Assembly: GCF_014653785.1 (NCBI RefSeq) | Contig: NZ_BNAS01000004.1 | Location: 255,046-319,045, forward strand | Direction of reading: 5' to 3' | Length of the DNA: 64,000 nt | Origin: Promicromonospora soli | GTDB taxonomy: Bacteria; Actinomycetota; Actinomycetes; Actinomycetales; Cellulomonadaceae | Part shown: piece after piece, positions 1 through 64,000 of the stretch | Position numbering within the stretch: position 1 is the stretch's first letter | How the letters are laid out: every line of letters begins with the position of its first letter | The notes under the pieces: generated by a model | Seen by the model: only the letters and a program-made list of their open reading frames with translations | What the model was told of the DNA's origin: nothing | Databases searched by the model: none | Translations under genes and position numbers: made by a program

Positions 1-568
1 GCGTCTGGGACAGCATGTGCTCGGCGTGCTTGGCGCCCGTGTAGCCGGCGCCGCCCTCGTAGGCGCCCTGGGCGGCGGTCGAGGTCACGTTCACGACGTC
101 GGCGACGCCCTTGTCGGCGCCGGCCTTGCGCAGCAGGGGCAGCACGGCCTTGGTGACGCGCAGCGTGCCGAGCACGTTGATCTCGTACATGCGGCGCCAG
201 TCGTCGATGTCGGCGTCCTCCACGCGGTCCAGGCCGAACGCGCCGCCCGCGTTGTTCACCAGGGCGTCGAGCCCGCCGGTGGCGGCGAGGTGGGACGCGA
301 GGGCGGCCACGGCGTCGTCGTCGGTCAGGTCGACCACGTAGGTCTCGCAGCCGGTCTCCGCCGCGAGCGCCTCCAGGCGGTCGGCGCGGCGGGCAGCCGC
401 GACGACGTCCCAGCCGTCCGCGCGCAGCCGCCGCGCGGTCGCGGCACCGATGCCCGACGACGCCCCGGTCACCAGGGCGCGACGGGTCGGCTTGGTCTCC
501 GGAGCGGTCCCGACGGCGCTCGCGGGGCCGGTCGTGGTGGCTGTCTCAGGGGCGGTGCTGTCGCTCAT
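1..568 (-). CDS. SDR-family oxidoreductase, C-terminus cut by window edge
   Basis: This is a short-chain dehydrogenase/reductase with a Rossmann fold that uses NAD(P)(H). Read on the minus strand from the ATG at 568, it has a ~28-residue Thr/Ala-rich N-terminus, then the cofactor motif TGASSGIG, the structural motif NNAG, a Ser in VVNVTS and the catalytic YTGAK. All the catalytic elements are therefore present. Only about 189 codons lie inside the window, against a usual 240-280, so the C-terminal substrate region is missing because of the window edge and not because of mutation. The substrate cannot be inferred. The next gene on the same strand is a small membrane protein. Confidence 0.9.
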   Translation of the reverse strand, partial: MSDSTAPETATTTGPASAVGTAPETKPTRRALVTGASSGIGAATARRLRADGWDVVAAARRADRLEALAAETGCETYVVDLTDDDAVAALASHLAATGGLDALVNNAGGAFGLDRVEDADIDDWRRMYEINVLGTLRVTKAVLPLLRKAGADKGVADVVNVTSTAAQGAYEGGAGYTGAKHAEHMLSQT

Positions 569-634
569 GGCCGCACTGTAATGCCTCTGCCGCCGCCCGC
601 CGTCGGCGCGATCCGGGGGGTCAGCGGCGATCTG

Positions 635-823
635 TCAGTCGAGCAGGCCGGCGGCGTAGCCCACGAACATGACGACGAACAGCCCGGCCACGACCAGGAT
701 CCCGACGACCCACATCCAGTGGGTCCCGCGTGGCGGGCCGTGCTCCTCGTGGCCTTGCGGTGCGCTCACCTGGTCGGACTCGGGCGGGGTCTCGCCGGGC
801 TGGAGGTTGCCGCTGGCAGGCAT
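635..823 (-). CDS. Small single-TM protein (DUF6480-like), 5' end probably frameshifted
   Basis: The 62 residues have a Pro/Glu-rich front (LQPGETPPESDQ) and one C-terminal membrane segment (WVVGILVVAGLFVVMFVGYA). That layout matches small actinobacterial DUF6480-type proteins of unknown role. The ATG at 823 has no convincing ribosome-binding site. An ATG at 875, preceded by GGAGATCC, starts in another frame (MTNDPED). The sequence NPDPEPDG, which looks like the missing middle, lies in the frame of the downstream part. One extra base near 848-853 (CCAACCCC) would explain this, so the true gene may run from 875 to 635 with a frameshift or sequence error. The membrane segment is clear; the start is uncertain. 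Confidence 0.6.
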   Translation of the reverse strand: MPASGNLQPGETPPESDQVSAPQGHEEHGPPRGTHWMWVVGILVVAGLFVVMFVGYAAGLLD

Positions 824-968
824 CGTGCGGCCGTCCGGCTCCGGGTCGGGGTTGGTCTTCCGGGTCGTTGGTCATGGTGGATCTCCGTGCCATCGGGGGT
901 CCTTCCACGGTAGGCACGCCCGATCCCGGTCGCGCGCCGGGCTCCCGCGCGGCAGAGCCCGGCGAGCC

Positions 969-2273
969 CTACGCCGCGGCCGCGAGCACGCTCCCGAGCA
1001 CTGCCAGCCCTTCCCGCGCCTCGTCGGGGGTGATGACGCACGGCGGGACCACGTGCACCCGGTTGTCGGCGATGAAGGGCAGCACGCCGCCGTCGAGCAG
1101 GTTCTTCTTGATCGCCGCCATCGCGCCCGCGCCGAGCGGTTCCTTTGTCACGGGGTCGGCGACCAGCTCGACCGCCCAGAAGACGCCGAGGCCCCGCACT
1201 TCCCCGACCAGCGGGTTCGTCTCCGCGATCGCGGCGAGGCCCGGGCCGAGCACCTCGGCCCCGATGCGCGCCGCGTTCTCGACGATCCCCTCGTCGGCCA
1301 TGGTGTCGAGCGTGGCGACGATCGCCGCCATGGCGAGCGGGTGCCCCGAGTAGGTGAGCCCGCCGGGAAACACCCGCTCCTGGAAGGTCGCCGCGATCTC
1401 TGGCGACACCAGGACCCCGCCCGCCGGCACGTACCCCGAGTTCACGCCCTTGGCGAAGACGATCAGGTCGGGGCGAACGGAGTGCTGGTCCAGCGCGAGC
1501 CACGAGCCGGTGCGGCCGAACCCGGCCATCACCTCGTCCAGGATCAGCACGATCCCGTACCGGTCGGCGATCCGGCGCACGCCCGCCAGGTAGCCGGGCG
1601 GCGGCACGAGGATGCCGGCGGTCCCGGGGACGGTCTCCAGCAGGATCGCCGCGACGGTCTCGGGTATCTCGGCCTGCACCACCCGCTCCAGGTGGTGCAG
1701 CGCCCGCTCGCACTCCTCCTCGACGGACGACGCCCAGAACTCCGACCGGTACAGGTAGGGCCCGAAGGCGTGCACGTGCCCGGTCGCGTACTCGTTCGGC
1801 ACCCGCCGCCGGTCGCCCGTCGCGACGATCGCCACGCCGGTGTTGCCGTGGTAGGACCGATACATCGACACCACCTTGTTCCGGCCGGTGTGCACGCGGG
1901 CCATGCGGATCGCGTTCTCGATCGCGTCCGCCCCGCCGTTGGTGAAGAACACCTTGCCGCCCGGCCCGAACGGCGCGCGGGCGAGCACCCGCTCGGCCGC
2001 CTCGCCCCGCACCCGCACCGCGAGCGCCGGCGACGCGGTCACCAGTTCGCCCGCCTGGCGCGCTATCGCCTCGACCACGCGCGGGTGCTGGTGCCCGATG
2101 TTGGTGTTCACCAGCATCGACGACATGTCGAGCCACTGCTCCCCCGCGTGGTTCCACACCCGGGAGCCGGAGCCGCCGGCGATCACGAACGACGGCGCGG
2201 CGGAGCTGGGCGACCACGACTGGATCAGCAGGTCGCGGGCAGCGGCGATCGCGCGGACGTCGTCTTCTGCCAT
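969..2273 (-). CDS. Class III PLP aminotransferase (omega-amino acid/beta-alanine type)
   Basis: This 434-residue fold-type I aminotransferase of class III has the normal full length. It shows the PLP phosphate/ring region FFTNGGADAIENA, SYHGNTG, the aspartate in LILDEVMAGFGRTG and the Schiff-base lysine in IVFAKGVNSGY. Its ATG overlaps the stop of the upstream solute-binding protein (TGATG), so it is the last gene of the importer operon. With dihydropyrimidinase and beta-ureidopropionase nearby, the natural substrate is probably beta-alanine or beta-aminoisobutyrate, the end products of reductive pyrimidine breakdown. The family and catalytic residues are visible; the substrate is inferred from context. 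Confidence 0.9.
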   Translation of the reverse strand: MAEDDVRAIAAARDLLIQSWSPSSAAPSFVIAGGSGSRVWNHAGEQWLDMSSMLVNTNIGHQHPRVVEAIARQAGELVTASPALAVRVRGEAAERVLARAPFGPGGKVFFTNGGADAIENAIRMARVHTGRNKVVSMYRSYHGNTGVAIVATGDRRRVPNEYATGHVHAFGPYLYRSEFWASSVEEECERALHHLERVVQAEIPETVAAILLETVPGTAGILVPPPGYLAGVRRIADRYGIVLILDEVMAGFGRTGSWLALDQHSVRPDLIVFAKGVNSGYVPAGGVLVSPEIAATFQERVFPGGLTYSGHPLAMAAIVATLDTMADEGIVENAARIGAEVLGPGLAAIAETNPLVGEVRGLGVFWAVELVADPVTKEPLGAGAMAAIKKNLLDGGVLPFIADNRVHVVPPCVITPDEAREGLAVLGSVLAAAA

Positions 2274-3403
2274 CAGCTGCCCCCTTCGGTGAGCTGCACG
2301 TCGAGTGCCTCGAACTCCTCACCCTGGATGTCCACGCCCTCCTCCGCAAGTTCCGCGAGGGCCTGCTCCACGTACTCGTTGGTGTAGGCGGTCTCGGGCG
2401 GCTCGGCGGAGATCACCGTCGCGCCGGTCTCGTTCTGCGTGCCCATGGCGATCTCGACGGTCTGGTCCCACTGGTCGGCGTTGACGGTGCCGATGCCGCT
2501 GGTGGAGGGCCAGATCAGCTTGTTCACCTCGTTGGTCTGCCAGAGCTGGTGCGAGGTGCCGAGGGTCGAGCCCGCCGCGGTGACGATCCCGGCCGCCTCC
2601 TCGGGGTTGTCGCGGACGTACGCCCAGCCCTTCAGGGAGGCCTTCACGAACCCGACGGTGGTGTCCGCGTACTCCGAGTCGTCGGCCAGGCGGGCGGCGT
2701 CGGCCCAGATCGCGTCCTGGAGCATGGCCGTGCCGTGGTCGTTCCAGTCGATGACCTCGAGGTCCTCGGGCTGGTACAGCTCGCCCGTGGCGGGGTTCAC
2801 GGTCTCCAGGATCTGGGCGTACTCGTTGTACGTCATGGCCTGGGCGGCGTCGATGTCGCCGGCGAGGAACCCGTTCATGTCGAACGCCTGCTGCACCAGC
2901 TCGATGTCGTCCGGGGTCTGGATCCCGGCGTCCTGCATGCCGGCGAACAGCTCCCACTCGTTGCCGTACCCCCAGGAGCCCACCTTCTTGCCCGCGAGGT
3001 CCGCGGGCTCGGCGATCCCGGCGTCCTTGAAGGCGACCTGGAGCGTGCCCGAGCGCTCGAACACCTGCGCCACGTTCGTCACCTCGGTGCCCTGCTCGAT
3101 GGACCCGAGCACCTTCGGCACCCACGAGATCGCGTAGTCGGCGTCGCCGGCGGCGAGCACGTCGATCGGCACGGTGTCGGTGCCGGCCTCCTGGATGGTG
3201 ACGTCCAGGCCCTCGTCCTCGTAGTAGCCCTGGTCGACGGCGGCGTAGTACCCGGCGAACTGCGCCTGCGCCACCCACTGCAGCTGCAGGGTGACGGGCG
3301 TGAGCCCGCCGGCCTCGGGTTCGGTGGACGCCCCGGCGCAGCCGGCGAGCGCGACGGCCGTGGCCAGGCCCAGTGACGTGCGCAGCACGTTCTTGCGGTG
3401 CAT
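2273..3403 (-). CDS. NMT1/THI5-like ABC importer substrate-binding lipoprotein
   Basis: This 376-residue periplasmic-type binding protein starts at the ATG at 3403, preceded by GAGAGGA. It opens with a lipoprotein signal (basic MHRKN, hydrophobic core, lipobox LAGC at residues 19-22), followed by the NMT1/THI5 fold (LQLQWVAQAQFAGYYAA, DVTIQEAG, KKVGSWGYGNE). Family members bind pyrimidine-like ligands such as HMP precursors, riboflavin or related heterocycles. Next to pyrimidine/hydantoin catabolic genes, the ligand is probably a pyrimidine or a ring-reduced derivative. The permease frame upstream runs into this gene with no stop codon, so a fused product is also possible. Confidence 0.9.
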   Translation of the reverse strand: MHRKNVLRTSLGLATAVALAGCAGASTEPEAGGLTPVTLQLQWVAQAQFAGYYAAVDQGYYEDEGLDVTIQEAGTDTVPIDVLAAGDADYAISWVPKVLGSIEQGTEVTNVAQVFERSGTLQVAFKDAGIAEPADLAGKKVGSWGYGNEWELFAGMQDAGIQTPDDIELVQQAFDMNGFLAGDIDAAQAMTYNEYAQILETVNPATGELYQPEDLEVIDWNDHGTAMLQDAIWADAARLADDSEYADTTVGFVKASLKGWAYVRDNPEEAAGIVTAAGSTLGTSHQLWQTNEVNKLIWPSTSGIGTVNADQWDQTVEIAMGTQNETGATVISAEPPETAYTNEYVEQALAELAEEGVDIQGEEFEALDVQLTEGGS

Positions 3404-4144
3404 GGTATTCCTCTCGATCAAAGCGGTGAAGGCATAGAAGACGAGCCCCGTGGCGACGGCGCCCAGCACGTACGCCCAGGCCAGGGCGTAGCGGCTGGAG
3501 GAGACGGCCGAGGTGATGGCCTTGCCGAGCCCGTCGACGGGCCCGCCGAAGTACTCGGCGACCAGGGCGGAGATGACGGCGAGCGAGGACGCGACCCGCA
3601 GCCCCGTGAAGAAGAACGGCAGGGCGCCGGGCAGGGTGACGTGCCGCGTGGCCTCCCAGGGCGTCGCGGCGTACGAGCGCATCAGGTCCCGGTGCACGGG
3701 CTCGACGGTGCGCAGCCCGCGCAGCGTGTTGATGTACACGGGGACGAACACGGCGATCGCCGCGACGACGACGCGCGTGGTCTGCGCGTCGGAGCCGAAC
3801 ATCGTGTAGAAGACGGGCGCCAGGCACACGATCGGCACGACGGCGGTCGCCGTGACCAGCGGGTTCGCGGCGTCGGCGACGGGGCGCCACGCCGCCGAGA
3901 TCCCGGCGCCGACCAGGGCGAGGACCGTCCCGAGCACGAGGCCCAGCAGGGCGTTGGTCGCCGTGGCCAGGGCCGCGTCCGTGACGACGCCGAGGTTGGC
4001 GCCGAGCTCGGCAGCGATGTCCGACGGCGCGGGCACCACGAACGCCTCGACGCCCAGCCCGGTCACCACCGCCTGCCAGAGCGCAACGGCCAGCACGCCG
4101 ACGGCGACGGGTGCGCCCAGCGCGAGCCCGCGGCCCCGGATCAC
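2273..4144 (-). CDS. ABC permease reading in frame into the binding protein (possible permease-SBP fusion)
   Basis: The frame opens with GTG at 4144, overlapping the ATPase stop (GTGA). It first encodes a ~247-residue BPD-type permease with about six membrane segments and the ATPase-contact region around RSYAATPWEATRHVTLPGALP (EAA loop). The permease should end near LIERNT at about 3404, but no stop codon occurs before the ATG of the binding protein at 3403, so the frame continues to 2273 (623 residues). An internal ribosome-binding site and a complete lipoprotein signal at the junction suggest the binding protein can also be made separately. The alternative is a lost stop or a sequence error near 3404-3420. 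Confidence 0.75.
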   Translation of the reverse strand: MIRGRGLALGAPVAVGVLAVALWQAVVTGLGVEAFVVPAPSDIAAELGANLGVVTDAALATATNALLGLVLGTVLALVGAGISAAWRPVADAANPLVTATAVVPIVCLAPVFYTMFGSDAQTTRVVVAAIAVFVPVYINTLRGLRTVEPVHRDLMRSYAATPWEATRHVTLPGALPFFFTGLRVASSLAVISALVAEYFGGPVDGLGKAITSAVSSSRYALAWAYVLGAVATGLVFYAFTALIERNTMHRKNVLRTSLGLATAVALAGCAGASTEPEAGGLTPVTLQLQWVAQAQFAGYYAAVDQGYYEDEGLDVTIQEAGTDTVPIDVLAAGDADYAISWVPKVLGSIEQGTEVTNVAQVFERSGTLQVAFKDAGIAEPADLAGKKVGSWGYGNEWELFAGMQDAGIQTPDDIELVQQAFDMNGFLAGDIDAAQAMTYNEYAQILETVNPATGELYQPEDLEVIDWNDHGTAMLQDAIWADAARLADDSEYADTTVGFVKASLKGWAYVRDNPEEAAGIVTAAGSTLGTSHQLWQTNEVNKLIWPSTSGIGTVNADQWDQTVEIAMGTQNETGATVISAEPPETAYTNEYVEQALAELAEEGVDIQGEEFEALDVQLTEGGS

Positions 4145-4977
4145 GTGGGCACCCGGTCGGACGCGGCGTCGCCCGAGTGCAGCGCCTCGCGCACGGCCGA
4201 GACCCGCTCGAAGTACGCCGGGTCCTCGCGCAGCCCGATGCCGCGCGCCGCCCGGTCGGCCGGGGTGCCGAGCGGGACGTCCAGGGTCGCCACCACGCGG
4301 CCGGGCCGGGGCGACATGACCACCACGCAGTCCGACAGGTACACGGCCTCCGCAATCGAGTGCGTCACGAAGACGACGGCCGCGCCGGTGGTGGCCCTGA
4401 TCCGCAGGAGCTCGTCCTGCAGCCGTTCGCGCGTCATCTCGTCGAGCGCGCCGAACGGCTCGTCCATCAGCAGCAGCCGGGGGCTGCGGGCCAGTGCCCG
4501 CGCGATCGCCACCCGCTGCTGCATCCCGCCCGACAGCTGGTGCGGCCGGTGGTCGGCGAAGTCCGTGAGCCCGACGAGGGCGAGCAGCTCGGCGGACCGC
4601 GCCGCGCGCTCGGCCTTGTTCGGCTGCCCGGACTTGCCGCGCTGCCCGGCCCCGCCGCGCAGCTGCATCGGCAGCTCCACGTTGGCCCGCACCGAACGCC
4701 ACGGCAGCAGGCCGGCCTGCTGGAACGCGATCCCGTAGTCCTGGTCCTTGCGCGCCCGCTCCGCCGTCTTGCCGAACACGGCCACGCTGCCCGACGTCGG
4801 GGCGTCCAGGTCCGCGATCAGCCGCAGCAGCGTCGACTTGCCGCAGCCCGACGGGCCGATCAGCGACACCAGCTCGCCCTCGCCGACCGTGAGGTCGACG
4901 TCGGTCAGGGCCACCGTCCCGGCGTCGGACCCACCGTCGAACACCCGGCCAGCGCCGGACACGACCACCGCGGTCAT
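4141..4977 (-). CDS. ABC importer ATP-binding protein
   Basis: This 278-residue nucleotide-binding subunit belongs to the nitrate/sulfonate/taurine/NMT1 class. It has Walker A GPSGCGKST, Q-loop AFQQAG, signature LSGGMQQR, Walker B LLLMDEPFGALD and the H-loop in FVTHSI. I chose the ATG at 4977, which overlaps the upstream permease stop (ATGA). The 3' end overlaps the next permease (GTGA), so translation is coupled along the operon. A basic linker (QRGKSGQPNKAERAAR) between Q-loop and signature is longer than usual. It energises import by the two flanking permeases. Confidence 0.93.
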   Translation of the reverse strand: MTAVVVSGAGRVFDGGSDAGTVALTDVDLTVGEGELVSLIGPSGCGKSTLLRLIADLDAPTSGSVAVFGKTAERARKDQDYGIAFQQAGLLPWRSVRANVELPMQLRGGAGQRGKSGQPNKAERAARSAELLALVGLTDFADHRPHQLSGGMQQRVAIARALARSPRLLLMDEPFGALDEMTRERLQDELLRIRATTGAAVVFVTHSIAEAVYLSDCVVVMSPRPGRVVATLDVPLGTPADRAARGIGLREDPAYFERVSAVREALHSGDAASDRVPT

Positions 4978-5876
4978 GCCGCCTCCCCCACCCGGTACCG
5001 GCGCAGGCCCAGGGCGACCAGCGCCACCAGCCCCGTCGCCGCGAGCCCCACCAGCACGGCGCCCGCGATGGGCGACCACTGCTTGGCCGGGTCAGCGCTC
5101 GCGGAGGCGCCGAACTCGACGATCATCCGGCCGAGCCCGCCGCGCAGGCCCGTGGACACCTCCGCCACGACGGTCCCGACCACCGCATTCGCGGCGGCCA
5201 GGCGCAGCGCGGGCAGCAGGTACGGGACCGACGACGGCGCCCGCAGCCGCCAGAACGTCGTCCACCAGCCGACGCCGTAGGCGCGGAACAGGTCGAGCCG
5301 CACACCGTCGGCGTCGGCGTCCGGGGACGTGAACCCGCGCAGCGCCCCGACCGACACCGGGAAGAACGCCAGGTACGAGGCGATCACGGCCACCGACATC
5401 CAGTCCTGCCAGTCGAAGGTGCCCACCTCCAGCTGTGCGCCCCACCGCTTGACCAGCGGCGCGATGGCGATGAGGGGCACCGTCTGGCTCAGCACCACCC
5501 AGGGCAGCAGCCCGGCGCGCGCCGGCACGAACCGCGCCATGAGGACGGCCACGAGCAGGCCGAACACCACCCCGGCCACCCAGCCCACGGCCGAGACCCC
5601 GAGCGTGAACCCCGCGCCCTGCAGCGTCACGAGCCACAGTGGCGGGGAGTCGGGCGCGGAGGTCAGCGGCTCGGCCGCGCGGGCGGCCATGTCCCACAGG
5701 TGCGGCATCGCCACGTCGGTGGTGCGGGGCAGCACCCGGACCTCGCCGAGCACCCAGCCGTCGTCGGGCACCAGGGCCTTGTACGCCTCCCAGGCAGCCA
5801 CCAGCGCAAGGACCCCCGCGGCACCGGCCAGTGCTGGTCCGAGGCGCTTGCCGGACCCCTGCCACTGCCGGCTCAC
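4974..5876 (-). CDS. ABC importer permease, first gene of the importer operon
   Basis: The 300 residues form a BPD-family permease with an N-terminal membrane anchor (LAGAAGVLALVAAWEAYKAL), a periplasmic stretch, and a core of about five further helices containing RLDLFRAYGVGWWTTFWRLR as the ATPase-contact loop. It starts with GTG at 5876, whose GTGA overlaps the stop of a 25-codon leader ORF, implying translational coupling. With 4144-3404 it probably forms a heterodimeric channel. The upstream control region is a copy of the one in front of the beta-ureidopropionase gene, suggesting both operons respond to the same nitrogen signal. Confidence 0.88.
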   Translation of the reverse strand: MSRQWQGSGKRLGPALAGAAGVLALVAAWEAYKALVPDDGWVLGEVRVLPRTTDVAMPHLWDMAARAAEPLTSAPDSPPLWLVTLQGAGFTLGVSAVGWVAGVVFGLLVAVLMARFVPARAGLLPWVVLSQTVPLIAIAPLVKRWGAQLEVGTFDWQDWMSVAVIASYLAFFPVSVGALRGFTSPDADADGVRLDLFRAYGVGWWTTFWRLRAPSSVPYLLPALRLAAANAVVGTVVAEVSTGLRGGLGRMIVEFGASASADPAKQWSPIAGAVLVGLAATGLVALVALGLRRYRVGEAA

Positions 5877-5950
5877 CGGGCGGCTCCCGGCGAGGCCGAG
5901 ATGGTGCCGGTCCAGCGGGCCTGCTCGAACGCTGCTCGGATGGTGCTCAA
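5873..5950 (-). CDS. 25-codon leader ORF, remnant of a duplicated beta-ureidopropionase 5' end
   Basis: A TTG at 5950 preceded by AAGGGAG opens a 25-codon frame that ends in the GTGA start of the permease. Its first 15 residues (LSTIRAAFEQARWTG) closely match the N-terminus of the beta-ureidopropionase at 12463 (MSTVRVAFTQARWTG), and the DNA upstream is also shared. This looks like a copied promoter plus gene start that now serves as a leader peptide coupling translation to the permease. Whether the peptide itself has a role is unknown. Confidence 0.6.
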   Translation of the reverse strand: MSTIRAAFEQARWTGTISASPGAAR

Positions 5951-5994
5951 CTAAACTCCCTTGCCTCAGCAAGAGGCCAGCAAAGTCGTCACCT

Positions 5995-6032
5995 GTTTCG
6001 TCTGCAGACCCCGCCCGTTTCCAGGAGGTGAC
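5995..6032 (-). promoter_or_regulatory. GlnR-like operator upstream of the importer operon
   Basis: Read on the minus strand, GTCAC-n6-GAAAC lies at 6032-6017, and a second GAAAC begins exactly 22 bp further on (5999-5995). GlnR boxes in actinobacteria follow gTnAC-n6-GaAAC with this spacing. Three of four half-sites fit; the third (GGTCT) does not. Nitrogen-limitation control of a pyrimidine-type importer would make sense. This is a motif match only. Confidence 0.55.
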
Positions 6033-6084
6033 ACTTGTTCCGGGAAACGGCGACAGCCGTCCCGTCTCTCCGGCCGGCCGGTCC

Positions 6085-6660
6085 CTACGCTGGTCTGCGG
6101 GCCTCCAACCGCTGTATGAGACCGAACCACAGTCGTTCTTGCCGGTATGGCACGAAGCCGGCGTCGACCGCGAGGGTGGCCGGTCGCCCGTGGAGGATCC
6201 AGCGCCACTGAGCGTGGTCGAGCAGCAGCAGCCGACCCCGCGGACGAAGGACCCGGTCCATCTCGGCAAGGACCGCTCCGCGATCGCGAAACTCGCACAT
6301 GGCAAGGGTGCAGACCACCGTGTCGAAGCTCCCCGCCGGGAACGGCAGCCGTGCGGCGTCCGCCCGCAGCAGCGACACGTGGTGACGGACCTCCGCACGT
6401 CTGCGAGCGATCGAGAGCAGCTCCTGGTCGAGGTCGACCGCGGTCAGGGCAACGTCTTCGGGATAGTGGCGCAGATTGAGGCCCGTGCCCACGGCGACCT
6501 CCAGCACCCTGCCCGTCGCTCGGGAGCAGATCCACTGCCGGCTGTTCCGGAGGATCAGGCGCTCGGGTGGCAACCCGGCTCGCACATCGCACCGGCGATG
6601 CTTCCCGGCCGCCGATCTCGGCCGACCTGGCCAGAGCCTTCCGATCTTCGGGTTGAGCAT
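6085..6660 (-). CDS. Class I SAM-dependent methyltransferase
   Basis: The 191-residue protein starts at the ATG at 6660, which has AGGAG five bases upstream; longer starts lack such a site. It shows SAM motif I VLEVAVGTGLNL, the acidic loop VDLDQE, and DAARLPFPAGSFDTVV typical of UbiE/Methyltransf_11 enzymes, then LRPRGRLLLLDH. The acceptor may be a lipid, quinone or small molecule; nothing in the sequence decides it. It follows the membrane protein by 35 bp on the same strand, so the two may be co-transcribed. Confidence 0.85.
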   Translation of the reverse strand: MLNPKIGRLWPGRPRSAAGKHRRCDVRAGLPPERLILRNSRQWICSRATGRVLEVAVGTGLNLRHYPEDVALTAVDLDQELLSIARRRAEVRHHVSLLRADAARLPFPAGSFDTVVCTLAMCEFRDRGAVLAEMDRVLRPRGRLLLLDHAQWRWILHGRPATLAVDAGFVPYRQERLWFGLIQRLEARRPA

Positions 6661-6695
6661 GTCCGCTCCTGATCGCGCCCGTGACTCGGCGCCGG

Positions 6696-7364
6696 TCAGG
6701 TCGCCTGCGGTGCAGGCTGCCGCGCAGGGACGGCAGCTGTCCGTCGCTTCCACATGCTGCCTGCCAACGGCAGCAGCGCCACGAGTCCGGCGAGACCCTG
6801 CACGTAGAACTGGACTGCGGCCAGCGGGACGACGCGAGACAGGGCCATGACGCCCAACGCCACCACGACGAGGCTGGTGACCCCAGGGCTCAGCAAGCCG
6901 CTGCGACGCACGCCGAGAGCAAAGCCGAACATCCCGGCGGCGAAGGTTATCCCCGCCGCCACCATCAGCGGGACGAACCAGGGATGCAGCACCTCCTGGG
7001 CCGCCTCGACGTCGCCACCCGCCTCGACCGCTGCGAGCGGCGCGAACTCCAGCCCTGGCAGCATCGCGTAGAGCGTGCAGCCCATGACGACGAAGGGCAG
7101 CGCTGCCGCGCTCCAGCGGTCCTCGCCCGCCTCACGGAGGTGAGCCCGGACCGCGAGAAAGGCAAGGGCAAGCACGCCGGACGCGACACCCGTCGCCAGG
7201 TGCACAGCACCCCAGCGTGCCGGGTCGGACTCGACCGCCTCGGCCACTGCCCCGGCGTTGGGCAGACGGCCCTCCAGGTACGGGTGGTAGCTGAGGACGG
7301 CGAGCAAGATCACCGGTGCGATCACCACCACACCTGTGCGAAGCGAGCTTCTGGTCGTAGACAT
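6696..7364 (-). CDS. Six-TM integral membrane protein of unknown function
   Basis: The 222 residues contain about six hydrophobic segments (for example VVVIAPVILLAVLSY, GVLALAFLAV, FVVMGCTLYAMLPG, VAAGITFAAGMFGFALGV, SLVVVALGVMALS, LAGLVALLPLAG) and a basic C-terminal tail. I recognise no family motif. It sits 70 bp downstream of the HD-GYP/LuxR regulator on the same strand, so it may be that regulator's target or partner; this is context only. Confidence 0.75.
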   Translation of the reverse strand: MSTTRSSLRTGVVVIAPVILLAVLSYHPYLEGRLPNAGAVAEAVESDPARWGAVHLATGVASGVLALAFLAVRAHLREAGEDRWSAAALPFVVMGCTLYAMLPGLEFAPLAAVEAGGDVEAAQEVLHPWFVPLMVAAGITFAAGMFGFALGVRRSGLLSPGVTSLVVVALGVMALSRVVPLAAVQFYVQGLAGLVALLPLAGSMWKRRTAAVPARQPAPQAT

Positions 7365-7434
7365 CGCATGCCTCCTTGTCGGTGCGTCGGCCGGGGAGCG
7401 AGCCGCGCGGTGCGCGGTCAGGTTGCCTTCGACG

Positions 7435-9039
7435 CTAGGACCGATCGACGGCGCGTTCTATCGGGAGTTCTCCCCATATCGCCAGGCCGTGCTGCATGGC
7501 GAACAGCGCGGCTCCAGCACGCGTGGAGACGCCCATCTTCCGGTACGCGTTCTGGATGTGGCTGTCAGCGGTCTTGACCGAGATCCCCAGAGCGCGGGCG
7601 ACCTGCTTGGTCTGCAGGCCTCGGGCGAGCAGGACCACCACCTCGCTCTCCCGGTCGGTCAGACCGGCCGGGCGCGGGACGCGCGGGACGCGCTGGCCCG
7701 CCGCTGCGAGGACTGCGACCACCGCGTCCGCATCAAGGCGGCCGGTGCGGACCTCCTCGCCAAGCTGCCGCGCGGCTCGGGCCGGCGAGAGCGTGTCGCG
7801 GTGGGGACGCGGCTCGGTCATGGTGTGGTACGCGTCGGCGGCCGCGAGCACGCGCGCAGGCGTGGTGAGCGCCCCGGCTGTGGTTCCCCGGTGGTAGCCG
7901 GAGCCGTCGAGCCGTTCGTGGTGGAACGCCGCGACCGGGGCGAGCTCCGCCAGGAAGGGCGATCGGCTGAGAACGCGCTCGGTGTAGTACGCGTGCAGCC
8001 TGACCCGCTCCCAGTCATCCGGCGAGAGCGGTCCGCGGTCCTCCCAGATGCGGACCGGTACCGCGACCCGCCCCACATCGTGGACGAGCGCTCCCCGGCG
8101 CAGAGCGATGGTCTGAGCGGCGTCGAGCCCGCAACGCCGGCCGGCGTCAGCAGCCAGCCCGGCCACGTCGGCCGAGTGGCCGACGAAGTACGGCGAGACC
8201 AGGTCGGCGAAGTCGCCCATCGCTCCGAGGGCACGGTCGATGGCCTCGTCCCTGAGCATGAGGTGCGGCGCGGGCTCGGCTGCCAGGGTCTCCGACCACG
8301 CGGAGCCGTGCGGATCAAACGCCAGGATCTCCGCCGCATGCTGGGCGAACGGCTCTGCGACGTCCGGGTCGAACGCACCACCGGCACGGCCGCGCACCAC
8401 GCGGGCGGCGAATTCGTCACCTCCCAGCATGCGTTGGAAGGCGGCGTCCCGGGCGACGTGTGCGATGCGCATCGGCAGGGGGATCGCCTCGCCCTTGGGG
8501 CGCGCGGGCCAACCCCTTCCGTCCCATCGGTCGCTCGCATGGGCGAACAGGGCGGGGACCACCAAGGGGAGCCCCAGTCGGGTGGTGAGCATCTGCGCGA
8601 CGTCACAGTCGGCGGCCACCACGTCGCCGAACTCGCGGGCCAACGCCGGCATTCCCCGCGCGAGCTGCAGAGCACGCACCGCCAGCGGTCGTCCCGGTGG
8701 CGCGACGGCGCGGCTCATTCCCGCCAGCATCTGCGCCGGGGACCCGAACCTGACCGGGACGCCGTACGTCGTCAAGGCATTGTCCACGGCGAAGACCTCC
8801 GACGCGGTCTTCGCCGTGGCGGTGCAACCGACGTAGAACAGCAACGAGGTGTAGTACGCCTGGGCCTGCGTCTCCGGGTCTACCCCCAGAATGCTTCCGA
8901 GGCGCGTGGCGATGAGCGCGCTGTGCAGACCGTGCTCGAGCGGCACACCGATTCCCAGATCCGTCGCGAGTGACAGCGACGCGACAACCTCAGCCGTGCG
9001 TACCTCGTCGTTGTCCTGCGGCGATCGGTCGGACACCAT
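7435..9039 (-). CDS. HD-GYP phosphohydrolase domain fused to a LuxR-type HTH
   Basis: The 534-residue protein has two recognisable parts. Its middle to C-terminal half carries an HD-GYP signature: GHSADVAG, HDVGR and HHERLDGSGYHRG. Residues ~460-525 form a LuxR/GerE helix-turn-helix (LTDRESEVVVLLARGL, LGISVKTADSHI). HD-GYP domains hydrolyse cyclic dinucleotides or act as sensors; the LuxR part binds DNA. One chain could therefore link nucleotide or metabolite sensing to transcription. An N-terminal HD-like half (residues ~30-200) looks like a degenerate copy. It lies 39 bp after the F420-oxidoreductase gene, but its regulatory target is unknown. Confidence 0.85.
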   Translation of the reverse strand: MVSDRSPQDNDEVRTAEVVASLSLATDLGIGVPLEHGLHSALIATRLGSILGVDPETQAQAYYTSLLFYVGCTATAKTASEVFAVDNALTTYGVPVRFGSPAQMLAGMSRAVAPPGRPLAVRALQLARGMPALAREFGDVVAADCDVAQMLTTRLGLPLVVPALFAHASDRWDGRGWPARPKGEAIPLPMRIAHVARDAAFQRMLGGDEFAARVVRGRAGGAFDPDVAEPFAQHAAEILAFDPHGSAWSETLAAEPAPHLMLRDEAIDRALGAMGDFADLVSPYFVGHSADVAGLAADAGRRCGLDAAQTIALRRGALVHDVGRVAVPVRIWEDRGPLSPDDWERVRLHAYYTERVLSRSPFLAELAPVAAFHHERLDGSGYHRGTTAGALTTPARVLAAADAYHTMTEPRPHRDTLSPARAARQLGEEVRTGRLDADAVVAVLAAAGQRVPRVPRPAGLTDRESEVVVLLARGLQTKQVARALGISVKTADSHIQNAYRKMGVSTRAGAALFAMQHGLAIWGELPIERAVDRS

Positions 9040-9078
9040 TCCACGATACGCGGGGACCCCCTCCGTCCTCGCGGGCTG

Positions 9079-10119
9079 TCACGCAGATACGCCCTGGTTG
9101 TGGGCGCCCTGGATGGCGGGGATGATCGTCTCGCCGTAGGCCTTCAGGGTCTCCTCCTGGGCGTCGTGCTGCAGGTAGATCGCGAACTGGTCGCAGCCGA
9201 GGGCCTCGAGCTCTTTGAGCCGGGCGATGTGCTCGTCCGGGGTGCCCACCAGGCAGAACCGGTCCACCACGTCGTCGGGCACGAACTCGGTGTGGGTGTT
9301 GCCTGCCCGGCCGTGCTCGGCGTAGTCGTAGCCCTCGCGGCCCTTGATGTAGTCGGTGAGCGCGGCCGGGATCCGCGCTCCGCCGCTCGAGGTCGCCGAG
9401 GCCCCGTACCGCGCCACGATCTCGGCCACGTGGTTGCCGACCATGCCGCCGAACCACCGCACCTGGTCGCGCATGTGGGGCCGGTCGTCGCCCACGTACG
9501 CCGGCGCGGCGACGCAGAACTTCAGCGCCTCCGGGTCCCGGCCCGCGGCCTCCGCCGCCTCGCGGACGGCGCCGATCATCCACGCCGCGATGTCCGGGTC
9601 GGCGAGCTGCAGGATGTAGCCGTCGCCCACCTCCCCCGCCAGCGTGAGCGCCCTGGGCCCGTACGCCGCCACCCACACGTCCAGCTCGGAGCCCTGCGAC
9701 CAGGCGAACCGCACCGGACTGCCGTTGACGTCGGCCTCGCGCGAGTTCCCGAGGTCCTTGATCACGGCGACCGACTCCCGCAGGGTCGCCAGGCTCGCCG
9801 GCCGCCCGTGCAGCGTGCGCACGGCGGAGTCGCCGCGGCCGATGCCGCAGATCGTCCGGTTGCCGTAGGTGTCGTTGAGCGTGGCGAACATGGAGGCCAG
9901 CACCGTCGAGTCGCGCGTCGCCGGGTTGGTCACCATCGGCCCCACGATCACCCGCTCGGTGGCCGCCAGGATCGCGGGGTAGATCACGAACGGCTCCTGC
10001 CACAGCAGGTGCGAGTCGAACGTCCACACGTAACCGAAGCCCTGGTCCTCTGCCTGGCGAGCCAGGTCGACCACCCGGCTGGCGGGTGGGTTGTTCTGCA
10101 GCACTATCCCGAAATCCAT
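9079..10119 (-). CDS. LLM-class F420-dependent oxidoreductase (TIGR03842-like)
   Basis: This 346-residue luciferase-like TIM-barrel enzyme begins MDFGIVLQNNPPASR, resembling the subfamily restricted to F420-making species. F420-binding hallmarks include WTFDSHL near residue 33, the barrel stretch VIVGPMVTNPATRDSTVLAS and CGIGRGDSA. It starts at ATG 10119 after GGGGGAG and lies 10 bp after dihydropyrimidinase, so it belongs to that operon. A hydride-transfer step on a pyrimidine-type ring or a product is a reasonable guess, because no PreA/PreT dihydropyrimidine dehydrogenase is present nearby. The family call is firm; the reaction is not. Confidence 0.9.
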   Translation of the reverse strand: MDFGIVLQNNPPASRVVDLARQAEDQGFGYVWTFDSHLLWQEPFVIYPAILAATERVIVGPMVTNPATRDSTVLASMFATLNDTYGNRTICGIGRGDSAVRTLHGRPASLATLRESVAVIKDLGNSREADVNGSPVRFAWSQGSELDVWVAAYGPRALTLAGEVGDGYILQLADPDIAAWMIGAVREAAEAAGRDPEALKFCVAAPAYVGDDRPHMRDQVRWFGGMVGNHVAEIVARYGASATSSGGARIPAALTDYIKGREGYDYAEHGRAGNTHTEFVPDDVVDRFCLVGTPDEHIARLKELEALGCDQFAIYLQHDAQEETLKAYGETIIPAIQGAHNQGVSA

Positions 10120-10129
10120 GTCGCTCCCC

Positions 10130-11560
10130 CTAGACCAGGTACTGGCTCAGACCGCGCTTGACGAACCGGCCGTGACCGGCCCGGCCGTGGAAACCGGCGT
10201 CGTCCACGACCACCTCGCCGCGCGAGAGGACGACGTCGACGTGCCCGTCGACCTCGAAGCCCTCCCACGCCGAGTGGTCCATGTTCATGTGGTGCGTCCT
10301 GACGCCGAGGGTGGTGAGACCGGTGGGGTCGTACACGACGATGTCGGCGTCGGCGCCCGGCTGGATCACGCCCTTGGTGCCGTACATGCCGAACATGCGC
10401 GCCGGGGTCACGGAGCACAGCTCGACCCAGCGTTCGAGCGAGATCTTGCCCGTCACCACGCCCTGGTAGAGCAGGTCCATGCGGTGCTCCACCGACCCGA
10501 TGCCGTTCGGGATCGCCCGGAAGTCGCCCCGGCCCAGCTCCTTCTGGTCCTTCATGCAGAACGGGCAGTGGTCGGTGGAGACCACCTGCAGGTCGTTGGT
10601 GCGCAGGGCCTGCCACATCGCGTCCTGGTGCCCCTCCGCCCGTGCACGCAGCGGGGTGGAGCACACCCACTTGGCACCCTCGAACGTGCCGAACTCCTCG
10701 CTCGACGCCCCGAGCTGCTCCTCCAGCGACAGGTACAGGTACTGGGGGCAGGTCTCGCCGAACACGTTCTTGCCCGCGTCCCGGGCGGCCGCGAGCTGGG
10801 CGACCGCCTGCTTGGCGCTGACGTGCACCACGTACAGGGGCGCACCGGTGAGGTCGCTCAGCATGATCGCCCGGTGCGTCGCCTCCTCCTCGAGCTGCCA
10901 GGGCCGCGCGAGCCCGTGGTAATAGGGGTCGGTCTTGCCCTGGTCCACGAGCTGGGCGGCCAGGACGTCGATCGCCGGGCCGTTCTCGGCGTGCATCATC
11001 GTGAGCAGGCCCTCGTCGCGGGCCACCTGCATGGCGCGCAGGATCTGGGCGTCGTCGGCGTAGAAGACGCCCGGGTAGGCCATGAACATCTTGTAGCTCG
11101 TGATGCCCTCGTCGACGAGGGTGCGCATCGCGGCGAGCGAGTCGTCGTCCACCCCGCCGATGATCTGGTGGAACGCGTAGTCGATGGCGCAGTTGCCGGC
11201 CGCGCGCTTGTGCCACGCCTCCAGCCCGTCCTGGACGCGCTCGCCCTGCCGCTGCACGGCGAAGTCGACGATCGAGGTGGTGCCGCCCCAGGCCGCCGCG
11301 GTGGTGCCGGTCTCGAACGTGTCGCTGGCGGCCGTGCCGCCGAACGGCAGCTCCATGTGCGTGTGGGCGTCGACGCCGCCGGGCACCACGTACTTGCCGG
11401 TCGCGTCGATCACGCGGTCCGCGGTGGCCGCCAGGTCCGCCCCCAGGGCGGTGCTGCCGGGGGCGACGACGGCGACGACCGTCTCGCCGTCGATCAGCAC
11501 GTCGGCCTCGACCGTGCCCGTCGCGTTCACGACTGTCCCGCCGGTGATGAGAATCGTCAT
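10130..11560 (-). CDS. hydA: Dihydropyrimidinase (D-hydantoinase)
   Basis: This 476-residue cyclic amidohydrolase opens the ring of 5,6-dihydropyrimidines and hydantoins to N-carbamoyl-beta-amino acids. It has the metal-binding VDAHTHM, the carboxylated-lysine region SYKMFMAYPG, metal-binding histidines around MMHAENG and LYVVHVSAKQA, and STDHCPF near the active site. Length and motif order are normal for the family. The ATG has GGAGG upstream. It lies between beta-ureidopropionase and the F420 oxidoreductase, so steps two and three of reductive pyrimidine degradation are adjacent. Confidence 0.95.
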   Translation of the reverse strand: MTILITGGTVVNATGTVEADVLIDGETVVAVVAPGSTALGADLAATADRVIDATGKYVVPGGVDAHTHMELPFGGTAASDTFETGTTAAAWGGTTSIVDFAVQRQGERVQDGLEAWHKRAAGNCAIDYAFHQIIGGVDDDSLAAMRTLVDEGITSYKMFMAYPGVFYADDAQILRAMQVARDEGLLTMMHAENGPAIDVLAAQLVDQGKTDPYYHGLARPWQLEEEATHRAIMLSDLTGAPLYVVHVSAKQAVAQLAAARDAGKNVFGETCPQYLYLSLEEQLGASSEEFGTFEGAKWVCSTPLRARAEGHQDAMWQALRTNDLQVVSTDHCPFCMKDQKELGRGDFRAIPNGIGSVEHRMDLLYQGVVTGKISLERWVELCSVTPARMFGMYGTKGVIQPGADADIVVYDPTGLTTLGVRTHHMNMDHSAWEGFEVDGHVDVVLSRGEVVVDDAGFHGRAGHGRFVKRGLSQYLV

Positions 11561-11614
11561 CGTGCCTCCATATCGGTCTGCGGGTTTCGTCTACGGGAGC
11601 CTGCGCGCCCCGGG

Positions 11615-12463
11615 CTACGGCGCGGTGATGGCGGCGTAGGCGTCCGGACGACGGTCGCGGAAGAACTGCCACCGCTCGCGAACCTCGCGCACCTGGTCGA
11701 GGTCGAGGTCGCGCACCACCAGCTCGTCGTGGGTCGAGGACGCGAGCTCGCCCACGTAGTTCCCGTCCGGCCCGACGGCGTACGAGGACCCGTAGAAGTT
11801 CACCGCCTCGTCGCCGTACTCGTTGTCCTCCAGTCCCACCCGGTTGTTCGCCACGACGAAGTAGCCGTTGGCGACCGCGGCGGCGGGCTGCTCGATCTCC
11901 CAGAGCCGGTTGGACAGCCCGGGCTTGGTCGCGTTGGGGTTGAAGACGATCTGCGCGCCGTTCAGCGCCAGCTCACGCCAGCCCTCCGGGAAGTGCCGGT
12001 CGTAGCAGATGTAGACACCGATCTTGCCGACGGCGGTGTCGAAGACCGGGAAGCCCAGGTTGCCGGGCCGGAAGTAGAACTTCTCCCAGAACTTGTCGAG
12101 GTTCGGGATGTGGTGCTTGCGGTAGCTGCCGAGCACCGTGCCGTCGGCGTCGACCACCACCGCCGTGTTGTACAGGACGCCCGGCTGGGCCTCCTCGTAG
12201 ATCGGCAGGACCATCACGATGCCGAGCTCGGCCGCGAGCGCCGCGAACCGTTCGACGGTGGGTCCGGTGACCGGCTCGGCGTACCGGTAGTAGGCCGGGT
12301 CCTGCGTGATGCCGAAGTAGGGGCCGTAGAACAGCTCCTGGAAGGCGATCACCTGCGCGCCCTGGCTCGCCGCCTCCCGGGCCCAGCCCTCGTGAAGGGC
12401 GATCATGGACTCCTTGTCGCCGGTCCAGCGGGCCTGCGTGAACGCAACTCGGACGGTGCTCAT
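11615..12463 (-). CDS. Beta-ureidopropionase / N-carbamoyl hydrolase (nitrilase superfamily)
   Basis: The 282 residues carry the complete Glu-Lys-Cys nitrilase triad: the Glu in FQELFYG, the Lys in DKFWEKFYF and the Cys in VYICYDRHFPE. The substrate is most likely an N-carbamoyl-beta-amino acid made by the next gene, dihydropyrimidinase; the products would be beta-alanine, CO2 and ammonia. It is the first gene of its operon, with GAGGGAG before the ATG and a GlnR-like box ~70 bp upstream. The first 15 codons and the upstream DNA are duplicated in front of the importer operon. Confidence 0.93.
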   Translation of the reverse strand: MSTVRVAFTQARWTGDKESMIALHEGWAREAASQGAQVIAFQELFYGPYFGITQDPAYYRYAEPVTGPTVERFAALAAELGIVMVLPIYEEAQPGVLYNTAVVVDADGTVLGSYRKHHIPNLDKFWEKFYFRPGNLGFPVFDTAVGKIGVYICYDRHFPEGWRELALNGAQIVFNPNATKPGLSNRLWEIEQPAAAVANGYFVVANNRVGLEDNEYGDEAVNFYGSSYAVGPDGNYVGELASSTHDELVVRDLDLDQVREVRERWQFFRDRRPDAYAAITAP

Positions 12464-12508
12464 TCAAACTCCCTCGCCTGAAGCAGGTGACCAGCAAAGC
12501 CGGGACCT

Positions 12509-12547
12509 GTTTCGGCTGCGAGCCCCAAACCGTTTCCAGGACGTGAC
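12509..12547 (-). promoter_or_regulatory. GlnR-like operator upstream of beta-ureidopropionase
   Basis: On the minus strand GTCAC-n6-GAAAC occupies 12547-12532, with another GAAAC at 12513-12509 (23 bp later). It is the counterpart of the site at 5995-6032; the flanking DNA is largely conserved (GGAACA upstream, GAAACAGGT and CTTTGCTGG downstream), which supports a preserved regulatory role. Confidence 0.55.
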
Positions 12548-12707
12548 AGCTGTTCCGGGACCCGGCCCGGTCGGCACAGCCGTTCGGGCTGGACCGATCA
12601 AAGGCCGGTCGGAACCGGCGGCGACGCTCGCAGCGAAACCGCCGTGGGGCCGAGTCCGGCCGGTGTTCCGTGGCGCCGGGTCGCGGGCCCTGCTTTGGCT
12701 CGTCGAT

Positions 12708-12728
12708 GCAGTTCTCACTGTGAACTGC
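12708..12728. promoter_or_regulatory. 21 bp near-palindrome, possible operator
   Basis: GCAGTTC-n7-GAACTGC has perfect 7 bp arms, and the spacer TCACTGT is itself nearly symmetric, giving 18 of 21 symmetric positions. It lies ~245 bp upstream of the beta-ureidopropionase start and ~130 bp upstream of the plus-strand gene, so it could serve either. The binding protein is unknown. Confidence 0.4.
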
Positions 12729-12859
12729 TTCCCGCCTGGACGCGAGATGGCGCGTCGAATTTCACCCGTGGGCGCAACCCGGTGCTCTCCCACGACCGCG
12801 GCTGACCGTCGTCCGACATCGATCCGCGCTCCGGGCTGACGGATACCCGCACCTGAACC

Positions 12860-13267
12860 ATGATGGGAGCCATGGCCGCTCCAGAGTTCGTCGTCCAGGC
12901 AGGCAAGGTAATCAACCCGTGGGTACTCCGCGTCGCAGGACGTGTCCCGCCGGCGGTGGTGCTGCACCACGTGGGCCGCAGGTCCGGCAAGGAGTACCGC
13001 ACTCCCGTGGTCGCGTTCGCGGCCCGGCCCGAGCAGGAGATCCTGGCGGTCGTGCCGCTGCCCTGGGGTTCGAACACCGACTGGGTCCGCAACACGATGA
13101 GCTCGGGGACGGTGCGGCTGACGCGGGGCGGTTTGGACTACCTGGTGAAGGACGTGCGGGTCGTGCCCGCGTACGAGGTCGTCGACTGGCTCGCACGGGT
13201 GCCGTCGGTGCTCCTGTCGGCGCTCGGCATCGAGGAGTGCCTGGTCGGGACGCTGCACCAGGGCTGA
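12860..13267 (+). CDS. Nitroreductase-family deazaflavin (F420)-dependent oxidoreductase, DUF385
   Basis: The ~135 residues match Ddn-like split-barrel proteins that bind F420H2: LRVAGRVPPAVVLHHVGRRSGKEYRTPVV, then NTDWVRNTMSSGTVRLTRGG. Such enzymes reduce quinones, nitro compounds or fatty-acid-like substrates; the native substrate is unknown. ATGs at 12860, 12863 and 12872 are all possible starts; only the last has a purine-rich stretch (GGGAG), and that is unusually close. It precedes a run of acetyltransferase genes on the same strand. Confidence 0.85.
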   Translation: MMGAMAAPEFVVQAGKVINPWVLRVAGRVPPAVVLHHVGRRSGKEYRTPVVAFAARPEQEILAVVPLPWGSNTDWVRNTMSSGTVRLTRGGLDYLVKDVRVVPAYEVVDWLARVPSVLLSALGIEECLVGTLHQG

Positions 13268-13307
13268 CCGGTCGGTCCGGTGTCATCGGGTGCCTCGGCG
13301 CGGGAGT

Positions 13308-13802
13308 ATGTTTCGCGTCGTGATCTTGCGCACAGCCACACTGTCTGATGCCGCCGCGGTCGCCCGGGTGCACCACATCACCTGGGTCGCGACCTACGGG
13401 GCGATCCTCCCGCCGGCGTTCTGGGCCACCGCCACGCTCGAGCGCCGCATTACGACGTGGGAGCGGTGGCTGAGGAACGGCGCCACGCCCGTCATCGCCG
13501 AGGTGAACGGCGAGGTGATCGGCATCGCGATGTCCGGTGACGCCGTCGAGCAGGAGGATGTCCTTCCGGTGCGCGGCCGGCAGCTGTACCTGCTCTACGT
13601 CCTGGGGGCGCACCACGGGACCGGCGTCGGGCAGGCGCTGCTGGACGCCGTCGTGCCGCCCGGGACCGGCGCCCAGCTGTGGGTCGCGGAGGCCAACCCG
13701 CGGGCCCGACGCTTCTACGAGCGCAACGGGTTCGTCATGGAGGGCGCCCGGGTCGTCGACGCGAGCACCGCTGACCTCGCCGAGGTTCGGATGGTCAGGT
13801 AG
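13308..13802 (+). CDS. GNAT-family N-acetyltransferase (first of a tandem pair)
   Basis: About 164 residues with GNAT motifs: IAEVNGEVIGIAMSG, LYLLYVLGAHHGTGVGQALLDA (the acetyl-CoA-binding Q/RxxGxG/A loop appears as HGTGVG) and ARRFYERNGFV. Starts at ATG 13308 or GTG 13320 are both possible. It is followed by a paralogue sharing ALPPGT/VVPPGT, NPRAR and the C-terminal LAEVRMVR/LEVRLVR, so the two genes arose by tandem duplication. The acceptor substrate is unknown. Confidence 0.85.
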   Translation: MFRVVILRTATLSDAAAVARVHHITWVATYGAILPPAFWATATLERRITTWERWLRNGATPVIAEVNGEVIGIAMSGDAVEQEDVLPVRGRQLYLLYVLGAHHGTGVGQALLDAVVPPGTGAQLWVAEANPRARRFYERNGFVMEGARVVDASTADLAEVRMVR

Positions 13803-13821
13803 TCGGGTTACCGTTCGACTC

Positions 13822-14310
13822 ATGTCAGATTTCCACATCCGCGCCTCGACCCCGGACGACGCCGTCGGTATCGCCGCGGTGCACTGGACCACCCGGCGCG
13901 CGGTCTTCGGCGAGCTCCTCTCAGCCGAGCACTGGGAGACCGAGACGCTCGGCACCCGCACGGAGGGCTGGATGCGTATCCTCGCCGCCGGCAACAAGGC
14001 ACTCGTCGCCGAGGTCGGCGACAAGATCGTCGGCTTCGCGATGAAGAACCCGTCCGGCCCGCACCTGGGCCACCCCCCGGTCCGGGCCGTCGAGCTGCAC
14101 GAGCTGTACGTCGACCCGGCCTTCCACGGCACCAACGTGGGCCACGCCCTGCTGGAGAACGCCCTCCCGCCCGGCACGCCGGCCCAGCTCTGGACGTTCG
14201 CGTCCAACCCGCGGGCGCGCAAGTTCTTCCAGCGCGCCGGGTTCCTGCCCGACGGCGTCACCGCCACCGACCCGTACACGAACGTGCTCGAGGTACGCCT
14301 GGTGCGCTGA
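13822..14310 (+). CDS. GNAT-family N-acetyltransferase (second of a tandem pair)
   Basis: The 162 residues start at ATG 13822, 19 bp after the preceding paralogue. They show VAEVGDKIVGFAMKN, LHELYVDPAFHGTNVGHALLENA (acetyl-CoA loop HGTNVG) and ARKFFQRAGFLPDG. Similarity to the preceding gene is highest in the C-terminal half, which suggests a diverged duplication with different acceptor specificity. The target molecule is unknown. Confidence 0.87.
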   Translation: MSDFHIRASTPDDAVGIAAVHWTTRRAVFGELLSAEHWETETLGTRTEGWMRILAAGNKALVAEVGDKIVGFAMKNPSGPHLGHPPVRAVELHELYVDPAFHGTNVGHALLENALPPGTPAQLWTFASNPRARKFFQRAGFLPDGVTATDPYTNVLEVRLVR

Positions 14311-14361
14311 CGGCACCCGAATCCACTCGAACGGACGGGCCGGTCGTGCCACGATTCCGGA

Positions 14362-15309
14362 ATGACCACCGCACACAGCGTCGAGTTCTTCGATGATCCG
14401 GCGGCAGTCCTCGCGGTCGCCGGCGACCTCCTGGCCGCCGAGCCGGTGGTCTGGAGCGTTGTCGCGTCGGTGACTCACCATGCCGCGCGGTCGTTCGCAC
14501 CCGGCAGGGCGCGTCCCGCGCATCCGATGTGGTGGGCGGTCGTGCGCGACACGGGCGGCGCCGTCGTCGGGGTGTCGATGCGCACCATGCCCCACTCGCC
14601 GCACACGGTCTGGGTGCCCGCGCTCCCCGAGGACGCCGCGCGGACGCTGGCCCTGGCCGCCGTCGAGCGCACCACGCGTGCCGGCGAAGCGCCTCTGACC
14701 TCGGCGAACGGTCCCCTGCCCGCCGTCCGCGCCTTCACGGAAGAGGTGCAGCGGACCACGGGCGGGACCGTGCACGCGGACCGACCGGACCGACTCTGGG
14801 AGGCGACCCGGATCGTCCCGCCCGACCCCGCGCCGCCGGGCCGCCCGCGCCCGGCCACGCTCGACGACCTGGCCCTGGTCAGCGCCTGGTTCGACGTGTT
14901 CCACGCGGAGGCGGACGCCCAGGCAGGTCGTGCGCCCGACGCCGAGCCGCTCCGGATCGAGGGCGCCCGGCGCTGGATCGAGGAGGGCGTCGTGTGGCTG
15001 TGGGACGTCGACGGCGAGGTGGTGCACCTGACCGGCGTGCGGCCGCCGTCGTACGGCGTGGTCCGGATCGGGCCCGTCTACACGCCGGCCGAGCACCGCG
15101 GCCGCGGATACGCCCGGGCGCTGGTCGCCGAGGTGGCCCAGCGGGTGCTCGACGCCGGTCACCGGGTCTGCCTCTACACCGACCGGGACAACCCGGTGTC
15201 GAACCACGTGTACGCCACGATCGGCTTCGAGCCGGTGCTGGATCAGCTCCACCTCGCACTGGACCTGGAGCCGACCCCCGCGACGTCCCCCACCACGAGG
15301 GAGGGCTGA
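14362..15309 (+). CDS. GNAT-family N-acetyltransferase with an extra N-terminal domain
   Basis: The 315 residues have a C-terminal GNAT domain (about 170-310: VVHLTGVRPP, IGPVYTPAEHRGRGYARALVAEV, YTDRDNPVSNHVYATIGFEPV) with a canonical acetyl-CoA loop HRGRGYA. The first ~160 residues resemble a degenerate GNAT half (VWSVVASVTHHAARS, WWAVVRDTGGAVVGVSM), as in two-domain GNAT proteins. Its stop overlaps the ATG of the following hydrolase gene, so the two are probably translated together. Confidence 0.85.
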   Translation: MTTAHSVEFFDDPAAVLAVAGDLLAAEPVVWSVVASVTHHAARSFAPGRARPAHPMWWAVVRDTGGAVVGVSMRTMPHSPHTVWVPALPEDAARTLALAAVERTTRAGEAPLTSANGPLPAVRAFTEEVQRTTGGTVHADRPDRLWEATRIVPPDPAPPGRPRPATLDDLALVSAWFDVFHAEADAQAGRAPDAEPLRIEGARRWIEEGVVWLWDVDGEVVHLTGVRPPSYGVVRIGPVYTPAEHRGRGYARALVAEVAQRVLDAGHRVCLYTDRDNPVSNHVYATIGFEPVLDQLHLALDLEPTPATSPTTREG

Positions 15310-15830
15310 TGGGACGCCGGGCGATCATCTTCCACGGGACTGGCGCCCGGCCCGAGTGGATCTGGTACCCGTGGCTGGCGGACCAGCTGCGGACGCGCGG
15401 GTACGACGTCGAGACGCCCCACCACCCGGGAACCAACGTCGAGCCGATAGCGACGTTCCTGCCCACGGTGCTCGCGGCGCACACCTTCGACGAGGACACC
15501 GTTCTGGTGGGGCACTCGGGCGGGGCCGCGCTGCTGCTGGCGCTCCTGGAGCACCTCGACGTCGCTGTGGCACAGGCGGTGCTCGTGGCCGGCTACTCGA
15601 CGCTGCCGAACGACCAGCCCGAGCCGGTGCTGCAGGACACCTATGACTGGGCAGCTATCCGGTCGCACGCAAGCAGCTTCGTGTTCCTGAACTCCGTGAC
15701 CGACGAGTTCGGGTGCGACGCCGACCAGGGCCGGGCCATGTTCGACCGGCTCGGCGGCACTCTCGTGGTGCGCGACGACGGGCACTTCACCTCGGACACC
15801 CTGGAGCTGGTGAACCGGCTGATCCCGTGA
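15309..15830 (+). CDS. Small alpha/beta hydrolase (RBBP9/YdeN-like)
   Basis: The 173 residues match small serine hydrolases of the RBBP9/YdeN type: IIFHGTGA, WYPWLADQLRTRGYDVETP, nucleophile elbow VGHSGGAALL (Ser), and a C-terminal DDGHFTSD carrying the His. A candidate Asp occurs before it in SVTDEFG. The ATG overlaps the stop of the upstream acetyltransferase. The substrate is unknown; coupling to an acetyltransferase could mean opposing acyl-transfer and hydrolysis, but that is speculation. Confidence 0.83.
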   Translation: MGRRAIIFHGTGARPEWIWYPWLADQLRTRGYDVETPHHPGTNVEPIATFLPTVLAAHTFDEDTVLVGHSGGAALLLALLEHLDVAVAQAVLVAGYSTLPNDQPEPVLQDTYDWAAIRSHASSFVFLNSVTDEFGCDADQGRAMFDRLGGTLVVRDDGHFTSDTLELVNRLIP

Positions 15831-15886
15831 CCCAGGTAGGCGCGTCACGTTCCTGCACGACAGCCAGATCACCCGGCCGGATCCGC

Positions 15887-16507
15887 TCACGCTGCCAAGA
15901 TGCGGAGTGCGGACTGACCGTTGCGGCGTTGCTCGGCGGGTATTGCCTGCCAGGCCCGGGCTTGATCCGGCAGGTTGCGGACGAGTGTCTGCAACCGCTG
16001 CTTGTCAGAGCCTGCGAAGTGCTCGCGTCCCGCGTAGGGGTCGGCGAGGCAACACAGCAGGACTGCGGCGTCCTGCAAATGGCGGTCAGGGTCGCGAGAG
16101 TCCGCCTGGTAAGCCGCCGCCTTGAGCACGATCGCACCGAAGACCCCAGGCACGCTGACCGTCGTCGCGCGCTCCGGACCAATGACCAAGCGAGCATTGA
16201 CCGTACGGCGCAGGGCTTGGGTGCCGCCTTCGATGGCGACCATCACATGTCCGCGGAGCTTCTGGGTGACACGAGGCGCGGCATGGTCCGCCACGAGGAC
16301 ATCGACGACATCAGGTGCGCTGGTGACTAGATCGACCTTGGCATCGCCGCGTGTGAATCGGTGGGCAGTCTTCTCCAGAGGGTCGAGCGAGGTCGCGAGG
16401 GAGTAGCCAAGTCCCTCCAGCGCAAAGGCAGCAGCAGCGACGTTCGGCCAAGGAACGCCCCATCCGCCAGGTGGTGTCGCGACTTCGATGACAGGTCGAT
16501 AAGTCAC
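15887..16507 (-). CDS. AbiEii-like nucleotidyltransferase-family protein, probably lacking its N-terminal catalytic segment
   Basis: The 206 residues resemble the middle and end of actinobacterial nucleotidyltransferase/AbiEii-like proteins: ALEGLGYSL, TAHRFTRGDAKVDLVTS, a KLRGHVMVAIEGGTQALRRT stretch, VPGVFGAIVLKAAAYQ and RHLQDAAVLL. The usual N-terminal GG...TxDxD nucleotide-binding segment is not visible after the GTG start at 16507. That start overlaps the stop of the upstream HTH gene by two bases. The protein may be a truncated, inactive toxin-like partner, or the start may have been displaced. Codon use is less GC-extreme than in neighbouring genes. Confidence 0.65.
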   Translation of the reverse strand: MTYRPVIEVATPPGGWGVPWPNVAAAAFALEGLGYSLATSLDPLEKTAHRFTRGDAKVDLVTSAPDVVDVLVADHAAPRVTQKLRGHVMVAIEGGTQALRRTVNARLVIGPERATTVSVPGVFGAIVLKAAAYQADSRDPDRHLQDAAVLLCCLADPYAGREHFAGSDKQRLQTLVRNLPDQARAWQAIPAEQRRNGQSALRILAA

Positions 16508-17163
16508 ACTTGCCTCAGCGCTCTGTCGAGGGCAGAGGTACCCACCGCGCGTTCGCGCGGGTCGAGCGACCCAGCAAGGTCGAGAGCGGCAAGCACGACG
16601 CCCTCTTCGGCGAGACCACGGACGACGGCCAGATCCATCGACGTTGCACGCAGCGTGAACCGCCCAGCGTCGTCATGCATCAGACCGTGACGGACCAGGA
16701 TGCCGTCGAGGGCGGCGTGGGCGACGTAACCATCGACAGCCGTCGTCGTCGCGAGCCCAAGCGTCACTGCTGCGCGGGAAGTGTCGACTATCTCTGCCTG
16801 CACCCGTTCGACGGCCGCTGGATGTCCGGCGTACCGGGCAGCCTCGGCGCGATTTCGTGCCCGCTCGATGAGGCCGGCGGACGACAGGTTCCGAAGGCGT
16901 GCCTTGAGCCGGGAGCGCTGCGACCCACCCATCCATTGCGGCACCTGACCGGACAAGATTGCGATGGCACCCCACGCCGTCGGCTCGGACCATGCCTGGG
17001 TGCGAGCGGTAGTACCCCGCACTGCGAGGAAGCGGTCGACCGATGCCTCGTCCAGGACGCCCCGGGCAAGCTGGCGGAGCTCGCCGCGCGCGACCAAGTG
17101 CTGCACCTGGCGGGTGGAGATGCCCAGGCGCTCTGCGGCCTCACCGACGGCAAGCAATGACAT
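16504..17163 (-). CDS. HTH (excisionase-like) protein, AbiEi-like partner
   Basis: The 219 residues start with a MerR/excisionase-type helix-turn-helix (LAVGEAAERLGISTRQVQHL, residues ~3-45), followed by an alpha-helical Arg/Ala-rich region of ~170 residues. It is translationally coupled to the nucleotidyltransferase-like gene, the layout of AbiE-type toxin-antitoxin or abortive-infection pairs in which the HTH protein represses the operon. A strong sigma70-like promoter sits directly upstream with almost no leader. The role is inferred from layout. Confidence 0.7.
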   Translation of the reverse strand: MSLLAVGEAAERLGISTRQVQHLVARGELRQLARGVLDEASVDRFLAVRGTTARTQAWSEPTAWGAIAILSGQVPQWMGGSQRSRLKARLRNLSSAGLIERARNRAEAARYAGHPAAVERVQAEIVDTSRAAVTLGLATTTAVDGYVAHAALDGILVRHGLMHDDAGRFTLRATSMDLAVVRGLAEEGVVLAALDLAGSLDPRERAVGTSALDRALRQV

Positions 17164-17170
17164 GACAATT

Positions 17171-17199
17171 AGTATCGCCTATGCGAAGTTACCCGTCAA
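17171..17199 (-). promoter_or_regulatory. Sigma70-type promoter of the HTH/nucleotidyltransferase pair
   Basis: On the minus strand TTGACG (17199-17194), a 17 bp spacer and GATACT (17176-17171) form a near-consensus promoter. The start codon at 17163 is only seven bases beyond the -10 element, so the transcript is probably leaderless. The region is clearly AT-richer than its surroundings. Confidence 0.7.
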
Positions 17200-17365
17200 C
17201 AGATCTGTCCCTCGTGACGGGCCGGGCCCTCCACCGCCGTACTGATCTGCGGTTCGCGGTCTATGCCACCAAGTAGTCGTCGGTTCTGGGCTCCTCCGGA
17301 TTTGGGCACTCAACGGCGCCTGCGTACAGCGGTGCGCGCCGGATCCCGTGGGCGACAATGGGCTC

Positions 17366-17956
17366 ATGACCACCGAGCTCTGGATCACCGGCGACCCCGA
17401 CACGGACCGGCTGCTGAGCGACGACCCGTTCGCCCTCCTGGTCGGAATGCTTCTCGACCAGCAGTTCCCGATGGAGCACGCGTTCGCCGGTCCGGGCAAG
17501 ATCCGCGACCGCATGGGCTCCTTCGACGTGCGGGCCATCGCCGACGCCGACCCCGACGAGTTCGTGACCATGGCGACCACTCCCCCGGCGATCCACCGAT
17601 ATGGCCGGTCCATGGCAGGCCGTGTGCTGGAGCTCGCGCGCGCGATAGTCGACGAGTACGACGGCGACGCCGCGAGGATCTGGACCACGCCCGGAGCCGA
17701 CGGCGGCGCCCCGACGGGCGCCGAGGTGCTCAAGCGGCTCAACGCCCTGCCCGGCTACGGGGAGCGCAAGGCCAAGATCTTCCTCGCCCTGCTCGGCAAG
17801 CAGCGCGGCGTCCAGCCGGAGGGCTGGCGCGAGGCGGCGGGCGAGTTCGGCGAGGACGGCTCGCGCCGCTCGATCGCGGACGTGACCAGCGCGGAGACGT
17901 TGCAGGAGGTCCGTGCGTTCAAGAAGGCCCAGAAGGCGGCGGCCAAGAACGCCTGA
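17366..17956 (+). CDS. HhH-GPD-type base-excision repair protein
   Basis: The 196 residues start at MTTELWITGD. They match a family of small HhH-GPD DNA glycosylase-like proteins, sometimes labelled HesB-like: LLVGMLLDQQFPMEHAFAGP at the N-terminus, a helix-hairpin-helix near LNALPGYGERKAKIFLALLGKQ, and the C-terminal Ala/Lys-rich KKAQKAAAKNA. No iron-sulfur cysteine cluster is visible. It presumably recognises damaged bases; the lesion is unknown. It runs convergently towards the P450 gene with a 40 bp gap. Confidence 0.85.
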   Translation: MTTELWITGDPDTDRLLSDDPFALLVGMLLDQQFPMEHAFAGPGKIRDRMGSFDVRAIADADPDEFVTMATTPPAIHRYGRSMAGRVLELARAIVDEYDGDAARIWTTPGADGGAPTGAEVLKRLNALPGYGERKAKIFLALLGKQRGVQPEGWREAAGEFGEDGSRRSIADVTSAETLQEVRAFKKAQKAAAKNA

Positions 17957-17996
17957 GGGTCTGGGGCGGGCGTGGTGGCGCCGGAGATCCTCGCGG

Positions 17997-19232
17997 TCAG
18001 CGCACCTCGAACCGCACCGGAAGCTGCCACGGCATCGAGGACCACAGGGTCCCCGTGGCGCGCAGCGACTCCAGCGGGACCGTGATCGTCATGCCGCCGA
18101 GGCGGCGCAGCGCCACCTCGACCGCTACCTTCGCGATCACCCTGGCCGGGCGGCGTACCGGGCAGGCGTGCGGGCCGGCGCCCCAGGTGAGGTAGGACAG
18201 GTTGCCGGGCTCGAGCCAGATGTCGTCGCCGGACGCGCGCGACTCCGCGCTCGCGCCCAGGATGCCCGGCACGACCGCGTCGCCGGCCCGGATCTTGCGT
18301 TGTCCGAGCACCGTGTCGGCCAGCGCGTAGCGCGGCGCCGTGTTGCTCGCCGGCGGGATCGAGCCGAGGACGGCCTCCAGCGTGTCCGACGCCGACAGCC
18401 GGCCGCCGGACCGTGCGTCGAACCGCGGGTCCGTCAGCTGCATCCGCAGCGACTGCGTGATCCACGCGACCTCGAACTCGCTGCCCAGGACGAGCATGGT
18501 CGAGACCGCGCTCTGCACGTCCTCGTCGTTGGGCCGGCTCCGGTGGCGCAGGATCGCCGAGGTCATGTCGTTCGACGGCTGCTTCCGACGCCTGGCGACG
18601 AGGTCCACGATGAGTGTCTTCTGCGCCGCGAGCGCCTCGAGAGCCTCCACGCCCTCGGCCCGGAAGATCTGGCGCGCGTAGCCGAGCATGGCCTGCGCCT
18701 CCGCATGGTCGAGCCCGAACATCGTGGACATTGCGAGCAGCGGGATGGCCCACGCGTACTCACCGACGAGGTCTGCCTCGCCCTTGGCCGCCACCCGGTC
18801 CAGCGTGAGCTCGCACCACTGCCGGACGTTCACCGCGAGGCGGTGCTCGTCGAACCCGTCGAACGCGTCGTCGACGAGGCACCGCAGGTACCGGTGCCGT
18901 TCCCCGTCGACGTAGTAGACGCTGTCGCGCGGGGCGAGGATCGCGCCGACGCCGCTGCCAGCGTCCACGGTGCCGTCCGCGACCAGGCCCCAGTTGCGCG
19001 AGTCGCGCGAGTACAGACGCTCGGTGCGCAGCACCGTGGCCAGCTCCTGGTGCCCCAGCACGAGCCACGCCCGCACACCGGGTACGAGGAGCACGGGAGC
19101 CACGTTGCCCCACCGGTCCCGCAGCCGCTCGTATACCTGGGCGGGATCGGGGCTCGTGGTGGTCTCGATGAGCGGCGTCAGGTCCGCCAGGTCGGCCAGG
19201 CGCTCCGACTGAGTGGTCGTCGTGACTGTCAT
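17997..19232 (-). CDS. Divergent cytochrome P450 lacking the ExxR motif
   Basis: The 411 residues align with bacterial P450s. The haem loop WGAGPHACPV keeps the axial Cys, and the C-helix keeps HxxxR (HRYLR). Three usual features are lost. The K-helix ExxR region reads LEAVLGS (no Glu-Arg pair). The I-helix reads LGSEFEV instead of AGHETT, so the proton-relay Thr is absent. The Gly after the Cys is Val. P450s without ExxR are known from the Streptomyces CYP157 family, so the fold may still bind haem. The gene is divergent from the TrpA-like operon, with a dyad between them. It may do unusual chemistry. Confidence 0.85.
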   Translation of the reverse strand: MTVTTTTQSERLADLADLTPLIETTTSPDPAQVYERLRDRWGNVAPVLLVPGVRAWLVLGHQELATVLRTERLYSRDSRNWGLVADGTVDAGSGVGAILAPRDSVYYVDGERHRYLRCLVDDAFDGFDEHRLAVNVRQWCELTLDRVAAKGEADLVGEYAWAIPLLAMSTMFGLDHAEAQAMLGYARQIFRAEGVEALEALAAQKTLIVDLVARRRKQPSNDMTSAILRHRSRPNDEDVQSAVSTMLVLGSEFEVAWITQSLRMQLTDPRFDARSGGRLSASDTLEAVLGSIPPASNTAPRYALADTVLGQRKIRAGDAVVPGILGASAESRASGDDIWLEPGNLSYLTWGAGPHACPVRRPARVIAKVAVEVALRRLGGMTITVPLESLRATGTLWSSMPWQLPVRFEVR

Positions 19233-19294
19233 TGTCCCCCGGCTCTCGGGCGCGACGGGGCGCCGGCGCGTCGTTGGGCGGAATGTATCGCATG

Positions 19295-19313
19295 TCCGAT
19301 GACCAGTATCGGA
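19295..19313. promoter_or_regulatory. Inverted repeat in the divergent P450 / TrpA-operon promoter region
   Basis: TCCGAT-n7-ATCGGA has perfect 6 bp arms. It sits 63 bp from the P450 start and 80 bp from the opposite gene. A TACTCT -10-like hexamer (19382-19387) lies six bases before the ATG at 19394, suggesting a leaderless transcript. A further TCGGAAG (19325-19335 region) repeats one half-site. Confidence 0.45.
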
Positions 19314-19393
19314 AGCGCGCCGAATGTCGGAAGTAGTTCCTCACGAGGGTCGATATGTACGCATTTTTCCCTGTGCTCGCGTACTCTGTGGCC

Positions 19394-20047
19394 ATGTCAG
19401 ATCCGGCCCCATGGGACGACTACGTCCCCCCGCCTCTGCAGGTTGCTCTGGCTCAGGAGGAGCACCGCCTGGCGTCCAGCAGGAACGTGTTCGCGCTGAT
19501 CAATCCGGACGGGTTGCTGACCATCAAGGACGGGACGCCGCAGGAGGTGCGGGAGGCGGCCGACCCGCTGCACGGCACGGCCGCCAGGGTCACCGTCGTG
19601 GACCCTCGTGGTGAGGTCCCCGGGATCCGTGGGTACCGGCCGGAGGTCGGCCGCGACCTGCCGGAGGAGTACCCGGTCAACCCGGTAGCCCGGCGGGTCA
19701 GGGCGGCTCTGGCGGCCGGGGCGGGGCAGGTTGTCCCGGACGAGGAGCTGCGCGGCAATCTGGCCTTGTGCGCGGTGGACGTCGACGGCAAGACCGAGGT
19801 GGGCCTGACCGGCTGGCAGCAGCAGCTCATCCGTGTCGCCCACCATGCGGCGCACGCTGCTTCGGGGTGGCTGTCCTCGTTCCGCATCGTCGGCAGGACC
19901 GGGGAGGCAGGGGCCAGCACGGTCTTCCTGCCAGGTCTGCGCGACCCGATGAGCGCAGACGAGGCACGACGCGCCGCACATCAGCTGGCCCTGGTCGCCG
20001 CCTCCGCTGACGACGAGAACTCTCCTGCCCTGCGGCCGCGCTGGTAG
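19394..20047 (+). CDS. Protein of unknown function, first gene of the TrpA-like operon
   Basis: I do not recognise the 217 residues. The sequence is soluble, with no signal peptide or membrane segment. Notable stretches are PWDDYVPPPLQVALAQEEHR, ALINPDGLLTIKDG, LALCAVDVDGKTEVG and LIRVAHHAAHAASGWLSSF; the paired histidines in the last could bind a metal or ligand, which is only a guess. The ATG at 19394 has no clear Shine-Dalgarno but a -10-like TACTCT just upstream. It ends six bases before the TrpA-like ORF, so both are probably one transcript. Confidence 0.65.
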   Translation: MSDPAPWDDYVPPPLQVALAQEEHRLASSRNVFALINPDGLLTIKDGTPQEVREAADPLHGTAARVTVVDPRGEVPGIRGYRPEVGRDLPEEYPVNPVARRVRAALAAGAGQVVPDEELRGNLALCAVDVDGKTEVGLTGWQQQLIRVAHHAAHAASGWLSSFRIVGRTGEAGASTVFLPGLRDPMSADEARRAAHQLALVAASADDENSPALRPRW

Positions 20048-20052
20048 CTGTG

Positions 20053-21168
20053 ATGACCGCCATGGAGAACGGGTACGAGAACGCGGTGTTGGCCGAGGGC
20101 AGGACCGCCGCACTGCTGAGCCGTCTGCGCGAGCAGGAGGGGCGTCCGGCGCTGGTGGGGTACCTCCCGCTGGGGTTCCCAGACCTGGAGCGCAGCATGG
20201 AGGCGCTGTACACGCTGGCTGACAGCGGCGTGGACATCATCGAGCTGGGGATCCCGTACACGGCGCCGGTCATGGACGGGATCGTGATCCAGCAGGCGTC
20301 CCAGATCGCGCTGGAGGCCGGGACACGGGTGGGGCATCTCTTCGATGCGGTGCGCCTGCTGCGCGGGCACGCACCCCAGGTCGAGGTGCTGGTGATGACC
20401 TACTGGGACCCGGTGGTGAGCTACGGCGTGGACGCGTTCGCCCGCGAGCTGAGCGCTGCGGGCGGGGCGGGGCTGATCACCCCGGACCTGGACCCCGGCC
20501 AGGCCGGCCAATGGGTCGCGGCAAGCGATCAGCACGGCCTGGACCGTGTGTTCCTGGTGGCACCGAGCGCGCGACCGGAGCAGCTGGCGGCCGCGACCTC
20601 GACGTCGCGGGGTTTTGTATATGCCGCCTCCACGATGGGTGTCACGGGGACCCGCGCCACGGTGGGTGAACGGGCCGAGAAGCTCGTCACGGACACCAGG
20701 GCCGCCGGGGCGACGCACGTGTGCGTCGGCCTGGGCGTCTCCAACGGCGGCCAGGCGGCCGAGGTCGGGCGATGGGCCGACGGCGTCATCGTCGGCTCGG
20801 TCCTGGTGCGTCCGCTGCTCGGGGACGACCCGTGGGCCGACCAGCTCAAGAGCCTGGCGACCATCACCCGCGAGCTGGCCTCCGGGGTGCGCCGAGCACG
20901 CCGCCCGCAGGTTGTGCCGGACCACCCCGCCCCCATGCTGGAGATGTCGGCCGACAGCACCGCGAGAGGATCCAAGATGCCTAGCACGATGTCGATGCCC
21001 GGCGACGACGAGGAGATCCGCAACGACGTGGACGATGCGATCCGTGCAGGGACGATCTCCGACGAGGAGGTGGCGACGGTTCACAAGCTCCTGGACGAGA
21101 ATCCCGGCCGGTTCAGGTCGTTCAAGGACATCTACGAGATGGCCCGCTCCGCCACGATCAGCGACTGA
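20053..21168 (+). CDS. Stand-alone TrpA-like indole-3-glycerol-phosphate lyase with C-terminal extension
   Basis: Residues ~1-280 form a tryptophan synthase alpha-type TIM barrel. The catalytic Glu (IIELGIPY) and Asp (VMDGIVIQ) corresponding to E49 and D60 of the Salmonella enzyme are kept, as are GVTGTR (loop 6) and the phosphate-binding IVGSVLV. The residue equivalent to D56, which contacts TrpB, is Ala (YTAP). No trpB or other trp gene is near. Residues ~281-371 add a tail with a charged helical end (EEIRNDVDDAIRAGTISDEE) not found in TrpA. It probably releases free indole for a secondary pathway. GTG 20050, ATG 20053 or ATG 20062 may be the start. Confidence 0.85.
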   Translation: MTAMENGYENAVLAEGRTAALLSRLREQEGRPALVGYLPLGFPDLERSMEALYTLADSGVDIIELGIPYTAPVMDGIVIQQASQIALEAGTRVGHLFDAVRLLRGHAPQVEVLVMTYWDPVVSYGVDAFARELSAAGGAGLITPDLDPGQAGQWVAASDQHGLDRVFLVAPSARPEQLAAATSTSRGFVYAASTMGVTGTRATVGERAEKLVTDTRAAGATHVCVGLGVSNGGQAAEVGRWADGVIVGSVLVRPLLGDDPWADQLKSLATITRELASGVRRARRPQVVPDHPAPMLEMSADSTARGSKMPSTMSMPGDDEEIRNDVDDAIRAGTISDEEVATVHKLLDENPGRFRSFKDIYEMARSATISD

Positions 21169-21176
21169 GAGTCGAT

Positions 21177-21216
21177 CCGGCACCCCGTGCTGGCCCTGCG
21201 CCAGGCGGGGTGCCGG
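21177..21216. terminator. Hairpin between convergent genes
   Basis: CCGGCACCCCG (21177-21187) pairs perfectly with CGGGGTGCCGG (21206-21216) across an 18-base loop. It lies just past the TrpA-like stop and before the stop of the minus-strand gene. It has no U-tract, as is common in actinobacteria. Confidence 0.6.
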
Positions 21217-21219
21217 GGT

Positions 21220-21879
21220 TCAGGTGGTGTGTGCTCGGTAGGCGCTGATGAACGCGTAGGCGCTGGGGCGGGTGACAGGGAACTGGTACGAACCGTCGTC
21301 GAGCGCGGGCGCGGTGTAGGTGATGAGGTGCCCTGACGAGAGCAGCCCCCACGGGTCGACGGATCCGATCACGCCGGAGACGATCTGCGGCTCGGGGGCG
21401 ACCAGAGGCGCGGAGGGATAGGCCGCAGACGAGCCGACGTCGGCCGCAAGGCTCAGCGCCCGTCGTGCGCGACGCTCCACGCGGTGCTGGTTGACACGGT
21501 ACGCGCGGACAAAGACCTGGGTGCTCCCGGGCAAGACCTGAAGCTGGGATGAGCCGGGGTCGTCGGTGACCGGTGCGGTGAAGGTGATCTGGTGGCCGGG
21601 ACGCTTGCGTCCGGGGGGCACGACTGACTCGACAGTGCCGGCCACGAGACAGGGCCCGGGGCCGGCCAGGTAGATCAAGGCGGTATCACCTGGCTGGACG
21701 TCGTCCAGGACGTCGATGACGTCGATGACGTCGACAGGAGCGTAGACGCCGGGCGTGTAGCCGGGGCCGGCCAGGTAGATGAACGCGGCGTCCCCGGGCT
21801 GCAGCTCTTCGATGTCGTCGATGACGTCGACGGGCACGTCGGTGTCCACGACCTGGTGGTCACGTCCCCGGGCGCTCAT
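21220..21879 (-). CDS. Unknown protein with internal IYLAGPG repeats
   Basis: The 219 residues start at MSARGRD, overlapping the upstream small ORF (ATGA). Two imperfect copies of VDVID...LQPGDAAFIYLAGPG occur in residues ~12-70, and a second repeated unit appears as GHQITFTAP and GHLITYTAP. Both end in a similar arginine/tyrosine motif (VRAYRVNQHR, ISAYRAHTT). The pattern suggests two duplicated beta-rich domains. It has no signal peptide or membrane helix and I know no family. It runs convergent to the TrpA-like gene and downstream of the flavin monooxygenase. Confidence 0.6.
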   Translation of the reverse strand: MSARGRDHQVVDTDVPVDVIDDIEELQPGDAAFIYLAGPGYTPGVYAPVDVIDVIDVLDDVQPGDTALIYLAGPGPCLVAGTVESVVPPGRKRPGHQITFTAPVTDDPGSSQLQVLPGSTQVFVRAYRVNQHRVERRARRALSLAADVGSSAAYPSAPLVAPEPQIVSGVIGSVDPWGLLSSGHLITYTAPALDDGSYQFPVTRPSAYAFISAYRAHTT

Positions 21880-21950
21880 CGCCAGGAGCCCGGTCGCACG
21901 GTGGGAGCGGGGGCGGTGCACAGGGGCTGGTTGACGAGGTCGTCGTTCAT
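21876..21950 (-). CDS. 24-residue small ORF coupled to the repeat protein
   Basis: An ATG at 21950 with a very good Shine-Dalgarno (GGAGGGCCCC) opens a 24-codon frame beginning MNDDLVNQPL and ending VRPGSWR. Its stop overlaps the start of the next gene (ATGA). It could be a translation-coupling leader, or a ribosomally made precursor peptide given the adjacent P450 and monooxygenase. No known precursor-family signature is visible. Confidence 0.45.
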   Translation of the reverse strand: MNDDLVNQPLCTAPAPTVRPGSWR

Positions 21951-22101
21951 GGGGCCCTCCGGATCGGTCTGGGTATGGTCTGGCTCGACTCGAGAGCACC
22001 GGAACGGGGTTGGTCCGGCGCTCGACGCATTCGCGACCGATCGACGCCCCCACTCCCGTTGGCCTTCGCCCCGGTGGATGTGGCGGCGCCGCCGGCGACG
22101 G

Positions 22102-23610
22102 TCAGGCTCCCGCGGTGGCCTCGGCCCGCGCGATCTTCTTCTTGAGCTTGGCCAGCAGGCCGGAGTAGGCGCTCGGGTCCACGGGGAGCAGCCACTGCAT
22201 CGCCCGGGCACCAGGGGAGACGTCGATCCCGATGTCTTCGAGCGTCTCGTCGATGTTGTGCAGGGAGAACGGCAGGACGTTGGTGCCGCGGGCGTGCCGG
22301 CCGTTCGTGCGTTGCTCCATCCACTGCACTCGCTCGGCGACGATCGCGCGGCGTTCCTTGACGGGCGGAAGGTTGAGCACGCCGGCCAGGTAGGCCCCGA
22401 CCCACAGTGCGCCGACCTCGGCCGACAGCGGGCTGAAGAACGAGGAGTTGTAGCCGGCGAAGGTCAGGTTGGGCACGTCATGGGGCAGGATCTGCTTCCA
22501 CAGCTGGAAGTTCTCCCGCTCGTCGAGCAGCCGCTTGGTGACGACGTCGCCCAGGAAGGGGACGCGCTGGTTGAACCCGGTCCCGCAGATCACGACGTCG
22601 GCCTTCACCGACTCGCCGTTGGTCAGCTCGGCGACGGGCTGTGCGTCGGTGATGACGAACCGGCCGATCTGGGTGTCGCGGTGCACCGCGATGGTCCCGG
22701 CGGCGACCTGCTCGTAGAACCCGTCCGTGGACAGCGAGACGGTGCTGCGGGCGATGTCGGAGAACTCGCCGCGGGGCACCAGGCCGAGCTTCTTCAGCCC
22801 GAGCTGGGAGGTCACCACGGAACCGATCCAGTCGACCAGGCCCTGCCGCACTGCGCTGCCCGGCCCGTGCAGGAAGCGCTCCATGCCGCTGTCCTGGGTC
22901 TGGTACCGGAACAGGTTCTCGCCCAGCCGCGTCAGCAGGAGGTACTTGAAGTTGAGGCCGCCGGCGATCCTCTTGGGCATCTTCCACAGCAGGTGCCGCG
23001 CGACGACCGTGGTGCTGGCCGCGACCTGCCCGATCTCGGCTGCGATGTCGCAGGCGGACTTGCCGTAGCCGACGACCACGACGTGCTTGTCCCGCACCGA
23101 CTCGACGTCGGTGAGCTGGCTGGAGGCCACGAGACGCCCACCGGACCGGACGAAATCGGGATAGCCCTCGAAGCGGGGGATCGTCGGGTCGGAGAATATG
23201 CCGTTGGCGATCACGAGGTGGTCGAAGTGCTCGGGGGGGCGCAGCGAGGCCCCGGCAGGGCGGGCGGTGACCAGCCAGCCGTCATCATCCGGAGTGGGTA
23301 CGACGTTCACCACCTCGGTGGACAGCCGAAATGATGGCTCGAGGCCGAAGGTCCGCACGTATCGCTCGAGGTAAGCCTGGACCTGCTCGCCCGTGGGCCA
23401 CTCCGGGTACTCCTTCGGCATCGGCAGGTCCGAGAACGCGTAGGAATTCCGGTTGTTCTGGGTGCGCAGTCCCGTGTACCGCCGGGTCGCGCTCCATACA
23501 CCGCCGACGTCGGGCGCCTTCTCGAACACGACGACCTCGTGCCCCAGCTCCCTCAGCACCCTTGCGTGGGCGATTCCAGCGAATCCTGCTCCGACGATAG
23601 CGATCCTCAA
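22102..23610 (-). CDS. Flavin-containing (class B) monooxygenase
   Basis: The 502 residues have FAD-binding GAGFAGIAHA, NADPH-binding VVGYGKSACD, the FMO-like stretch FDHLVIANGIFSDP and a late ICGTGFN. That is the two-Rossmann layout of N-hydroxylating or Baeyer-Villiger enzymes. TTG 23610 is favoured because AAGGGG sits six bases upstream; TTG 23616 is closer than workable. In this neighbourhood the substrate could be indole or an indole derivative from the TrpA-like lyase, as FMOs can oxidise indole, but no direct evidence fixes it. Confidence 0.88.
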   Translation of the reverse strand: MRIAIVGAGFAGIAHARVLRELGHEVVVFEKAPDVGGVWSATRRYTGLRTQNNRNSYAFSDLPMPKEYPEWPTGEQVQAYLERYVRTFGLEPSFRLSTEVVNVVPTPDDDGWLVTARPAGASLRPPEHFDHLVIANGIFSDPTIPRFEGYPDFVRSGGRLVASSQLTDVESVRDKHVVVVGYGKSACDIAAEIGQVAASTTVVARHLLWKMPKRIAGGLNFKYLLLTRLGENLFRYQTQDSGMERFLHGPGSAVRQGLVDWIGSVVTSQLGLKKLGLVPRGEFSDIARSTVSLSTDGFYEQVAAGTIAVHRDTQIGRFVITDAQPVAELTNGESVKADVVICGTGFNQRVPFLGDVVTKRLLDERENFQLWKQILPHDVPNLTFAGYNSSFFSPLSAEVGALWVGAYLAGVLNLPPVKERRAIVAERVQWMEQRTNGRHARGTNVLPFSLHNIDETLEDIGIDVSPGARAMQWLLPVDPSAYSGLLAKLKKKIARAEATAGA

Positions 23611-23736
23611 CGCCAACCCCTTGCTTCCTCGAACCAGACGATCAACGACTCGGGCAATCCGGTCGAATCGTACCCGCTCGCAGAGTCGAGCTGCAGGTGG
23701 CGGGCGGTGTGCGCTCTTGTCCCGATGGTGGGACCG

Positions 23737-24612
23737 TCACCGCCGCCGGTAGGCCGTGGCCAGCACCGACACCGTCACCTGCTCGGGCAGCTCGCCGTCG
23801 TCGGACAGCTCCGCCTCGGTCACGTGGCGCGCGCTCGGCGTCATCAGCACCAGGTCGACGGCCTCCCTCGGCGTCAGGGGCGTCGTGTACTCGACCTGCA
23901 CCGTGCGCGCCGTCTCGAAGTAGGGATCCAGCGCCTGGTGGAGGCGCCGCTCCTTGTCCGGGTCGACGGTCACCATCTGCGTGACCTGGCGGCGCAGCTC
24001 GGCGAGGTGCCCGCCGAAGGGCCGCACCACGACCAGGACGCCGCTGGGGCGCAGCACCCGATGGAACTCGGCCGGGTTGCGCGGGGCGAACACGTCCAGC
24101 ACCACGTCCACCTGCTCCGACGCTATCGGGAACGGCCGGAACACGTCCCAGGTCGCGGCGGCGGCCCGCTCGTGCGCCTTGGCCGCCGCGCGCAAGGCAT
24201 GTGCGGACGTGTCCAGGCCCAGGCCGACGGCGTCGGGCAGCGCGTCGAGCACCCCGGCGAGGTAGTAGCCGGTGCCGCAGCCGACGTCGATGACGGTGGC
24301 CGGCCGCCCGGGCCGGCCCGTGCGCCCCGCGGCGAGGTCGGCCTCGGTGGCGAGGTTCGCCACGGCCCGGCGGATGGGCGCGTACCGGCCGGCGGCCAGG
24401 AACTCCCTCCGGGCCCGGGCCATCGGCCCATCGTCCCCGCTGGTCGCGCGCGCACCGGTCAGCAGGCCGACGTATCCGTGCCGGGCGACGTCGAAGGAGT
24501 GGCGCTGCGGGCACCGCAGCGCACCGTCGCCGGGCGACAGCTCCTCGCCGCACGACGGGCAGCGCAGCAGCGGGAGGACCGGGTCGAGAGCAGCGGGAAG
24601 GGATACGGGCAC
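23737..24612 (-). CDS. RlmA-like 23S rRNA (guanine-N1) methyltransferase family protein
   Basis: The 291 residues begin with a zinc-binding module (CPSCGEEL ... LRCPQRHSFD) followed by a class I SAM domain (VIDVGCGTGYYL, LGLDTSAHAL, DVVLDVFAPRNPAEFHRVLRPSG). This order defines RlmA-I/RlmA-II enzymes, which methylate G745 or G748 of 23S rRNA; in antibiotic producers the homologue TlrB gives tylosin resistance. GTG 24612 with AAAGGAG upstream is the best start. Its place next to a candidate biosynthetic cluster makes a resistance role worth considering. Confidence 0.88.
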   Translation of the reverse strand: MPVSLPAALDPVLPLLRCPSCGEELSPGDGALRCPQRHSFDVARHGYVGLLTGARATSGDDGPMARARREFLAAGRYAPIRRAVANLATEADLAAGRTGRPGRPATVIDVGCGTGYYLAGVLDALPDAVGLGLDTSAHALRAAAKAHERAAAATWDVFRPFPIASEQVDVVLDVFAPRNPAEFHRVLRPSGVLVVVRPFGGHLAELRRQVTQMVTVDPDKERRLHQALDPYFETARTVQVEYTTPLTPREAVDLVLMTPSARHVTEAELSDDGELPEQVTVSVLATAYRRR

Positions 24613-24647
24613 GAGCACACTCCTTTCAGCGACAGTGGGGCGAACGG

Positions 24648-25703
24648 CTAGACGCGGCCCTCCGGGACCGGGTTCGCCGCCCGCCCCTCGGTCGACAGGA
24701 GCAGGACGACGGCGTCGGGCCGCAGGCCGATCGCCGCCCGCCACCCGGGCTGCCCCAGCACCAGGCGGGCCGCGGCGAGGGTCGCCGCCCCGCACGGCCC
24801 GGAGTCGACGCCGAACCGCGCCAGGTCGTCGACGGCGGCCGCCGCCTGGTCGTCCGAGACGGTGACCGCGCCGTCGAGCCCGTCCCGCAGCACGGGCCAC
24901 GCGAGCGCGGAGACGGTGCCGCAGTTGAGGCCGGTCATGATCGTGTCGCCGGTCGGCACGGTCACCGGCCTGCCCGCACGCAGCGACGCGACCAGCCCCG
25001 CGGCGCGGTCGGGCTCAACGGCGAGCAGCGCGCCGCCGTCGGCCCCCTTGCCCCTGTAGTGGCTCACCACGGCCTGCGCGAACGAGCCGACACCGACCGG
25101 CACCACCACCAGGTCCGGCGCGGCAAGCCCCAGGGCGGCCAGCTGGTCATCGGTCTCGAGGCACAGCGTCGAGTAGCCGTCGACTATCCACCGGGGGACG
25201 TCCGTGTACCCGGGCCAGGACGTGTCCTGCACCAGCACCGCCTCCGGGTCGACGGCCGCCTCAGCGGCCGCGCGAGCCACGGCGTCGTCGTAGGTGCCGT
25301 CGACCTCGACGGCCTGCGCACCCTCCGCGCCGATGGCCTTCTTCGCGGCCACCGTGATGCCCGGCGGGTAGTAGATGGTCGCGGCCGCACCGATCATGGC
25401 GGCAACGTGGGCGACGGCGCGGCCGTGGTTCCCGTCCGTGGCGGCATACAGCCGGACGGCGCGGCCCCGGACGGCGTCGCGCACCGCGCCCAGGGTGACC
25501 GCGGACAGCCCGAACCGCTCCCCCAGCGCCCGCGCCGTCGCGTAGGACGCGCCGAGAATCTTGAACGCCGGCAGCCCGAGCCGGCTCGACTCCTCCTTGA
25601 CCAGCACCCGTCCGACGCCGAGCTCCGCCGCGAGCCGTGGCACGTCCCGCAACGGCGTCGGCGCGTATCCGGGCAGGGTGCGGTGAAAGTCGATGGCGGG
25701 CAT
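24648..25703 (-). CDS. Diaminopropionate ammonia-lyase-like PLP enzyme
   Basis: The 351 residues have the fold-type II PLP layout of DpaL: PTPLRDVPRLAAELGVGRVLVKEESSR near the start, the PLP lysine in LPAFKILGASYA, the ATDGNHGRAVAHVA loop, YYPPGITVAAKK, VPVGVGSFAQAVVSHY and SGPCGAATLAA. DpaL converts 2,3-diaminopropionate to pyruvate and two ammonia molecules. The protein is shorter than typical 370-400-residue members but no motif is missing. A role in nitrogen recovery would agree with the rest of the window. Confidence 0.87.
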   Translation of the reverse strand: MPAIDFHRTLPGYAPTPLRDVPRLAAELGVGRVLVKEESSRLGLPAFKILGASYATARALGERFGLSAVTLGAVRDAVRGRAVRLYAATDGNHGRAVAHVAAMIGAAATIYYPPGITVAAKKAIGAEGAQAVEVDGTYDDAVARAAAEAAVDPEAVLVQDTSWPGYTDVPRWIVDGYSTLCLETDDQLAALGLAAPDLVVVPVGVGSFAQAVVSHYRGKGADGGALLAVEPDRAAGLVASLRAGRPVTVPTGDTIMTGLNCGTVSALAWPVLRDGLDGAVTVSDDQAAAAVDDLARFGVDSGPCGAATLAAARLVLGQPGWRAAIGLRPDAVVLLLSTEGRAANPVPEGRV

Positions 25704-25746
25704 ATGGTCGATTGTCCCCGACGCTCGGCCGGGACTCCGACCCCGG

Positions 25747-26202
25747 TCAGAGCAGCCCGACCGCCGCGAGCGCCGTCGCCACGACACCGGCGAGCGTGCG
25801 CACATGGTTCCACGCGGTCCATGGCCGCCGGTAGGCGCGCCAGCCCGCTGCCTTGTCCTGCGCTGCGAGGAGGCGGTTGTTGAGGGGCACGTTCACGGCA
25901 GCGGTGACGCCGAAGGTGCCGACCAGGTAGACCGCGGCGGCCGCGAGAATCCAGGCGCCGCCGTCGCGCCCGTCGACGAGGCCCCAGATGCCGGTGCCCG
26001 CCGGGACGAGGAGGGCACCGAAGAAGACGCTCATGAACGCGGGCAGCGGTGCAGTCTCGTTGATGCCGTTCATCGCGGCCCCGGCGGCGGCGTCGTCGGC
26101 ACGGGCGAGGCCGCTCATGATGAACGACGAGAAGCCGAAGAACACACCCGCCGAGACCCCGAGCAGCACCACCGATGCCACGGCGAAGATCGTCCACACC
26201 AT
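25747..26202 (-). CDS. DUF1772 (anthrone-oxygenase-like) membrane protein
   Basis: The 151 residues have four hydrophobic segments (FAVASVVLLGVSAGVFFGFS, FMSVFFGALLVPAGTGIW, WILAAAAVYLVGTFGVTAAV, LAGVVATALAAVGLL). Conserved NVPLNNRLLA and WRAYRRPWTAWNHVRT match DUF1772. A few fungal relatives oxidise anthrones, but most bacterial members are uncharacterised. It is on the same strand as the ammonia-lyase gene, 43 bp upstream. Confidence 0.87.
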   Translation of the reverse strand: MVWTIFAVASVVLLGVSAGVFFGFSSFIMSGLARADDAAAGAAMNGINETAPLPAFMSVFFGALLVPAGTGIWGLVDGRDGGAWILAAAAVYLVGTFGVTAAVNVPLNNRLLAAQDKAAGWRAYRRPWTAWNHVRTLAGVVATALAAVGLL

Positions 26203-26358
26203 CCGAGCCTCCTGGTCAGCGCACCGGTGCGGTGAGCTCCGGCAACTCTTGCAGAACAGGTCCGGATGTTCCAGGGAGACCGATGACGAACCGGGCGCTC
26301 ACCACACATCTCGCGCACCGGTGGCAGGAGGCGAACTACACATCTAGATTATCGACAC

Positions 26359-26818
26359 ATGTCGCCATCTAAGCGTCACAAGACCTCGGCGGCCAGAACT
26401 GGCCCCCTGCCCACCGACGCCCACGTAGTCGTGTTCTATCGGGCCCCGGACAACTCGCTCCCGGCTCGCGACTTCATCGACTCCTGCCCGACGACGATCC
26501 GCGCTCGGCTGCGCGCCGTCGTGACCGAGGTAGCCGCCGCACCGCCGATCCGTTTTGCAGGTGGCGGCATGTGGGAGGCGATGCACGGTGACATGCGAGG
26601 AGTCTTCGAGGTGCGCGTCGACGGCACACACTCGTCGCACGCATTACCGGCTCTACTGTGTTCTCGACTACAAGGCCGTAGGCCTCGACAAGCCCCTGCT
26701 CGCCATCATCGACGGGCGACGAAAGGCCTTCCGGACCGTTCTCACCGCGAACGACTACGCCGCCATCCGAAAGTACGTCGATGACTACTGGTCGATAAAC
26801 CCTGGGCCGGTCGGCTGA
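26359..26818 (+). pseudogene. HigB/RelE-like toxin gene broken by a frameshift
   Basis: The first part (26359 to ~26628) encodes MSPSKRHKTSAARTG ... MWEAMHGDMRGVFEVRVDG. The rest of the family's sequence (RRTHYRLYCVLDYKAVG, KPLLAIIDGRRKAF, DDYW) lies in the next frame and ends at 26818. The break falls in a CACACAC run at 26625-26631. Loss of one CA unit, or one extra base, would join the halves. As written the toxin is split, so it is either inactivated, a slippage-switchable gene or a sequence error. It is convergent with an XRE gene, its stop only three bases away. Confidence 0.75.
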
Positions 26819-26821
26819 CTC

Positions 26822-27196
26822 TCACGCCACGTCCTTCTCGGTGCCCGACGCGGCCTTGCGGACACCGCACAGCATCGGCTCGGTCACCGCCCGGCGTTCC
26901 TCCTCGGTCATGGGCTCGACCGTCAGCTTCAAGCCCAGCGCGGCGGCGATCTCGACAACGGTGCCCAGCGTCGGGTTGGGGTTCGCCGCAGTCAGGAGCC
27001 GACGAACTGCCGAACCAGTGATCCCGGTCGCGCGAGCGAGGTCAGCCTTCGTCAAGCCCTCTGCCGCGCGCGCCTGCTCGAGCGCGTTGACCAGGGCGTC
27101 GAGCGCGGAGATCCGAGCAGACTCCGCCGCGAACTCGCGGGCATACTCGGGGTCGCGGAGGTCGCGCTCGTGGTCGTCCCAGAATGCGCTGCGCAT
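26822..27196 (-). CDS. XRE-family HTH protein, HigA-like antitoxin
   Basis: The 124 residues start at ATG 27196 with GGAGG five bases before it. After a charged N-terminus (FWDDHERDLRDPEYAREFAAES), residues ~35-95 hold an XRE helix-turn-helix (LTKADLARATGITGSAVRRLL, NPTLGTVVEIAAALGLKL). In most HigBA pairs toxin and antitoxin share a strand; here the toxin-like gene points head-on into this one. Control by convergent transcription is possible. It might instead be an unrelated regulator. Confidence 0.8.
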   Translation of the reverse strand: MRSAFWDDHERDLRDPEYAREFAAESARISALDALVNALEQARAAEGLTKADLARATGITGSAVRRLLTAANPNPTLGTVVEIAAALGLKLTVEPMTEEERRAVTEPMLCGVRKAASGTEKDVA

Positions 27197-27281
27197 CGCG
27201 GCCTCCAATGAATGGTGTAACTCTTGTGCTACACACTATCAGTCGCGGCCCGCGGTCCGGGTGCTCAACCACCCGGCAGGT

Positions 27282-27731
27282 TCAGCGCGGGAGGAGCTCG
27301 AACACGGGGTGCTCCGCCGCGAGGGCGGCCAGATCCGCCTCGGGCATGTCCGCGGAGGTGCCGGGCGGGAAGAACGCACCGACCTCCCACTTCCAGCGCC
27401 GTAGGTACGAGCGGAGCACGGGCACCGCCTCGTCGGCCGTGAGCTCCTCGAGGATCCACTCCTCGCGCTTCCTGCCGAGCACGGTGATCACGCGACCGCC
27501 GTCGGCCCGCGCGTTACGGACCCAGTTGGTGATGCCGCGCGCCGCCACGAGGTAGGACTGGCCGCGGAGACGGAGCAGGTTCACCGGTGTGCGGCGCAGC
27601 TCCCCGGTCTTCCTGCCACGCACCTCCAGCACGCGGCTGCCCAGCACGCTGATGCCGATCTTCCCCAGCCCACCGACGACCGGGTTGGCGATGTTCCGGG
27701 TGAACCAGCCGGGGCGCTGGTAGGAAGTCAT
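27282..27731 (-). CDS. Nitroreductase-family deazaflavin (F420)-dependent oxidoreductase
   Basis: The 149 residues, starting MTSYQRPGWF, match DUF385/Ddn-like proteins: VLEVRGRKTGELRRTPVNLL, then YLVAARGITNWVRNARADG (the F420-phosphate contact region) and RVITVLGRKREEW. It is the second such protein in the window and is distinct from the one at 12860. The substrate is unknown. It is divergent from the DUF4126 gene with ~100 bp between them. Confidence 0.87.
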   Translation of the reverse strand: MTSYQRPGWFTRNIANPVVGGLGKIGISVLGSRVLEVRGRKTGELRRTPVNLLRLRGQSYLVAARGITNWVRNARADGGRVITVLGRKREEWILEELTADEAVPVLRSYLRRWKWEVGAFFPPGTSADMPEADLAALAAEHPVFELLPR

Positions 27732-27829
27732 GCGCTGACCGTAACCCTCGCGACGGTCCGATAACGGATCGGGCACACCGGGTACATTTCGGCCCCGGAG
27801 TGTCGGTGTGCCGTGGAACACTTCGAGGC

Positions 27830-28453
27830 ATGCTCGAAATTGCCACCGGAAGCGGACTCGCCCTGTCGGCGGGCCTCAACGCATGGATCCCGCTCATCTT
27901 TCTCGGCGTGCTCTCGCGCTTCACGGACCTCGTGTCGCTACCGGACACCTGGTCGTGGCTGGAGAACCCCTGGGTCCTGGCGATCCTGACCGTTCTCCTG
28001 GTGCTCGAGTTCGTCGCGGACAAGATCCCGGTGCTGGACTCCGTCAACGACGTGGTGCAGACCGTCATCCGGCCCACCGCGGGCGGCATCGCCTTTGGCG
28101 CCGGCTCCATGTCGGAGACGACGACGGTCACCGACCCGGGCGCGTTCGTGGAGTCCGGCCAGTGGATCCCGATCGTCTCGGGCATCGTCCTCGCCCTCGC
28201 CACGCACGCTGCGAAGGCGGGCGGGCGCGTCGTCGCCAACACCGTCTCGGGCGGCACGGCCGCGCCCGTGGTGAGCGCCGCGGAGGACGTCACGAGCATC
28301 GGCCTCGGCTTCCTGGCGGTGCTTGCTCCGCTCGCGATCATCCCGGTGCTGATCCTGTTCGTGGTCGGTGTGATCTTGCTGATCAGAAGCCTGGTGAAGC
28401 ATCGCCGCGCCAGGGCGGCGGGCCACGGCGGTGCGGATGCCTACTACGTCTGA
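27830..28453 (+). CDS. DUF4126 membrane protein
   Basis: The 207 residues start MLEIATGSGLALSAGLNAWIPL, the typical DUF4126 opening. Conserved FVADKIPVLDSVNDVVQTVIRPTAGGIAFG follows, then three hydrophobic segments and a basic tail (KHRRARAAGHGG). The function is unknown. It overlaps the start of the following AlkZ-like gene by about 17 bases. Confidence 0.85.
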   Translation: MLEIATGSGLALSAGLNAWIPLIFLGVLSRFTDLVSLPDTWSWLENPWVLAILTVLLVLEFVADKIPVLDSVNDVVQTVIRPTAGGIAFGAGSMSETTTVTDPGAFVESGQWIPIVSGIVLALATHAAKAGGRVVANTVSGGTAAPVVSAAEDVTSIGLGFLAVLAPLAIIPVLILFVVGVILLIRSLVKHRRARAAGHGGADAYYV

Positions 28454-29537
28454 CGTGCGCACGATCCAGCGCGCCCGGCTCACCTCGGTGGGCCTGGGCA
28501 CGCTGCGCCCCTCCGGAGCCGACGACGGCGGTGTGGCCGGCGTCGTCGCCCGGCTGGGTGCCGTCCAGTCGCAGGAGCTGCACTCTTCCGCATGGGGCGT
28601 GGCGCAGCGGCTGGCCACCCCGCCCACGCTCGCCGAGGTGCAGGCTGCCCTCGCCGACGGGTCGGTGCTGCGCACGCATATCCTGCGCCCCACCTGGCAC
28701 TACGTCGTGCCCGAGGACCTGGCGCCGCTCATGACGGCCTCCGCGCCCAAGATCCGCCGGGCCATGCTCTCGGCGGAGCGGCCGCGGGGATTCGACCACT
28801 CGCTGCTCCCCCGCCGGCACGCGGTGCTCGCCGACGCGCTGGCGCACGGCCCGCTCACCCGCAAGGAGATCGGCGTCGTGCTGGCGGAGGCCGAGGGCGC
28901 GCCGCTGGACAACTGGCACCTGGGCCAGGTCATGATGCACGCCGAGCTCGACCTGCTCGTGGCCAGCGGCCCGATGCGCGGCAAGCAGGCCACCTACCGG
29001 CTGCTGCCGGGGCAGAAGACCTGGGACGAGGACGAGGCCCGGATCCACCTGGCCCGCGCGTACGTGCGCGGGCACGGCCCGTGCCGCGCGGACGACGTCG
29101 CGTGGTGGGGCTGCCTCACCAAGACGGCGGCCCGTGCCGCGATGGCCGACGCCGGGCTCACCCGCCACGAGCTCGCCGGCCTGACCCTCTGGACAGACGG
29201 CGACCTGCCCGAGCCTGCGCCGCAGGGCACGGTCCGACTGCTGTCGGTGTACGACGAGTTCTTCTGCCACGACTTCAAGGGCTGGCCCGGCCTGACGCGA
29301 GACACGATGCCGAGCCGCTGGCTGTACATGGGACTCGTGGCACTGGACGGGATGATCGCCGGAGGTTGGTCCCGGGTGCTCAAGACCAACAGCGTTGAGA
29401 TCACCGTCGAGCTCACGGAGGAGCCGAGCCGCGAGCTGTGGGCCGCGATCGAGGCCGAGGCCGCGCGCTACGGCGCGTTCTGCGGGCTCGAACCCACCCT
29501 GACCCGGGGCTCGGTGGGCAAGGGCACGATCGGCTGA
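28437..29537 (+). CDS. Winged-helix DNA glycosylase, AlkZ-like
   Basis: The ~366 residues belong to the HTH_42 superfamily of winged-helix glycosylases. Near the N-terminus the sequence VVARLGAVQSQELHSSAWG contains the Q-x-Q motif (QSQ) used by AlkZ, which unhooks DNA interstrand crosslinks; the related YcaQ has Q-x-D instead. Other features are SVLRTHILRPTWHYV and DEFFCHDFKGWPG. AlkZ genes often protect producers of DNA-alkylating metabolites. ATG 28437 or 28431 may be used; both overlap DUF4126. Confidence 0.83.
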   Translation: MPTTSDVRTIQRARLTSVGLGTLRPSGADDGGVAGVVARLGAVQSQELHSSAWGVAQRLATPPTLAEVQAALADGSVLRTHILRPTWHYVVPEDLAPLMTASAPKIRRAMLSAERPRGFDHSLLPRRHAVLADALAHGPLTRKEIGVVLAEAEGAPLDNWHLGQVMMHAELDLLVASGPMRGKQATYRLLPGQKTWDEDEARIHLARAYVRGHGPCRADDVAWWGCLTKTAARAAMADAGLTRHELAGLTLWTDGDLPEPAPQGTVRLLSVYDEFFCHDFKGWPGLTRDTMPSRWLYMGLVALDGMIAGGWSRVLKTNSVEITVELTEEPSRELWAAIEAEAARYGAFCGLEPTLTRGSVGKGTIG

Positions 29538-29600
29538 GGTATGTCGAGAGCGGGCGCGCCGGGGTGGCGCAGGTCGAGGCCTAGTCGGCAGACTCCGCAT

Positions 29601-30290
29601 ATGACTCGCATCGCCGTCGAAGGCCAGGCCAAGCGCACCCATCCCGCCGAGCGTGGCACCGTCAACCTGCACGTCGCGTTCTCGGGCACGCTCCGCAACG
29701 ACGTCGTCGAGCAGGTGGGCAGGACCCACGCGATCCTCGTGGAGCAGGCAAAGGCACACGTCTCGGCGGGCGCCGCTGAGCGGTGGGACTCGGCGTCCGT
29801 GCACTCGTACGTCTCCGACGACCGGGTCAAGAGCTCCGAGTCAGGCGGCAAGCAGCGGATCCGGCGGTTCCGTGCCTCGGCGCGGCTCTCGGTCACGTTC
29901 ATGGACTTCGAGGCCCTTTCGACATGGCTCGCCGACATCATGGACGTCGACGGGGTCGAGATCGACTGGATGTCCTGGACCCTGACCGACGAGACGCGCA
30001 AGGCGCTCCAGGCCGAGGCCCGGGTCGAGGCCGCCGAGGAGACGGTGGTGCGTGCGCAGTCGTACGCGGACGCGCTGGGCCTCGGCCCGGTGGCGCCCGT
30101 CGCGATCTACGAAGCGGGCCTGCGCGGCGGCGACAACGGCGGCGGCAATGCGCCGATGTACGCCATGCGGGCCTCCGCCGACATGGCCGGGGCCGGCGGC
30201 GGCGCGCACGTCGAGCTGCAGCCGCGGGACATCGACGTCGAGGTCACGCTGTCCGCAGACTACGAGACGGGTCCCATCGTCGAGGGCTGA
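29601..30290 (+). CDS. SIMPL-domain (DUF541) protein
   Basis: The 229 residues start MTRIAVEGQAKRTHPAERGTVNLHV, typical of SIMPL/DUF541, and carry the C-terminal signature region AMRASADMAGAGG and IDVEVTLSADYE. SIMPL proteins (BP26-like) form oligomeric channels or rings; their role is uncertain. No signal peptide is visible, so this copy is probably cytoplasmic. A large hairpin follows the stop. Confidence 0.83.
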   Translation: MTRIAVEGQAKRTHPAERGTVNLHVAFSGTLRNDVVEQVGRTHAILVEQAKAHVSAGAAERWDSASVHSYVSDDRVKSSESGGKQRIRRFRASARLSVTFMDFEALSTWLADIMDVDGVEIDWMSWTLTDETRKALQAEARVEAAEETVVRAQSYADALGLGPVAPVAIYEAGLRGGDNGGGNAPMYAMRASADMAGAGGGAHVELQPRDIDVEVTLSADYETGPIVEG

Positions 30291-30296
30291 GGCTCT

Positions 30297-30380
30297 GGGA
30301 AACCGATACGCCTGGGGAGGGGTAACGCTCAGCGAGCATTGCTAGCTGTCCGTTACCCCTCCCAGGAGTATCGGTTTCCC
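30297..30380. terminator. Long inverted repeat between convergent genes
   Basis: GGGAAACCGATAC (30297-30309) pairs perfectly with 30368-30380. The stem continues with CCTGGGGAGGGGTAACG (30311-30327) against 30351-30367 with one bulged base, leaving a 23-base loop. This ~30 bp stem lies between the SIMPL and VOC genes, which point at each other, and probably ends both transcripts. Confidence 0.6.
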
Positions 30381-30485
30381 CGTCGCGGTCTCGGCGAGCG
30401 TCGCCCCGCCCGACGGCCCGCTGATCACGGTGCGTGTGACCCGGCGGTCCGGCTGGGCGCACGGATGAGCCCAGCCGAACCGGGG

Positions 30486-30863
30486 TCACACCCACTGGAC
30501 GAGCTGCCACACGATCCCGTTGGGGTCGGCGAACTGGCAGTAGCGCTCGCCCCAGGGCTCGGTCTCGGGCGGCGTCACTACCTCCGCGCCGGCGGCGGAG
30601 ATACGGGCGTACTCGGCATCGAGGTCGTCGACGACGAACGCGATGAGCATCCCCTGGCCGGCGGGGCCCGCGATGCGCTCGGGCTTGAAGGAGCCCAGGC
30701 CGACCCGCAGGAAGACGACGTTGAGACCGGCCGTGGGGTGCTGGAGCGACACGAACCCGTCGTCGGACATTGCCTCGGTGAACCCGAAGTGCTGCTTGGC
30801 GAACTCTGCCGACGCGGCGACGTCGGGCACGTTGAGGGACAGGGCGGTACCGGTGATGTTCAA
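30486..30863 (-). CDS. VOC (glyoxalase/bleomycin-resistance fold) protein
   Basis: The 125 residues match the VOC superfamily: TALSLNVPDVAASAEFAKQHFGF, HPTAGLNVVFLRVG, FVVDDLDAEYARISAAGAEV and YCQFADPNGIVWQLVQW. TTG 30863 with GAGGAG four bases upstream is the best start; an in-frame ATG at 30899 lies inside the operator. It is divergent from a TetR-family gene with a palindrome between them, so TetR probably represses it. The ligand is unknown. Confidence 0.87.
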   Translation of the reverse strand: MNITGTALSLNVPDVAASAEFAKQHFGFTEAMSDDGFVSLQHPTAGLNVVFLRVGLGSFKPERIAGPAGQGMLIAFVVDDLDAEYARISAAGAEVVTPPETEPWGERYCQFADPNGIVWQLVQWV

Positions 30864-30884
30864 CGGACTCCTCGCATCAGAACC

Positions 30885-30899
30885 TTGTACGGCGTACAA
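30885..30899. promoter_or_regulatory. Perfect 15 bp palindrome, TetR-type operator
   Basis: TTGTAC-GGC-GTACAA is perfectly symmetric in its arms. It sits 21 bp from the VOC start and 53 bp from the TetR start, between the divergent genes, where an autoregulating TetR repressor would bind. Confidence 0.7.
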
Positions 30900-30952
30900 C
30901 GTAAGATGGTTGCAGAATGTTCCCGGCCCGTCACCCCGATTCTGGAGACCCG

Positions 30953-31684
30953 ATGCCCCGCGAGCTGATCGACCTGCTCTGGCGCGACCACCCGGCCGCC
31001 CCGCAGGGCGGTGCGCGCGGGCCCCGCTCCCGTGTCACGACAGGCGCCGTCGTCGACGCCGCGAGCACCCTGGCCGACGCCGAGGGCCTCGCCGCCGTCA
31101 CGGTCCGGCGTCTCGGCGACGCCCTGGGTGTCTCGACCATGTCCGTCTACACGCACGTGAACGGCCGCGACGACCTGCTCGTCCTGATGGCCGACGCCGC
31201 ATTCGCGCGCATGCCGCTGCCCGACCACGGGAGAGCCGGCTGGCGGGCCCGGGTGCGCCGCGTCGCCGACACGAACCTCGCCCTCCACCGCGAACACCCG
31301 TGGCTCCTGGAGATCGAGGACGACCGCACCGCGTTCGGCCCCGGCACCATCGCCAAGTACGACCACGAGCTCCACGCCCTGGACCCGCTGCCCCTGGACG
31401 ACGTCGCCCGCGATGCCGCGCTCACCTTCGTGCTCGACTTCGTCCGCGCGGCCGCCCGGGCGCAGCGCCCCGATCCGCGGGCCGACGAGATGCCGCAGAT
31501 CTGGGCGCGGTGGGCAGGGCGGCTCGCGGAGTACCTCGGCGACGACTACCAGCTCGCGCGCCGGGTCGGGAGCGCCGCCGGCGCGGCGATGAACGCGCCC
31601 TCCAGCCCCGCCCACGCCTGGGAGTTCGGCATGGCGCGCGTGCTCGACTCCCTGGCGGTAGCGGCCGACGGACCGCGCGCGTAA
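30953..31684 (+). CDS. TetR-family transcriptional regulator
   Basis: The 243 residues start at MPRELIDLLW. The helix-turn-helix lies at residues ~28-70 (AVVDAASTLADAEGLAAVTVRRLGDALGVSTMSVYTHVNGRDDLL) and the C-terminal ligand domain resembles the tetracycline-repressor C-terminal type (HREHPWLLEIED, AGAAMNAPSSPAHAWEFGMARVLDSL). It most likely controls itself and the divergent VOC gene through the palindrome at 30885-30899. The inducer is unknown. Confidence 0.9.
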   Translation: MPRELIDLLWRDHPAAPQGGARGPRSRVTTGAVVDAASTLADAEGLAAVTVRRLGDALGVSTMSVYTHVNGRDDLLVLMADAAFARMPLPDHGRAGWRARVRRVADTNLALHREHPWLLEIEDDRTAFGPGTIAKYDHELHALDPLPLDDVARDAALTFVLDFVRAAARAQRPDPRADEMPQIWARWAGRLAEYLGDDYQLARRVGSAAGAAMNAPSSPAHAWEFGMARVLDSLAVAADGPRA

Positions 31685-31743
31685 GAAGCCGGTAAGCAGG
31701 CCGTAAGGGTTGTTCGTCCGGGCCCGCGCCTAGCGTCGACGGC

Positions 31744-32319
31744 ATGAGAACAATGCGCCGCGGCGCCACCGCCGCCATAGCCCTGACCTGTGCGTTCACC
31801 CTTGCTGCGTGCGGCTCCGCGGAGGAGCCGGGCAGCAGCGCGACGTCCGAGGACACGATGTCGGAGAGCCCCATGGACGAGGAGTCTCCGATGGACGAGG
31901 AGTCGCCCATGGAGGAGTCCCCGATGGACGACGAGATGATGTCCGAGGCCCTCGACTTCACCGCCACCACCGCGAGCGGCGACACCTTCGAGGGCGCCGA
32001 CCTCGCGGGCAGCCCCGCCGTCGTCTTCTTCTGGTCGGAGATGTGCGACACGTGCTCGGACACGGCGTCCGCCCTGGCCGACGTCGAAGACGTCGAGCTC
32101 CTCTCGCTGGCCGGCAAGGAGAGCGACCCCATGGACGACCCGATGGCTGACGTGGAGGGCGTCACCCAGCTCGAGGACAGCATGGGCGACCTGGCGTCCC
32201 ACTTCGGCGTGATGGCCGACGGCGACGTCGTGCTGATCGACGATCACGGTGAGGTGACCCACCACGGCCCGATGGACCCGATGAAGCTGCACGACGAGGT
32301 CACGTCGCTCACGATGTGA
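31744..32319 (+). CDS. Redoxin-like lipoprotein with an acidic, Met-rich repeat linker
   Basis: The 191 residues have a lipoprotein signal with LAAC at 20-23. A linker (~residues 35-65) is built from repeated SPMDEE-type units and is rich in Met, Asp and Glu. A thioredoxin-like domain follows (ALDFTATTASGDTFEGADLAG, FFWSEMCDTCSDT with a CxxC pair), and the end is again Met/Asp/His-rich (HHGPMDPMKLHDE). It is probably a membrane-anchored extracellular disulfide or thiol protein; the Met, Asp and His clusters could bind copper or another metal. That last point is inference. Confidence 0.83.
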   Translation: MRTMRRGATAAIALTCAFTLAACGSAEEPGSSATSEDTMSESPMDEESPMDEESPMEESPMDDEMMSEALDFTATTASGDTFEGADLAGSPAVVFFWSEMCDTCSDTASALADVEDVELLSLAGKESDPMDDPMADVEGVTQLEDSMGDLASHFGVMADGDVVLIDDHGEVTHHGPMDPMKLHDEVTSLTM

Positions 32320-32330
32320 CCCCACGTGCC

Positions 32331-32374
32331 GGTCTCGACAGGCTCGACCACCGCTGGTCGAGCCTGTCGAGACC
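32331..32374. terminator. Perfect 20 bp inverted repeat with 4-base loop
   Basis: Positions 32331-32350 (GGTCTCGACAGGCTCGACCA) and 32355-32374 are exact reverse complements around CCGC. It lies between the convergent lipoprotein and acyltransferase genes. Similar GTCGAGCCTGTCGAGACC elements are widespread between genes in actinobacteria, so it may be a copy of a dispersed repeat used as terminator. Confidence 0.65.
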
Positions 32375-32380
32375 GCTCCG

Positions 32381-32968
32381 CTACGCGCCCTCTTCTTCCG
32401 AATGGAGGCGCGGCTCCACTCGGTTGGCCGGCTTGACCCCCGACTTGTCCTTGTAGAACTCGCGGATCACGTCCATGTCGGCGCGGACGTCGCCGGTGAG
32501 CTCGATGCTCGGCCCGATGCCGGCCACGCGGGCCACCCCGTCGACGTAGCCGAGCGTCACCGGAAAGCCTGCCTTCAGCGCGATGCGGTAGAACCCCGAC
32601 TTCCAATAGCCGGACCCGGCGCCCCGCGTGCCCTCCGGCGTCACGACGAGGTGGAACTCCTCGCCCCGCCCGACCGCCGCGAGGATCTCGTCGACGATGC
32701 TGGCCGGGTCCTTCCGGTCCACGGGGATTCCGCCGAGCGACCGCATGATGCGGGCCATCGGCCCCTTGAACCAGGAGTCCTTGATGAGGAAGCGGACGTC
32801 GAGATCCATGTCGAACGCGATGGCCAGCATGAGGAAGAAGTCCGTGTTGGACGTGTGCGGCGCACCGATGAACACCGTTGGCCGGGTCGGCGCAGGCTCC
32901 GAGCGCATCCGGTAGCCGGTGACGGCCCAGATCAGTCGTGCGACAGCCCGGCGGATGGTGCGTGACAT
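32381..32968 (-). CDS. 1-acylglycerol-3-phosphate acyltransferase-like (PlsC family)
   Basis: The 195 residues start MSRTIRRAVARLIW with GAGGA upstream. They carry the acyltransferase motif HTSNTD (H-x4-D) and the second motif TPEGTRG, followed by WKSGFYRIALKAGFPV. It is shorter than typical PlsC (~240) and lacks a long N-terminal membrane segment. It probably esterifies a lysophospholipid or related lipid at the membrane. Confidence 0.87.
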   Translation of the reverse strand: MSRTIRRAVARLIWAVTGYRMRSEPAPTRPTVFIGAPHTSNTDFFLMLAIAFDMDLDVRFLIKDSWFKGPMARIMRSLGGIPVDRKDPASIVDEILAAVGRGEEFHLVVTPEGTRGAGSGYWKSGFYRIALKAGFPVTLGYVDGVARVAGIGPSIELTGDVRADMDVIREFYKDKSGVKPANRVEPRLHSEEEGA

Positions 32969-33048
32969 CGTCGTCCTCGAATCGGGGTGGATCAGGTGCA
33001 CTGATCCTAACGATTGCCCCCGCTTGCCCGTTCCAGCCGAGCGCCCGT

Positions 33049-34305
33049 TCAGCGCCGCAGCAGCGAGCGCAGGCTGTGCGCGGCGAGGCGCAGCACGCCG
33101 CGAGATCCCGCCGACTGCTCGTCGAAGAGCATGAGCGCCACGTGCGCCATCGCGACGTCGGAGGCGGCGACGGCGCGGGTCGCCGCTGCCGCCCAGAACG
33201 GGGAGCGGATGAGCTGCTGCGCCAGGTAGCACTCCCGGTAGTGCCGCGCGAACCGGCTCCGGTACGCCCGTACGAAGCCGGCCAGCGCGCCGGGCAGGCC
33301 CTCGCCCCGCCAGGTCTCGCCCGACCGCTCCAGCGCGCCGAGGTGCTCTGCGAGCTGCACCCCGGCGGCCATGCCGTAGAAGATCCCCTCGCCGCTCAGC
33401 GGGTTGATCATCGCCGCCGCGTCGCCCAGGAGGACCGCGGCGCGGCCCCGGGCCGTCATCGGCGTGCGGGCCGCGGCATGTGGCAGCTGGTGCGCGGCCA
33501 CCCGCTCCAGCCCCGATACTGAGAAGCCGCGCCGCTCCAGGTCCTCGACGTACATGTCGAGGAGGTCGCGCAGCTTGCGGCCGTGCCGCTCGGTCTGCCG
33601 CTTGAGATGGTTCACCGGGATGGCGACGCCGAGGTTCGCGCCGTCGTCGGCCAGCGGGAAGACCCAGCCGTAGACCGGCAGGAGCGACTCCAGGAAGTCG
33701 AACCGGAGGGTGTCGCCCACCGGCTTGTCCGGGTGCGTGACCCTCCCGTACGCACGCATCGCGATGTGGGTGTGCCGCATCGACGGGCGCTCGATCCCCA
33801 TGGCGCGCCGCACCCCGGAGTAGGCGCCGTCCGCCCCGATGACGACGTCGAACGTGGCCGCGCCGTCGGAGAGGGTGACCCGTTCGCCGCCGTCGGCCGG
33901 CGCCATCTCCTTGAACGACACGCCCTCGCGGACCTCGGCACCCACGTCGCGCGCCGCACCCAGCAACAGGTCGTCCAGGGCGAGCCGCGGGGCGACATAC
34001 CCGGCCATGTCGCGGCCCTCGACCATCGAGCCGTGCGTGACGGCCTCCACCCCGCCCGGGCCGCTGATCGCCACCGACATCGGCATGTGAAACCGCTCCA
34101 ACAGCTCCGACAGGCCGAGCCCGTCCAGCACCCTCCGGGCGCCCGGACCCAGACCGTCGCCGCAGGTCTTGTCCCGCGGGAACGTCGCCTTGTCGACCAG
34201 CGTCACGTGGGCGTCAGGCACCTCGCGCCGCAGCGCGATCGCCGTGGCCGCACCGGTCGGGCCGCCCCCGACGACAAGAACTCTGGGTGCGTTGGTGCCG
34301 GCCAC
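33049..34305 (-). CDS. Geranylgeranyl reductase-family FAD-dependent oxidoreductase
   Basis: The 418 residues have the FAD Rossmann motif VLVVGGGPTGAATA, the family-specific CGDGLGPGA, FDVVIGADGAYSGVRRAMG, and a late LLGDAAAMINPLSGEGIFYGMAAG. This pattern matches the geranylgeranyl reductase family, which saturates isoprenoid chains such as menaquinone side chains or polyprenyl lipids. A role in menaquinone modification is likely in an actinobacterium but not certain. Confidence 0.88.
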   Translation of the reverse strand: MAGTNAPRVLVVGGGPTGAATAIALRREVPDAHVTLVDKATFPRDKTCGDGLGPGARRVLDGLGLSELLERFHMPMSVAISGPGGVEAVTHGSMVEGRDMAGYVAPRLALDDLLLGAARDVGAEVREGVSFKEMAPADGGERVTLSDGAATFDVVIGADGAYSGVRRAMGIERPSMRHTHIAMRAYGRVTHPDKPVGDTLRFDFLESLLPVYGWVFPLADDGANLGVAIPVNHLKRQTERHGRKLRDLLDMYVEDLERRGFSVSGLERVAAHQLPHAAARTPMTARGRAAVLLGDAAAMINPLSGEGIFYGMAAGVQLAEHLGALERSGETWRGEGLPGALAGFVRAYRSRFARHYRECYLAQQLIRSPFWAAAATRAVAASDVAMAHVALMLFDEQSAGSRGVLRLAAHSLRSLLRR

Positions 34306-34355
34306 GCCGTCGACAGTAGACCGGCTCTGCCGGACGGGCCAGGCGGACGACGGCG

Positions 34356-34736
34356 TCAGCGCCTGGGCTTGCGGTTCGGCGTCACGTCCTCAGAGGTGCC
34401 CGGGATCGTCTTGTCCCCCGGCGTTCGGCCCGGTGTCGCGGTGTCCGACGGCGAGGTGCCCGCCCCGGTGCCGCCCGGCGTGGCGCTGCCCGGCGTCGTG
34501 CCCCCGGTCGTGCCGGGCACGGGCCGGTGCTTCCGGAACCGCTGCACCGCCTTGAACAGGGCGACGCCGGCGATGATGATCGCTATCGCGTCGTCGCCGA
34601 GGCCGAGCGGCCCCAGCACACCCTCCGACAGGAGGTCGATCGGGCTGGCCACGTACCCGGCGCCCGCGATGAACGTGAGGATCTCCTGCCAGGTGAACTT
34701 CCTGGGATCCTTGCCCCGCTTGTTTTCCTCGCGCAT
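34356..34736 (-). CDS. YkvA/DUF1232-like small membrane protein
   Basis: The 126 residues start MREENKRGKDPRKF. Residues ~18-65 match DUF1232 (AGAGYVASPIDLLSEGVLGPLGLGDDAIAIIIAG), with the signature SPIDLL and DD. A Gly/Thr/Pro/Ser-rich tail of ~50 residues follows and is probably disordered. The function of the family is unknown. Confidence 0.82.
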   Translation of the reverse strand: MREENKRGKDPRKFTWQEILTFIAGAGYVASPIDLLSEGVLGPLGLGDDAIAIIIAGVALFKAVQRFRKHRPVPGTTGGTTPGSATPGGTGAGTSPSDTATPGRTPGDKTIPGTSEDVTPNRKPRR

Positions 34737-34831
34737 GCCCGGAACGTAACGGAGAACGGGGCGACTCGCCAGGCATTGACGAGTGGCCCGGTTCGTGAAG
34801 TTCATCCCATCGTCGGCGCGTGGCTGAACGG

Positions 34832-35515
34832 TCACACGTCGATCGGACGCCGGTCCTCCACGAGCCTCGACGTGTATCCCGCCGTCACGAGCCGGTCGAA
34901 GGCGAACATGACGCCGTCCGGCATGTCCTCCTCGTGCGAGATGAACCCGAGCTCCGCGTACAGGGTGAGGCGCTGGGTCTCGCCGACGAGCATGTCGACC
35001 ACCCGGTCGGCGTCGCCGATCGCCCGGAGGTACGCGTCGAGCGCCATGGGCCGGGAGACACACAGCACGTCGACGTCCGGCCACACCACCCGGCAGGTCG
35101 CGAACGCGCGTCGCTGCTGGTAGGGGTGCGAGACGAGCAGCAGGGAGGACGGCTCGATCTGGTGCTCGGCGAGCACCTTGCGGCTGTACTCCAGGTTCTC
35201 GCTCGTGTTGGTCGCCGCGGGCTCGACGAGCACCGCATCGGCGGGCACGCCGCGCGCGATCGCGTGGTCGCGGTAGCCGAACGCCTCACCCTCGGGAAAG
35301 GCATCGAGGGTGGTGGGCGCGTTCGCCCCCGTGAAGACGATCTGCCGGAACAGCCCTTCGAGGTAGAGGTCCGCCGTGTAGTCGGCCACCCCCAGATCGT
35401 GCCCGCCCAGGCCGATGCAGACGTCGACCTGTCGCGGCTCGTGCTTCAGGTCGTGGAACGCCCACAGCGTCTCTACGTCCTCCCGCACTTCGGCGGGGAT
35501 CATGACGTTCGGCAT
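34832..35515 (-). CDS. YdcF/SanA-like DUF218 protein
   Basis: The 227 residues match the ElyC/SanA/YdcF group: VDVCIGLGGHDLGVADYTADLYLEG, QIVFTGANAP, AVLVEPAATNTSENLEYSRKVL and LLLVSHPYQQRRA. There is no signal peptide, so it is probably cytoplasmic, as in YdcF, which binds SAM in E. coli. The cellular role is unclear. Confidence 0.87.
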   Translation of the reverse strand: MPNVMIPAEVREDVETLWAFHDLKHEPRQVDVCIGLGGHDLGVADYTADLYLEGLFRQIVFTGANAPTTLDAFPEGEAFGYRDHAIARGVPADAVLVEPAATNTSENLEYSRKVLAEHQIEPSSLLLVSHPYQQRRAFATCRVVWPDVDVLCVSRPMALDAYLRAIGDADRVVDMLVGETQRLTLYAELGFISHEEDMPDGVMFAFDRLVTAGYTSRLVEDRRPIDV

Positions 35516-35705
35516 AGGGCGACCATATTGCTCAGAGGAATGCGGGGCACACCAAGACCGTGAGTACGCGCCCGGATTCCGCGGGTATTGCGCGCAACGT
35601 CACGTACATCAGAAACCGGCCACCGGCGCCGTCCTGCGGCGCTCTCGCGCCCCCCGCGCAGACATCCCATGCGCAGACAAGGTAGCGGACATCGACCAGA
35701 CAGCC

Positions 35706-35996
35706 CTAGCGCCCCCTGGCCTCGTCGCCGTCTCCCTCACCTGTGCCGTCGGCGGCCCTCACCTGCGCGGCATCGTCCTCGAGCCTGCCCGAGAACAGGT
35801 CGTAGTACTGCAGGTGCAGGTGGTAGCCGGCGCCCAGCGCGATGCGCCGGATCATTCCGAGCGTGGGCTCGATCTGCCCGGACTCGATGCGGCTGATCGT
35901 CGACGTGGGGACGCCCGCGAGCACTGCCAGGGAACTCATGCTGAGCTCCCGCTCGGCACGGATCCGGACAATGATCTGGGCTGCGGTCGTGAGCAA
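35706..35996 (-). CDS. Small XRE-family HTH regulator divergent to the Jet operon
   Basis: The 96 residues start at TTG 35996, which has GGGAGG five bases upstream; longer in-frame ATGs lack such a site. The XRE helix-turn-helix covers residues ~5-60 (IIVRIRAERELSMSSLAVLAGVPTSTISRIESGQIEPTLGMIRRIALGAGYHL). The charged tail ends GEGDGDEARGR. It is divergent from jetABC with ~200 bp between, containing a dyad, so it may control that operon. Confidence 0.8.
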   Translation of the reverse strand: MLTTAAQIIVRIRAERELSMSSLAVLAGVPTSTISRIESGQIEPTLGMIRRIALGAGYHLHLQYYDLFSGRLEDDAAQVRAADGTGEGDGDEARGR

Positions 35997-36053
35997 GGTG
36001 CCCTCCCGTCGATGCTCGGCCATCGAAACGTGCCATGACGCACGACAGGGCCC

Positions 36054-36081
36054 GCCGGAAAGTGAAGATCTGTTTTCCGGC
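36054..36081. promoter_or_regulatory. Inverted repeat in the XRE / jetA divergent region
   Basis: GCCGGAAA (36054-36061) and TTTCCGGC (36074-36081) are exact reverse complements separated by 12 bp, 58 bp upstream of the XRE start. Further on, TACTCT (36189-36194) lies eight bases before the jetA ATG and could be its -10 element, giving a leaderless mRNA. Confidence 0.45.
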
Positions 36082-36202
36082 AAGCCCTGTGAGACCTGAC
36101 TCTATACGTCTATGGCCGTCGCGGCTCAGCGACAGGCGTGTGTTCGCCATGTTTCCTTCGGGGGTGCCGCACCGACACGTTGGCCCACTACTCTCTGCCC
36201 CC

Positions 36203-37723
36203 ATGGGTACAGCGAGCTCACCGGGTGACGCCGCCGCGCCCCGGCAGGCCGCCGGGCACGGGGCAGGTCGCCGCGGCCAGGCGGCGCGCGCCGTGCGCGC
36301 CCTGCTTCAGGAGCACCCCGCGTGGGTGCTGCTGCGGTCGAGGAACGCCGCGGCCGCCGTCGTGCTGCTGGACCGCAACCTCGGCGCGTCCCGCCGTCGG
36401 CTCCCCGTGGAGCAGCTCGCCGACCGGATCGACGACGACGTGCCCGAGCTGCGCCGCGCGGGCTTCGAGCTGCCCTACTCCGGCTACTTCTACGTGTCCG
36501 AGTGGATCGACGAGGGCGTGCTCGTGCGGCGCCGGGCCGCCCCGCATGCTGCCGGCGAGCCCGGCGTCGAGACCGTCGAGCTGTCCGACGGCGCGCTGGT
36601 CGCCATCCGCTTCGTCTCCCGGCTGAGCAAGCCGCACCCCGCGGTGACGCCGTCGCGGCTCGGCGCGGTGCTCGACGGCCTGCACCGGCTGGCCGACGAG
36701 GCCGATCCCGACCCCGAGGCCCGCCTCGCCTCCCTCCTGGAGCAGCGCGCCGCCCTCGACGCGAAGATCGAGCGCGCCCGCCGCGGCGACGACGAGCCCC
36801 TGCCGCCCGACGCCGCTGCCGAGCGTGCCCGCGAGGTCCTCGCGCTCGCCGGCGACATCCCCGCCGACCTGGCCCGGGTGCGTACCGAGCTGGAGCGCAC
36901 GGACCGCGAGCTGCGGCGCAGACTCCTGGAGTCCGACGGCTCGCGCGACACCTTCCTCGACGACGTCTACCGGGGCGTCGACCACCTCGCCGAGTCCGAG
37001 GCGGGGCGCGGCCTCGTCGCGTTCCGCGACCTGCTGCGGCAGGCGGAGCACACGGCGCAGGACGACGTCGGTCGCGTGCTCGGCAGCGTCCACCTGGGGC
37101 CCGGCGAGGCGTCGGCGTTGCGCCGGCTGCTGCCCACGCTGCAGGACGCCGCCGACGAGCTCACCGACACCATGGCCGGCCTGCGCCGCGCGCTGCAGCG
37201 CATGGTGCGGTCCGGCGAGCTCCCGGCCGAGCGCGCGCTGCGGCGCCTGATCGGCGAGGCGCAGGACGCCGCCCTCGCCACGGCGCCCGACGTCACGCCC
37301 GGCACCGAGATGCGCCTCACGCTGCCCGTCGGCGCTGTGGCACCCCGGTCCGTAGGCGGCCTCACCCCGCACAACCCCGGCGGGGAGGATGCCGAGGCGC
37401 CGTTCGCCGCCCCCGCACCGCCGCCGCGGGCAGTCTCGCTCTCGGCGCTGCGCGCCATGGCGCGGGACTCCGAGATCGACGTGGACGAGCTGCGCGGGCA
37501 CGTGAACTCCGTCGTCGACCACGCCGGCCGCGCCACCATCGCCTCCGTTCTTGCGGCGCACCCCGCCACCCAGGGCGCCGCGAGCGTCGTCGGACTGCTG
37601 ACGCTCGGCGAGCAGCACGGCACCCCCACAGGCGACCGCGAGGACGTGAGCTGGCGGTCCTCGCGCGGCGTCGCGCGGCGGACCGCACTTCCCCAGCACC
37701 AGTTCGAGGAGCATGTCCCGTGA
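36203..37723 (+). CDS. jetA: JetA/MksF-like kleisin subunit (DUF3375)
   Basis: The 506 residues match DUF3375, the kleisin-like subunit of Wadjet/MksBEF condensins: LLQEHPAWVLLRSRNAAAAVVLLDRNLG near the start, LPVEQLADRIDDDVPELRRAGFELP, a coiled-coil centre (LEQRAALDAKIERARRG, DLARVRTELERTDRELRRRLLE) and VNSVVDHAGRATIASVLAAHPATQGAASVVGLL at the end. It should bridge the two JetC heads and bind JetB. ATG 36203 is favoured; its stop overlaps the jetB GTG (GTGA). Confidence 0.9.
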   Translation: MGTASSPGDAAAPRQAAGHGAGRRGQAARAVRALLQEHPAWVLLRSRNAAAAVVLLDRNLGASRRRLPVEQLADRIDDDVPELRRAGFELPYSGYFYVSEWIDEGVLVRRRAAPHAAGEPGVETVELSDGALVAIRFVSRLSKPHPAVTPSRLGAVLDGLHRLADEADPDPEARLASLLEQRAALDAKIERARRGDDEPLPPDAAAERAREVLALAGDIPADLARVRTELERTDRELRRRLLESDGSRDTFLDDVYRGVDHLAESEAGRGLVAFRDLLRQAEHTAQDDVGRVLGSVHLGPGEASALRRLLPTLQDAADELTDTMAGLRRALQRMVRSGELPAERALRRLIGEAQDAALATAPDVTPGTEMRLTLPVGAVAPRSVGGLTPHNPGGEDAEAPFAAPAPPPRAVSLSALRAMARDSEIDVDELRGHVNSVVDHAGRATIASVLAAHPATQGAASVVGLLTLGEQHGTPTGDREDVSWRSSRGVARRTALPQHQFEEHVP

Positions 37724-38418
37724 CCGAACCCGACGTGACAGGATCCGCCCGCACCGACCTCCGCAGCGCGCGTCCCGGCCGGCCGGCCGGCGGCGGCGCG
37801 CCGTCGGGCAGCACCACCGGCCACGAGGCCGGTGACGCCGGCGCCGGTGCCCGCCTCTGGCCGGGCGACCACGGCACGCTGCCTGCGCCCGCGCGCCTCG
37901 CGCTGGCCCGGCTCGTACGCGGCCCCTACCTCGCCGCCGAGTCCGACACGGACACCTGGCGCGCGCTCCTGGCGCACGAGGACGTGGTCCGCGAGCGCCT
38001 CGCCGACCAGTACCTCGACCTGGTGGTCGACGCCGACGCGCAGGTCGCGTTCGTGCGGGACGCGCCGTCGCCGGACGCGCCGCAGGTGGTGCGCGAGGTG
38101 ACGCTGACCTTCCTGGACACGGCACTGCTGCTGTACCTGCGCGCCCTGCTGCTGGACTCGGCGGACGGGCGCGTGGCGGTCAGCCGCGACGAGGCGGCCG
38201 ACCACCTCGCGATGTACCGCCGGCGGGGCGGTGGTTCGCCCATGGACTTCACACGGCAGCTGGACGCTACGTGGGCCCGGCTGATCGAGTCAGGCATGCT
38301 GGAGCCGCTCAGCGGGGACCGGTGCACGGTCTCCCCCGTGCTGCGGACCGTGTTCGGCGCGGATCAGGTAGCGGCGCTGAGCGCCGAGTACGCCCGACTG
38401 GCGAAGGAGAGCACATGA
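37720..38418 (+). CDS. jetB: JetB/MksE-like subunit (DUF4194)
   Basis: The 232 residues start with GTG overlapping the jetA stop. After a disordered Gly/Ala-rich leader (~40 residues), the DUF4194 winged-helix protein follows (RLALARLVRGPYLAAESDTDTW, FLDTALLLYLRALLLDSADGRVAVSRDEAADHL, LDATWARLIESGMLEPL, TVSPVLRTVFGADQVAAL). In Wadjet it forms a dimer bound to the kleisin. The 3' end overlaps a 19-codon ORF leading to jetC. Confidence 0.9.
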   Translation: MTEPDVTGSARTDLRSARPGRPAGGGAPSGSTTGHEAGDAGAGARLWPGDHGTLPAPARLALARLVRGPYLAAESDTDTWRALLAHEDVVRERLADQYLDLVVDADAQVAFVRDAPSPDAPQVVREVTLTFLDTALLLYLRALLLDSADGRVAVSRDEAADHLAMYRRRGGGSPMDFTRQLDATWARLIESGMLEPLSGDRCTVSPVLRTVFGADQVAALSAEYARLAKEST

Positions 38419-38474
38419 TGTCACCCCACCCGATCGCTCGCTGCGCTCCCGATCGCGCGGGGGCCCCGAAGTGA
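38415..38474 (+). CDS. 19-residue coupling ORF between jetB and jetC
   Basis: An ATG at 38415, with GGAG five bases upstream and overlapping the jetB stop (ATGA), opens MMSPHPIARC and closes with a stop overlapping the jetC GTG (GTGA). The start (MMSPHP) resembles the N-terminus of JetC (MITSHP), as if ~55 bp carrying CGATCGCTCGCTGCGCTC were inserted near the original jetC start. It probably only keeps ribosomes moving between the genes. Confidence 0.45.
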   Translation: MMSPHPIARCAPDRAGAPK

Positions 38475-41400
38475 TCACGTCCCACCCCGGACAGTGGCGG
38501 CTCGCGCGCGTCGAGCTCGTCAACTGGGGCACGTTCTCCGGGCACCACGTGGTGCCGGTGCCCCGCGAGGGGTTCCTCCTGACTGGCCACTCGGGCTCGG
38601 GCAAGTCGTCGCTGGTCGACGCCGTCGCCGCCGTCCTGACCCCGCCGGAGCACCTGCGGTTCAACGTCGCTGCGGCCGGCACGGCCGCCACCGAGCGCGA
38701 GGCGGGTGACCGGGACGTCGTCTCGTACGTGCGCGGCGCATGGCGCCATCGCACCGACGAGAGCACGGGCGAGGTCGTGGCCGACCACCTGCGCGCGGGC
38801 GCCACCTGGTCGGGCATCCTGCTGCGGTACTCGAACGGCACGGACTCCCCCGACGGCACGGTGACCCTGGTGCGCCTGTTCCACCTCACGCGGGGCTCGT
38901 CGACGCCGGCGATGCTGCATGTGGTGGTACCGGACGAGGTGGGGCTGCTGGACTTCGAGCGGTACGTCCGCTCCGGGCCCGACGTCGCGGGCGTGACCGC
39001 GGCGTGGCCCGGCGCGACGGTGAGCGAGCGGCACGGGCCGTTCGCCGCGGCGTTCACCCAGGCGCTGGGGATCGGGTCGGAGCAGGCTCTGGTGCTGCTG
39101 CACCGCACGCAGTCGGCGAAGAACCTGGGCAGCCTGGACGACCTGTTCCGCGGGCACATGCTGGACGAGCCCGGCACGTTCGAGCTGGCCGCCCAGGCCG
39201 TGGACCAGTTCGCGGACGTGGCGCGCGCCTACGCCGACATCGAGACCTCCCGCCGGCAGATCGAGCACCTGGGCCGCCTCGCGGCTCTGACCAAGGCGTA
39301 CGACGAGGGCTCGTCGGCCGGTGTGCGCGCGGCTACCCTGCGCGGGTCGCTCGAGACGTTCAAGGACGCGTGGAAGCTCGACCTCGCCCACGGGGCGCTG
39401 GCCGAGGCGCGCGCGGCCGAGGATCGGGCGCAGCACCACCGCAAGGCCGCGGACACCGAGGTCGACGTCGCGGCGAACACGCACCAGCAGGCAGTGAACG
39501 TGCTCGGCGCGCGCGGCGGGCAGGCGCTCGCCACGCAGGCCGACCGCCTGCAGCGGGCCGGCGAGATCGCCGCCCTGGTCCGCACGCGGCGCGGCGAGCT
39601 CGCCACCGACCTCCAGTCGGTCGGCATGAACATGCCCGAGACGTTCGCGGAGTTCGCGGCGCTCAAGGAGAAGGCCCGGTGGGAGCTCGGCGGCCCGAAG
39701 CGGCCGGCCACCGGAGGGGTCCCGGCGCTCACCGGCGCCCTGCCCGCCGTCTCGACCGGGCAGGTGTCCGCCGTGTCGACGGGCGCGGTCCCCTCGGTGG
39801 CGGGGGTCTCGACGGGGGCGCTGCCGTCGGTCGCCACGGGTGCTGTCGCCACCGTCGGGCGGTCCCGCGCACCCGAGACGCTCGACGCGCACATCCGGGA
39901 GGTGCTGGCGGCACGCTCCGCCGTCGGGCACAGGCACGAGGCCGTGGCGACGCGGATCCAGGCCGTGCGGCAGACCCAGACGAACGTCCCCGCCGAGCTG
40001 GCCGCTGCCCGCCAGGCCGTGGCCGACGCCGCCGGGCTCGACATCGCCATGCTGCCGTTCGCGGCGGAGCTCCTGCGCGTCCGGGAGGACGACGCCGAGT
40101 GGCGCCCCGTCATCGAGGCGATCCTGCGCCCGCTGGCCACGCTCGTGCTGGTCTCCCCCGCGCACCGTGCCGCCGTCGCGGGGGCCGTCGAGGCCGGTCT
40201 CGGCCTGCGCTACCGCGTGGTCGGCGTACGCAACGACGCGCCCCGGTCCACGGACGACGCCTCGCTGGTGCACAAGGTCGAGGTCAAGGACAGCCCCATG
40301 TCCGGCTGGCTGCACCGCCGCCTGTCCGAGAACTACGACTACCTGTGCGTCGACGAGCCCGCCGGGCTCGACCTGCACGAGCGCGCGGTCACCCGCGAGG
40401 GCCTGATCAAGCACGGGCCGGAGGAGATCGAGCAGCCACTGCTCCCCGGCGTCGAGGACTGGGCACTCGGCTGGGACGCCGACGACCGCCTCGACCAGCT
40501 CCTGGAGCTCGCGCGCGAGACCCAGGCCCGCCTCGCGGACGCCGACAGCGCCGTGGCCGACGCCGTCGCCGAGCAGCGCGAAGCCGTGCGCCGCCAGCTC
40601 ACGCTGCGGCACGTGGCCCGCCGCGAGTGGCGCGAGGTGGACATCGAGACCGCCGAGGCGGACCTGACCGACGCGCAGGCGTCGTTCGACCGGCTGCTGG
40701 ACGGCACGATGGACCTGCTGCAGGCGTCCCAGGACGTCGCGGCGGCCGAGACCCGCCTGGACCATGCCCGCGCCGCCGCCGCCGAGGCCGCCGACGCCCT
40801 CGCCGAGGCGCGCGCTCACCGCCGCTCCCTGGAGCGCGTGGTCGCCGAGCTCGGCGACGCTCCGACCAACGCGATCCCGCTCGCGCACCGCCAGGAGCTG
40901 GAGAAGCGGTACGCCGCCGTGCGCAAGACGGTCACCCACGAGGTGATCGACGACGTCTCGCTCACCGTGTCCCGCACGCTGGACGCGGAACGCGAGGCCG
41001 GGCTGCGCACCTCGGCGGCGGCCGAGCGGGAGATCGTCGGGCTGCTGTCCGAGTTCCGCCGCCGCTGGCCCGCCATCACGCGCGACCTGACGGCGCAGGT
41101 CGGCGACCGGTCCCGGTACCTCGAGGTGCTGGAGCGCATCCGCACGTCCCGCCTGCCCGAGCAGGAGGCCCGCTTCTCCGACCTCCTCACCGACCAGGCA
41201 CGGCGCGCCCTGCGCAAGCTCGCCGCCGAGATCCGGCAGGCACCCGCGGCCATCCGCGAGCGGATCGTCGGGGTGAACACGTCCCTGCGCCGCTCCCCGT
41301 TCGACACCGACCGGTACCTGGAGATCCGCGTCAAGGAGCGCCGGCCAGCGGCCGTCGAGGAGTTCCTCGCGACGCTCGACGCGCTCACCGGCGACACCGA

Positions 41401-42568
41401 GCCGGCGTACGAGGTGCTGGAGCAGCTGGTGCGCCGGCTCGGTTCCAGCGACCCCGCCGACCGCGCCTGGCGGGCCCTGTGCCTGGACACGCGGCGGCAC
41501 GTGCACTTCACCGGCGTCGAGGTCACCGCGGGCGGCATCGCCCTGGCCGTGCACGACTCCTCCGCCGGCCTCTCCGGCGGCCAGCGCCAGAAGCTGGTCG
41601 TGTTCTGCCTGGCCGCGGCCCTGCGGTATCAGCTGGCCGGGGCCTCGGACTCGGCCACGCCCGCCTATGGCTCGATCCTCCTGGACGAGGCCTTCGACAA
41701 GGCCGACACGGCGTTCACCCGCACCGCCATGGACACGTTCGCGGCGTTCGGGTTCCACATGATCCTGGCGACGCCGCTCAAGCTGCTGCAGACCCTTGAG
41801 GACTACGTGGGCGGCATAGGCCTGGCGACCTGCCGCGAGATGCGGGAGTCGCGCGTGGACGTGGTCCTGCTCGAGTCCCCGCTGCCCGACGTCGTCCCGG
41901 TCCCCTCGGCCACCCGGGGCGGCGGTTCGAGCGGCGGTGCTGGCGGTGGTGCGGCGAGTGGGCCGGCTTCGCGGGCGACGCCGGCGGTCGGTCCGCTGCC
42001 TGGCGCTGCTGTGGGGGCGGCTCCGGCTCAGGCTGCTCCGGTTCAAGCTGCTCCCGCTCAGGCGGCTCCGGTTCAAGTTGCTCCGGCTCAGGCTCAGGCT
42101 GCTCCGGCTCAGGCGGCGTCCGCGGCGCCGACACCGAGCCGCGCCCCGAATCCGCCCGCCCCGCCGGCGCCGAGCCGCGCCGCGGAGCCTGCATCACCGG
42201 CTCCGGCGGACGATGCCGGTACCACCACCCCGCCGCGCGGGATCCCACCGGTACCGCCTCCACCCCCGCCGCCGCCCGGCCAGGCACCCGTGGATTGGAT
42301 CCCTGCCGGACCGGCTCCTGCCGGACCGGCTCCCGTCGAATCCGACCCCGTCAGCTGGGATGTTGTCGCTCCGGATGCCGCGACCGAGGTCCGGCCCGAC
42401 GGCGATCGACCGGCGACCGGCAACGCAGCGGGCGGGGCGGCCGACCCGGCGTCGGACGAGATCGGAGACGGCCAACCCGAGCCGGACTGGTCCGTCACCG
42501 TTACCCCGGGCGAACCGCACGGCTCGTCGCCCGTCGTCCGCATGACCTCGCGCCGCCCCTCGCTGTAA
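38471..42568 (+). CDS. jetC: JetC/MksB-like SMC ATPase with long disordered C-terminal tail
   Basis: The 1365-residue SMC-like protein has Walker A GHSGSGKSS at 39-47, long coiled-coil arms, the ABC signature LSGGQRQK at ~1034 and Walker B SILLDEAFDKAD at ~1068. It is the ATPase motor of Wadjet/MksBEF complexes, which extrude DNA loops and recognise plasmids. Two parts are unusual. Residues ~420-460 carry repeated VSTGA(V/L)PSV units inside the arm region. The last ~220 residues are Ala/Pro/Gln-rich repeats plus an acidic end, without family similarity. No jetD nuclease gene follows. Confidence 0.92.
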   Translation: MITSHPGQWRLARVELVNWGTFSGHHVVPVPREGFLLTGHSGSGKSSLVDAVAAVLTPPEHLRFNVAAAGTAATEREAGDRDVVSYVRGAWRHRTDESTGEVVADHLRAGATWSGILLRYSNGTDSPDGTVTLVRLFHLTRGSSTPAMLHVVVPDEVGLLDFERYVRSGPDVAGVTAAWPGATVSERHGPFAAAFTQALGIGSEQALVLLHRTQSAKNLGSLDDLFRGHMLDEPGTFELAAQAVDQFADVARAYADIETSRRQIEHLGRLAALTKAYDEGSSAGVRAATLRGSLETFKDAWKLDLAHGALAEARAAEDRAQHHRKAADTEVDVAANTHQQAVNVLGARGGQALATQADRLQRAGEIAALVRTRRGELATDLQSVGMNMPETFAEFAALKEKARWELGGPKRPATGGVPALTGALPAVSTGQVSAVSTGAVPSVAGVSTGALPSVATGAVATVGRSRAPETLDAHIREVLAARSAVGHRHEAVATRIQAVRQTQTNVPAELAAARQAVADAAGLDIAMLPFAAELLRVREDDAEWRPVIEAILRPLATLVLVSPAHRAAVAGAVEAGLGLRYRVVGVRNDAPRSTDDASLVHKVEVKDSPMSGWLHRRLSENYDYLCVDEPAGLDLHERAVTREGLIKHGPEEIEQPLLPGVEDWALGWDADDRLDQLLELARETQARLADADSAVADAVAEQREAVRRQLTLRHVARREWREVDIETAEADLTDAQASFDRLLDGTMDLLQASQDVAAAETRLDHARAAAAEAADALAEARAHRRSLERVVAELGDAPTNAIPLAHRQELEKRYAAVRKTVTHEVIDDVSLTVSRTLDAEREAGLRTSAAAEREIVGLLSEFRRRWPAITRDLTAQVGDRSRYLEVLERIRTSRLPEQEARFSDLLTDQARRALRKLAAEIRQAPAAIRERIVGVNTSLRRSPFDTDRYLEIRVKERRPAAVEEFLATLDALTGDTEPAYEVLEQLVRRLGSSDPADRAWRALCLDTRRHVHFTGVEVTAGGIALAVHDSSAGLSGGQRQKLVVFCLAAALRYQLAGASDSATPAYGSILLDEAFDKADTAFTRTAMDTFAAFGFHMILATPLKLLQTLEDYVGGIGLATCREMRESRVDVVLLESPLPDVVPVPSATRGGGSSGGAGGGAASGPASRATPAVGPLPGAAVGAAPAQAAPVQAAPAQAAPVQVAPAQAQAAPAQAASAAPTPSRAPNPPAPPAPSRAAEPASPAPADDAGTTTPPRGIPPVPPPPPPPPGQAPVDWIPAGPAPAGPAPVESDPVSWDVVAPDAATEVRPDGDRPATGNAAGGAADPASDEIGDGQPEPDWSVTVTPGEPHGSSPVVRMTSRRPSL
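42021..42120 (+). repeat. Minisatellite-like repeat encoding the Ala/Pro/Gln tail of JetC
   Basis: The 15-18 bp units built from GCTCCGGCTCAG and CGGTTCAAG variants are repeated about six to seven times in frame, encoding APAQAAPVQ-type units. Their purity suggests recent expansion by slippage or recombination. Confidence 0.6.
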
Positions 42569-42941
42569 AGGCTCACCCACCCGGCCTTCCCCTGTAGCAG
42601 CCTCCCGGCGCTTGGCATATCTCCTTTGCGAGGTCAGTTGCCGAGCTGCTGGGCGGGGGGATTCCGCGCGCGGGGCTAAGGGGTGATGAGTTCGGTCCTC
42701 GGGGCGGGCGCCGACGAGATCGGTCGGGTGCCTCGAGATCGGTCCATCGGCGGACCGATCTCAAGTCAACGGACCGATCTCGTCGAGCCTGGTCCACCGT
42801 CCGACCGAACTCGGCGAGCCCCGCGAACCATCCGACCGACACCGAGCCCACCGCCGCGAGACCAACAGCCCTGACCGGCCACCCACGGATTCGGCCCAGA
42901 GATCGCATGAACCTAGGCAGAGTCACCGGGTAGGCGAGGCG
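42569..42941. other. Intergenic region of ~370 bp with repeated GGACCGATCTC elements
   Basis: No gene is visible between the convergent jetC and cofE. GAGATCGGTCC (42735-42745) pairs with GGACCGATCTC (42752-42762) over a 6-base loop, and GGACCGATCTC recurs at 42771-42781. Degenerate versions (GACCGAACTCGGCGAG, CCGACCGACACCGAG) continue to ~42850. This may be a terminator embedded in a decaying repeat array. Confidence 0.5.
42735..42762. terminator. Hairpin downstream of jetC and cofE
   Basis: This is a perfect 11 bp stem with a 6-base loop between two convergent genes. An extra copy of the right arm nine bases downstream could form an alternative pairing. Confidence 0.5.
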
Positions 42942-43715
42942 TCAGCGACGGCCGTCCGCGAAGCCGCGGGCGTAGGCCTCGGCCGAGCCCTCCCGGAACA
43001 GGTCGTCGGCACTGCCGCGCACCAGGACGCGGGAGCCCGGGCCGTCCTCGTCGGTGACGTGGTGGCCCATGCCGCGCACGACGGCGACGGCCCGGCCGGT
43101 CGACTTGCCGCGCACCAGCTCGGACGCCGCGGCGATCTCGTCGACGACGGCGGTGACCGTCACGTTGAGCGGGCGCCCGTGGGTGTCGGTGCTGCCGCGC
43201 AGGTCGTCCGTCGGGGTGATCCCGGCGCAGCCGATCGCGATGTCGACCAGGGCTTCCCGCCACGGGCGGCCGACCGTGTCGGTGACGACGACGCCGATCC
43301 GCCGCAGCCCCAGACGCTGGGTCAGCGCGGCGCGAATGGTGCGGGCCGAGACGTCCGGGTCCAGGGGGAGGAGCAGGACCGTGCCCTCGGGCGTGTTGCT
43401 GGCGTCGACGCCGGCGGCGGCCATCACCAGGCCAAGCTTGTTCTCGACGATCCGCAGCGGTGGCAGCCCCGGGCGTTCCCGCTGGGCGACGACGCGGACG
43501 GTCTCGTCGGTGATCGCCTGCTCGCGGTCGTCGGCGGCCACGACCCGGCCCTCCGCCTTGGAGACGATCTTGGAGGTCACGACGACGACGTCGCCGTCGC
43601 GCGGCCGGTCCTGCTCCTCCTGACCCGCCAGGAGGTCGGCGATCAGCTCGCCGAGGTCGTCGCCGGGCGTGATCTCGGGCAGTCCGTCGGGGGCCCAGAT
43701 GCTGAGTCGTTCCAC
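42942..43715 (-). CDS. cofE: Coenzyme F420-0:L-glutamate ligase
   Basis: The 257 residues match Cof[24 protein letters not shown] at the start, [74 protein letters not shown] and [22 protein letters not shown]. It adds the first gamma-linked glutamates to F420-0. GTG 43715 with GAGGATGGTCCC upstream gives the normal length and no FbiB-like nitroreductase extension. It supplies the cofactor used by the F420 enzymes at 9079, 12860 and 27282. Confidence 0.93.
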
Positions 43716-43897
43716 GGGACCATCCTCACATTCCGGCGCGGGCTCGAGGGCTCGGCGCGGAGCCGGCGCCGTCGGCCCTGGGTGATCGGGTGTGCCGGGG
43801 CTAGTTTTGCGGCGACCGACCACTTCGGTGCGATAACCTGCCACGCGTTCACGCCATATATGTCCGGTTCGCCCTGGACCGCTAGGGGGAGCCTTCC

Positions 43898-45394
43898 GTG
43901 TTGCACGATCCGCCCGCTCGGTCGAAGGTCCTCATACCGGAGCCGGCGGCCCTGAGGTCCGGCGAGCCGCGCACCATCGGGCCGTTCCGGGTCCGGAGCC
44001 GGCTGGGCAGCGGCGGCATGGGCGACGTCTACCTGGGGACGGCGCGCCGCGGGCAGCAGGTAGCCATCAAGCTGATCCGGGGCGCCCAGCTCGACGACGA
44101 CGAGTTCCGCGCGCGCTTCCGGCGCGAGGTACGCGCCGCGGCCAAGGTGCGCAGCCGGTTCATCGCGAACCTGGTCGACGCCGATCCCGATGCGGAGCTT
44201 CCCTGGCTCGCCACCGAGTACGTGCCGGGGCCGACCCTCTCGCAGGAGCTGGCCGCGCACGGCCCACTGCCCCAGGCGGCCGTGGCGAACCTGGTCGTGG
44301 GCGTCGCCGAGGCGTTGCACACGATCCACCGCGCCGGTCTGGTGCACCGCGACGTCAAGCCGGCCAACGTGATCCTCGGGCCCGACGGTCCGCGCCTGAT
44401 CGACCTGGGCGTGGTTTCCTCGATCGGCGCGACCCGGCTGACCATGACCGGGCAACCGGTCGGTACGCCGATGTACATGGCCCCGGAACAGGCCATGGGG
44501 AGCCGTACGACCTCGGCAACCGACGTCTGGGCGCTCGGCGCGCTTGCCTACTACGCCGCTACCGGCAACTACCTCTTCGAGGGGGACCATCCCGCCGTCG
44601 TGCTGTACCGGGTCTCGGCCGAGGAACCGTCCTACGACGACTGTCCCGAGTACCTGCGCCCGTTCCTCGATGCCTGCCTGGTCAGGGACCCGGAGGGGCG
44701 GCCGTCTCTTGACGCGATCCTGCACTCGCTCGGCGCTCCCGCCCCGGCCGGTGTCACGCTCCCCCTGGTCGAGCCGCGGCGAGTTTCCGGCGCCGGTCGT
44801 CGCCGCACACCACGGGGCGGCGCGCACAGGGGCCGCCGGAGGCGGACCATGGTCGTCCTGGGCTCGGTGGCTGCCGGGACGGCGGTGCTGGCCGGGGCCA
44901 CGTTCGGTGTCTGGAGCTCGCTCACCAGTGACGACCGAGAGCCCACCGGCAGCGGCCAGACGCTGATCACCACACCACCGCAGAACAGCCCGAGCCCGGT
45001 CCAGCCGGCCGCCGACGGCAGCCGGGACCGCCCCTGGGCACAAGGGACCGTCAAACATCTCGACGAGGGCTCGTGCTGGATCGCCGGTGTCATCGGGGTG
45101 GAGGAGCGGCAGGCCAGGCTGAAGCTCGCGTGCGACCAGGTGGGGACGAGCCTCTACGGCAATCCGACGCCGAGCGCGCACCTCGACGTCTACGCCGTCG
45201 GGCAGGACGGGACGACGCTGCCGAGCGAGCCCGCCGACGCGGCCGCGCAGGACACGTTCTGGACGCTGGGCAACCTCATGGACACCAATCCGGTGACCGT
45301 CACCGTCACGCTGCCCGACGTCGGGCCGCTGGCCGCTGTGGAGGTGCGGCAAGGCAAATACGGCTACGGCTGGTACTGGGACGCCACCCGCTGA
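43898..45394 (+). CDS. Receptor-type Ser/Thr protein kinase
   Basis: The 498 residues have an N-terminal kinase domain (~27-285): glycine loop [15 protein letters not shown] lysine, HRDVKPAN catalytic loop, a DLG (not DFG) magnesium motif, activation region [20 protein letters not shown] and [12 protein letters not shown] basic linker and one membrane segment (~312-332, [21 protein letters not shown]) follow, then a ~150-residue extracellular part with two cysteines ([15 protein letters not shown]). GTG 43898 is preceded by AGGGGGAG. It is a PknB-like sensor kinase with an unknown signal. Confidence 0.9.
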
Positions 45395-45426
45395 CGGCTC
45401 AACCGATGGACCCCCGCAGACCACCC

Positions 45427-45493
45427 TTTGTTGTGGGCGCGATCGTTGCGCCTAAAACGGACACCACGTCGCAACGATCGCGCCCACAACAAA
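45427..45493. terminator. Perfect 24 bp inverted repeat between convergent genes
   Basis: Positions 45427-45450 (TTTGTTGTGGGCGCGATCGT...) and 45470-45493 are exact reverse complements with a 19-base loop. It follows the kinase stop and faces the next gene's stop. A run of T at one end and A at the other gives terminator-like symmetry in both directions. Confidence 0.65.
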
Positions 45494-45527
45494 CGAGGTC
45501 CTGTGCGCCTGGGGGCTCGCGGTCGGT

Positions 45528-46409
45528 TCAGAGGCGCCCGTGCGTCCGGAGGGTCTGCAGCGCACCGAGCGTGACGATGCCGCGCCACTCCACGGCCTGT
45601 CCCGGCGACCAGTGGAGGAAGTCGAAGTCCCAGCCGCCGTCGTCCAGCTGCTCCTGCTCGAGCCGGTCCAGCTCCGCCGAGATCTGGCCTGAAGAGAACA
45701 GCGCCCGGCTGGGTGCACCCGGCCTGGTGGACAGCTCCAGGGGCCGGAGCTTCTCGTCGTCCTGCCCGCCCTCGACGGGAATGGACCCGTCCTCGCGCAG
45801 CGCGGGCCGCAGCCGCTCGACGGCTGCCGCCGCGCGGTCCGGCTCGGGCACGGCGTCGAGGAAGTGGACGGCGAACTCGACCGTGTACCCGCCCTGGAGG
45901 AGGGCGTCCCCCTCCACCTGCCCCCAGCACCATGCGGTCGCCGCGTCGAGCCACGGGTGGTTCACGCCCAGATGCCACAGGTGGCCGGCGATCGCGAACG
46001 TGAGCAGCCCGTTGTCGCTCGGCTCCTGCATCCACGGCGCGGCCGGGTAGCCGACGCCGGTCGGCAGCACGTGCGGCACCCGGCCGTCCGGCAGTGCTAC
46101 GGAGGCGAGCCAGTCGGCTGTCTCGGTGACCAGCAGCTCCACCGCCGGGTCGGCGGCGATGCCCAGCTCGGCGAGCACCTCGAGCGCGGACATCGCGGCC
46201 GAGACCTGGCTGTCGGGCCCGCGCAGGTCGGGCTCCAGGGCGTGGCCCCATCCGCCGTCGTCGTTCCGGTAAGGACGCAGGGCGTCCAGGACACGTCCGC
46301 TCGGTGCGCCGTCGAACAGCACCGCGAGGCGGTGCCGCTCCAGCAGGCGGGCGTCGTCGTAGATGAACCGTTTGGCGGCTCCGATGTCGATTCCCGTTGT
46401 TGTGCTCAT
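45528..46409 (-). CDS. Prenyltransferase/terpenoid-cyclase-like alpha-toroid protein
   Basis: The 293 residues contain repeats characteristic of the alpha6-alpha6 barrel of squalene cyclases and prenyltransferases: YRNDDGGWGHALEPDLRGPDSQVSAA, NGLLTFAIAGHLWHLG, LREDGSIPVEGG and QLDDGGWDFDFLHW. There is no cyclase DxDD motif, so catalysis is doubtful. Its role is unknown. Confidence 0.78.
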   Translation of the reverse strand: MSTTTGIDIGAAKRFIYDDARLLERHRLAVLFDGAPSGRVLDALRPYRNDDGGWGHALEPDLRGPDSQVSAAMSALEVLAELGIAADPAVELLVTETADWLASVALPDGRVPHVLPTGVGYPAAPWMQEPSDNGLLTFAIAGHLWHLGVNHPWLDAATAWCWGQVEGDALLQGGYTVEFAVHFLDAVPEPDRAAAAVERLRPALREDGSIPVEGGQDDEKLRPLELSTRPGAPSRALFSSGQISAELDRLEQEQLDDGGWDFDFLHWSPGQAVEWRGIVTLGALQTLRTHGRL

Positions 46410-46419
46410 GCCTGCGACG

Positions 46420-47148
46420 CTAGGCGGCGGTCAGGGCGGCGTCTTCCAGAAATCGGACGGGCGTGAGACCGGTCAGGCGGCGCACCTCGTCGGACATGTG
46501 CGCCTGGCTCGCGTACCCGGCCGCCGCCGCGCGCTCCGCGAGCGGTGTCGATGAACCCGAGGACAGGCCGATCAGCCGCCGCAAGCGGGCCACTCGGCCC
46601 AGCATCTTGGGCCCGTAGCCGACGGCTTCCACGGTGCGGCGGTGCAGGTGCCGCTCGCTCACGCCCAGGGCCTCGGCGACGCCGGAGATCCGCGTCCCGG
46701 GCGCGCCGAGCCTTCGCGCGGCCGCCGCGACCAGCCCGTCGCGCTCCGCCTTGCGCTGCAGCACCGTGCGCGCCAGGAGGTACAGCCGCCCTGGTGGGTC
46801 GGCCGCGCTGAGGGCGTCGGCGAGCGCCGGACCCACGTCTGGCCAGACGTCGGCGAGAGGCACGCGCAGGTCCCGCACCTCCGACGCCGGGATGCCCAGG
46901 ACGGCGCCCGCCGCGCCGGGCCGGAGCCGGATGCCACTGGTACGCGACGCCGGAGCGCTGCTGGGCCCGGCGACGACCGGGCCCGTGTCGGCGCCGACGA
47001 CCACCAGCTCGCCGTCGAGCCGGACCAGGTCCACGCAGCCGTCCGGGATGATCCGCTGCTGGTGGCCGGGCGGCGCCTCGTGCTCCCACAGGCACGCCAC
47101 GACCGGCAGCAGGCCGGTGGGCGGCGCGAGCTCACGGTAAGGGGTCAC
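46420..47148 (-). CDS. AraC-family transcriptional regulator
   Basis: The ~242 residues have an N-terminal effector region (RIIPDGCVDLVRLDGELVVVGADTGPV), seen in DUF6597-type AraC proteins, and a C-terminal double HTH (RISGVAEALGVSERHLHRRTVEAVGYGPKMLGRVARLRRL, AAAGYASQAHMSDEVRRLTGLTPVRFL). It starts at GTG 47148 or 47157, with AGAGG upstream. It is divergent from the ABC exporter; mirrored 10 bp sites lie before both starts. Confidence 0.87.
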   Translation of the reverse strand: MTPYRELAPPTGLLPVVACLWEHEAPPGHQQRIIPDGCVDLVRLDGELVVVGADTGPVVAGPSSAPASRTSGIRLRPGAAGAVLGIPASEVRDLRVPLADVWPDVGPALADALSAADPPGRLYLLARTVLQRKAERDGLVAAAARRLGAPGTRISGVAEALGVSERHLHRRTVEAVGYGPKMLGRVARLRRLIGLSSGSSTPLAERAAAAGYASQAHMSDEVRRLTGLTPVRFLEDAALTAA

Positions 47149-47168
47149 GAAAACCACGCTACAAGGCA

Positions 47169-47254
47169 CCTCTGACACCCGCCCCTGGCTCTGCTCGGAC
47201 CCGTCGGGACCCACCTGGGCCCGCATCCTGGGGGCGCCCGCCGAGTGTCAGAGG
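47169..47254. promoter_or_regulatory. Mirrored 10 bp sites between the AraC gene and the ABC exporter
   Basis: CCTCTGACAC (47169-47178) and GTGTCAGAGG (47245-47254) are exact reverse complements. Each lies about 20 bp before the start of its own gene, so both genes have GTGTCAGAGG at the same sense-strand position. This suggests paired binding sites, possibly for the AraC protein with DNA looping. Confidence 0.5.
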
Positions 47255-47273
47255 CCAGTGGCAGAGTCGTGCT

Positions 47274-50200
47274 GTGCCCCACATCCCGGCTCGGCCGAGC
47301 CGCCGAGCTCGCCCGCCCAGCGGTCAGCGCCACACCCCGTGGCGCCGCCGCGCGCTGCGTGTCGCCGCCATCGCGGTCCCGGCAGCGCTGCTGGCCGCTG
47401 CGGCCTCGTCGTACGCCGCGGTGGTGACGGGCAGGATGGCCGCGGACCCGGCCCGGGACACGCTCGTCATGCTCGCGGTGGTGAGCGGCGCTGTCGTCGT
47501 GCTGGACGCCGTGACGTGGCTGGTGGTGCAGCGCGCCGTAGCCCGAGCGGAGGCCACGCTCCGCTCGGACCTCGCCGCCGCTGCCCTGGGCCAACCCCTG
47601 CCCGCACTCGAGGAGCAGGCGGTGGGCGAGCTCCTTGACCGGGTCAACGGGGATCCGGCGCGGCTCACCCGCGCGATCAGCGGGATCGGCATCACCCTGG
47701 GTCAGGCGGCGATCAGCCTGGTGGTCGGGTGGGTGGCGGCCGGTCTGGTGTGGTGGCCGGCGTGGGTCGCGTTCCCGCTGGTGGCAGCCGCGGTACTCAT
47801 GTTCGCGCGCCGGTCGGCGCGGCCCTTGCGCGCCCTGAGCCGGCGCAGCGCCGAGGCGGTCTCGGACCACATGGCGCAGTTCGAGGAGGCGGTCACGGCC
47901 CGGGACGACCTGCGCACCGCGCACGGCCAGCGCTACGCGTTGCGCCGGTACGCCGAGCTGGCCGCGCGCCAGATCCGGCTCCGGGAGGAGTGGTCCATGG
48001 CGTTCTCCCGCGTCCGCCTGCGCACGGAGCTGCCGCTGGACGCCCTGGTGGGCGCAGTCCTTGTCGGCGGCGTGTGGGCCGTCACGGGCGGCACGCTGGA
48101 CGTCGCGCGCCTCGTCACGCTGTGGCTGCTCGTCACGGGGTTCGTGGGCCGGGTGGACGTGCTGGGCCGCCTCCTGCCCCGGGTCGAGGAGGCGATCGGC
48201 ACGTTCCAGCGGGTGCGCGAGCTCCTGGCCGCACCCCAGGAGCCCGACGGCGGCGCGCCGTTCCCGGGCCGGACCGGCTCCGGCCGGTCCAACGGGGTCG
48301 ACATCGAGCTGCGCGACCTGACATTCACCTACGGCGGCAGCTTCACCCTCGGCCCGCTTTCGCTGACGATTCCGGCGGGCGGCACCTGCGCGCTGGTGGG
48401 GCGGACGGGATCGGGCAAGACGACGCTCACCAAGATGCTGTCCCGGGCGGTCGAGCCGCCCGCCGGGGGCGTGTTCCTGGGCCGCCGGGACATCACCGAT
48501 CTGGACGTGCACGAGCTGCGCACACGCGTCGGTGTCGTCGGGCAGCGCACCGAGATCCTTGCCGCGACGCTCGCCGACAACATCAAGCTCTGGACGCCCG
48601 TTCCCGCGGAGCGGGTCGAACAGGCTGTGGACGCGCTCGGCCTGCGCGCGTGGGTCGCGTCCCTGCCGGACGGCCTGGACACCCGGCTGGGGCCGGACGG
48701 CGTGACCCTGTCGGCCGGGGAAGAGCAGCTCGTCGCCTTCGCCCGGCTCCTGGTGCGTGACGTCGAGGTGGTGGTGCTCGACGAGGCCACCGCGCGCATG
48801 GACCCGGCGACGGCAGAACGGGTCACCCTGGCCGCGCAGACCCTCCTGGCGGGACGGACGGCGATAGTCGTCGCGCACCGTCTGTCCACGGCCCGGCACG
48901 CCGACACCGTGGCGGTGCTGGAGGGCGGCCGCCTCGTGGAGCACGGTCCGTGGGACCGGCTGGCGACATCGGACGGCCACTTCGCCCGGCTGGTCACCGC
49001 GGCTGGGCTCGCGGACCTCGGCGCGGAGGCGGCGGCCCCGCCTGGTTCCGAGGGGCCGGCCAACGCCGGGGCGGTCGCCGCTGGGGCAGGCGGCGCTCGG
49101 GCGAGCGACGCCGGGGCGGTCGCCGTCCGCATGCCCAGCGCTGGGGCGGGCACCAGTGCACCCGGTCCCGCGCCGAACCCCGGTGCACCAGACCTGTCCG
49201 CACAGGCAGCCCGCACCGGCGTCGGAGTCTCGGCGCGGCGAGGCGAGGCCGCCCAGCCGCGGCGTGGGTCGATGATGCGCGCCGTGTGGAGCACGCTGCG
49301 CGCCCGCCCGGCGGGCCTGCTTGTCCCGGCCATCGTGTGGGAGCTGACGGACTACCTCACCTCGACCGGCCTGGTGGTCGGCTGGCTGTGGGCGACGCTC
49401 GTCGTGAGCCTGGAGCACGGCTCCACGCCCTGGTTGCTGGCCGGCGCGATCCTGGTGGCGGTGGTGGCCAACACGCTGCTGCCGTATACGGTCCGGCTGA
49501 CGAGCGCACGGTGGTGGGCCGACTCGCGGCTGCGGCTGCACCTCGCGGTCCTGCGGGGGCAGACGGCGCAGCGGCGCACCGTCCGCGACGCCCCCGGCGA
49601 GATCGCCGCACGCGCCCAGGAGGAGTATCGGCTCACCGGCCACACCCAGGCCTGGCGCGAGCTCGTCACGGCGCCCGTCACCCTGGCGGTGCTCGTGCTC
49701 CTGAGCGGGAGCCTGCTGGCCGGCGCGATCGGGCTCGCCATGGCGGCCGTGATGTTCGCCGTCCAGGTCCTCGGCAGCCGCTCCGTCGCGGCCGCCGCGC
49801 GGCGGGCAGGCGACGCCGCGGCGGAGCTGGGCCGCCTGCTCGGATCGGCCCTCGACGCCGTGCGCACCGTCAAGCTGACGGCAGCGACCGGCGGCGTCCT
49901 CGCCCAGGTCGCCCGGGTCGACGGCCGCCGCGTGCAGGCCTCGTTGCGGGAGGAGCGGACCGGCTTCCTGGTGGGCCTCGGCCCGTCCGTGCTGAGCCGT
50001 GCCGCGGCGGTGCTCGCGTGGACGCTGCACCTGAACGGCACGTGGTCACTGGCCACAACGCTCCTGGTCAGCACGTCGATCGGCACGTTCAGCTGGATCG
50101 GGTACGGGCTGGGCGACCTCGTCACGAGCGCCGCGACCGCCCGGCGCTGGGTCGACGTCAGCTCCCGGTACGCGGGCACGGACCGCCTCGCCGACGTGCC

Positions 50201-51017
50201 TCGCGACATCGACCTGTTCGCGGGCACAGCGGTCCCATCCGGGACGGCCGTGTCCGACGAGCAGGCCGACAAGCAGGCCGGTGAGCACGCGGACGGACAG
50301 GTGGGCAGGAACGCCGGGACGGCCGCAGCGGGCGCCCTGCGCGAGCTGCGCCTGGACGGCGTCAGCGCAACGCACGACGACGGCACGGTGGGCGTCGCCG
50401 GCGTGGAGCTCACGGTCCGGCGCGGTGAGCTGGTGCTCGTGGTGGGCCGCGTCGGGTCCGGAAAGTCGTCCCTGCTCGCCGCCCTGTCGGGCCTCGTCGA
50501 CGTCGGCGGCCGACTGACCTGGAACGGCGCCGAGATCACCGACCCGGAGACGTTCCTGCGCCCGCCCCGCGTCGCGCACGTCGCCCAGGTGCCGCACGTC
50601 GTGTCGGGGACCGTCGCGGACAACGTGCGCCTCGACCACGACCGCCCCGTGGCCGGCCCGGTCCGGTCGGCCGGGCTCGAGCGCGACGTCGCCGAGGCGG
50701 GCGGGACCAGCACGCTCGTGGGGCACCGAGGCCTGCGGCTCTCGGGCGGGCAGGTGCAGCGGCTCGGTCTGGCCCGGGCGCTGGCTACGGGGTCCGATCT
50801 GCTCCTCGTGGACGACGTCTCCTCGGCCCTCGACGCCGTCACGGAGGCGGAGGTGTGGTCGGGCCTGCGGGCCGCGGGCACCACGGTGCTGGGCACGACG
50901 TCGCGCGCCGCGACCCTGGCCGTGGCCGACCGGGTGGTGGTGCTCGACGGCGGGCGCGTGGCCGCCGTCGGGCACTGGCGCGACCTTGAGCCGAACTGGT
51001 CGCACCTGGCCGGCTGA
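47274..51017 (+). CDS. Fused two-half ABC exporter with asymmetric ATP sites
   Basis: The 1247 residues form TMD-NBD-linker-TMD-NBD. NBD1 (~345-570) has Walker A GRTGSGKTT, Walker B VVLDEATARMD and the switch His in VAHRLS, but a degenerate signature LSAGEE. NBD2 (~1020-1245) has Walker A GRVGSGKSS and an intact signature LSGGQVQR, but Walker B ends LLVDDVSS (Asp for the catalytic Glu) and the H-loop reads GTTSRA (no His). Thus one composite site is complete and the other is degenerate. A disordered Ala/Gly/Pro linker (~585-660) joins the halves. The substrate is unknown; start at GTG 47274. Confidence 0.9.
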   Translation: MPHIPARPSRRARPPSGQRHTPWRRRALRVAAIAVPAALLAAAASSYAAVVTGRMAADPARDTLVMLAVVSGAVVVLDAVTWLVVQRAVARAEATLRSDLAAAALGQPLPALEEQAVGELLDRVNGDPARLTRAISGIGITLGQAAISLVVGWVAAGLVWWPAWVAFPLVAAAVLMFARRSARPLRALSRRSAEAVSDHMAQFEEAVTARDDLRTAHGQRYALRRYAELAARQIRLREEWSMAFSRVRLRTELPLDALVGAVLVGGVWAVTGGTLDVARLVTLWLLVTGFVGRVDVLGRLLPRVEEAIGTFQRVRELLAAPQEPDGGAPFPGRTGSGRSNGVDIELRDLTFTYGGSFTLGPLSLTIPAGGTCALVGRTGSGKTTLTKMLSRAVEPPAGGVFLGRRDITDLDVHELRTRVGVVGQRTEILAATLADNIKLWTPVPAERVEQAVDALGLRAWVASLPDGLDTRLGPDGVTLSAGEEQLVAFARLLVRDVEVVVLDEATARMDPATAERVTLAAQTLLAGRTAIVVAHRLSTARHADTVAVLEGGRLVEHGPWDRLATSDGHFARLVTAAGLADLGAEAAAPPGSEGPANAGAVAAGAGGARASDAGAVAVRMPSAGAGTSAPGPAPNPGAPDLSAQAARTGVGVSARRGEAAQPRRGSMMRAVWSTLRARPAGLLVPAIVWELTDYLTSTGLVVGWLWATLVVSLEHGSTPWLLAGAILVAVVANTLLPYTVRLTSARWWADSRLRLHLAVLRGQTAQRRTVRDAPGEIAARAQEEYRLTGHTQAWRELVTAPVTLAVLVLLSGSLLAGAIGLAMAAVMFAVQVLGSRSVAAAARRAGDAAAELGRLLGSALDAVRTVKLTAATGGVLAQVARVDGRRVQASLREERTGFLVGLGPSVLSRAAAVLAWTLHLNGTWSLATTLLVSTSIGTFSWIGYGLGDLVTSAATARRWVDVSSRYAGTDRLADVPRDIDLFAGTAVPSGTAVSDEQADKQAGEHADGQVGRNAGTAAAGALRELRLDGVSATHDDGTVGVAGVELTVRRGELVLVVGRVGSGKSSLLAALSGLVDVGGRLTWNGAEITDPETFLRPPRVAHVAQVPHVVSGTVADNVRLDHDRPVAGPVRSAGLERDVAEAGGTSTLVGHRGLRLSGGQVQRLGLARALATGSDLLLVDDVSSALDAVTEAEVWSGLRAAGTTVLGTTSRAATLAVADRVVVLDGGRVAAVGHWRDLEPNWSHLAG

Positions 51018-51081
51018 CCGGCCGGCCCAACCTGTGGAAAACGTGCGCTTCGGGTTGCTCGAATCTGGGACACTTGTCCGC

Positions 51082-53838
51082 ATGAGCATTCCCACCTCCC
51101 CCGGGCCGACGGACCCGGCCGCGACCACACCCGCCCAAGACTCTCCCGCCGCCTCGGTAGGCGGCGGCGACGTCGTACGCGCTGTGGTCAAGGAGGTACC
51201 GGACAAGGTCAGCACGGACGGTCTCGAGACCAAGTTCGACGAGCGCTGGACGGCCGAGGGCACCTTCGCCTTCGACCGCACCAAGACGCGCGCCGAGATC
51301 TACTCGATCGACACCCCGCCGCCCACCGTCTCCGGCTCCCTGCACGTGGGCCACGTCTTCAGCTACACGCACACCGACGTCGTCGCCCGCTACAAGCGCA
51401 TGCAGGGACGCGAGGTCTTCTACCCGATGGGCTGGGACGACAACGGCCTGCCCACCGAGCGTCGCGTCCAGAACTACTTCGGGGTGCGCTGCGACCCGTC
51501 GCTGCCGTACACGGAAGGCTTCGAGCCGCCGCACCAGGGCACCGACGGCAAGAACGTGAAGCCCGCGGACCAGATCCCGGTCAGCCGCCGCAACTTCATC
51601 GAGCTGTGCGAGCGCCTCACGGCGGACGACGAGCGCACGTTCGAGGAGCTGTGGCGCCGCCTCGGCCTGTCGGTCGACTGGGCACAGACCTACCAGACCA
51701 TCGGCGACAGCTCCCGTGCGACGGCGCAGCGCGCCTTCCTGCGCAACCTCGCCCGTGGCGAGGCGTACCAGGCGGAGGCGCCAGGTCTGTGGGACATCAC
51801 GTTCCAGACGGCGGTGGCGCAGGCCGAGCTCGAGGCGCGCGACTACCCGGGCCACTACCACCGGGTCGCGTTCCACCAGTCCGACGGCGAGCCCGTGTAC
51901 ATCGAGACCACGCGCCCCGAGCTCATCCCGGCCGTGGTCGCGCTCATCGCGCACCCGGACGACGAGCGCTACCAGCACCTCTTCGGCACGACCGTGACGT
52001 CGCCGCTGTTCGGCGTCGAGGTGCCCGTCGTCGCCCACCACATGGCGGAGCCGGACAAGGGCGCGGGCATCGCGATGTGCTGCACCTTCGGTGACCTCAC
52101 GGACGTCCAGTGGTGGCGTGAGCTGCAGCTGCCGACCCGCTCGATCATCGGCCGCGACGGCCGCGTCACGGGCGACCTGCCGGAGTGGATCGCAGGCGGT
52201 CCGGGCGCCGAGCTGTTCGAGACGGAGGTCGCGGGCAAGACGACGTTCAGCGCGCGCAAGGCCATCGTCGACGCGCTCACCGCGTCGGGCGACATGCCGT
52301 CCGCGCCCGTCGCCACGCAGCGCAAGGCCAACTTCTACGAGAAGGGCGACAAGCCCCTCGAGATCGTGACCTCGCGCCAGTGGTACATCCGCAACGGCGG
52401 CCGGGACCAAGGGCTGCGCGAGGAGCTGTTGGCCCGCGGCAAGGAGCTCGACTTCCACCCGGACTTCATGCGCGTGCGCTACGAGAACTGGGTGGGCGGC
52501 CTCAACGGCGACTGGCTGATCAGCCGCCAGCGCTTCTTCGGCGTCGCGATCCCGCTCTGGTACCCGATCGACGCGTCGGGCGAGGTGGACTACGCCCACC
52601 CGATCGCCCCGGCCGAGGAAGTCCTGCCCGTCGACCCGACCTCGCAGGCGCCCGCCGGCTACACGGAGGACCAGCGCGGCCAGGCCGGCGGCTTCGTGGG
52701 CGACGCCGACGTCATGGACACGTGGGCCACGTCGTCCCTGACCCCGCAGATCGTGGGCGGCTGGGAACGCGACAACGACCTGTTCGAGCGGGTCTACCCG
52801 ATGGACCTGCGTCCGCAGGGCCAGGACATCATCCGTACGTGGCTCTTCTCCACCGTGGTGCGCTCGCACCTGGAGAACAAGGTGCTGCCCTGGAAGAACG
52901 CGACGATCAGCGGCTGGATCCTCGACCCCGACCGCAAGAAGATGTCGAAGTCCAAGGGCAACGTCGTCACGCCGATGGACCTGCTCGTTGAGCACGGCTC
53001 GGACGCGGTGCGGTACTGGGCGGCGTCGGCTCGCCTGGGCACCGATGCGGCGTTCGAGGTGGGCCAGATGAAGATTGGCCGCCGCCTGGCGATCAAGGTC
53101 CTCAACGCCTCGAAGTTCGCGCTGTCGTTCGGCGGCGGCGCGGGCAGCGAGATCGCACTCGACCCGGCAGCGGTCACGGTGTCTCTGGACCGGTCGATGC
53201 TCGCGGGCCTGGGAGGTGTCGTCGAGCAGGCCACTGCGGCGCTCGAGGCCTACGACCACACGCGCGCGCTGGAAGTCACCGAGACGTTCTTCTGGACGTT
53301 CTGCGACGACTACCTCGAGCTCGTCAAGGATCGCGCCTACGGCGCGGGCGCCGACTCCGCGGACCTCACCCCGGAGACGACGTCGGCCCGCACCAGCCTG
53401 GCCATCGCACTCGACACCATGCTGCGCCTCCTGGCGCCCTACCTCCCGTTCGCCACGGAAGAGGTCTGGTCCTGGTGGCGCGAGGGTTCCGTGCACCGCG
53501 CGGCCTGGCCAGTCGCGGAGCCGCTGCGGGTGGCCGGCGGCGACGCCGACCCGGCGGACCTCGCGGCCGCCGGCCACGCCCTGGCGGCGCTGCGCAAGGT
53601 GAAGTCCGAGGCGAAGGCGTCGATGCGCACGCCCATCGTGGCCGCGGCGCTGGCCGTGCCGGCCGGGTCGCTCGCCGCTGTCGAGACCGCGGTCGAGGAC
53701 ATCAAGGCTGCCGGCCGCGTCACCGGCCCGCTCGATCTGGTGGCGGCCGCGGAAGGCCAGGGCGACCAGGCCGTCCAGGGCGGCATGGTCGTCACGTCGA
53801 GCGAGCTGGGCGAGGCCCCGCCGCGCAACAAGGGCTGA
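51082..53838 (+). CDS. valS: Valyl-tRNA synthetase
   Basis: The 918 residues are a class Ia synthetase that charges tRNA-Val. The HIGH motif appears as SGSLHVGH in the N-terminal catalytic part, KMSKS as KKMSKSKGN at ~635, and the editing domain (CP1) lies between. The C-terminal anticodon-binding domain ends in a short Ala/Val-rich stretch. The ATG at 51082 precedes a ~35-residue disordered leader, then VVKEVPDKVSTDGLETKFDERW. A 41 bp hairpin follows the stop. Confidence 0.96.
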   Translation: MSIPTSPGPTDPAATTPAQDSPAASVGGGDVVRAVVKEVPDKVSTDGLETKFDERWTAEGTFAFDRTKTRAEIYSIDTPPPTVSGSLHVGHVFSYTHTDVVARYKRMQGREVFYPMGWDDNGLPTERRVQNYFGVRCDPSLPYTEGFEPPHQGTDGKNVKPADQIPVSRRNFIELCERLTADDERTFEELWRRLGLSVDWAQTYQTIGDSSRATAQRAFLRNLARGEAYQAEAPGLWDITFQTAVAQAELEARDYPGHYHRVAFHQSDGEPVYIETTRPELIPAVVALIAHPDDERYQHLFGTTVTSPLFGVEVPVVAHHMAEPDKGAGIAMCCTFGDLTDVQWWRELQLPTRSIIGRDGRVTGDLPEWIAGGPGAELFETEVAGKTTFSARKAIVDALTASGDMPSAPVATQRKANFYEKGDKPLEIVTSRQWYIRNGGRDQGLREELLARGKELDFHPDFMRVRYENWVGGLNGDWLISRQRFFGVAIPLWYPIDASGEVDYAHPIAPAEEVLPVDPTSQAPAGYTEDQRGQAGGFVGDADVMDTWATSSLTPQIVGGWERDNDLFERVYPMDLRPQGQDIIRTWLFSTVVRSHLENKVLPWKNATISGWILDPDRKKMSKSKGNVVTPMDLLVEHGSDAVRYWAASARLGTDAAFEVGQMKIGRRLAIKVLNASKFALSFGGGAGSEIALDPAAVTVSLDRSMLAGLGGVVEQATAALEAYDHTRALEVTETFFWTFCDDYLELVKDRAYGAGADSADLTPETTSARTSLAIALDTMLRLLAPYLPFATEEVWSWWREGSVHRAAWPVAEPLRVAGGDADPADLAAAGHALAALRKVKSEAKASMRTPIVAAALAVPAGSLAAVETAVEDIKAAGRVTGPLDLVAAAEGQGDQAVQGGMVVTSSELGEAPPRNKG

Positions 53839-53846
53839 CCGCTCTC

Positions 53847-53940
53847 TGCCGAGGTAGAACTGTGGCGAGATAGAACTGGGGCTGAGGTGCTGATCAGCGC
53901 CTCAGCCCCAGTTCTATCTCGCCACAGTTCTACCTCGGCA
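53847..53940. terminator. 41 bp perfect inverted repeat after valS
   Basis: Positions 53847-53887 and 53900-53940 are exact reverse complements with a 12-base loop; the arm contains two TAGAACTG copies. It fills the gap between valS and a convergent gene almost completely and would end transcription in both directions. A stem of this length without mismatch is unusual. Confidence 0.65.
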
Positions 53941-53943
53941 TCG

Positions 53944-54447
53944 TCAGTTGAGCATCAGCACCACGGCGTCGCCCGCCTCGGCGGCGGCGCCGTAGAACGC
54001 GGTGAGCTCACCGTATGCCTCCGCCAGGCGCTTCGGATCGGTCTCCGCGGCGTGCTCGGTCGGGTCCGGGCAGACATCCTCGTCGCACACGTGGGCGGCG
54101 TCGGCGAGCGGCGCCAGGGCCTCGAACGACGTGCCCACCAGGAACGCGGCGGCCTTCTCCACCTCCTCCGGGCCCAGATAGCGCGCCGGTTTGATCCCGC
54201 CGGTCGGAGCAAGCTCGACACCGCCCTGGACCGGGTCGACGGGCATCCCGCCGTGCACCAGCAGCACCGTGTGGAGCGGTCCCCATACTGTGCCGATGCT
54301 GAAGTACCTCGCCTCCTTTGCCGGAAGGTCCATCTGTACCCATTCGCCGGCGAGCTCGTCGATGTGCTCCAGCGCCCAGGTCAGATCTGTCCGTGCCTTG
54401 TCGAAGTCGTCGGCGGCCAGCCGCGCGTACTCACAATGAATCCCCAT
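53944..54447 (-). CDS. YfbM/DUF1877-like protein
   Basis: The 167 residues, starting MGIHCEYARL, match the YfbM family: a short N-terminus, YFSIGTVWGPLHTVLL, PARYLGPEEVEKAAAFLVGTSFEAL and a C-terminal LTAFYGAAAEAGDAVVLMLN. Members are small cytosolic proteins of unknown role. Confidence 0.85.
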   Translation of the reverse strand: MGIHCEYARLAADDFDKARTDLTWALEHIDELAGEWVQMDLPAKEARYFSIGTVWGPLHTVLLVHGGMPVDPVQGGVELAPTGGIKPARYLGPEEVEKAAAFLVGTSFEALAPLADAAHVCDEDVCPDPTEHAAETDPKRLAEAYGELTAFYGAAAEAGDAVVLMLN

Positions 54448-54621
54448 GGCCCGAGACCGTACCGATAATGCGTTTCCGTGTGTATGGGCAAACCGGACAC
54501 ATTCTGAGCAACAATTTCCCATAGACGGTAAACCGGAAATTCCAGACCCGTGGGCGCCCGTTCTGGCCGCCTTTACCCCGGTCAACCGGCCGAGAATTCA
54601 CAACGAATTCACGTGAGCGAG

Positions 54622-55800
54622 TCAGTGCATGCGTCGATCGTCGCCCGACATGCTCGCGAGCGCCTCGGTCGGCGTGCCGTCGTCGTGCCATCGCAGTGTC
54701 GCGGCGACTCCGTCCATGAGCTCGATCGAGCCCTCAGGGGCGAACGTCAGGCCGGCGTCCTGCCCCACCGCGGCACGCACAAGCGCGACCGTGGCAGGCA
54801 GCTCCTCCAGCCCGTCGGTGACCCCCATCGCCTCGAGGTCGTACCGGGACGCCGCGATGTGCACCGGATCCGGACCGATCCAGAGCCTCCGCCCGTTGAT
54901 GGGCCCCGTGGCCGAGACATACTCCTCCGACAGCACGAGCTCCTTGACCTGCCCGCGGGCGAGCACCGTCACGACGTCGTCCACCGACGTCACGGCGTTC
55001 GACTCGCGGCCGAGCTCACGCCGCAGCTCCGCGATGACGCGCTCGCGACGCCGCTCCCGGTAGGAGTCGAGAACCTCGGAGACCCGCTCGGCGAACGCAC
55101 CCTCGTGCACCCCGGCGCCACGTCCACCGCCAGGGACCTCGACCACCTTCTCCGCCGTCGGCGCCGTCAACGCGGCACGCGCGAGCGGTACCGCCCGCTT
55201 GTCCCCGGTCAGCAGCACCAGCTCTGGCCTGGTCTCAGCCACGCGACGCTCGATCTCGGCCGCCACGGCCTCCGCGTTGCGGTCCCACGAGTCCTCGGCG
55301 CGGGACTCGATGCGCGCCCGCTTGACCCCCGTGGAGCCGGACTTCTCGATCTCGTCGTGCGGCGCCTGGAACGTGGTGTGCACCTTGCCACCTTGCCCCA
55401 CACGGAAGAAGTCCGCGCCCGTCCGGTCGATAGCCACCTTGAGCAGCTCCACGGACTCGTCGGCCGCCAGTGCGGCCTGCAGCAGCGCCGGTACCGGCGC
55501 CCACGAGCCGGAGCTCGAGGCCGGCGGGTTGTTCACCACGCGATCCACCAGCACGCCCGTGTCGTCGGCGATGACGACCCTGCCGTGCGGTCCCGGAACC
55601 CACGTGGGCCGAACCACCACCTCTTCGATCGTTTCCAGCACGGCCCTCGGGGCCTTCTGCTCCGCCAGCTCCTTGCGCACGGCGTTCCAGCGACTGCCGA
55701 CGTCGCGGTCAGCGGCCTGCTGGGACGGCGTCACGTCCAGGTACACCGTCGCAAAGGGGCCCCGGTGGCCGAGGAGGGGTTTGAGCCAATCGATCTTCAT
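54622..55800 (-). CDS. baeRF-family protein (release-factor-like, Vms1/Ankzf1 relative)
   Basis: The 392 residues, starting MKIDWLKPLLGHRGPFATVYLDVTPS with GGAGG upstream, match the bacterial/archaeal eRF1-like group (baeRF2). The central part keeps LVLLTGDKRAVPLARAAL, followed by VVEVPGGGRGAGVHEGAFAERVSEVL and the C-terminal RYDLEAMGVTDGLEELPATVALVRAA. Eukaryotic relatives (Vms1) release peptidyl-tRNA from stalled ribosomes; whether this one does is unknown. It has a ~200 bp upstream region with no other gene. Confidence 0.82.
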   Translation of the reverse strand: MKIDWLKPLLGHRGPFATVYLDVTPSQQAADRDVGSRWNAVRKELAEQKAPRAVLETIEEVVVRPTWVPGPHGRVVIADDTGVLVDRVVNNPPASSSGSWAPVPALLQAALAADESVELLKVAIDRTGADFFRVGQGGKVHTTFQAPHDEIEKSGSTGVKRARIESRAEDSWDRNAEAVAAEIERRVAETRPELVLLTGDKRAVPLARAALTAPTAEKVVEVPGGGRGAGVHEGAFAERVSEVLDSYRERRRERVIAELRRELGRESNAVTSVDDVVTVLARGQVKELVLSEEYVSATGPINGRRLWIGPDPVHIAASRYDLEAMGVTDGLEELPATVALVRAAVGQDAGLTFAPEGSIELMDGVAATLRWHDDGTPTEALASMSGDDRRMH

Positions 55801-56003
55801 ACGCACCTCCGCATCTCCCGCCGAGGTCGAGGTGATGCCCTACCGCATGACCCCGCCCCCCGGCGTTCCCTCCAGGAAACGACGGATCGCGGGCCAGCGC
55901 CACCCCCCTGCGGGAATTACTTGTGACCAGGGCACCAAATTTCTACCACTCAACGTCGACGAGTCACCAGAAATTGGCAAACTCACGCCAAGCGCTAGCC
56001 CCT

Positions 56004-56351
56004 TCAAGCGTAGGTGTCGACCTCAGGCAGGTTGTCGCCCTTGTGCTGCGCGGCGATCAGCTCGTGGTGGCGGATGACCTCGCTCACGATGAACTGGCGG
56101 AACTGCACGGCGAACTCGGGGTCCAGACCGGACGCCTCAGCGATGTTCGTGAGCCGTGCGATCTGCTCCTGGTCGCGCGACGGGTCCGCGGGGGGCAGGC
56201 CGCCAACGGCCTTGAGCTCCCCCACCCTGCGCGTCATCTTGAACCGCTCGGCCAGCAGGTGCACCAGTGCCGCGTCGATGTTGTCGATGCTCCCGCGGAG
56301 GCGGATGATCTCGGACGGCACCGGAGCGCTGGTCGGTTGGTTGTCAGACAC
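56004..56351 (-). CDS. Chorismate mutase, AroQ type
   Basis: The 115 residues start with GTG. They have the AroQ all-helical pattern: IIRLRGSIDNIDAALVHLLAERFKMTRRVGELK, PADPSRDQEQIARL and VSEVIRHHE. The conserved Arg, Lys and Glu/Gln that bind chorismate are present. It converts chorismate to prephenate for Phe and Tyr synthesis. The small size fits actinobacterial mutases that are activated by binding DAHP synthase. Confidence 0.9.
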   Translation of the reverse strand: MSDNQPTSAPVPSEIIRLRGSIDNIDAALVHLLAERFKMTRRVGELKAVGGLPPADPSRDQEQIARLTNIAEASGLDPEFAVQFRQFIVSEVIRHHELIAAQHKGDNLPEVDTYA

Positions 56352-56516
56352 AAGTAGAGGCTAACCGCCCGGGGCCCTGACCGGCGAAGCGCGACCAGGC
56401 AAAGGCTGTTCCGACCTGCGACGCAGATCGGCTACAGTCTGCCGAGCAGGCACGCAACTTGGTGAAGGCCCGGAACTGTGGCTTCACCTGTTCAAGACTT
56501 CAACGGAGAGCAGCAC

Positions 56517-58349
56517 ATGACACTCGCCTCGTCGCCGGCCTTGGTGGAGGTGCCCGAGGGCACCAGCATCAACACGATCCTCGCGGACCGGGTGGCCCGC
56601 TCCGGGAACGAGGCACTCATCGAGCGGCGTGACTCCCCCAGCGGCCCGTGGATCAAGGTGTCGGCGCGCCAGTTCGAGGACGAGGTCCTCGCTGTCGCCC
56701 GCGGCCTCGTGGCTCGTGGCATCGGTGTCGGCGACCGCGTCGCGATCATGTCGCGCACCCGGTACGAGTGGACGCTGCTCGACTTCGCCATCTGGGCCGC
56801 CGGCGCGGTGCCCGTGCCCGTCTACGAGACGTCGTCGGCCGAGCAGGTGCAGTGGATCCTGTCCGACGCCGACGTCCGCCTCATCGTCGTCGAGTCCAGC
56901 GCCCACGCCGACATCGTCACCCAGGTGCGCCCCAACCTGCCCGGGCTCGAGGACATCCTCCTCCTCGACGACGACGCCGTGCTCGGCCTGCGGAAGGCGG
57001 GCACCAACCTGTCCGCCGGCATCGTGGCCGAGCGGCGCGACGCCGTCCGGCGCGACGACCTGGCGACCATCATCTACACCTCCGGCTCCACCGGCCGTCC
57101 CAAGGGTGTCGAGCTCACGCACGGCAACTTCGCGCACCTGACGATGAACGCCGCCGTCGGGATCCCCGAGCTGCTCCAGGCCGAGAACGCCCGCACGCTC
57201 CTGTTCCTCCCGCTCGCGCACGTGTTCGCGCGCTACGTCGAGGTGGCGACGATCGCCGGCCAGGCGGTCCTGGGCCACGCCCCGGACGTCAAGAACCTCG
57301 TCGCCGACCTCGGCTCGTTCCGCCCGACCTATCTGCTGGCCGTGCCGCGGGTGTTCGAGAAGGTCTACAACAGCGCGGAGCAGCGGGCGTCGTCAGGCCT
57401 CAAGGCCAAGATCTTCGCCTGGGCCGCCCAGGTCGCGGAGGACTACTCCCGCGCCCTGGACACGCCGTCGGGCCCGGGCCGCACGCTCACGGCGAAGCAC
57501 TCGATCGCCGACAAGCTGGTCTTCAGCAAGCTCAAGGCGACCATGGGCGGCCAGCTCCAGTGGGCTGTCTCGGGCGGTGCGCCGCTCGGCGAACGCCTCG
57601 GCCACTTCTTCCGCGGCTCCTGCGTCACGATCCTGGAGGGCTACGGCCTCACGGAGACCACCGCCCCGACGACGGTCAACCGCCCGGACCGACAAGTGAT
57701 CGGCTCCGTGGGCCCCGCGTTCTTCGGCACGGACATCGACATCGCCGACGACGGCGAGGTGCTGCTGCGCGGCCCGCACATCTTCCGGGGCTACCGCAAC
57801 GAGCCCCAGCTGACCGCCGCGGCCTTCGTCGACGGCTGGTTCCGCACCGGTGACCTGGGTCGCCTCGACGAGCACGGCCACCTGCACATCACGGGCCGCA
57901 AGAAGGAGATCATCGTGACGGCCGGCGGCAAGAACGTCGCACCGGCCGTGCTCGAGGACCGCATGCGCGCCCACGCGATCGTCAGCCAGGTCGTGGTGGT
58001 CGGCGACCAGCGGCCGTTCATCGGCGCCCTGGTCACGCTCGACGCCGAGATGCTGCCCGGCTGGTGCGCCGCGAACGGCCTGCCCAACCTGTCGGTGGAC
58101 AAGGCCCGCGTGCACCCGCGCGTCCTGGCCGAGCTCGACAAGGTGGTCGCCCACGCCAACGAGGCGGTCTCCAAGGCCGAGTCGATCCGCAAGATCACGG
58201 TGCTCGACATCGACTTCACCGAGGCGAACGGCTACCTCACGCCGTCCATCAAGGTGAAGCGCGCCAAGGTGCTCGCCGACTTCGCCGACATGATCGACGC
58301 GCTGTACGGCGCCCCGGTGGCGCACACCCAGCCGGCCTCGACCTACTGA
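56517..58349 (+). CDS. Long-chain fatty-acyl-CoA ligase (AMP-forming)
   Basis: The 610 residues start at ATG 56517 with GGAGAG upstream. They carry the AMP-binding P-loop YTSGSTGRPKG, EGYGLTETTAP, WFRTGDLGRLDEHGHLHITGRKKE and the catalytic lysine region near LTPSIKVKRAKVL. The pattern is closest to the FadD15-like long-chain group. It activates fatty acids with ATP and CoA. The gene ends 34 bp from the convergent clpX. Confidence 0.92.
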   Translation: MTLASSPALVEVPEGTSINTILADRVARSGNEALIERRDSPSGPWIKVSARQFEDEVLAVARGLVARGIGVGDRVAIMSRTRYEWTLLDFAIWAAGAVPVPVYETSSAEQVQWILSDADVRLIVVESSAHADIVTQVRPNLPGLEDILLLDDDAVLGLRKAGTNLSAGIVAERRDAVRRDDLATIIYTSGSTGRPKGVELTHGNFAHLTMNAAVGIPELLQAENARTLLFLPLAHVFARYVEVATIAGQAVLGHAPDVKNLVADLGSFRPTYLLAVPRVFEKVYNSAEQRASSGLKAKIFAWAAQVAEDYSRALDTPSGPGRTLTAKHSIADKLVFSKLKATMGGQLQWAVSGGAPLGERLGHFFRGSCVTILEGYGLTETTAPTTVNRPDRQVIGSVGPAFFGTDIDIADDGEVLLRGPHIFRGYRNEPQLTAAAFVDGWFRTGDLGRLDEHGHLHITGRKKEIIVTAGGKNVAPAVLEDRMRAHAIVSQVVVVGDQRPFIGALVTLDAEMLPGWCAANGLPNLSVDKARVHPRVLAELDKVVAHANEAVSKAESIRKITVLDIDFTEANGYLTPSIKVKRAKVLADFADMIDALYGAPVAHTQPASTY

Positions 58350-58383
58350 CACCGACCTCGCCGGGGGTGGGACCAGTACCCGG

Positions 58384-59673
58384 TCAGGCGCTCTTCTCGC
58401 GCGGCTGACGGCCCCGTACCGGGCTCTTGCGCGGCACCACCGTCGGGTTCACGTTGTCGAGCACCACGGAGCGGGTGATGACCACGCGCTCGACGTCGTC
58501 GCGGCTCGGCACGTCGAACATGACCTGTTGGAGCACCTCTTCGAGGATCGCCCGCAGGCCACGCGCGCCGGTGCCGCGCAGCAGGGCCTGCTCGGCGATC
58601 GCGCCGACAGCCTCCTCGTCGAACTCGAGCTCCACGCCGTCGATCTCGAACATGCGCTTGTACTGCTTCACCAGCGCGTTCTTCGGCTCCGTGAGGATCC
58701 GGACCAGCGCATCGCGGTCGAGCGAGGAGACGGACGCGATGACGGGCAGGCGGCCGATGAACTCGGGGATCAGCCCGTACTTCTGCAGGTCCTCTGGCCG
58801 CACCTCGGCGAACAGGTCCTCGTCGAGCGCTATCGACTCCATGGGGGCGCTGAACCCGATGCCGCGCTTGCGGGACCGGGCGGCCACGATGTCGTCCAGC
58901 CCGGCGAACGCGCCCGCCACGATGAACAGCACGTTCGTCGTGTCGATCTGGATGAACTCCTGGTGCGGGTGCTTGCGCCCGCCCTGCGGCGGCACCGATG
59001 CCGTGGTGCCCTCGATGATCTTCAGGAGCGCCTGCTGCACGCCCTCGCCGGACACGTCGCGCGTGATCGACGGGTTCTCGGCCTTGCGGGCCACCTTGTC
59101 GACCTCGTCGATATAGATGATGCCCGTCTCGGCCTTCTTGACGTCGTAGTCAGCGGCCTGGATGAGCTTGAGCAGGATGTTCTCGACGTCCTCGCCCACG
59201 TAGCCGGCCTCTGTGAGGGCGGTGGCGTCAGCGATGGCGAACGGCACGTTGAGCATCTTCGCGAGCGTCTGCGCCAGATACGTCTTACCCGTGCCCGTGG
59301 GGCCGATGAGCAGGATGTTCGACTTGGCGATCTCTACGGGGTCCTGGTCGTCGGGTCCGATCGACCGTCCGGCCTCGCCCGCCTGGATCCGCTTGTAGTG
59401 GTTGTAGACGGCGACGGCCAGGGCGCGCTTGGCGGGGTCCTGGCCGATGATGTACTGCTCGAGGAATTCGAAGATCTCGCGTGGCTTGGGCAGATCCGTC
59501 AGGCCTAGCTCTGCCGCCTCACCGAGCTCTTCCTCGATGATCTCGTTGCACAGCTCGATGCACTCGTCGCAGATGTACACGCCCGGCCCGGCGATCAGCT
59601 TCTTCACCTGCTTCTGCGACTTACCGCAGAAGTTGCACTTCAGCAGTTCCGCGCCGTCACCGATTCGCGCCAC
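58384..59673 (-). CDS. clpX: ATP-dependent Clp protease ATPase subunit ClpX
   Basis: The 429 residues start at GTG 59673 (AGGAG upstream). An N-terminal zinc finger (CNFCGKS ... CDECIELC) is followed by an AAA+ core with Walker A GPTGTGKT, pore loop GYVGED and Walker [10 protein letters not shown]. It unfolds substrates for the ClpP1P2 peptidase encoded next. It is separated from clpP2 by ~290 bp containing a strong hairpin, so it has its own promoter. Confidence 0.96.
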
Positions 59674-59834
59674 TACCTGTCTCCTCGCCTTGTGCACCCT
59701 CGCGGAGTCCCGTCCGGGCCGGCTGGCCCAGCAGATCCGCGACGTCGAGCGGTCTCAGTTCCATTCCACACCACCGGTGGGCTGTTGTCAGCCGGGCGGC
59801 CCGGCGGGTCGCCCGACCGATTTTCACCAGATCA

Positions 59835-59848
59835 TGACAATTTTGTCA
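59835..59848. promoter_or_regulatory. 14 bp dyad upstream of clpX
   Basis: TGACAA-TT-TTGTCA is an AT-rich dyad in GC-rich DNA, 160 bp upstream of clpX and next to likely promoter sequence. The regulator is unknown. Confidence 0.35.
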
Positions 59849-59872
59849 GATTCTGCGTGGCGTGTCCCACAA

Positions 59873-59929
59873 TGCCCGACGCCGGGGCTCGTCGTCCACC
59901 AGTATTGGCGGGCGCCCCGGCGTCGGGCA
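59873..59929. terminator. Strong hairpin after clpP2
   Basis: TGCCCGACGCCGGGGC (59873-59888) and GCCCCGGCGTCGGGCA (59914-59929) pair perfectly, with a 25-base loop. It lies 32 bp downstream of the clpP2 stop in the direction of transcription and separates the clpP1-clpP2 operon from clpX. Confidence 0.65.
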
Positions 59930-59960
59930 TCGAGCGGTCTCGAAAACCTGGACCGAGCGG

Positions 59961-60692
59961 TCAGGGCCGCACGACCGCTACCGCCTTGCGCGATTCGAGC
60001 ACCTCGTCGACCAGGCCGTAGTCCTTGGCCTCGGCGGCGGTGAGGATCTTGTCGCGCTCGATGTCGTTCCGCACCTCTTCCTCATCCTTGCCGCTGTGGA
60101 ACGCGAGCGTCCTCTCGAGCCACTCGCGCATGCGGATGAGCTCGTTCGCGTGGATCTCGATGTCCGAGGCCTGCGCGTAGCCGCCGCCCTCCATCGCGGG
60201 CTGGTGGATCAGCACGCGCGAGTTCGGCAGCGCGAGGCGCTTGCCCGGCTGGCCCGCGGCCAGCAGGACCGCAGCGGCCGACGCCGCCTGGCCAAGGCAC
60301 ACGGTCTGGATCTGCGGCTTGATGAACTGCATGGTGTCGTACAGCGCCGTCATGGCCGTGAAGGAGCCACCCGGCGAGTTGATGTACATCATCACGTCGC
60401 GGTCCGGGTCCTGGGTCTCCAGGACCAGGAGCTGGGCCATGACGTCGTCGGCGGACGCGTCGTCGACCTGGACGCCCAGGAAGATGATGCGGTCCTCGAA
60501 CAGCTTGGTGTACGGGTCCTGGCGCTTGAAGCCGTACGCGGTGCGCTCCTCGAACTGAGGAAGCACGTAGCGGGCGGACGGCATGGCGCCGGAAGAACCG
60601 TAGGCGGTGGAATACGGCAGCCCCATGCCCGAGTGGGCACGTGCGCCGGCAAGGCGCTCTGCGGCTGCGACGAACTGGGCTTCAGGACTCAC
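59961..60692 (-). CDS. clpP2: ClpP2 protease subunit
   Basis: The 243 residues start at GTG 60692 (GAGGAG upstream). They contain the catalytic Ser in GQAASAAA, His in VLIHQPAM and an Asp in the late DIERDK region. The ~40-residue N-terminal extension before the mature core resembles the propeptide of actinobacterial ClpP2. It forms the mixed ClpP1P2 tetradecamer with the next protein. Confidence 0.95.
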
Positions 60693-60734
60693 GGTGGTCT
60701 CCTCGCAAAAAGGTCTGGATGCGTTTTCGGGCGG

Positions 60735-61373
60735 TCAGCTGGTCATACCGCCGCCGCCGGAGACCGACGTGGCGCTCTCCACGACGTGGTCGATGAAGCC
60801 GTACTCCAGCGCCTCAGGGGCCGTGAACCAGTTGTCGCGGTCGTTGTCCTTGATGATCGTCTCGAGCGGCTGCCCGGTCTGCTCGGCAGTCAGCTCGGCG
60901 AGCACCTTCTTCATGTGCATGATGAGCTGCGCGTTGATGCGCACGTCGGTCGCGGTGCCGCCGATGCCGCCCGAGGGCTGGTGCATCATCACGCGAGCGT
61001 GGGGCGTGGCGTAGCGCTTGCCCTTGGCGCCCGACGACAGCAGGAACTGCCCCATGGAGGCCGCCATGCCCATCGCGACGGTGGCGACGTCCGGCTTCAC
61101 CCACTGCATGGTGTCGTAGATCGCCATGCCGGCCGTGATGGAGCCGCCGGGCGAGTTGATGTACAGCCAGATGTCCTTGTCGGGGTCCTCGGCCGCGAGA
61201 AGCATCATCTGTGCGCTGATCGCGTTGGCGTTCTCGTCGCGCACCTCCGACCCCAGCCAGATGATGCGCTCCTTGAGCAGCCGGTTGTAGATGGAGTCGT
61301 TGAGCCCGAAGCCAGCACCCTCCGTCCGCGCTACCGGCCCAGCATCCATCCGCAGCAGATCGTTCACGTCCAT
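60735..61373 (-). CDS. clpP1: ClpP1 protease subunit
   Basis: The 212 residues have the catalytic Ser in GMAASMGQ, His in VMMHQPSGG and Asp near [11 protein letters not shown]. It is first in the clpP1-clpP2 operon, with 42 bp between the genes. A possible ClgR box lies ~100 bp upstream. Confidence 0.95.
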
Positions 61374-61474
61374 CTCCTCGGTTCTGACTCTCGTCTTTGG
61401 ACCACGTCCTACGACGTCGTGTCGCTCGACCCTAACGTGCCTCTGCCCGCCAGAACTCCTGATTCAGCGGGCTT

Positions 61475-61487
61475 TTCGCCGACAGCG
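61475..61487. promoter_or_regulatory. Possible ClgR box upstream of clpP1
   Basis: TTCGC-CGACA-GCG on the plus strand fits the TTCGC-n5-GCG core described for ClgR sites of actinobacterial clp genes. It lies 102 bp upstream of the clpP1 start. The motif is short, so chance is possible. Confidence 0.4.
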
Positions 61488-61524
61488 CACCGGTGCTGCC
61501 CACGGCGAAGTCAGGGGGTACGCA

Positions 61525-61567
61525 GACGGCGATCCGCACCCTCGCGCGGAGGGTGCGGACCGCCGTC
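61525..61567. terminator. Hairpin after tig
   Basis: A 19 bp stem with one mismatch (61525-61543 against 61549-61567) and a 5-base loop lies just downstream of the tig stop, between tig and the clpP1 promoter. Confidence 0.6.
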
Positions 61568-61604
61568 GGACGTCATGCCTGAGCCCTCACGGGCCCGGCG
61601 TGTC

Positions 61605-62978
61605 TCAGGCCTTCGCCGGCTCCGACGTCTCGGGCTCCTCGGCCTCGCCGGCCGCCTGGGCCTGCGCCATGGCGTCGTTGAGTGCCTGCTGGGCCTCGTC
61701 GGTCTCGTCCGAGCCGATGAACTCGCTCAGGTCCACGACGTTGCCGTCGGAGTCCTTGACCTCGATCTGGCGCAGGGCGACCGCGAGGGCCTTCGAGCGC
61801 GCGACCTCGCCGACCATGGCGGGGATCTGCCCGCCCTGCTCGAGCGTCTGGATGAACTCGCTCGGCTCCATGCCGTACTGCTGCGAGGCGCTGACCAGGT
61901 ACTCGACGAGCTCGCCCTGGCTCACCTGCACCTTGAGCTTCTCGGCGAGGGTGTCGAGCAGGATCTGGTTCTTGATCGCCTTGGTCGCGTCCGCGGTGAC
62001 CTCGGCGCGGTGCTCGTCGTCCTGCAGGCGGCTCTCGGACTCGAGGTGACGGTGCACCTCGGCCTCGACGACGCCGGTCGGCACGGGGACCTCGACGGTC
62101 TCGAGCAGCTTCTCCATGAGCGCGTCCCGGGCGGTGACCGCCTGGTTGGAGGTCTTGATGCCGGCGACCTGGGTCTTCAGGTCGTCGGTCAGCTCCTCCA
62201 GCGTGTCGAACTCCGAGGCGAGCTGGGCGAAGTCGTCGTCCACCTCGGGCAGGTCGCGCTGCTTGACCGAGGTGGCGGTGACGGTGACGTCCGCCTCCTT
62301 GCCCTCGTGGTCGCCGCCGGCCAGCGGTGCCTTGAACGTGGTGGTCTCGCCGGCGGACAGGCCGGTCAGGGCCTCGTCGAGCCCCTCGAGCATGTTGCCG
62401 GAGCCGATCTGGTACGAGACGCCCGACACGGAGTCGACCTCCTCGTCACCGATGACGGCCTTCAGGTCGATGACGATGTAGTCGCCCTCGACGGCCGGAC
62501 GGTCCACGCCCACCAGGGTGCCGAAGCGCTCGCGCAGGGCGTCCATCCGCTCCGCGACGTCCTCGTCCGTGACCGTGGTCGACTCGACGGTCAGGTCGAC
62601 GTCGGAGAGCTCCGGGAGCTCGATCTCGGGGCGCACCTCGACCTCGGCCGTGAACTTCAGCTGGCCCTCGCCGGCCTTGGCCGGGACGTCCGTGACGTCG
62701 ATCTCGGGCTGGGCGAGCGGACGCAGGTCGGTCTCGCCGAGCGCGTCGCGGTAGAAGCCGGAGAGGCCGTCGTTCACGGCGTGCTCGATCACGGCGCCCC
62801 AGCCGACCCGCTGGTCGATGATGCGCGGGGGGACCTTGCCCTTGCGGAAGCCGGGGATGTTCACCTGCTCCGCGATGTGCTCGTAGGCGTGATCGATGCT
62901 CGGCTTGAGCTCGTCGTAGTCCACCTCGACGGTCAGCTTGACCTTGGTGGGCTCCAAGGTCTCGACGGCGCTCTTCAC
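61605..62978 (-). CDS. tig: Trigger factor
   Basis: The 457 residues start at GTG 62978. The N-terminal ribosome-binding domain includes GFRKGKVP, followed by the PPIase domain (~160-245) and the helical C-terminal chaperone domain. The end is acidic and Ala/Glu-rich (AAGEAEEPETSEPAKA), as in other actinobacteria. It assists folding of new proteins at the ribosome exit. It is adjacent to clpP1P2, a common order. Confidence 0.96.
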   Translation of the reverse strand: MKSAVETLEPTKVKLTVEVDYDELKPSIDHAYEHIAEQVNIPGFRKGKVPPRIIDQRVGWGAVIEHAVNDGLSGFYRDALGETDLRPLAQPEIDVTDVPAKAGEGQLKFTAEVEVRPEIELPELSDVDLTVESTTVTDEDVAERMDALRERFGTLVGVDRPAVEGDYIVIDLKAVIGDEEVDSVSGVSYQIGSGNMLEGLDEALTGLSAGETTTFKAPLAGGDHEGKEADVTVTATSVKQRDLPEVDDDFAQLASEFDTLEELTDDLKTQVAGIKTSNQAVTARDALMEKLLETVEVPVPTGVVEAEVHRHLESESRLQDDEHRAEVTADATKAIKNQILLDTLAEKLKVQVSQGELVEYLVSASQQYGMEPSEFIQTLEQGGQIPAMVGEVARSKALAVALRQIEVKDSDGNVVDLSEFIGSDETDEAQQALNDAMAQAQAAGEAEEPETSEPAKA

Positions 62979-63160
62979 TTCGATGGTCTCCAGAATGTCG
63001 GGGGTGCGCGCACGCCGGCGTACTGCGTCCCGGGTGGCGCGGGGATGCTCTGCTTCAGTTGCAGCTGCTCGCTGAACAGCGACGTACGACGGGCGCACGG
63101 GCAACCCGTCAATCGTACGCCCCTTGACCTCGGGCGCCGAATGCAAACGGGTGGCATGCC

Positions 63161-63194
63161 GCACAACCTTCAGCGTCGCACAACCTTCATCGTC
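63161..63194. repeat. 17 bp direct repeat upstream of tig
   Basis: GCACAACCTTCAGCGTC (63161-63177) is followed directly by GCACAACCTTCATCGTC (63178-63194), differing at one base. It lies ~200 bp upstream of tig; paired regulator sites are possible. Confidence 0.45.
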
Positions 63195-63238
63195 GCATCC
63201 CAGCCGTCAGGCACCGTCCCGCTGGTGGTCCTTGTGTT

Positions 63239-64000
63239 CTAGCGGCCGCCGACGACGTTCCGTGCGATCCGGCGGGCGTCCGCCGCCATCTCCCGGAACA
63301 TGCCGCTGATCGGGTTGGTGAAGCCCGTGAAATAGAGGCCCGGCGCAGCGGGGCGGCCGTTCGTGACGATCGGCTTTCCCTGGTCGCCGAGCACGCCAAG
63401 GTGGCCCACCACCGGTTCGAGCGCGCGACGGTAACCGGTCGCGGCGAGCACGACGTCAGGGGTCAGGCGGGCACCGTCGGACAGGACCACCTCGCCGCCG
63501 TCGAACCGCTCGATCGGGACCACCACACGGACGGTCCCGGCCTGGACGGCGGCGACCAGGCCGATGTCCTGCACGGGGATAGCGCCCTGGGCGACGCGGG
63601 TGGCCAGGCCCACCTCGGGGATCGGCAGGCCGAGGTGCGACAGGTCCGGGAAGCTGGCCTTGCGCACGGGCACGCTCAGGGCGTCGACGAGGGCGGTCGG
63701 CAGGTGGCGCACGAGCAGGCCCGTGTACTGCGCGGCCCACGGCCCCTGGTTGCGCGGGACGATGTGCGGCGCCGTCCTGATCGCGATGTGGACGCTCGCA
63801 GCGCCGTTCTCGGCGAGGTCCTGCGCGATCTCGGCTCCCGTATTCCCGGCGCCGACCACCAGCACGTTCTGGCCCACGTACGGGGCCGGGTTCCGGTATC
63901 GGCTCGCGTGCACGACCTGCCCGGGGAACGAGTCCTGGCCGGGCCAGTCCGGCACGTGCGGGGTGTGGTTGTAGCCGGTGGCGACGACGACGGCGTCGGC
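63239..64000 (-). CDS. Flavin-containing monooxygenase-like protein, N-terminus cut by window edge
   Basis: About 253 C-terminal codons are inside the window. They hold VVVATGYNHTP at the edge, the NADPH-binding Rossmann motif VLVVGAGNTGAEIAQDLAE and the FMO-like end VVLAATGYRRALEPV and LYFTGFTNPISGMFRE. The FAD-binding N-terminal part lies outside the window. It is distinct from the monooxygenase at 22102. Substrate unknown. Confidence 0.87.
   Translation of the reverse strand, partial: ADAVVVATGYNHTPHVPDWPGQDSFPGQVVHASRYRNPAPYVGQNVLVVGAGNTGAEIAQDLAENGAASVHIAIRTAPHIVPRNQGPWAAQYTGLLVRHLPTALVDALSVPVRKASFPDLSHLGLPIPEVGLATRVAQGAIPVQDIGLVAAVQAGTVRVVVPIERFDGGEVVLSDGARLTPDVVLAATGYRRALEPVVGHLGVLGDQGKPIVTNGRPAAPGLYFTGFTNPISGMFREMAADARRIARNVVGGR

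Follow-up and report, generated by a model that had tools for sequence, protein, structure and literature searches.

The window is a 64,000-nucleotide stretch of DNA from a Promicromonospora genome. It carries a 5.6-kb region lying between two genes that are core in the genus. An ORF check found the P450, u1, TrpA-like, u2, 24-codon, FMO-like and RlmA-type genes open at the places given here:

17348..17956, forward strand: HhH-GPD glycosylase gene (hhh), left flank, core in the genus, outside the block
17997..19232, reverse strand: CvnE-related cytochrome P450 gene that retains the heme Cys but neither ExxR nor the I-helix Thr
19325..23690, no single strand: 4.37-kb block u1-trpA-u2/sORF-FMO with promoter regions, common to P. 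umidemergens
19394..20047, forward strand: u1, 217 aa, no family matched
20050..21168, forward strand: full TrpA-like gene, TrpA domain and C-terminal module in one open frame
20050..20910, forward strand: TrpA (indole-glycerol-phosphate lyase) domain, TIGR00262 and PF00290
20977..21165, forward strand: 63-aa module fused to the C-terminal end of TrpA, no family matched
21220..21879, reverse strand: u2, 219 aa, no family matched
21876..21950, reverse strand: 24-codon ORF whose stop overlaps the u2 start (ATGA)
22102..23616, reverse strand: FMO-like flavoprotein gene, PF00743, divergent lineage
23740..24615, reverse strand: RlmA-type methyltransferase gene (rlmA), right flank, core in the genus, outside the block
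24648-25805: fold-type-II PLP gene, scoring as diaminopropionate ammonia-lyase (292 bits, cut-off 276)

The P450, the FMO, the TrpA-like gene, the two unassignable proteins and the 24-residue ORF, with the RlmA-type gene beyond them, are all present where the original prediction placed them. Inspection of 17997-23616 turned up neither a transporter gene nor a regulator gene, and no indole prenyltransferase or tryptophanase was seen at the locus. A TrpB gene is absent beside the TrpA-like gene; the nearest fold-type-II PLP gene is the one at 24648-25805, which is part of the flanking core genes.

The TrpA-like protein matches TIGR00262 at 197.5 bits (cut-off 102.35) and PF00290 at 209 (cut-off 27). 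It had been described as lacking a TrpB, and is indeed a paralogue additional to the genome's canonical trpC-trpB-trpA set, in which a second TrpA (G000:C1:147027, 64% identity) adjoins TrpB and TrpC; it is thus not the sole TrpA of the genome. A recent duplication of the host trpA was rejected: in a tree where the copy from genome G097 is a long branch, the long copies fall outside all 18 canonical rows (98/96), and the eight canonical Promicromonospora rows form one clade (100/98). A further TrpA match, outside the set of three long copies compared, occurs in each of the genomes G048 and G064.

Residue numbering was anchored to Asp64 and Asp68 of the M. tuberculosis protein, by alignment and as given in PMC6608616. 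The TrpA-like protein keeps Glu49 and Asp60 (aligned window residues 63 and 74), Thr183, Gly234, Ser235, the loop-6 GVTG and the phosphate-binding Gly-Ser. While 136 columns are invariant in the 18 canonical rows, only nine of them are changed identically in both block copies, and all active-site positions checked are kept. Among the nine are two interface residues, picked after viewing the alignment: Asp56 is Ala and Asn104 is Asp in the window and in P. umidemergens (G123), against Asp and Asn in 18/18 canonical rows. As PMC6608616 describes it, changes at Asp56 lower activity significantly in the TrpAB complex only and not in the alpha subunit alone, and PMC8187860 places Asn104 at the TrpA-TrpB interface. 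The interface changes predict uncoupling from TrpB.

The C-terminal module is fast-evolving (dN/dS 0.88, compared with 0.28 for the TrpA domain), with 25 of its 63 residues invariant in three genomes. In a search of 394 genomes, the eight further ones that matched it (E 7e-4 to 0.009) were dismissed as noise. The third long TrpA (G097, 57%) has lost Gly234, Gly213, Pro57 and Tyr102, has Asp at position 56 in an alignment that is next to a gap there, and comes from a genome with neither u1 nor u2. From this copy it appears that the fold can persist without chemistry, or else is decaying.

u1 ends 2 nt before the start of the TrpA-like gene, and its own conserved start motif, TACTCT-N6-ATG, suggests leaderless transcription. 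Neither u1 nor u2 matched a Pfam or NCBIfam family above cut-off or anything in PHROGs or PADLOC at E 0.1; PADLOC matched no defence family. Among the 13 genus genomes both occur in the window genome (G000) and P. umidemergens only. A class search for u1 in 394 genomes brought up 17 further ones (E 5e-4 to 0.008), whose matches were short, fell on differing parts and were taken for noise, and a pattern scan of genome contigs, which detects close relatives only, gave one true u1 locus, that of P. umidemergens. No u1 relatives were found in viral contigs (pattern scan), plasmids or PDB sequences. The search for u2 in the order sample found 1/198, namely itself; viral contigs and plasmids gave none, and PDB a single match at E 0.91. 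The N-terminal region of u2 contains a tandem 35-aa repeat (105-nt spacing). Structure models are poor (mean pLDDT 37.5 for u1, 48.2 for u2); the low-confidence u2 model is beta-rich, Foldseek with it returned nothing under E 0.07, and no fold is claimed. Derivation of u1 from a conservon protein was tried and rejected, hhalign against CvnB, CvnD and CvnE (control LigA) giving no signal. The small ORF is 32 codons long in P. umidemergens and makes the same ATGA overlap with the u2 start.

Conservons are actinobacterial G-protein systems. According to PMC13343842, their accessory proteins CvnF and CvnE have been proposed as inputs to the histidine kinase CvnA, as shown for CvnF8, and by the account given there the CvnF8 work was the first biochemical assessment of either accessory type. 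The P450 of the window, which the original prediction rightly called odd, is related to CvnE. Its Pfam match is weak (12.8 bits, cut-off 22.8), and residues 36-408 align to solved P450s, best to 1gwi (CYP154C1, E 1.5e-30). The heme-ligand Cys is kept (WGAGPHAC); EAVL stands in place of the K-helix ExxR and the I-helix reads GSEFEVAW, without the Thr, both being motifs of catalytic P450s as described in PMC3599690. Plasmid records matching this P450 number 304, and the best 2 of the 304 are conservon P450s in the order cvnA-B-C-D-P450.

These observations bear on whether the TrpA fold has turned into a non-catalytic binder (a sensor of IGP, indole or phosphate, or a scaffold) that would feed into signalling jointly with the CvnE-related P450, u1 and the C-terminal module. 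All three long TrpAs carry the module, even the G097 copy with its broken phosphate site, the ExxR of the P450 is lost, and CvnE- and CvnF-type proteins are proposed CvnA modulators (PMC13343842). A pure binder, however, need not keep every catalytic and phosphate-binding position checked, as both block copies do, and we consider this reading somewhat unlikely.

The signature of class B FMOs is FxGxxxHxxx(F/Y). The FMO-like protein matches PF00743 at 125 bits (cut-off 22) with Ala at the signature His, a position where the closest solved FMO has His; Ala stands there in 13/13 genus rows. With ExxR and the I-helix Thr missing from the P450 and the signature His from the FMO-like protein, oxygenase activity cannot be assumed, and for both proteins signalling appears as likely as oxidation. 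The FMO-like gene is found in 13/13 genus genomes. Its usual place in the genus is between CvnE and ligA, as also in a genome of another genus (G021), and in 10 of the 11 block-less genomes it lies beside a CvnE-type P450 (by coordinates, opened in three). The usual genus lineage of this gene is absent where the block occurs, which suggests that the block FMO has replaced it.

The 5.6-kb region is two pieces set between the core genes hhh and rlmA, not one inherited cluster. In one relative hhh and rlmA are 93 bp apart, and rlmA is a flanking core gene in 8/8 loci. The first piece is the P450 module (17968-19298), whose orthologue sits at another locus in relatives. The second is the block (19325-23690), with 83.6% DNA identity to P. 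umidemergens and the same gene order. There it is located between the conservon P450 gene (CvnE) and ligA, in the order CvnE, u1-trpA-u2, FMO-like gene, and that P450 shares an operon with CvnA-D. It and the window P450 are paralogues, 43% identical and placed at different loci, and the second block carrier has no P450 above 74% to that of the window. The block in the window has no conservon next to it; the window genome carries the counterpart of the P. umidemergens conservon on another contig. The four DUF742 matches of the window genome all lie off the window's contig (C4), so the window P450 is not in a CvnA-D operon. The conservon-region genes of the window genome are nearest or equal nearest to those of a block-less genome (G117).

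The original prediction had made one biosynthetic cluster of all six genes, and this is not supported: the P450 is elsewhere in relatives, the FMO-like gene is a genus gene and rlmA is a core flank. Its interpretation stands in part, through the paralogy of the TrpA-like gene, the interface changes, the odd P450 and the u1-trpA-u2-FMO order that recurs in a second species. The chemistry proposed with it, release of indole by the TrpA-like lyase and oxidation by the FMO and P450, seems improbable. The three genes are neighbours in the window, and FMO-like and P450 genes flank u1-trpA-u2 in P. umidemergens too. Yet those P450s are paralogues from different loci, 11 genomes that have neither u1 nor u2 also keep the FMO-like gene, both proteins have lost the motif residues given above, and the region has no visible transporter or regulator gene.

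The four genes occur together in 2/13 genus genomes, and with P. umidemergens the only recurrence among the genomes searched, this co-occurrence has little statistical weight. Between the two blocks dN/dS is 0.28-0.45 for u1, trpA, u2 and FMO, the C-terminal module excepted, and approximately 0.3 for u1 (0.30), the TrpA domain and FMO: these genes are under purifying selection. On vertical descent as against transfer of the block, the dS of the block pair resembles that of the two core genes measured, while the conservon-region genes show the affinity to the block-less G117 given above. Because of the 83.6% identity, the shared order and the dN/dS of approximately 0.3, we take the block to be more than chance. 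A spare TrpA paralogue and unrelated neighbours thrown together at an insertion hotspot, with no joint function, would fit a hhh-rlmA junction that carries different cargo in other species, pieces that come from different loci and a G097 long TrpA that looks degenerate. We give such an assembly little credence, since the four genes have stayed side by side under that constraint in both species, at a different locus in each, and the missing genus FMO suggests a takeover by the block's own.

The reading we prefer, tentatively and at a little under an even chance, is that a conservon accessory module contains an indole-glycerol-phosphate lyase uncoupled from TrpB, where IGP would be split and the indole acted on or sensed. 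At the heart of the composite insertion would be an accessory block that is rare and has its home next to a conservon. Freed from TrpB, the TrpA paralogue has most likely kept the ability to split indole-3-glycerol phosphate, and free indole would be released instead of being handed to TrpB. Its cognate partner is likely u1, whose gene lies 2 nt upstream, and the C-terminal module fused to it would serve in docking or regulation. The FMO-like protein and the CvnE-related P450-like one would act on or sense indole, by oxidation or signalling, and indole would be coupled to the signalling system that adjoins the block in P. umidemergens. The sequences show the paralogy, the gene order, the mosaic origin, the purifying selection, the retained catalytic residues and the lost interface residues; indole release, the role of u1 and oxidation or signalling by the flavo- and heme proteins are inferred from them. 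Weighing against this reading are the G097 copy, the fast evolution of the C-terminal module, the catalytic signatures missing from the P450 and FMO-like proteins, the lack of a conservon next to the block in the window, the mere two carriers among the genomes searched and the choice of interface residues after viewing the alignment. Judged from its genes, the region may make or sense free indole. A stronger form, which we hold to be quite unlikely, has a TrpB-independent TrpA-derived lyase with its unrelated partner u1 making an indole signal that feeds a CvnE-type G-protein system. If true, it would add to tryptophanase and Trp-oxidising FMO a third way in which conservons are tied to indole production, and CvnE-type conservons would sense indoles.

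A literature search pairing conservons with tryptophan synthase turned up two papers, each naming either term once. PMC3617294 reports a conservon in all of the actinomycete indole-prenyltransferase clusters, which have a tryptophanase or a Trp-oxidising FMO, and because of this the indole-conservon link is testable. Little is known of conservon inputs, and a recurrent connection of conservons with genes for making indole points to a concrete candidate ligand. The region also sets two modules that come from different loci next to each other at a third locus, where the assembly of a cluster can be followed as it proceeds.

Known systems resemble parts of the region. The Type A (tryptophanase) and Type B (FMO SCO7468) conservon-linked indole clusters, as described in PMC3617294, combine a conservon, sometimes a P450, an FMO and indole chemistry, whereas the block has a TrpA paralogue and two orphan proteins and no indole prenyltransferase or tryptophanase. 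CvnE/CYP157-type conservon P450s share the loss of ExxR with the window P450 (CYP157; PMC13343842, PMC3599690), which differs in lying outside any conservon and divergent to u1. The plant TSB-like pseudoenzyme that activates TSA to release indole (PMC12727527) embodies the same idea of a dedicated TrpA partner, but u1 matches no family, TrpB models included. Canonical TrpA (TIGR00262) has the same fold, Glu49, Asp60, loop-6 GVTG and phosphate-binding Gly-Ser, and the TrpA-like protein differs from it in having no adjoining trpB, changed Asp56 and Asn104 and an extra C-terminal module. C. glutamicum TrpA used as a stand-alone lyase (PMC9100643) is likewise TrpA-derived with the same catalytic pair, the TrpA-like protein being predicted TrpB-independent. 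In engineered maize TSA the route is through loop-6 changes (PMC9100643, PMC11574760), whereas here it would be through lost interface residues in a predicted lyase. A bacterial TrpA with its active site but without its TrpB contacts would be a natural test case for the evolution of stand-alone indole lyases outside plants.

The window (G000:C4:255046-319045, from a Promicromonospora soli genome of 5.38 Mb in 20 contigs) contains every gene listed in the original prediction, as judged by ORF reading and family profile matches. That these genes form one cluster held only in part: the 5.6 kb is a mosaic whose P450 module and u1-trpA-u2-FMO block match different loci, but the block (u1 and u2 being proteins of no known family) recurs in P. 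umidemergens (G123). Chance assembly, which the mosaic would allow and the recurrence argues against, appears improbable. The features are as follows.

To 17959: left backbone (DNA alignment)
17968-19298: P450 module, 88.7% identical to G117:C6 (DNA alignment)
19325-23690: block, 83.6% identical to P. umidemergens (DNA alignment)
21876-21950: small ORF, preceded by GGAGGG (Shine-Dalgarno-like), its stop overlapping the u2 start (ATGA)
From 23736: right backbone (DNA alignment)
L027 9057-10232, in G097: lone, fast-evolving long TrpA, with frame and C-terminal module intact and phosphate-binding residues broken

The backbone order hhh (HhH-GPD glycosylase), rlmA (RlmA-type methyltransferase), dapal-like, 25747, 27800 was found in all eight fetched relatives. 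The hhh-rlmA distance is at most 0.8 kb in four (G006, G031, G087 and G097, with 93 bp between the backbone ends in G087), and the junction holds other cargo in G123, G117, G064 and G048. The content of this junction (window 17959-23736; L093-L100) thus varies across the genus; by eye, its cargo comprises TetR and glycosyltransferase-like genes in G117, G123 and G064, and other genes in G048. The methyltransferase at 23740-24615 scores best with MyrA/ChrB-type G748 methyltransferases (208 and 199 bits, far under the cut-offs of 625 and 620).

Three of 12 relatives have an orthologue of the window P450 (83-86% identical) and a fourth, G077, has an 83% fragment, all at another locus; in G006 and G087 the orthologue is in tandem with a sister copy, and the syntenic place in G000 (C6) has one P450, 77% identical to the window copy. 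The window protein retains the Cys, has EAVL in place of ExxR and GSEFEVAW in its I-helix, gives its best solved-chain alignment with CYP154C1, and is 43% identical to the P. umidemergens CvnE, the accessory P450 of a conservon (the actinobacterial G-protein system cvnA-D). It matched 304 plasmid records, of which the best two were opened and were both conservon P450s. Passages of PMC3599690 describe CYP157 as without ExxR and linked to conservons, and passages of PMC13343842 state that CvnA kinases without sensory domains are accompanied by CvnE and CvnF accessory proteins, CvnA8 being stimulated by CvnF8. For the CvnE-type P450 of P. umidemergens (L026 8663-9886) there is also a match to TIGR04515, a family of P450-derived glycosyltransferase activators (62.7 bits versus a cut-off of 343). 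An oxidised-indole cluster, as originally proposed, is unlikely; all its genes are present, but the P450 module and block match different loci.

CvnE and ligA flank the block in P. umidemergens, where cvnA, B, C and D precede it. The other 11 genomes of the 13-genome genus sample each have one FMO-like gene at E 1e-40, 67-70% identical to the window FMO. It lies between CvnE and ligA in all three fetched conservons (G048, G031, G117) and, by coordinates, beside a CvnE-type P450 in seven more genomes; in G128, an assembly of 210 contigs, the two are on different contigs. The order CvnD-CvnE-FMO-ligA is found in another genus too (G021). In the G000 conservon, on C7, the matched parts of CvnE and ligA are 70 bp apart, and the window FMO-like gene is the only one of the genome, so either the FMO moved away from this site or it was lost and the block came with its own. 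Of 394 class genomes, 11 have FMO matches at E 1e-60; among solved proteins 8z17 and 8z12 match best (E 1e-35, mainly over the N-terminal 220 residues), and the window protein has Ala where the best of them has its signature His.

The two block FMOs share 88% identity, and 64-69% with the other 11. The latter are 82-98% identical among themselves and form a clade that excludes the block FMOs (100/99). Seven conservon-region genes are 85-97% identical among G000, G123, G048, G031 and G117, with G000 nearest or equal nearest to G117 in all seven. It follows that the block was either transferred or is an old polymorphism. Its split is not recent: at 0.21-0.27 (u2, 0.46), dS between the two blocks is similar to the values for the two core genes measured (0.23, 0.35).

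The window TrpA, which has no TrpB, could have been the sole TrpA of the genome; this was ruled out by a second, canonical copy at G000:C1:147027-147719, with TrpB (TIGR00263, 598 bits versus a cut-off of 392) and TrpC directly upstream. TrpA matches were found in 199 of 200 family genomes; among the matches listed, those extending into the C-terminal part were the window copy, G123 (79%) and G097 (57%); G048 and G064 each have a second match beyond those listed. We aligned 21 rows: the window copy, 19 best-matching (not randomly drawn) loci from the family search, leaving out L002 and L003, which duplicate the window copy, and the G000 canonical copy; 18 rows are canonical.

Compared with these 18, the window and G123 proteins retain Glu49, Asp60, Tyr102, Tyr175, the loop 6 GVTG, Gly213, Gly234 and Ser235. 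Asp56 has become Ala and Asn104 Asp in both, at positions that are Asp and Asn in 18/18 canonical rows; only nine of 136 canonical-invariant columns changed identically in the two, and the residues stressed here were picked after the alignment had been seen. We tentatively place Asn104 by the aligned TYWN motif; the other numbering follows chain positions, by which the M. tuberculosis TrpA residues are Asp64 and Asp68, the counterparts of S. typhimurium Asp56 and Asp60 according to passages of PMC6608616. By the same passages, substitutions at Asp56 or Pro57 have a significant effect in the TrpAB complex only, and part of PMC8187860 includes Asn104 among interface residues. We predict that the window and G123 proteins are uncoupled from TrpB with their chemistry intact.

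The G097 protein has Asp at position 56 (beside an alignment gap) and at 104, and is probably inactive because Pro57, Tyr102, Gly181, Gly184, Gly213 and Gly234 are lost; searches of that genome with u1 and u2 found neither. The C-terminal module has 63 residues, 25 invariant across the three long copies, and no convincing relative was found among 394 class genomes. Between the window and G123 its dN/dS is 0.88, whereas the TrpA domain and FMO have 0.28 each, u1 0.30 and u2 0.45. In the tree a clade (100/98) unites the eight canonical TrpAs of Promicromonospora, and a split (98/96) sets the three long copies apart from all 18 canonical rows; after G123, the closest by path to the window copy are four rows of genus g14, and the G097 branch is long, its placement unsure. 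A non-catalytic sensor of TrpA fold, for which the G097 copy could speak and the residues retained in the window and G123 against, is rather doubtful, if less so than the oxidised-indole cluster or chance assembly. TrpA-like proteins are carried by phages: the TrpA domain matches the PHROGs family phrog_26462, of unknown function (E 8e-27).

The u1 gene starts with ATG at 19394, six bases after a TACTCT present in both species (DNA alignment), presumably a leaderless actinobacterial promoter of the pattern TACTCT-N6-ATG, and stops 2 nt short of the trpA GTG. The small ORF has 32 codons in P. umidemergens, with both ends and the overlap with u2 kept. DNA around its start and Shine-Dalgarno region (L026 12477-12572 versus window 21879-21950) is nearly the same in the two species, a by-eye count giving a single difference over the first 38 nt, despite only 69% identity of the u2 proteins. 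The small ORF may be a cis-acting leader. A tandem repeat in u2 with 105-nt spacing (21656-21830) is 81% identical over 70 nt, and by eye two more segments are internally similar.

We favour a TrpB-uncoupled lyase over the sensor, the oxidised-indole cluster and chance assembly, and tentatively, at somewhat short of even chances, regard it as a putative source of indole within an accessory module of a conservon. The TrpA paralogue would supply indole, with u1 as a putative partner and the conservon as a putative responder. This preference draws on known systems: the actinomycete indole-prenyltransferase clusters described in passages of PMC3617294 all occur with a conservon, plus a tryptophanase or Trp-oxidising FMO. 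The TrpA paralogue, with CvnE on one side and an FMO-like gene on the other, adds another instance of a conservon accompanied by indole-related genes.
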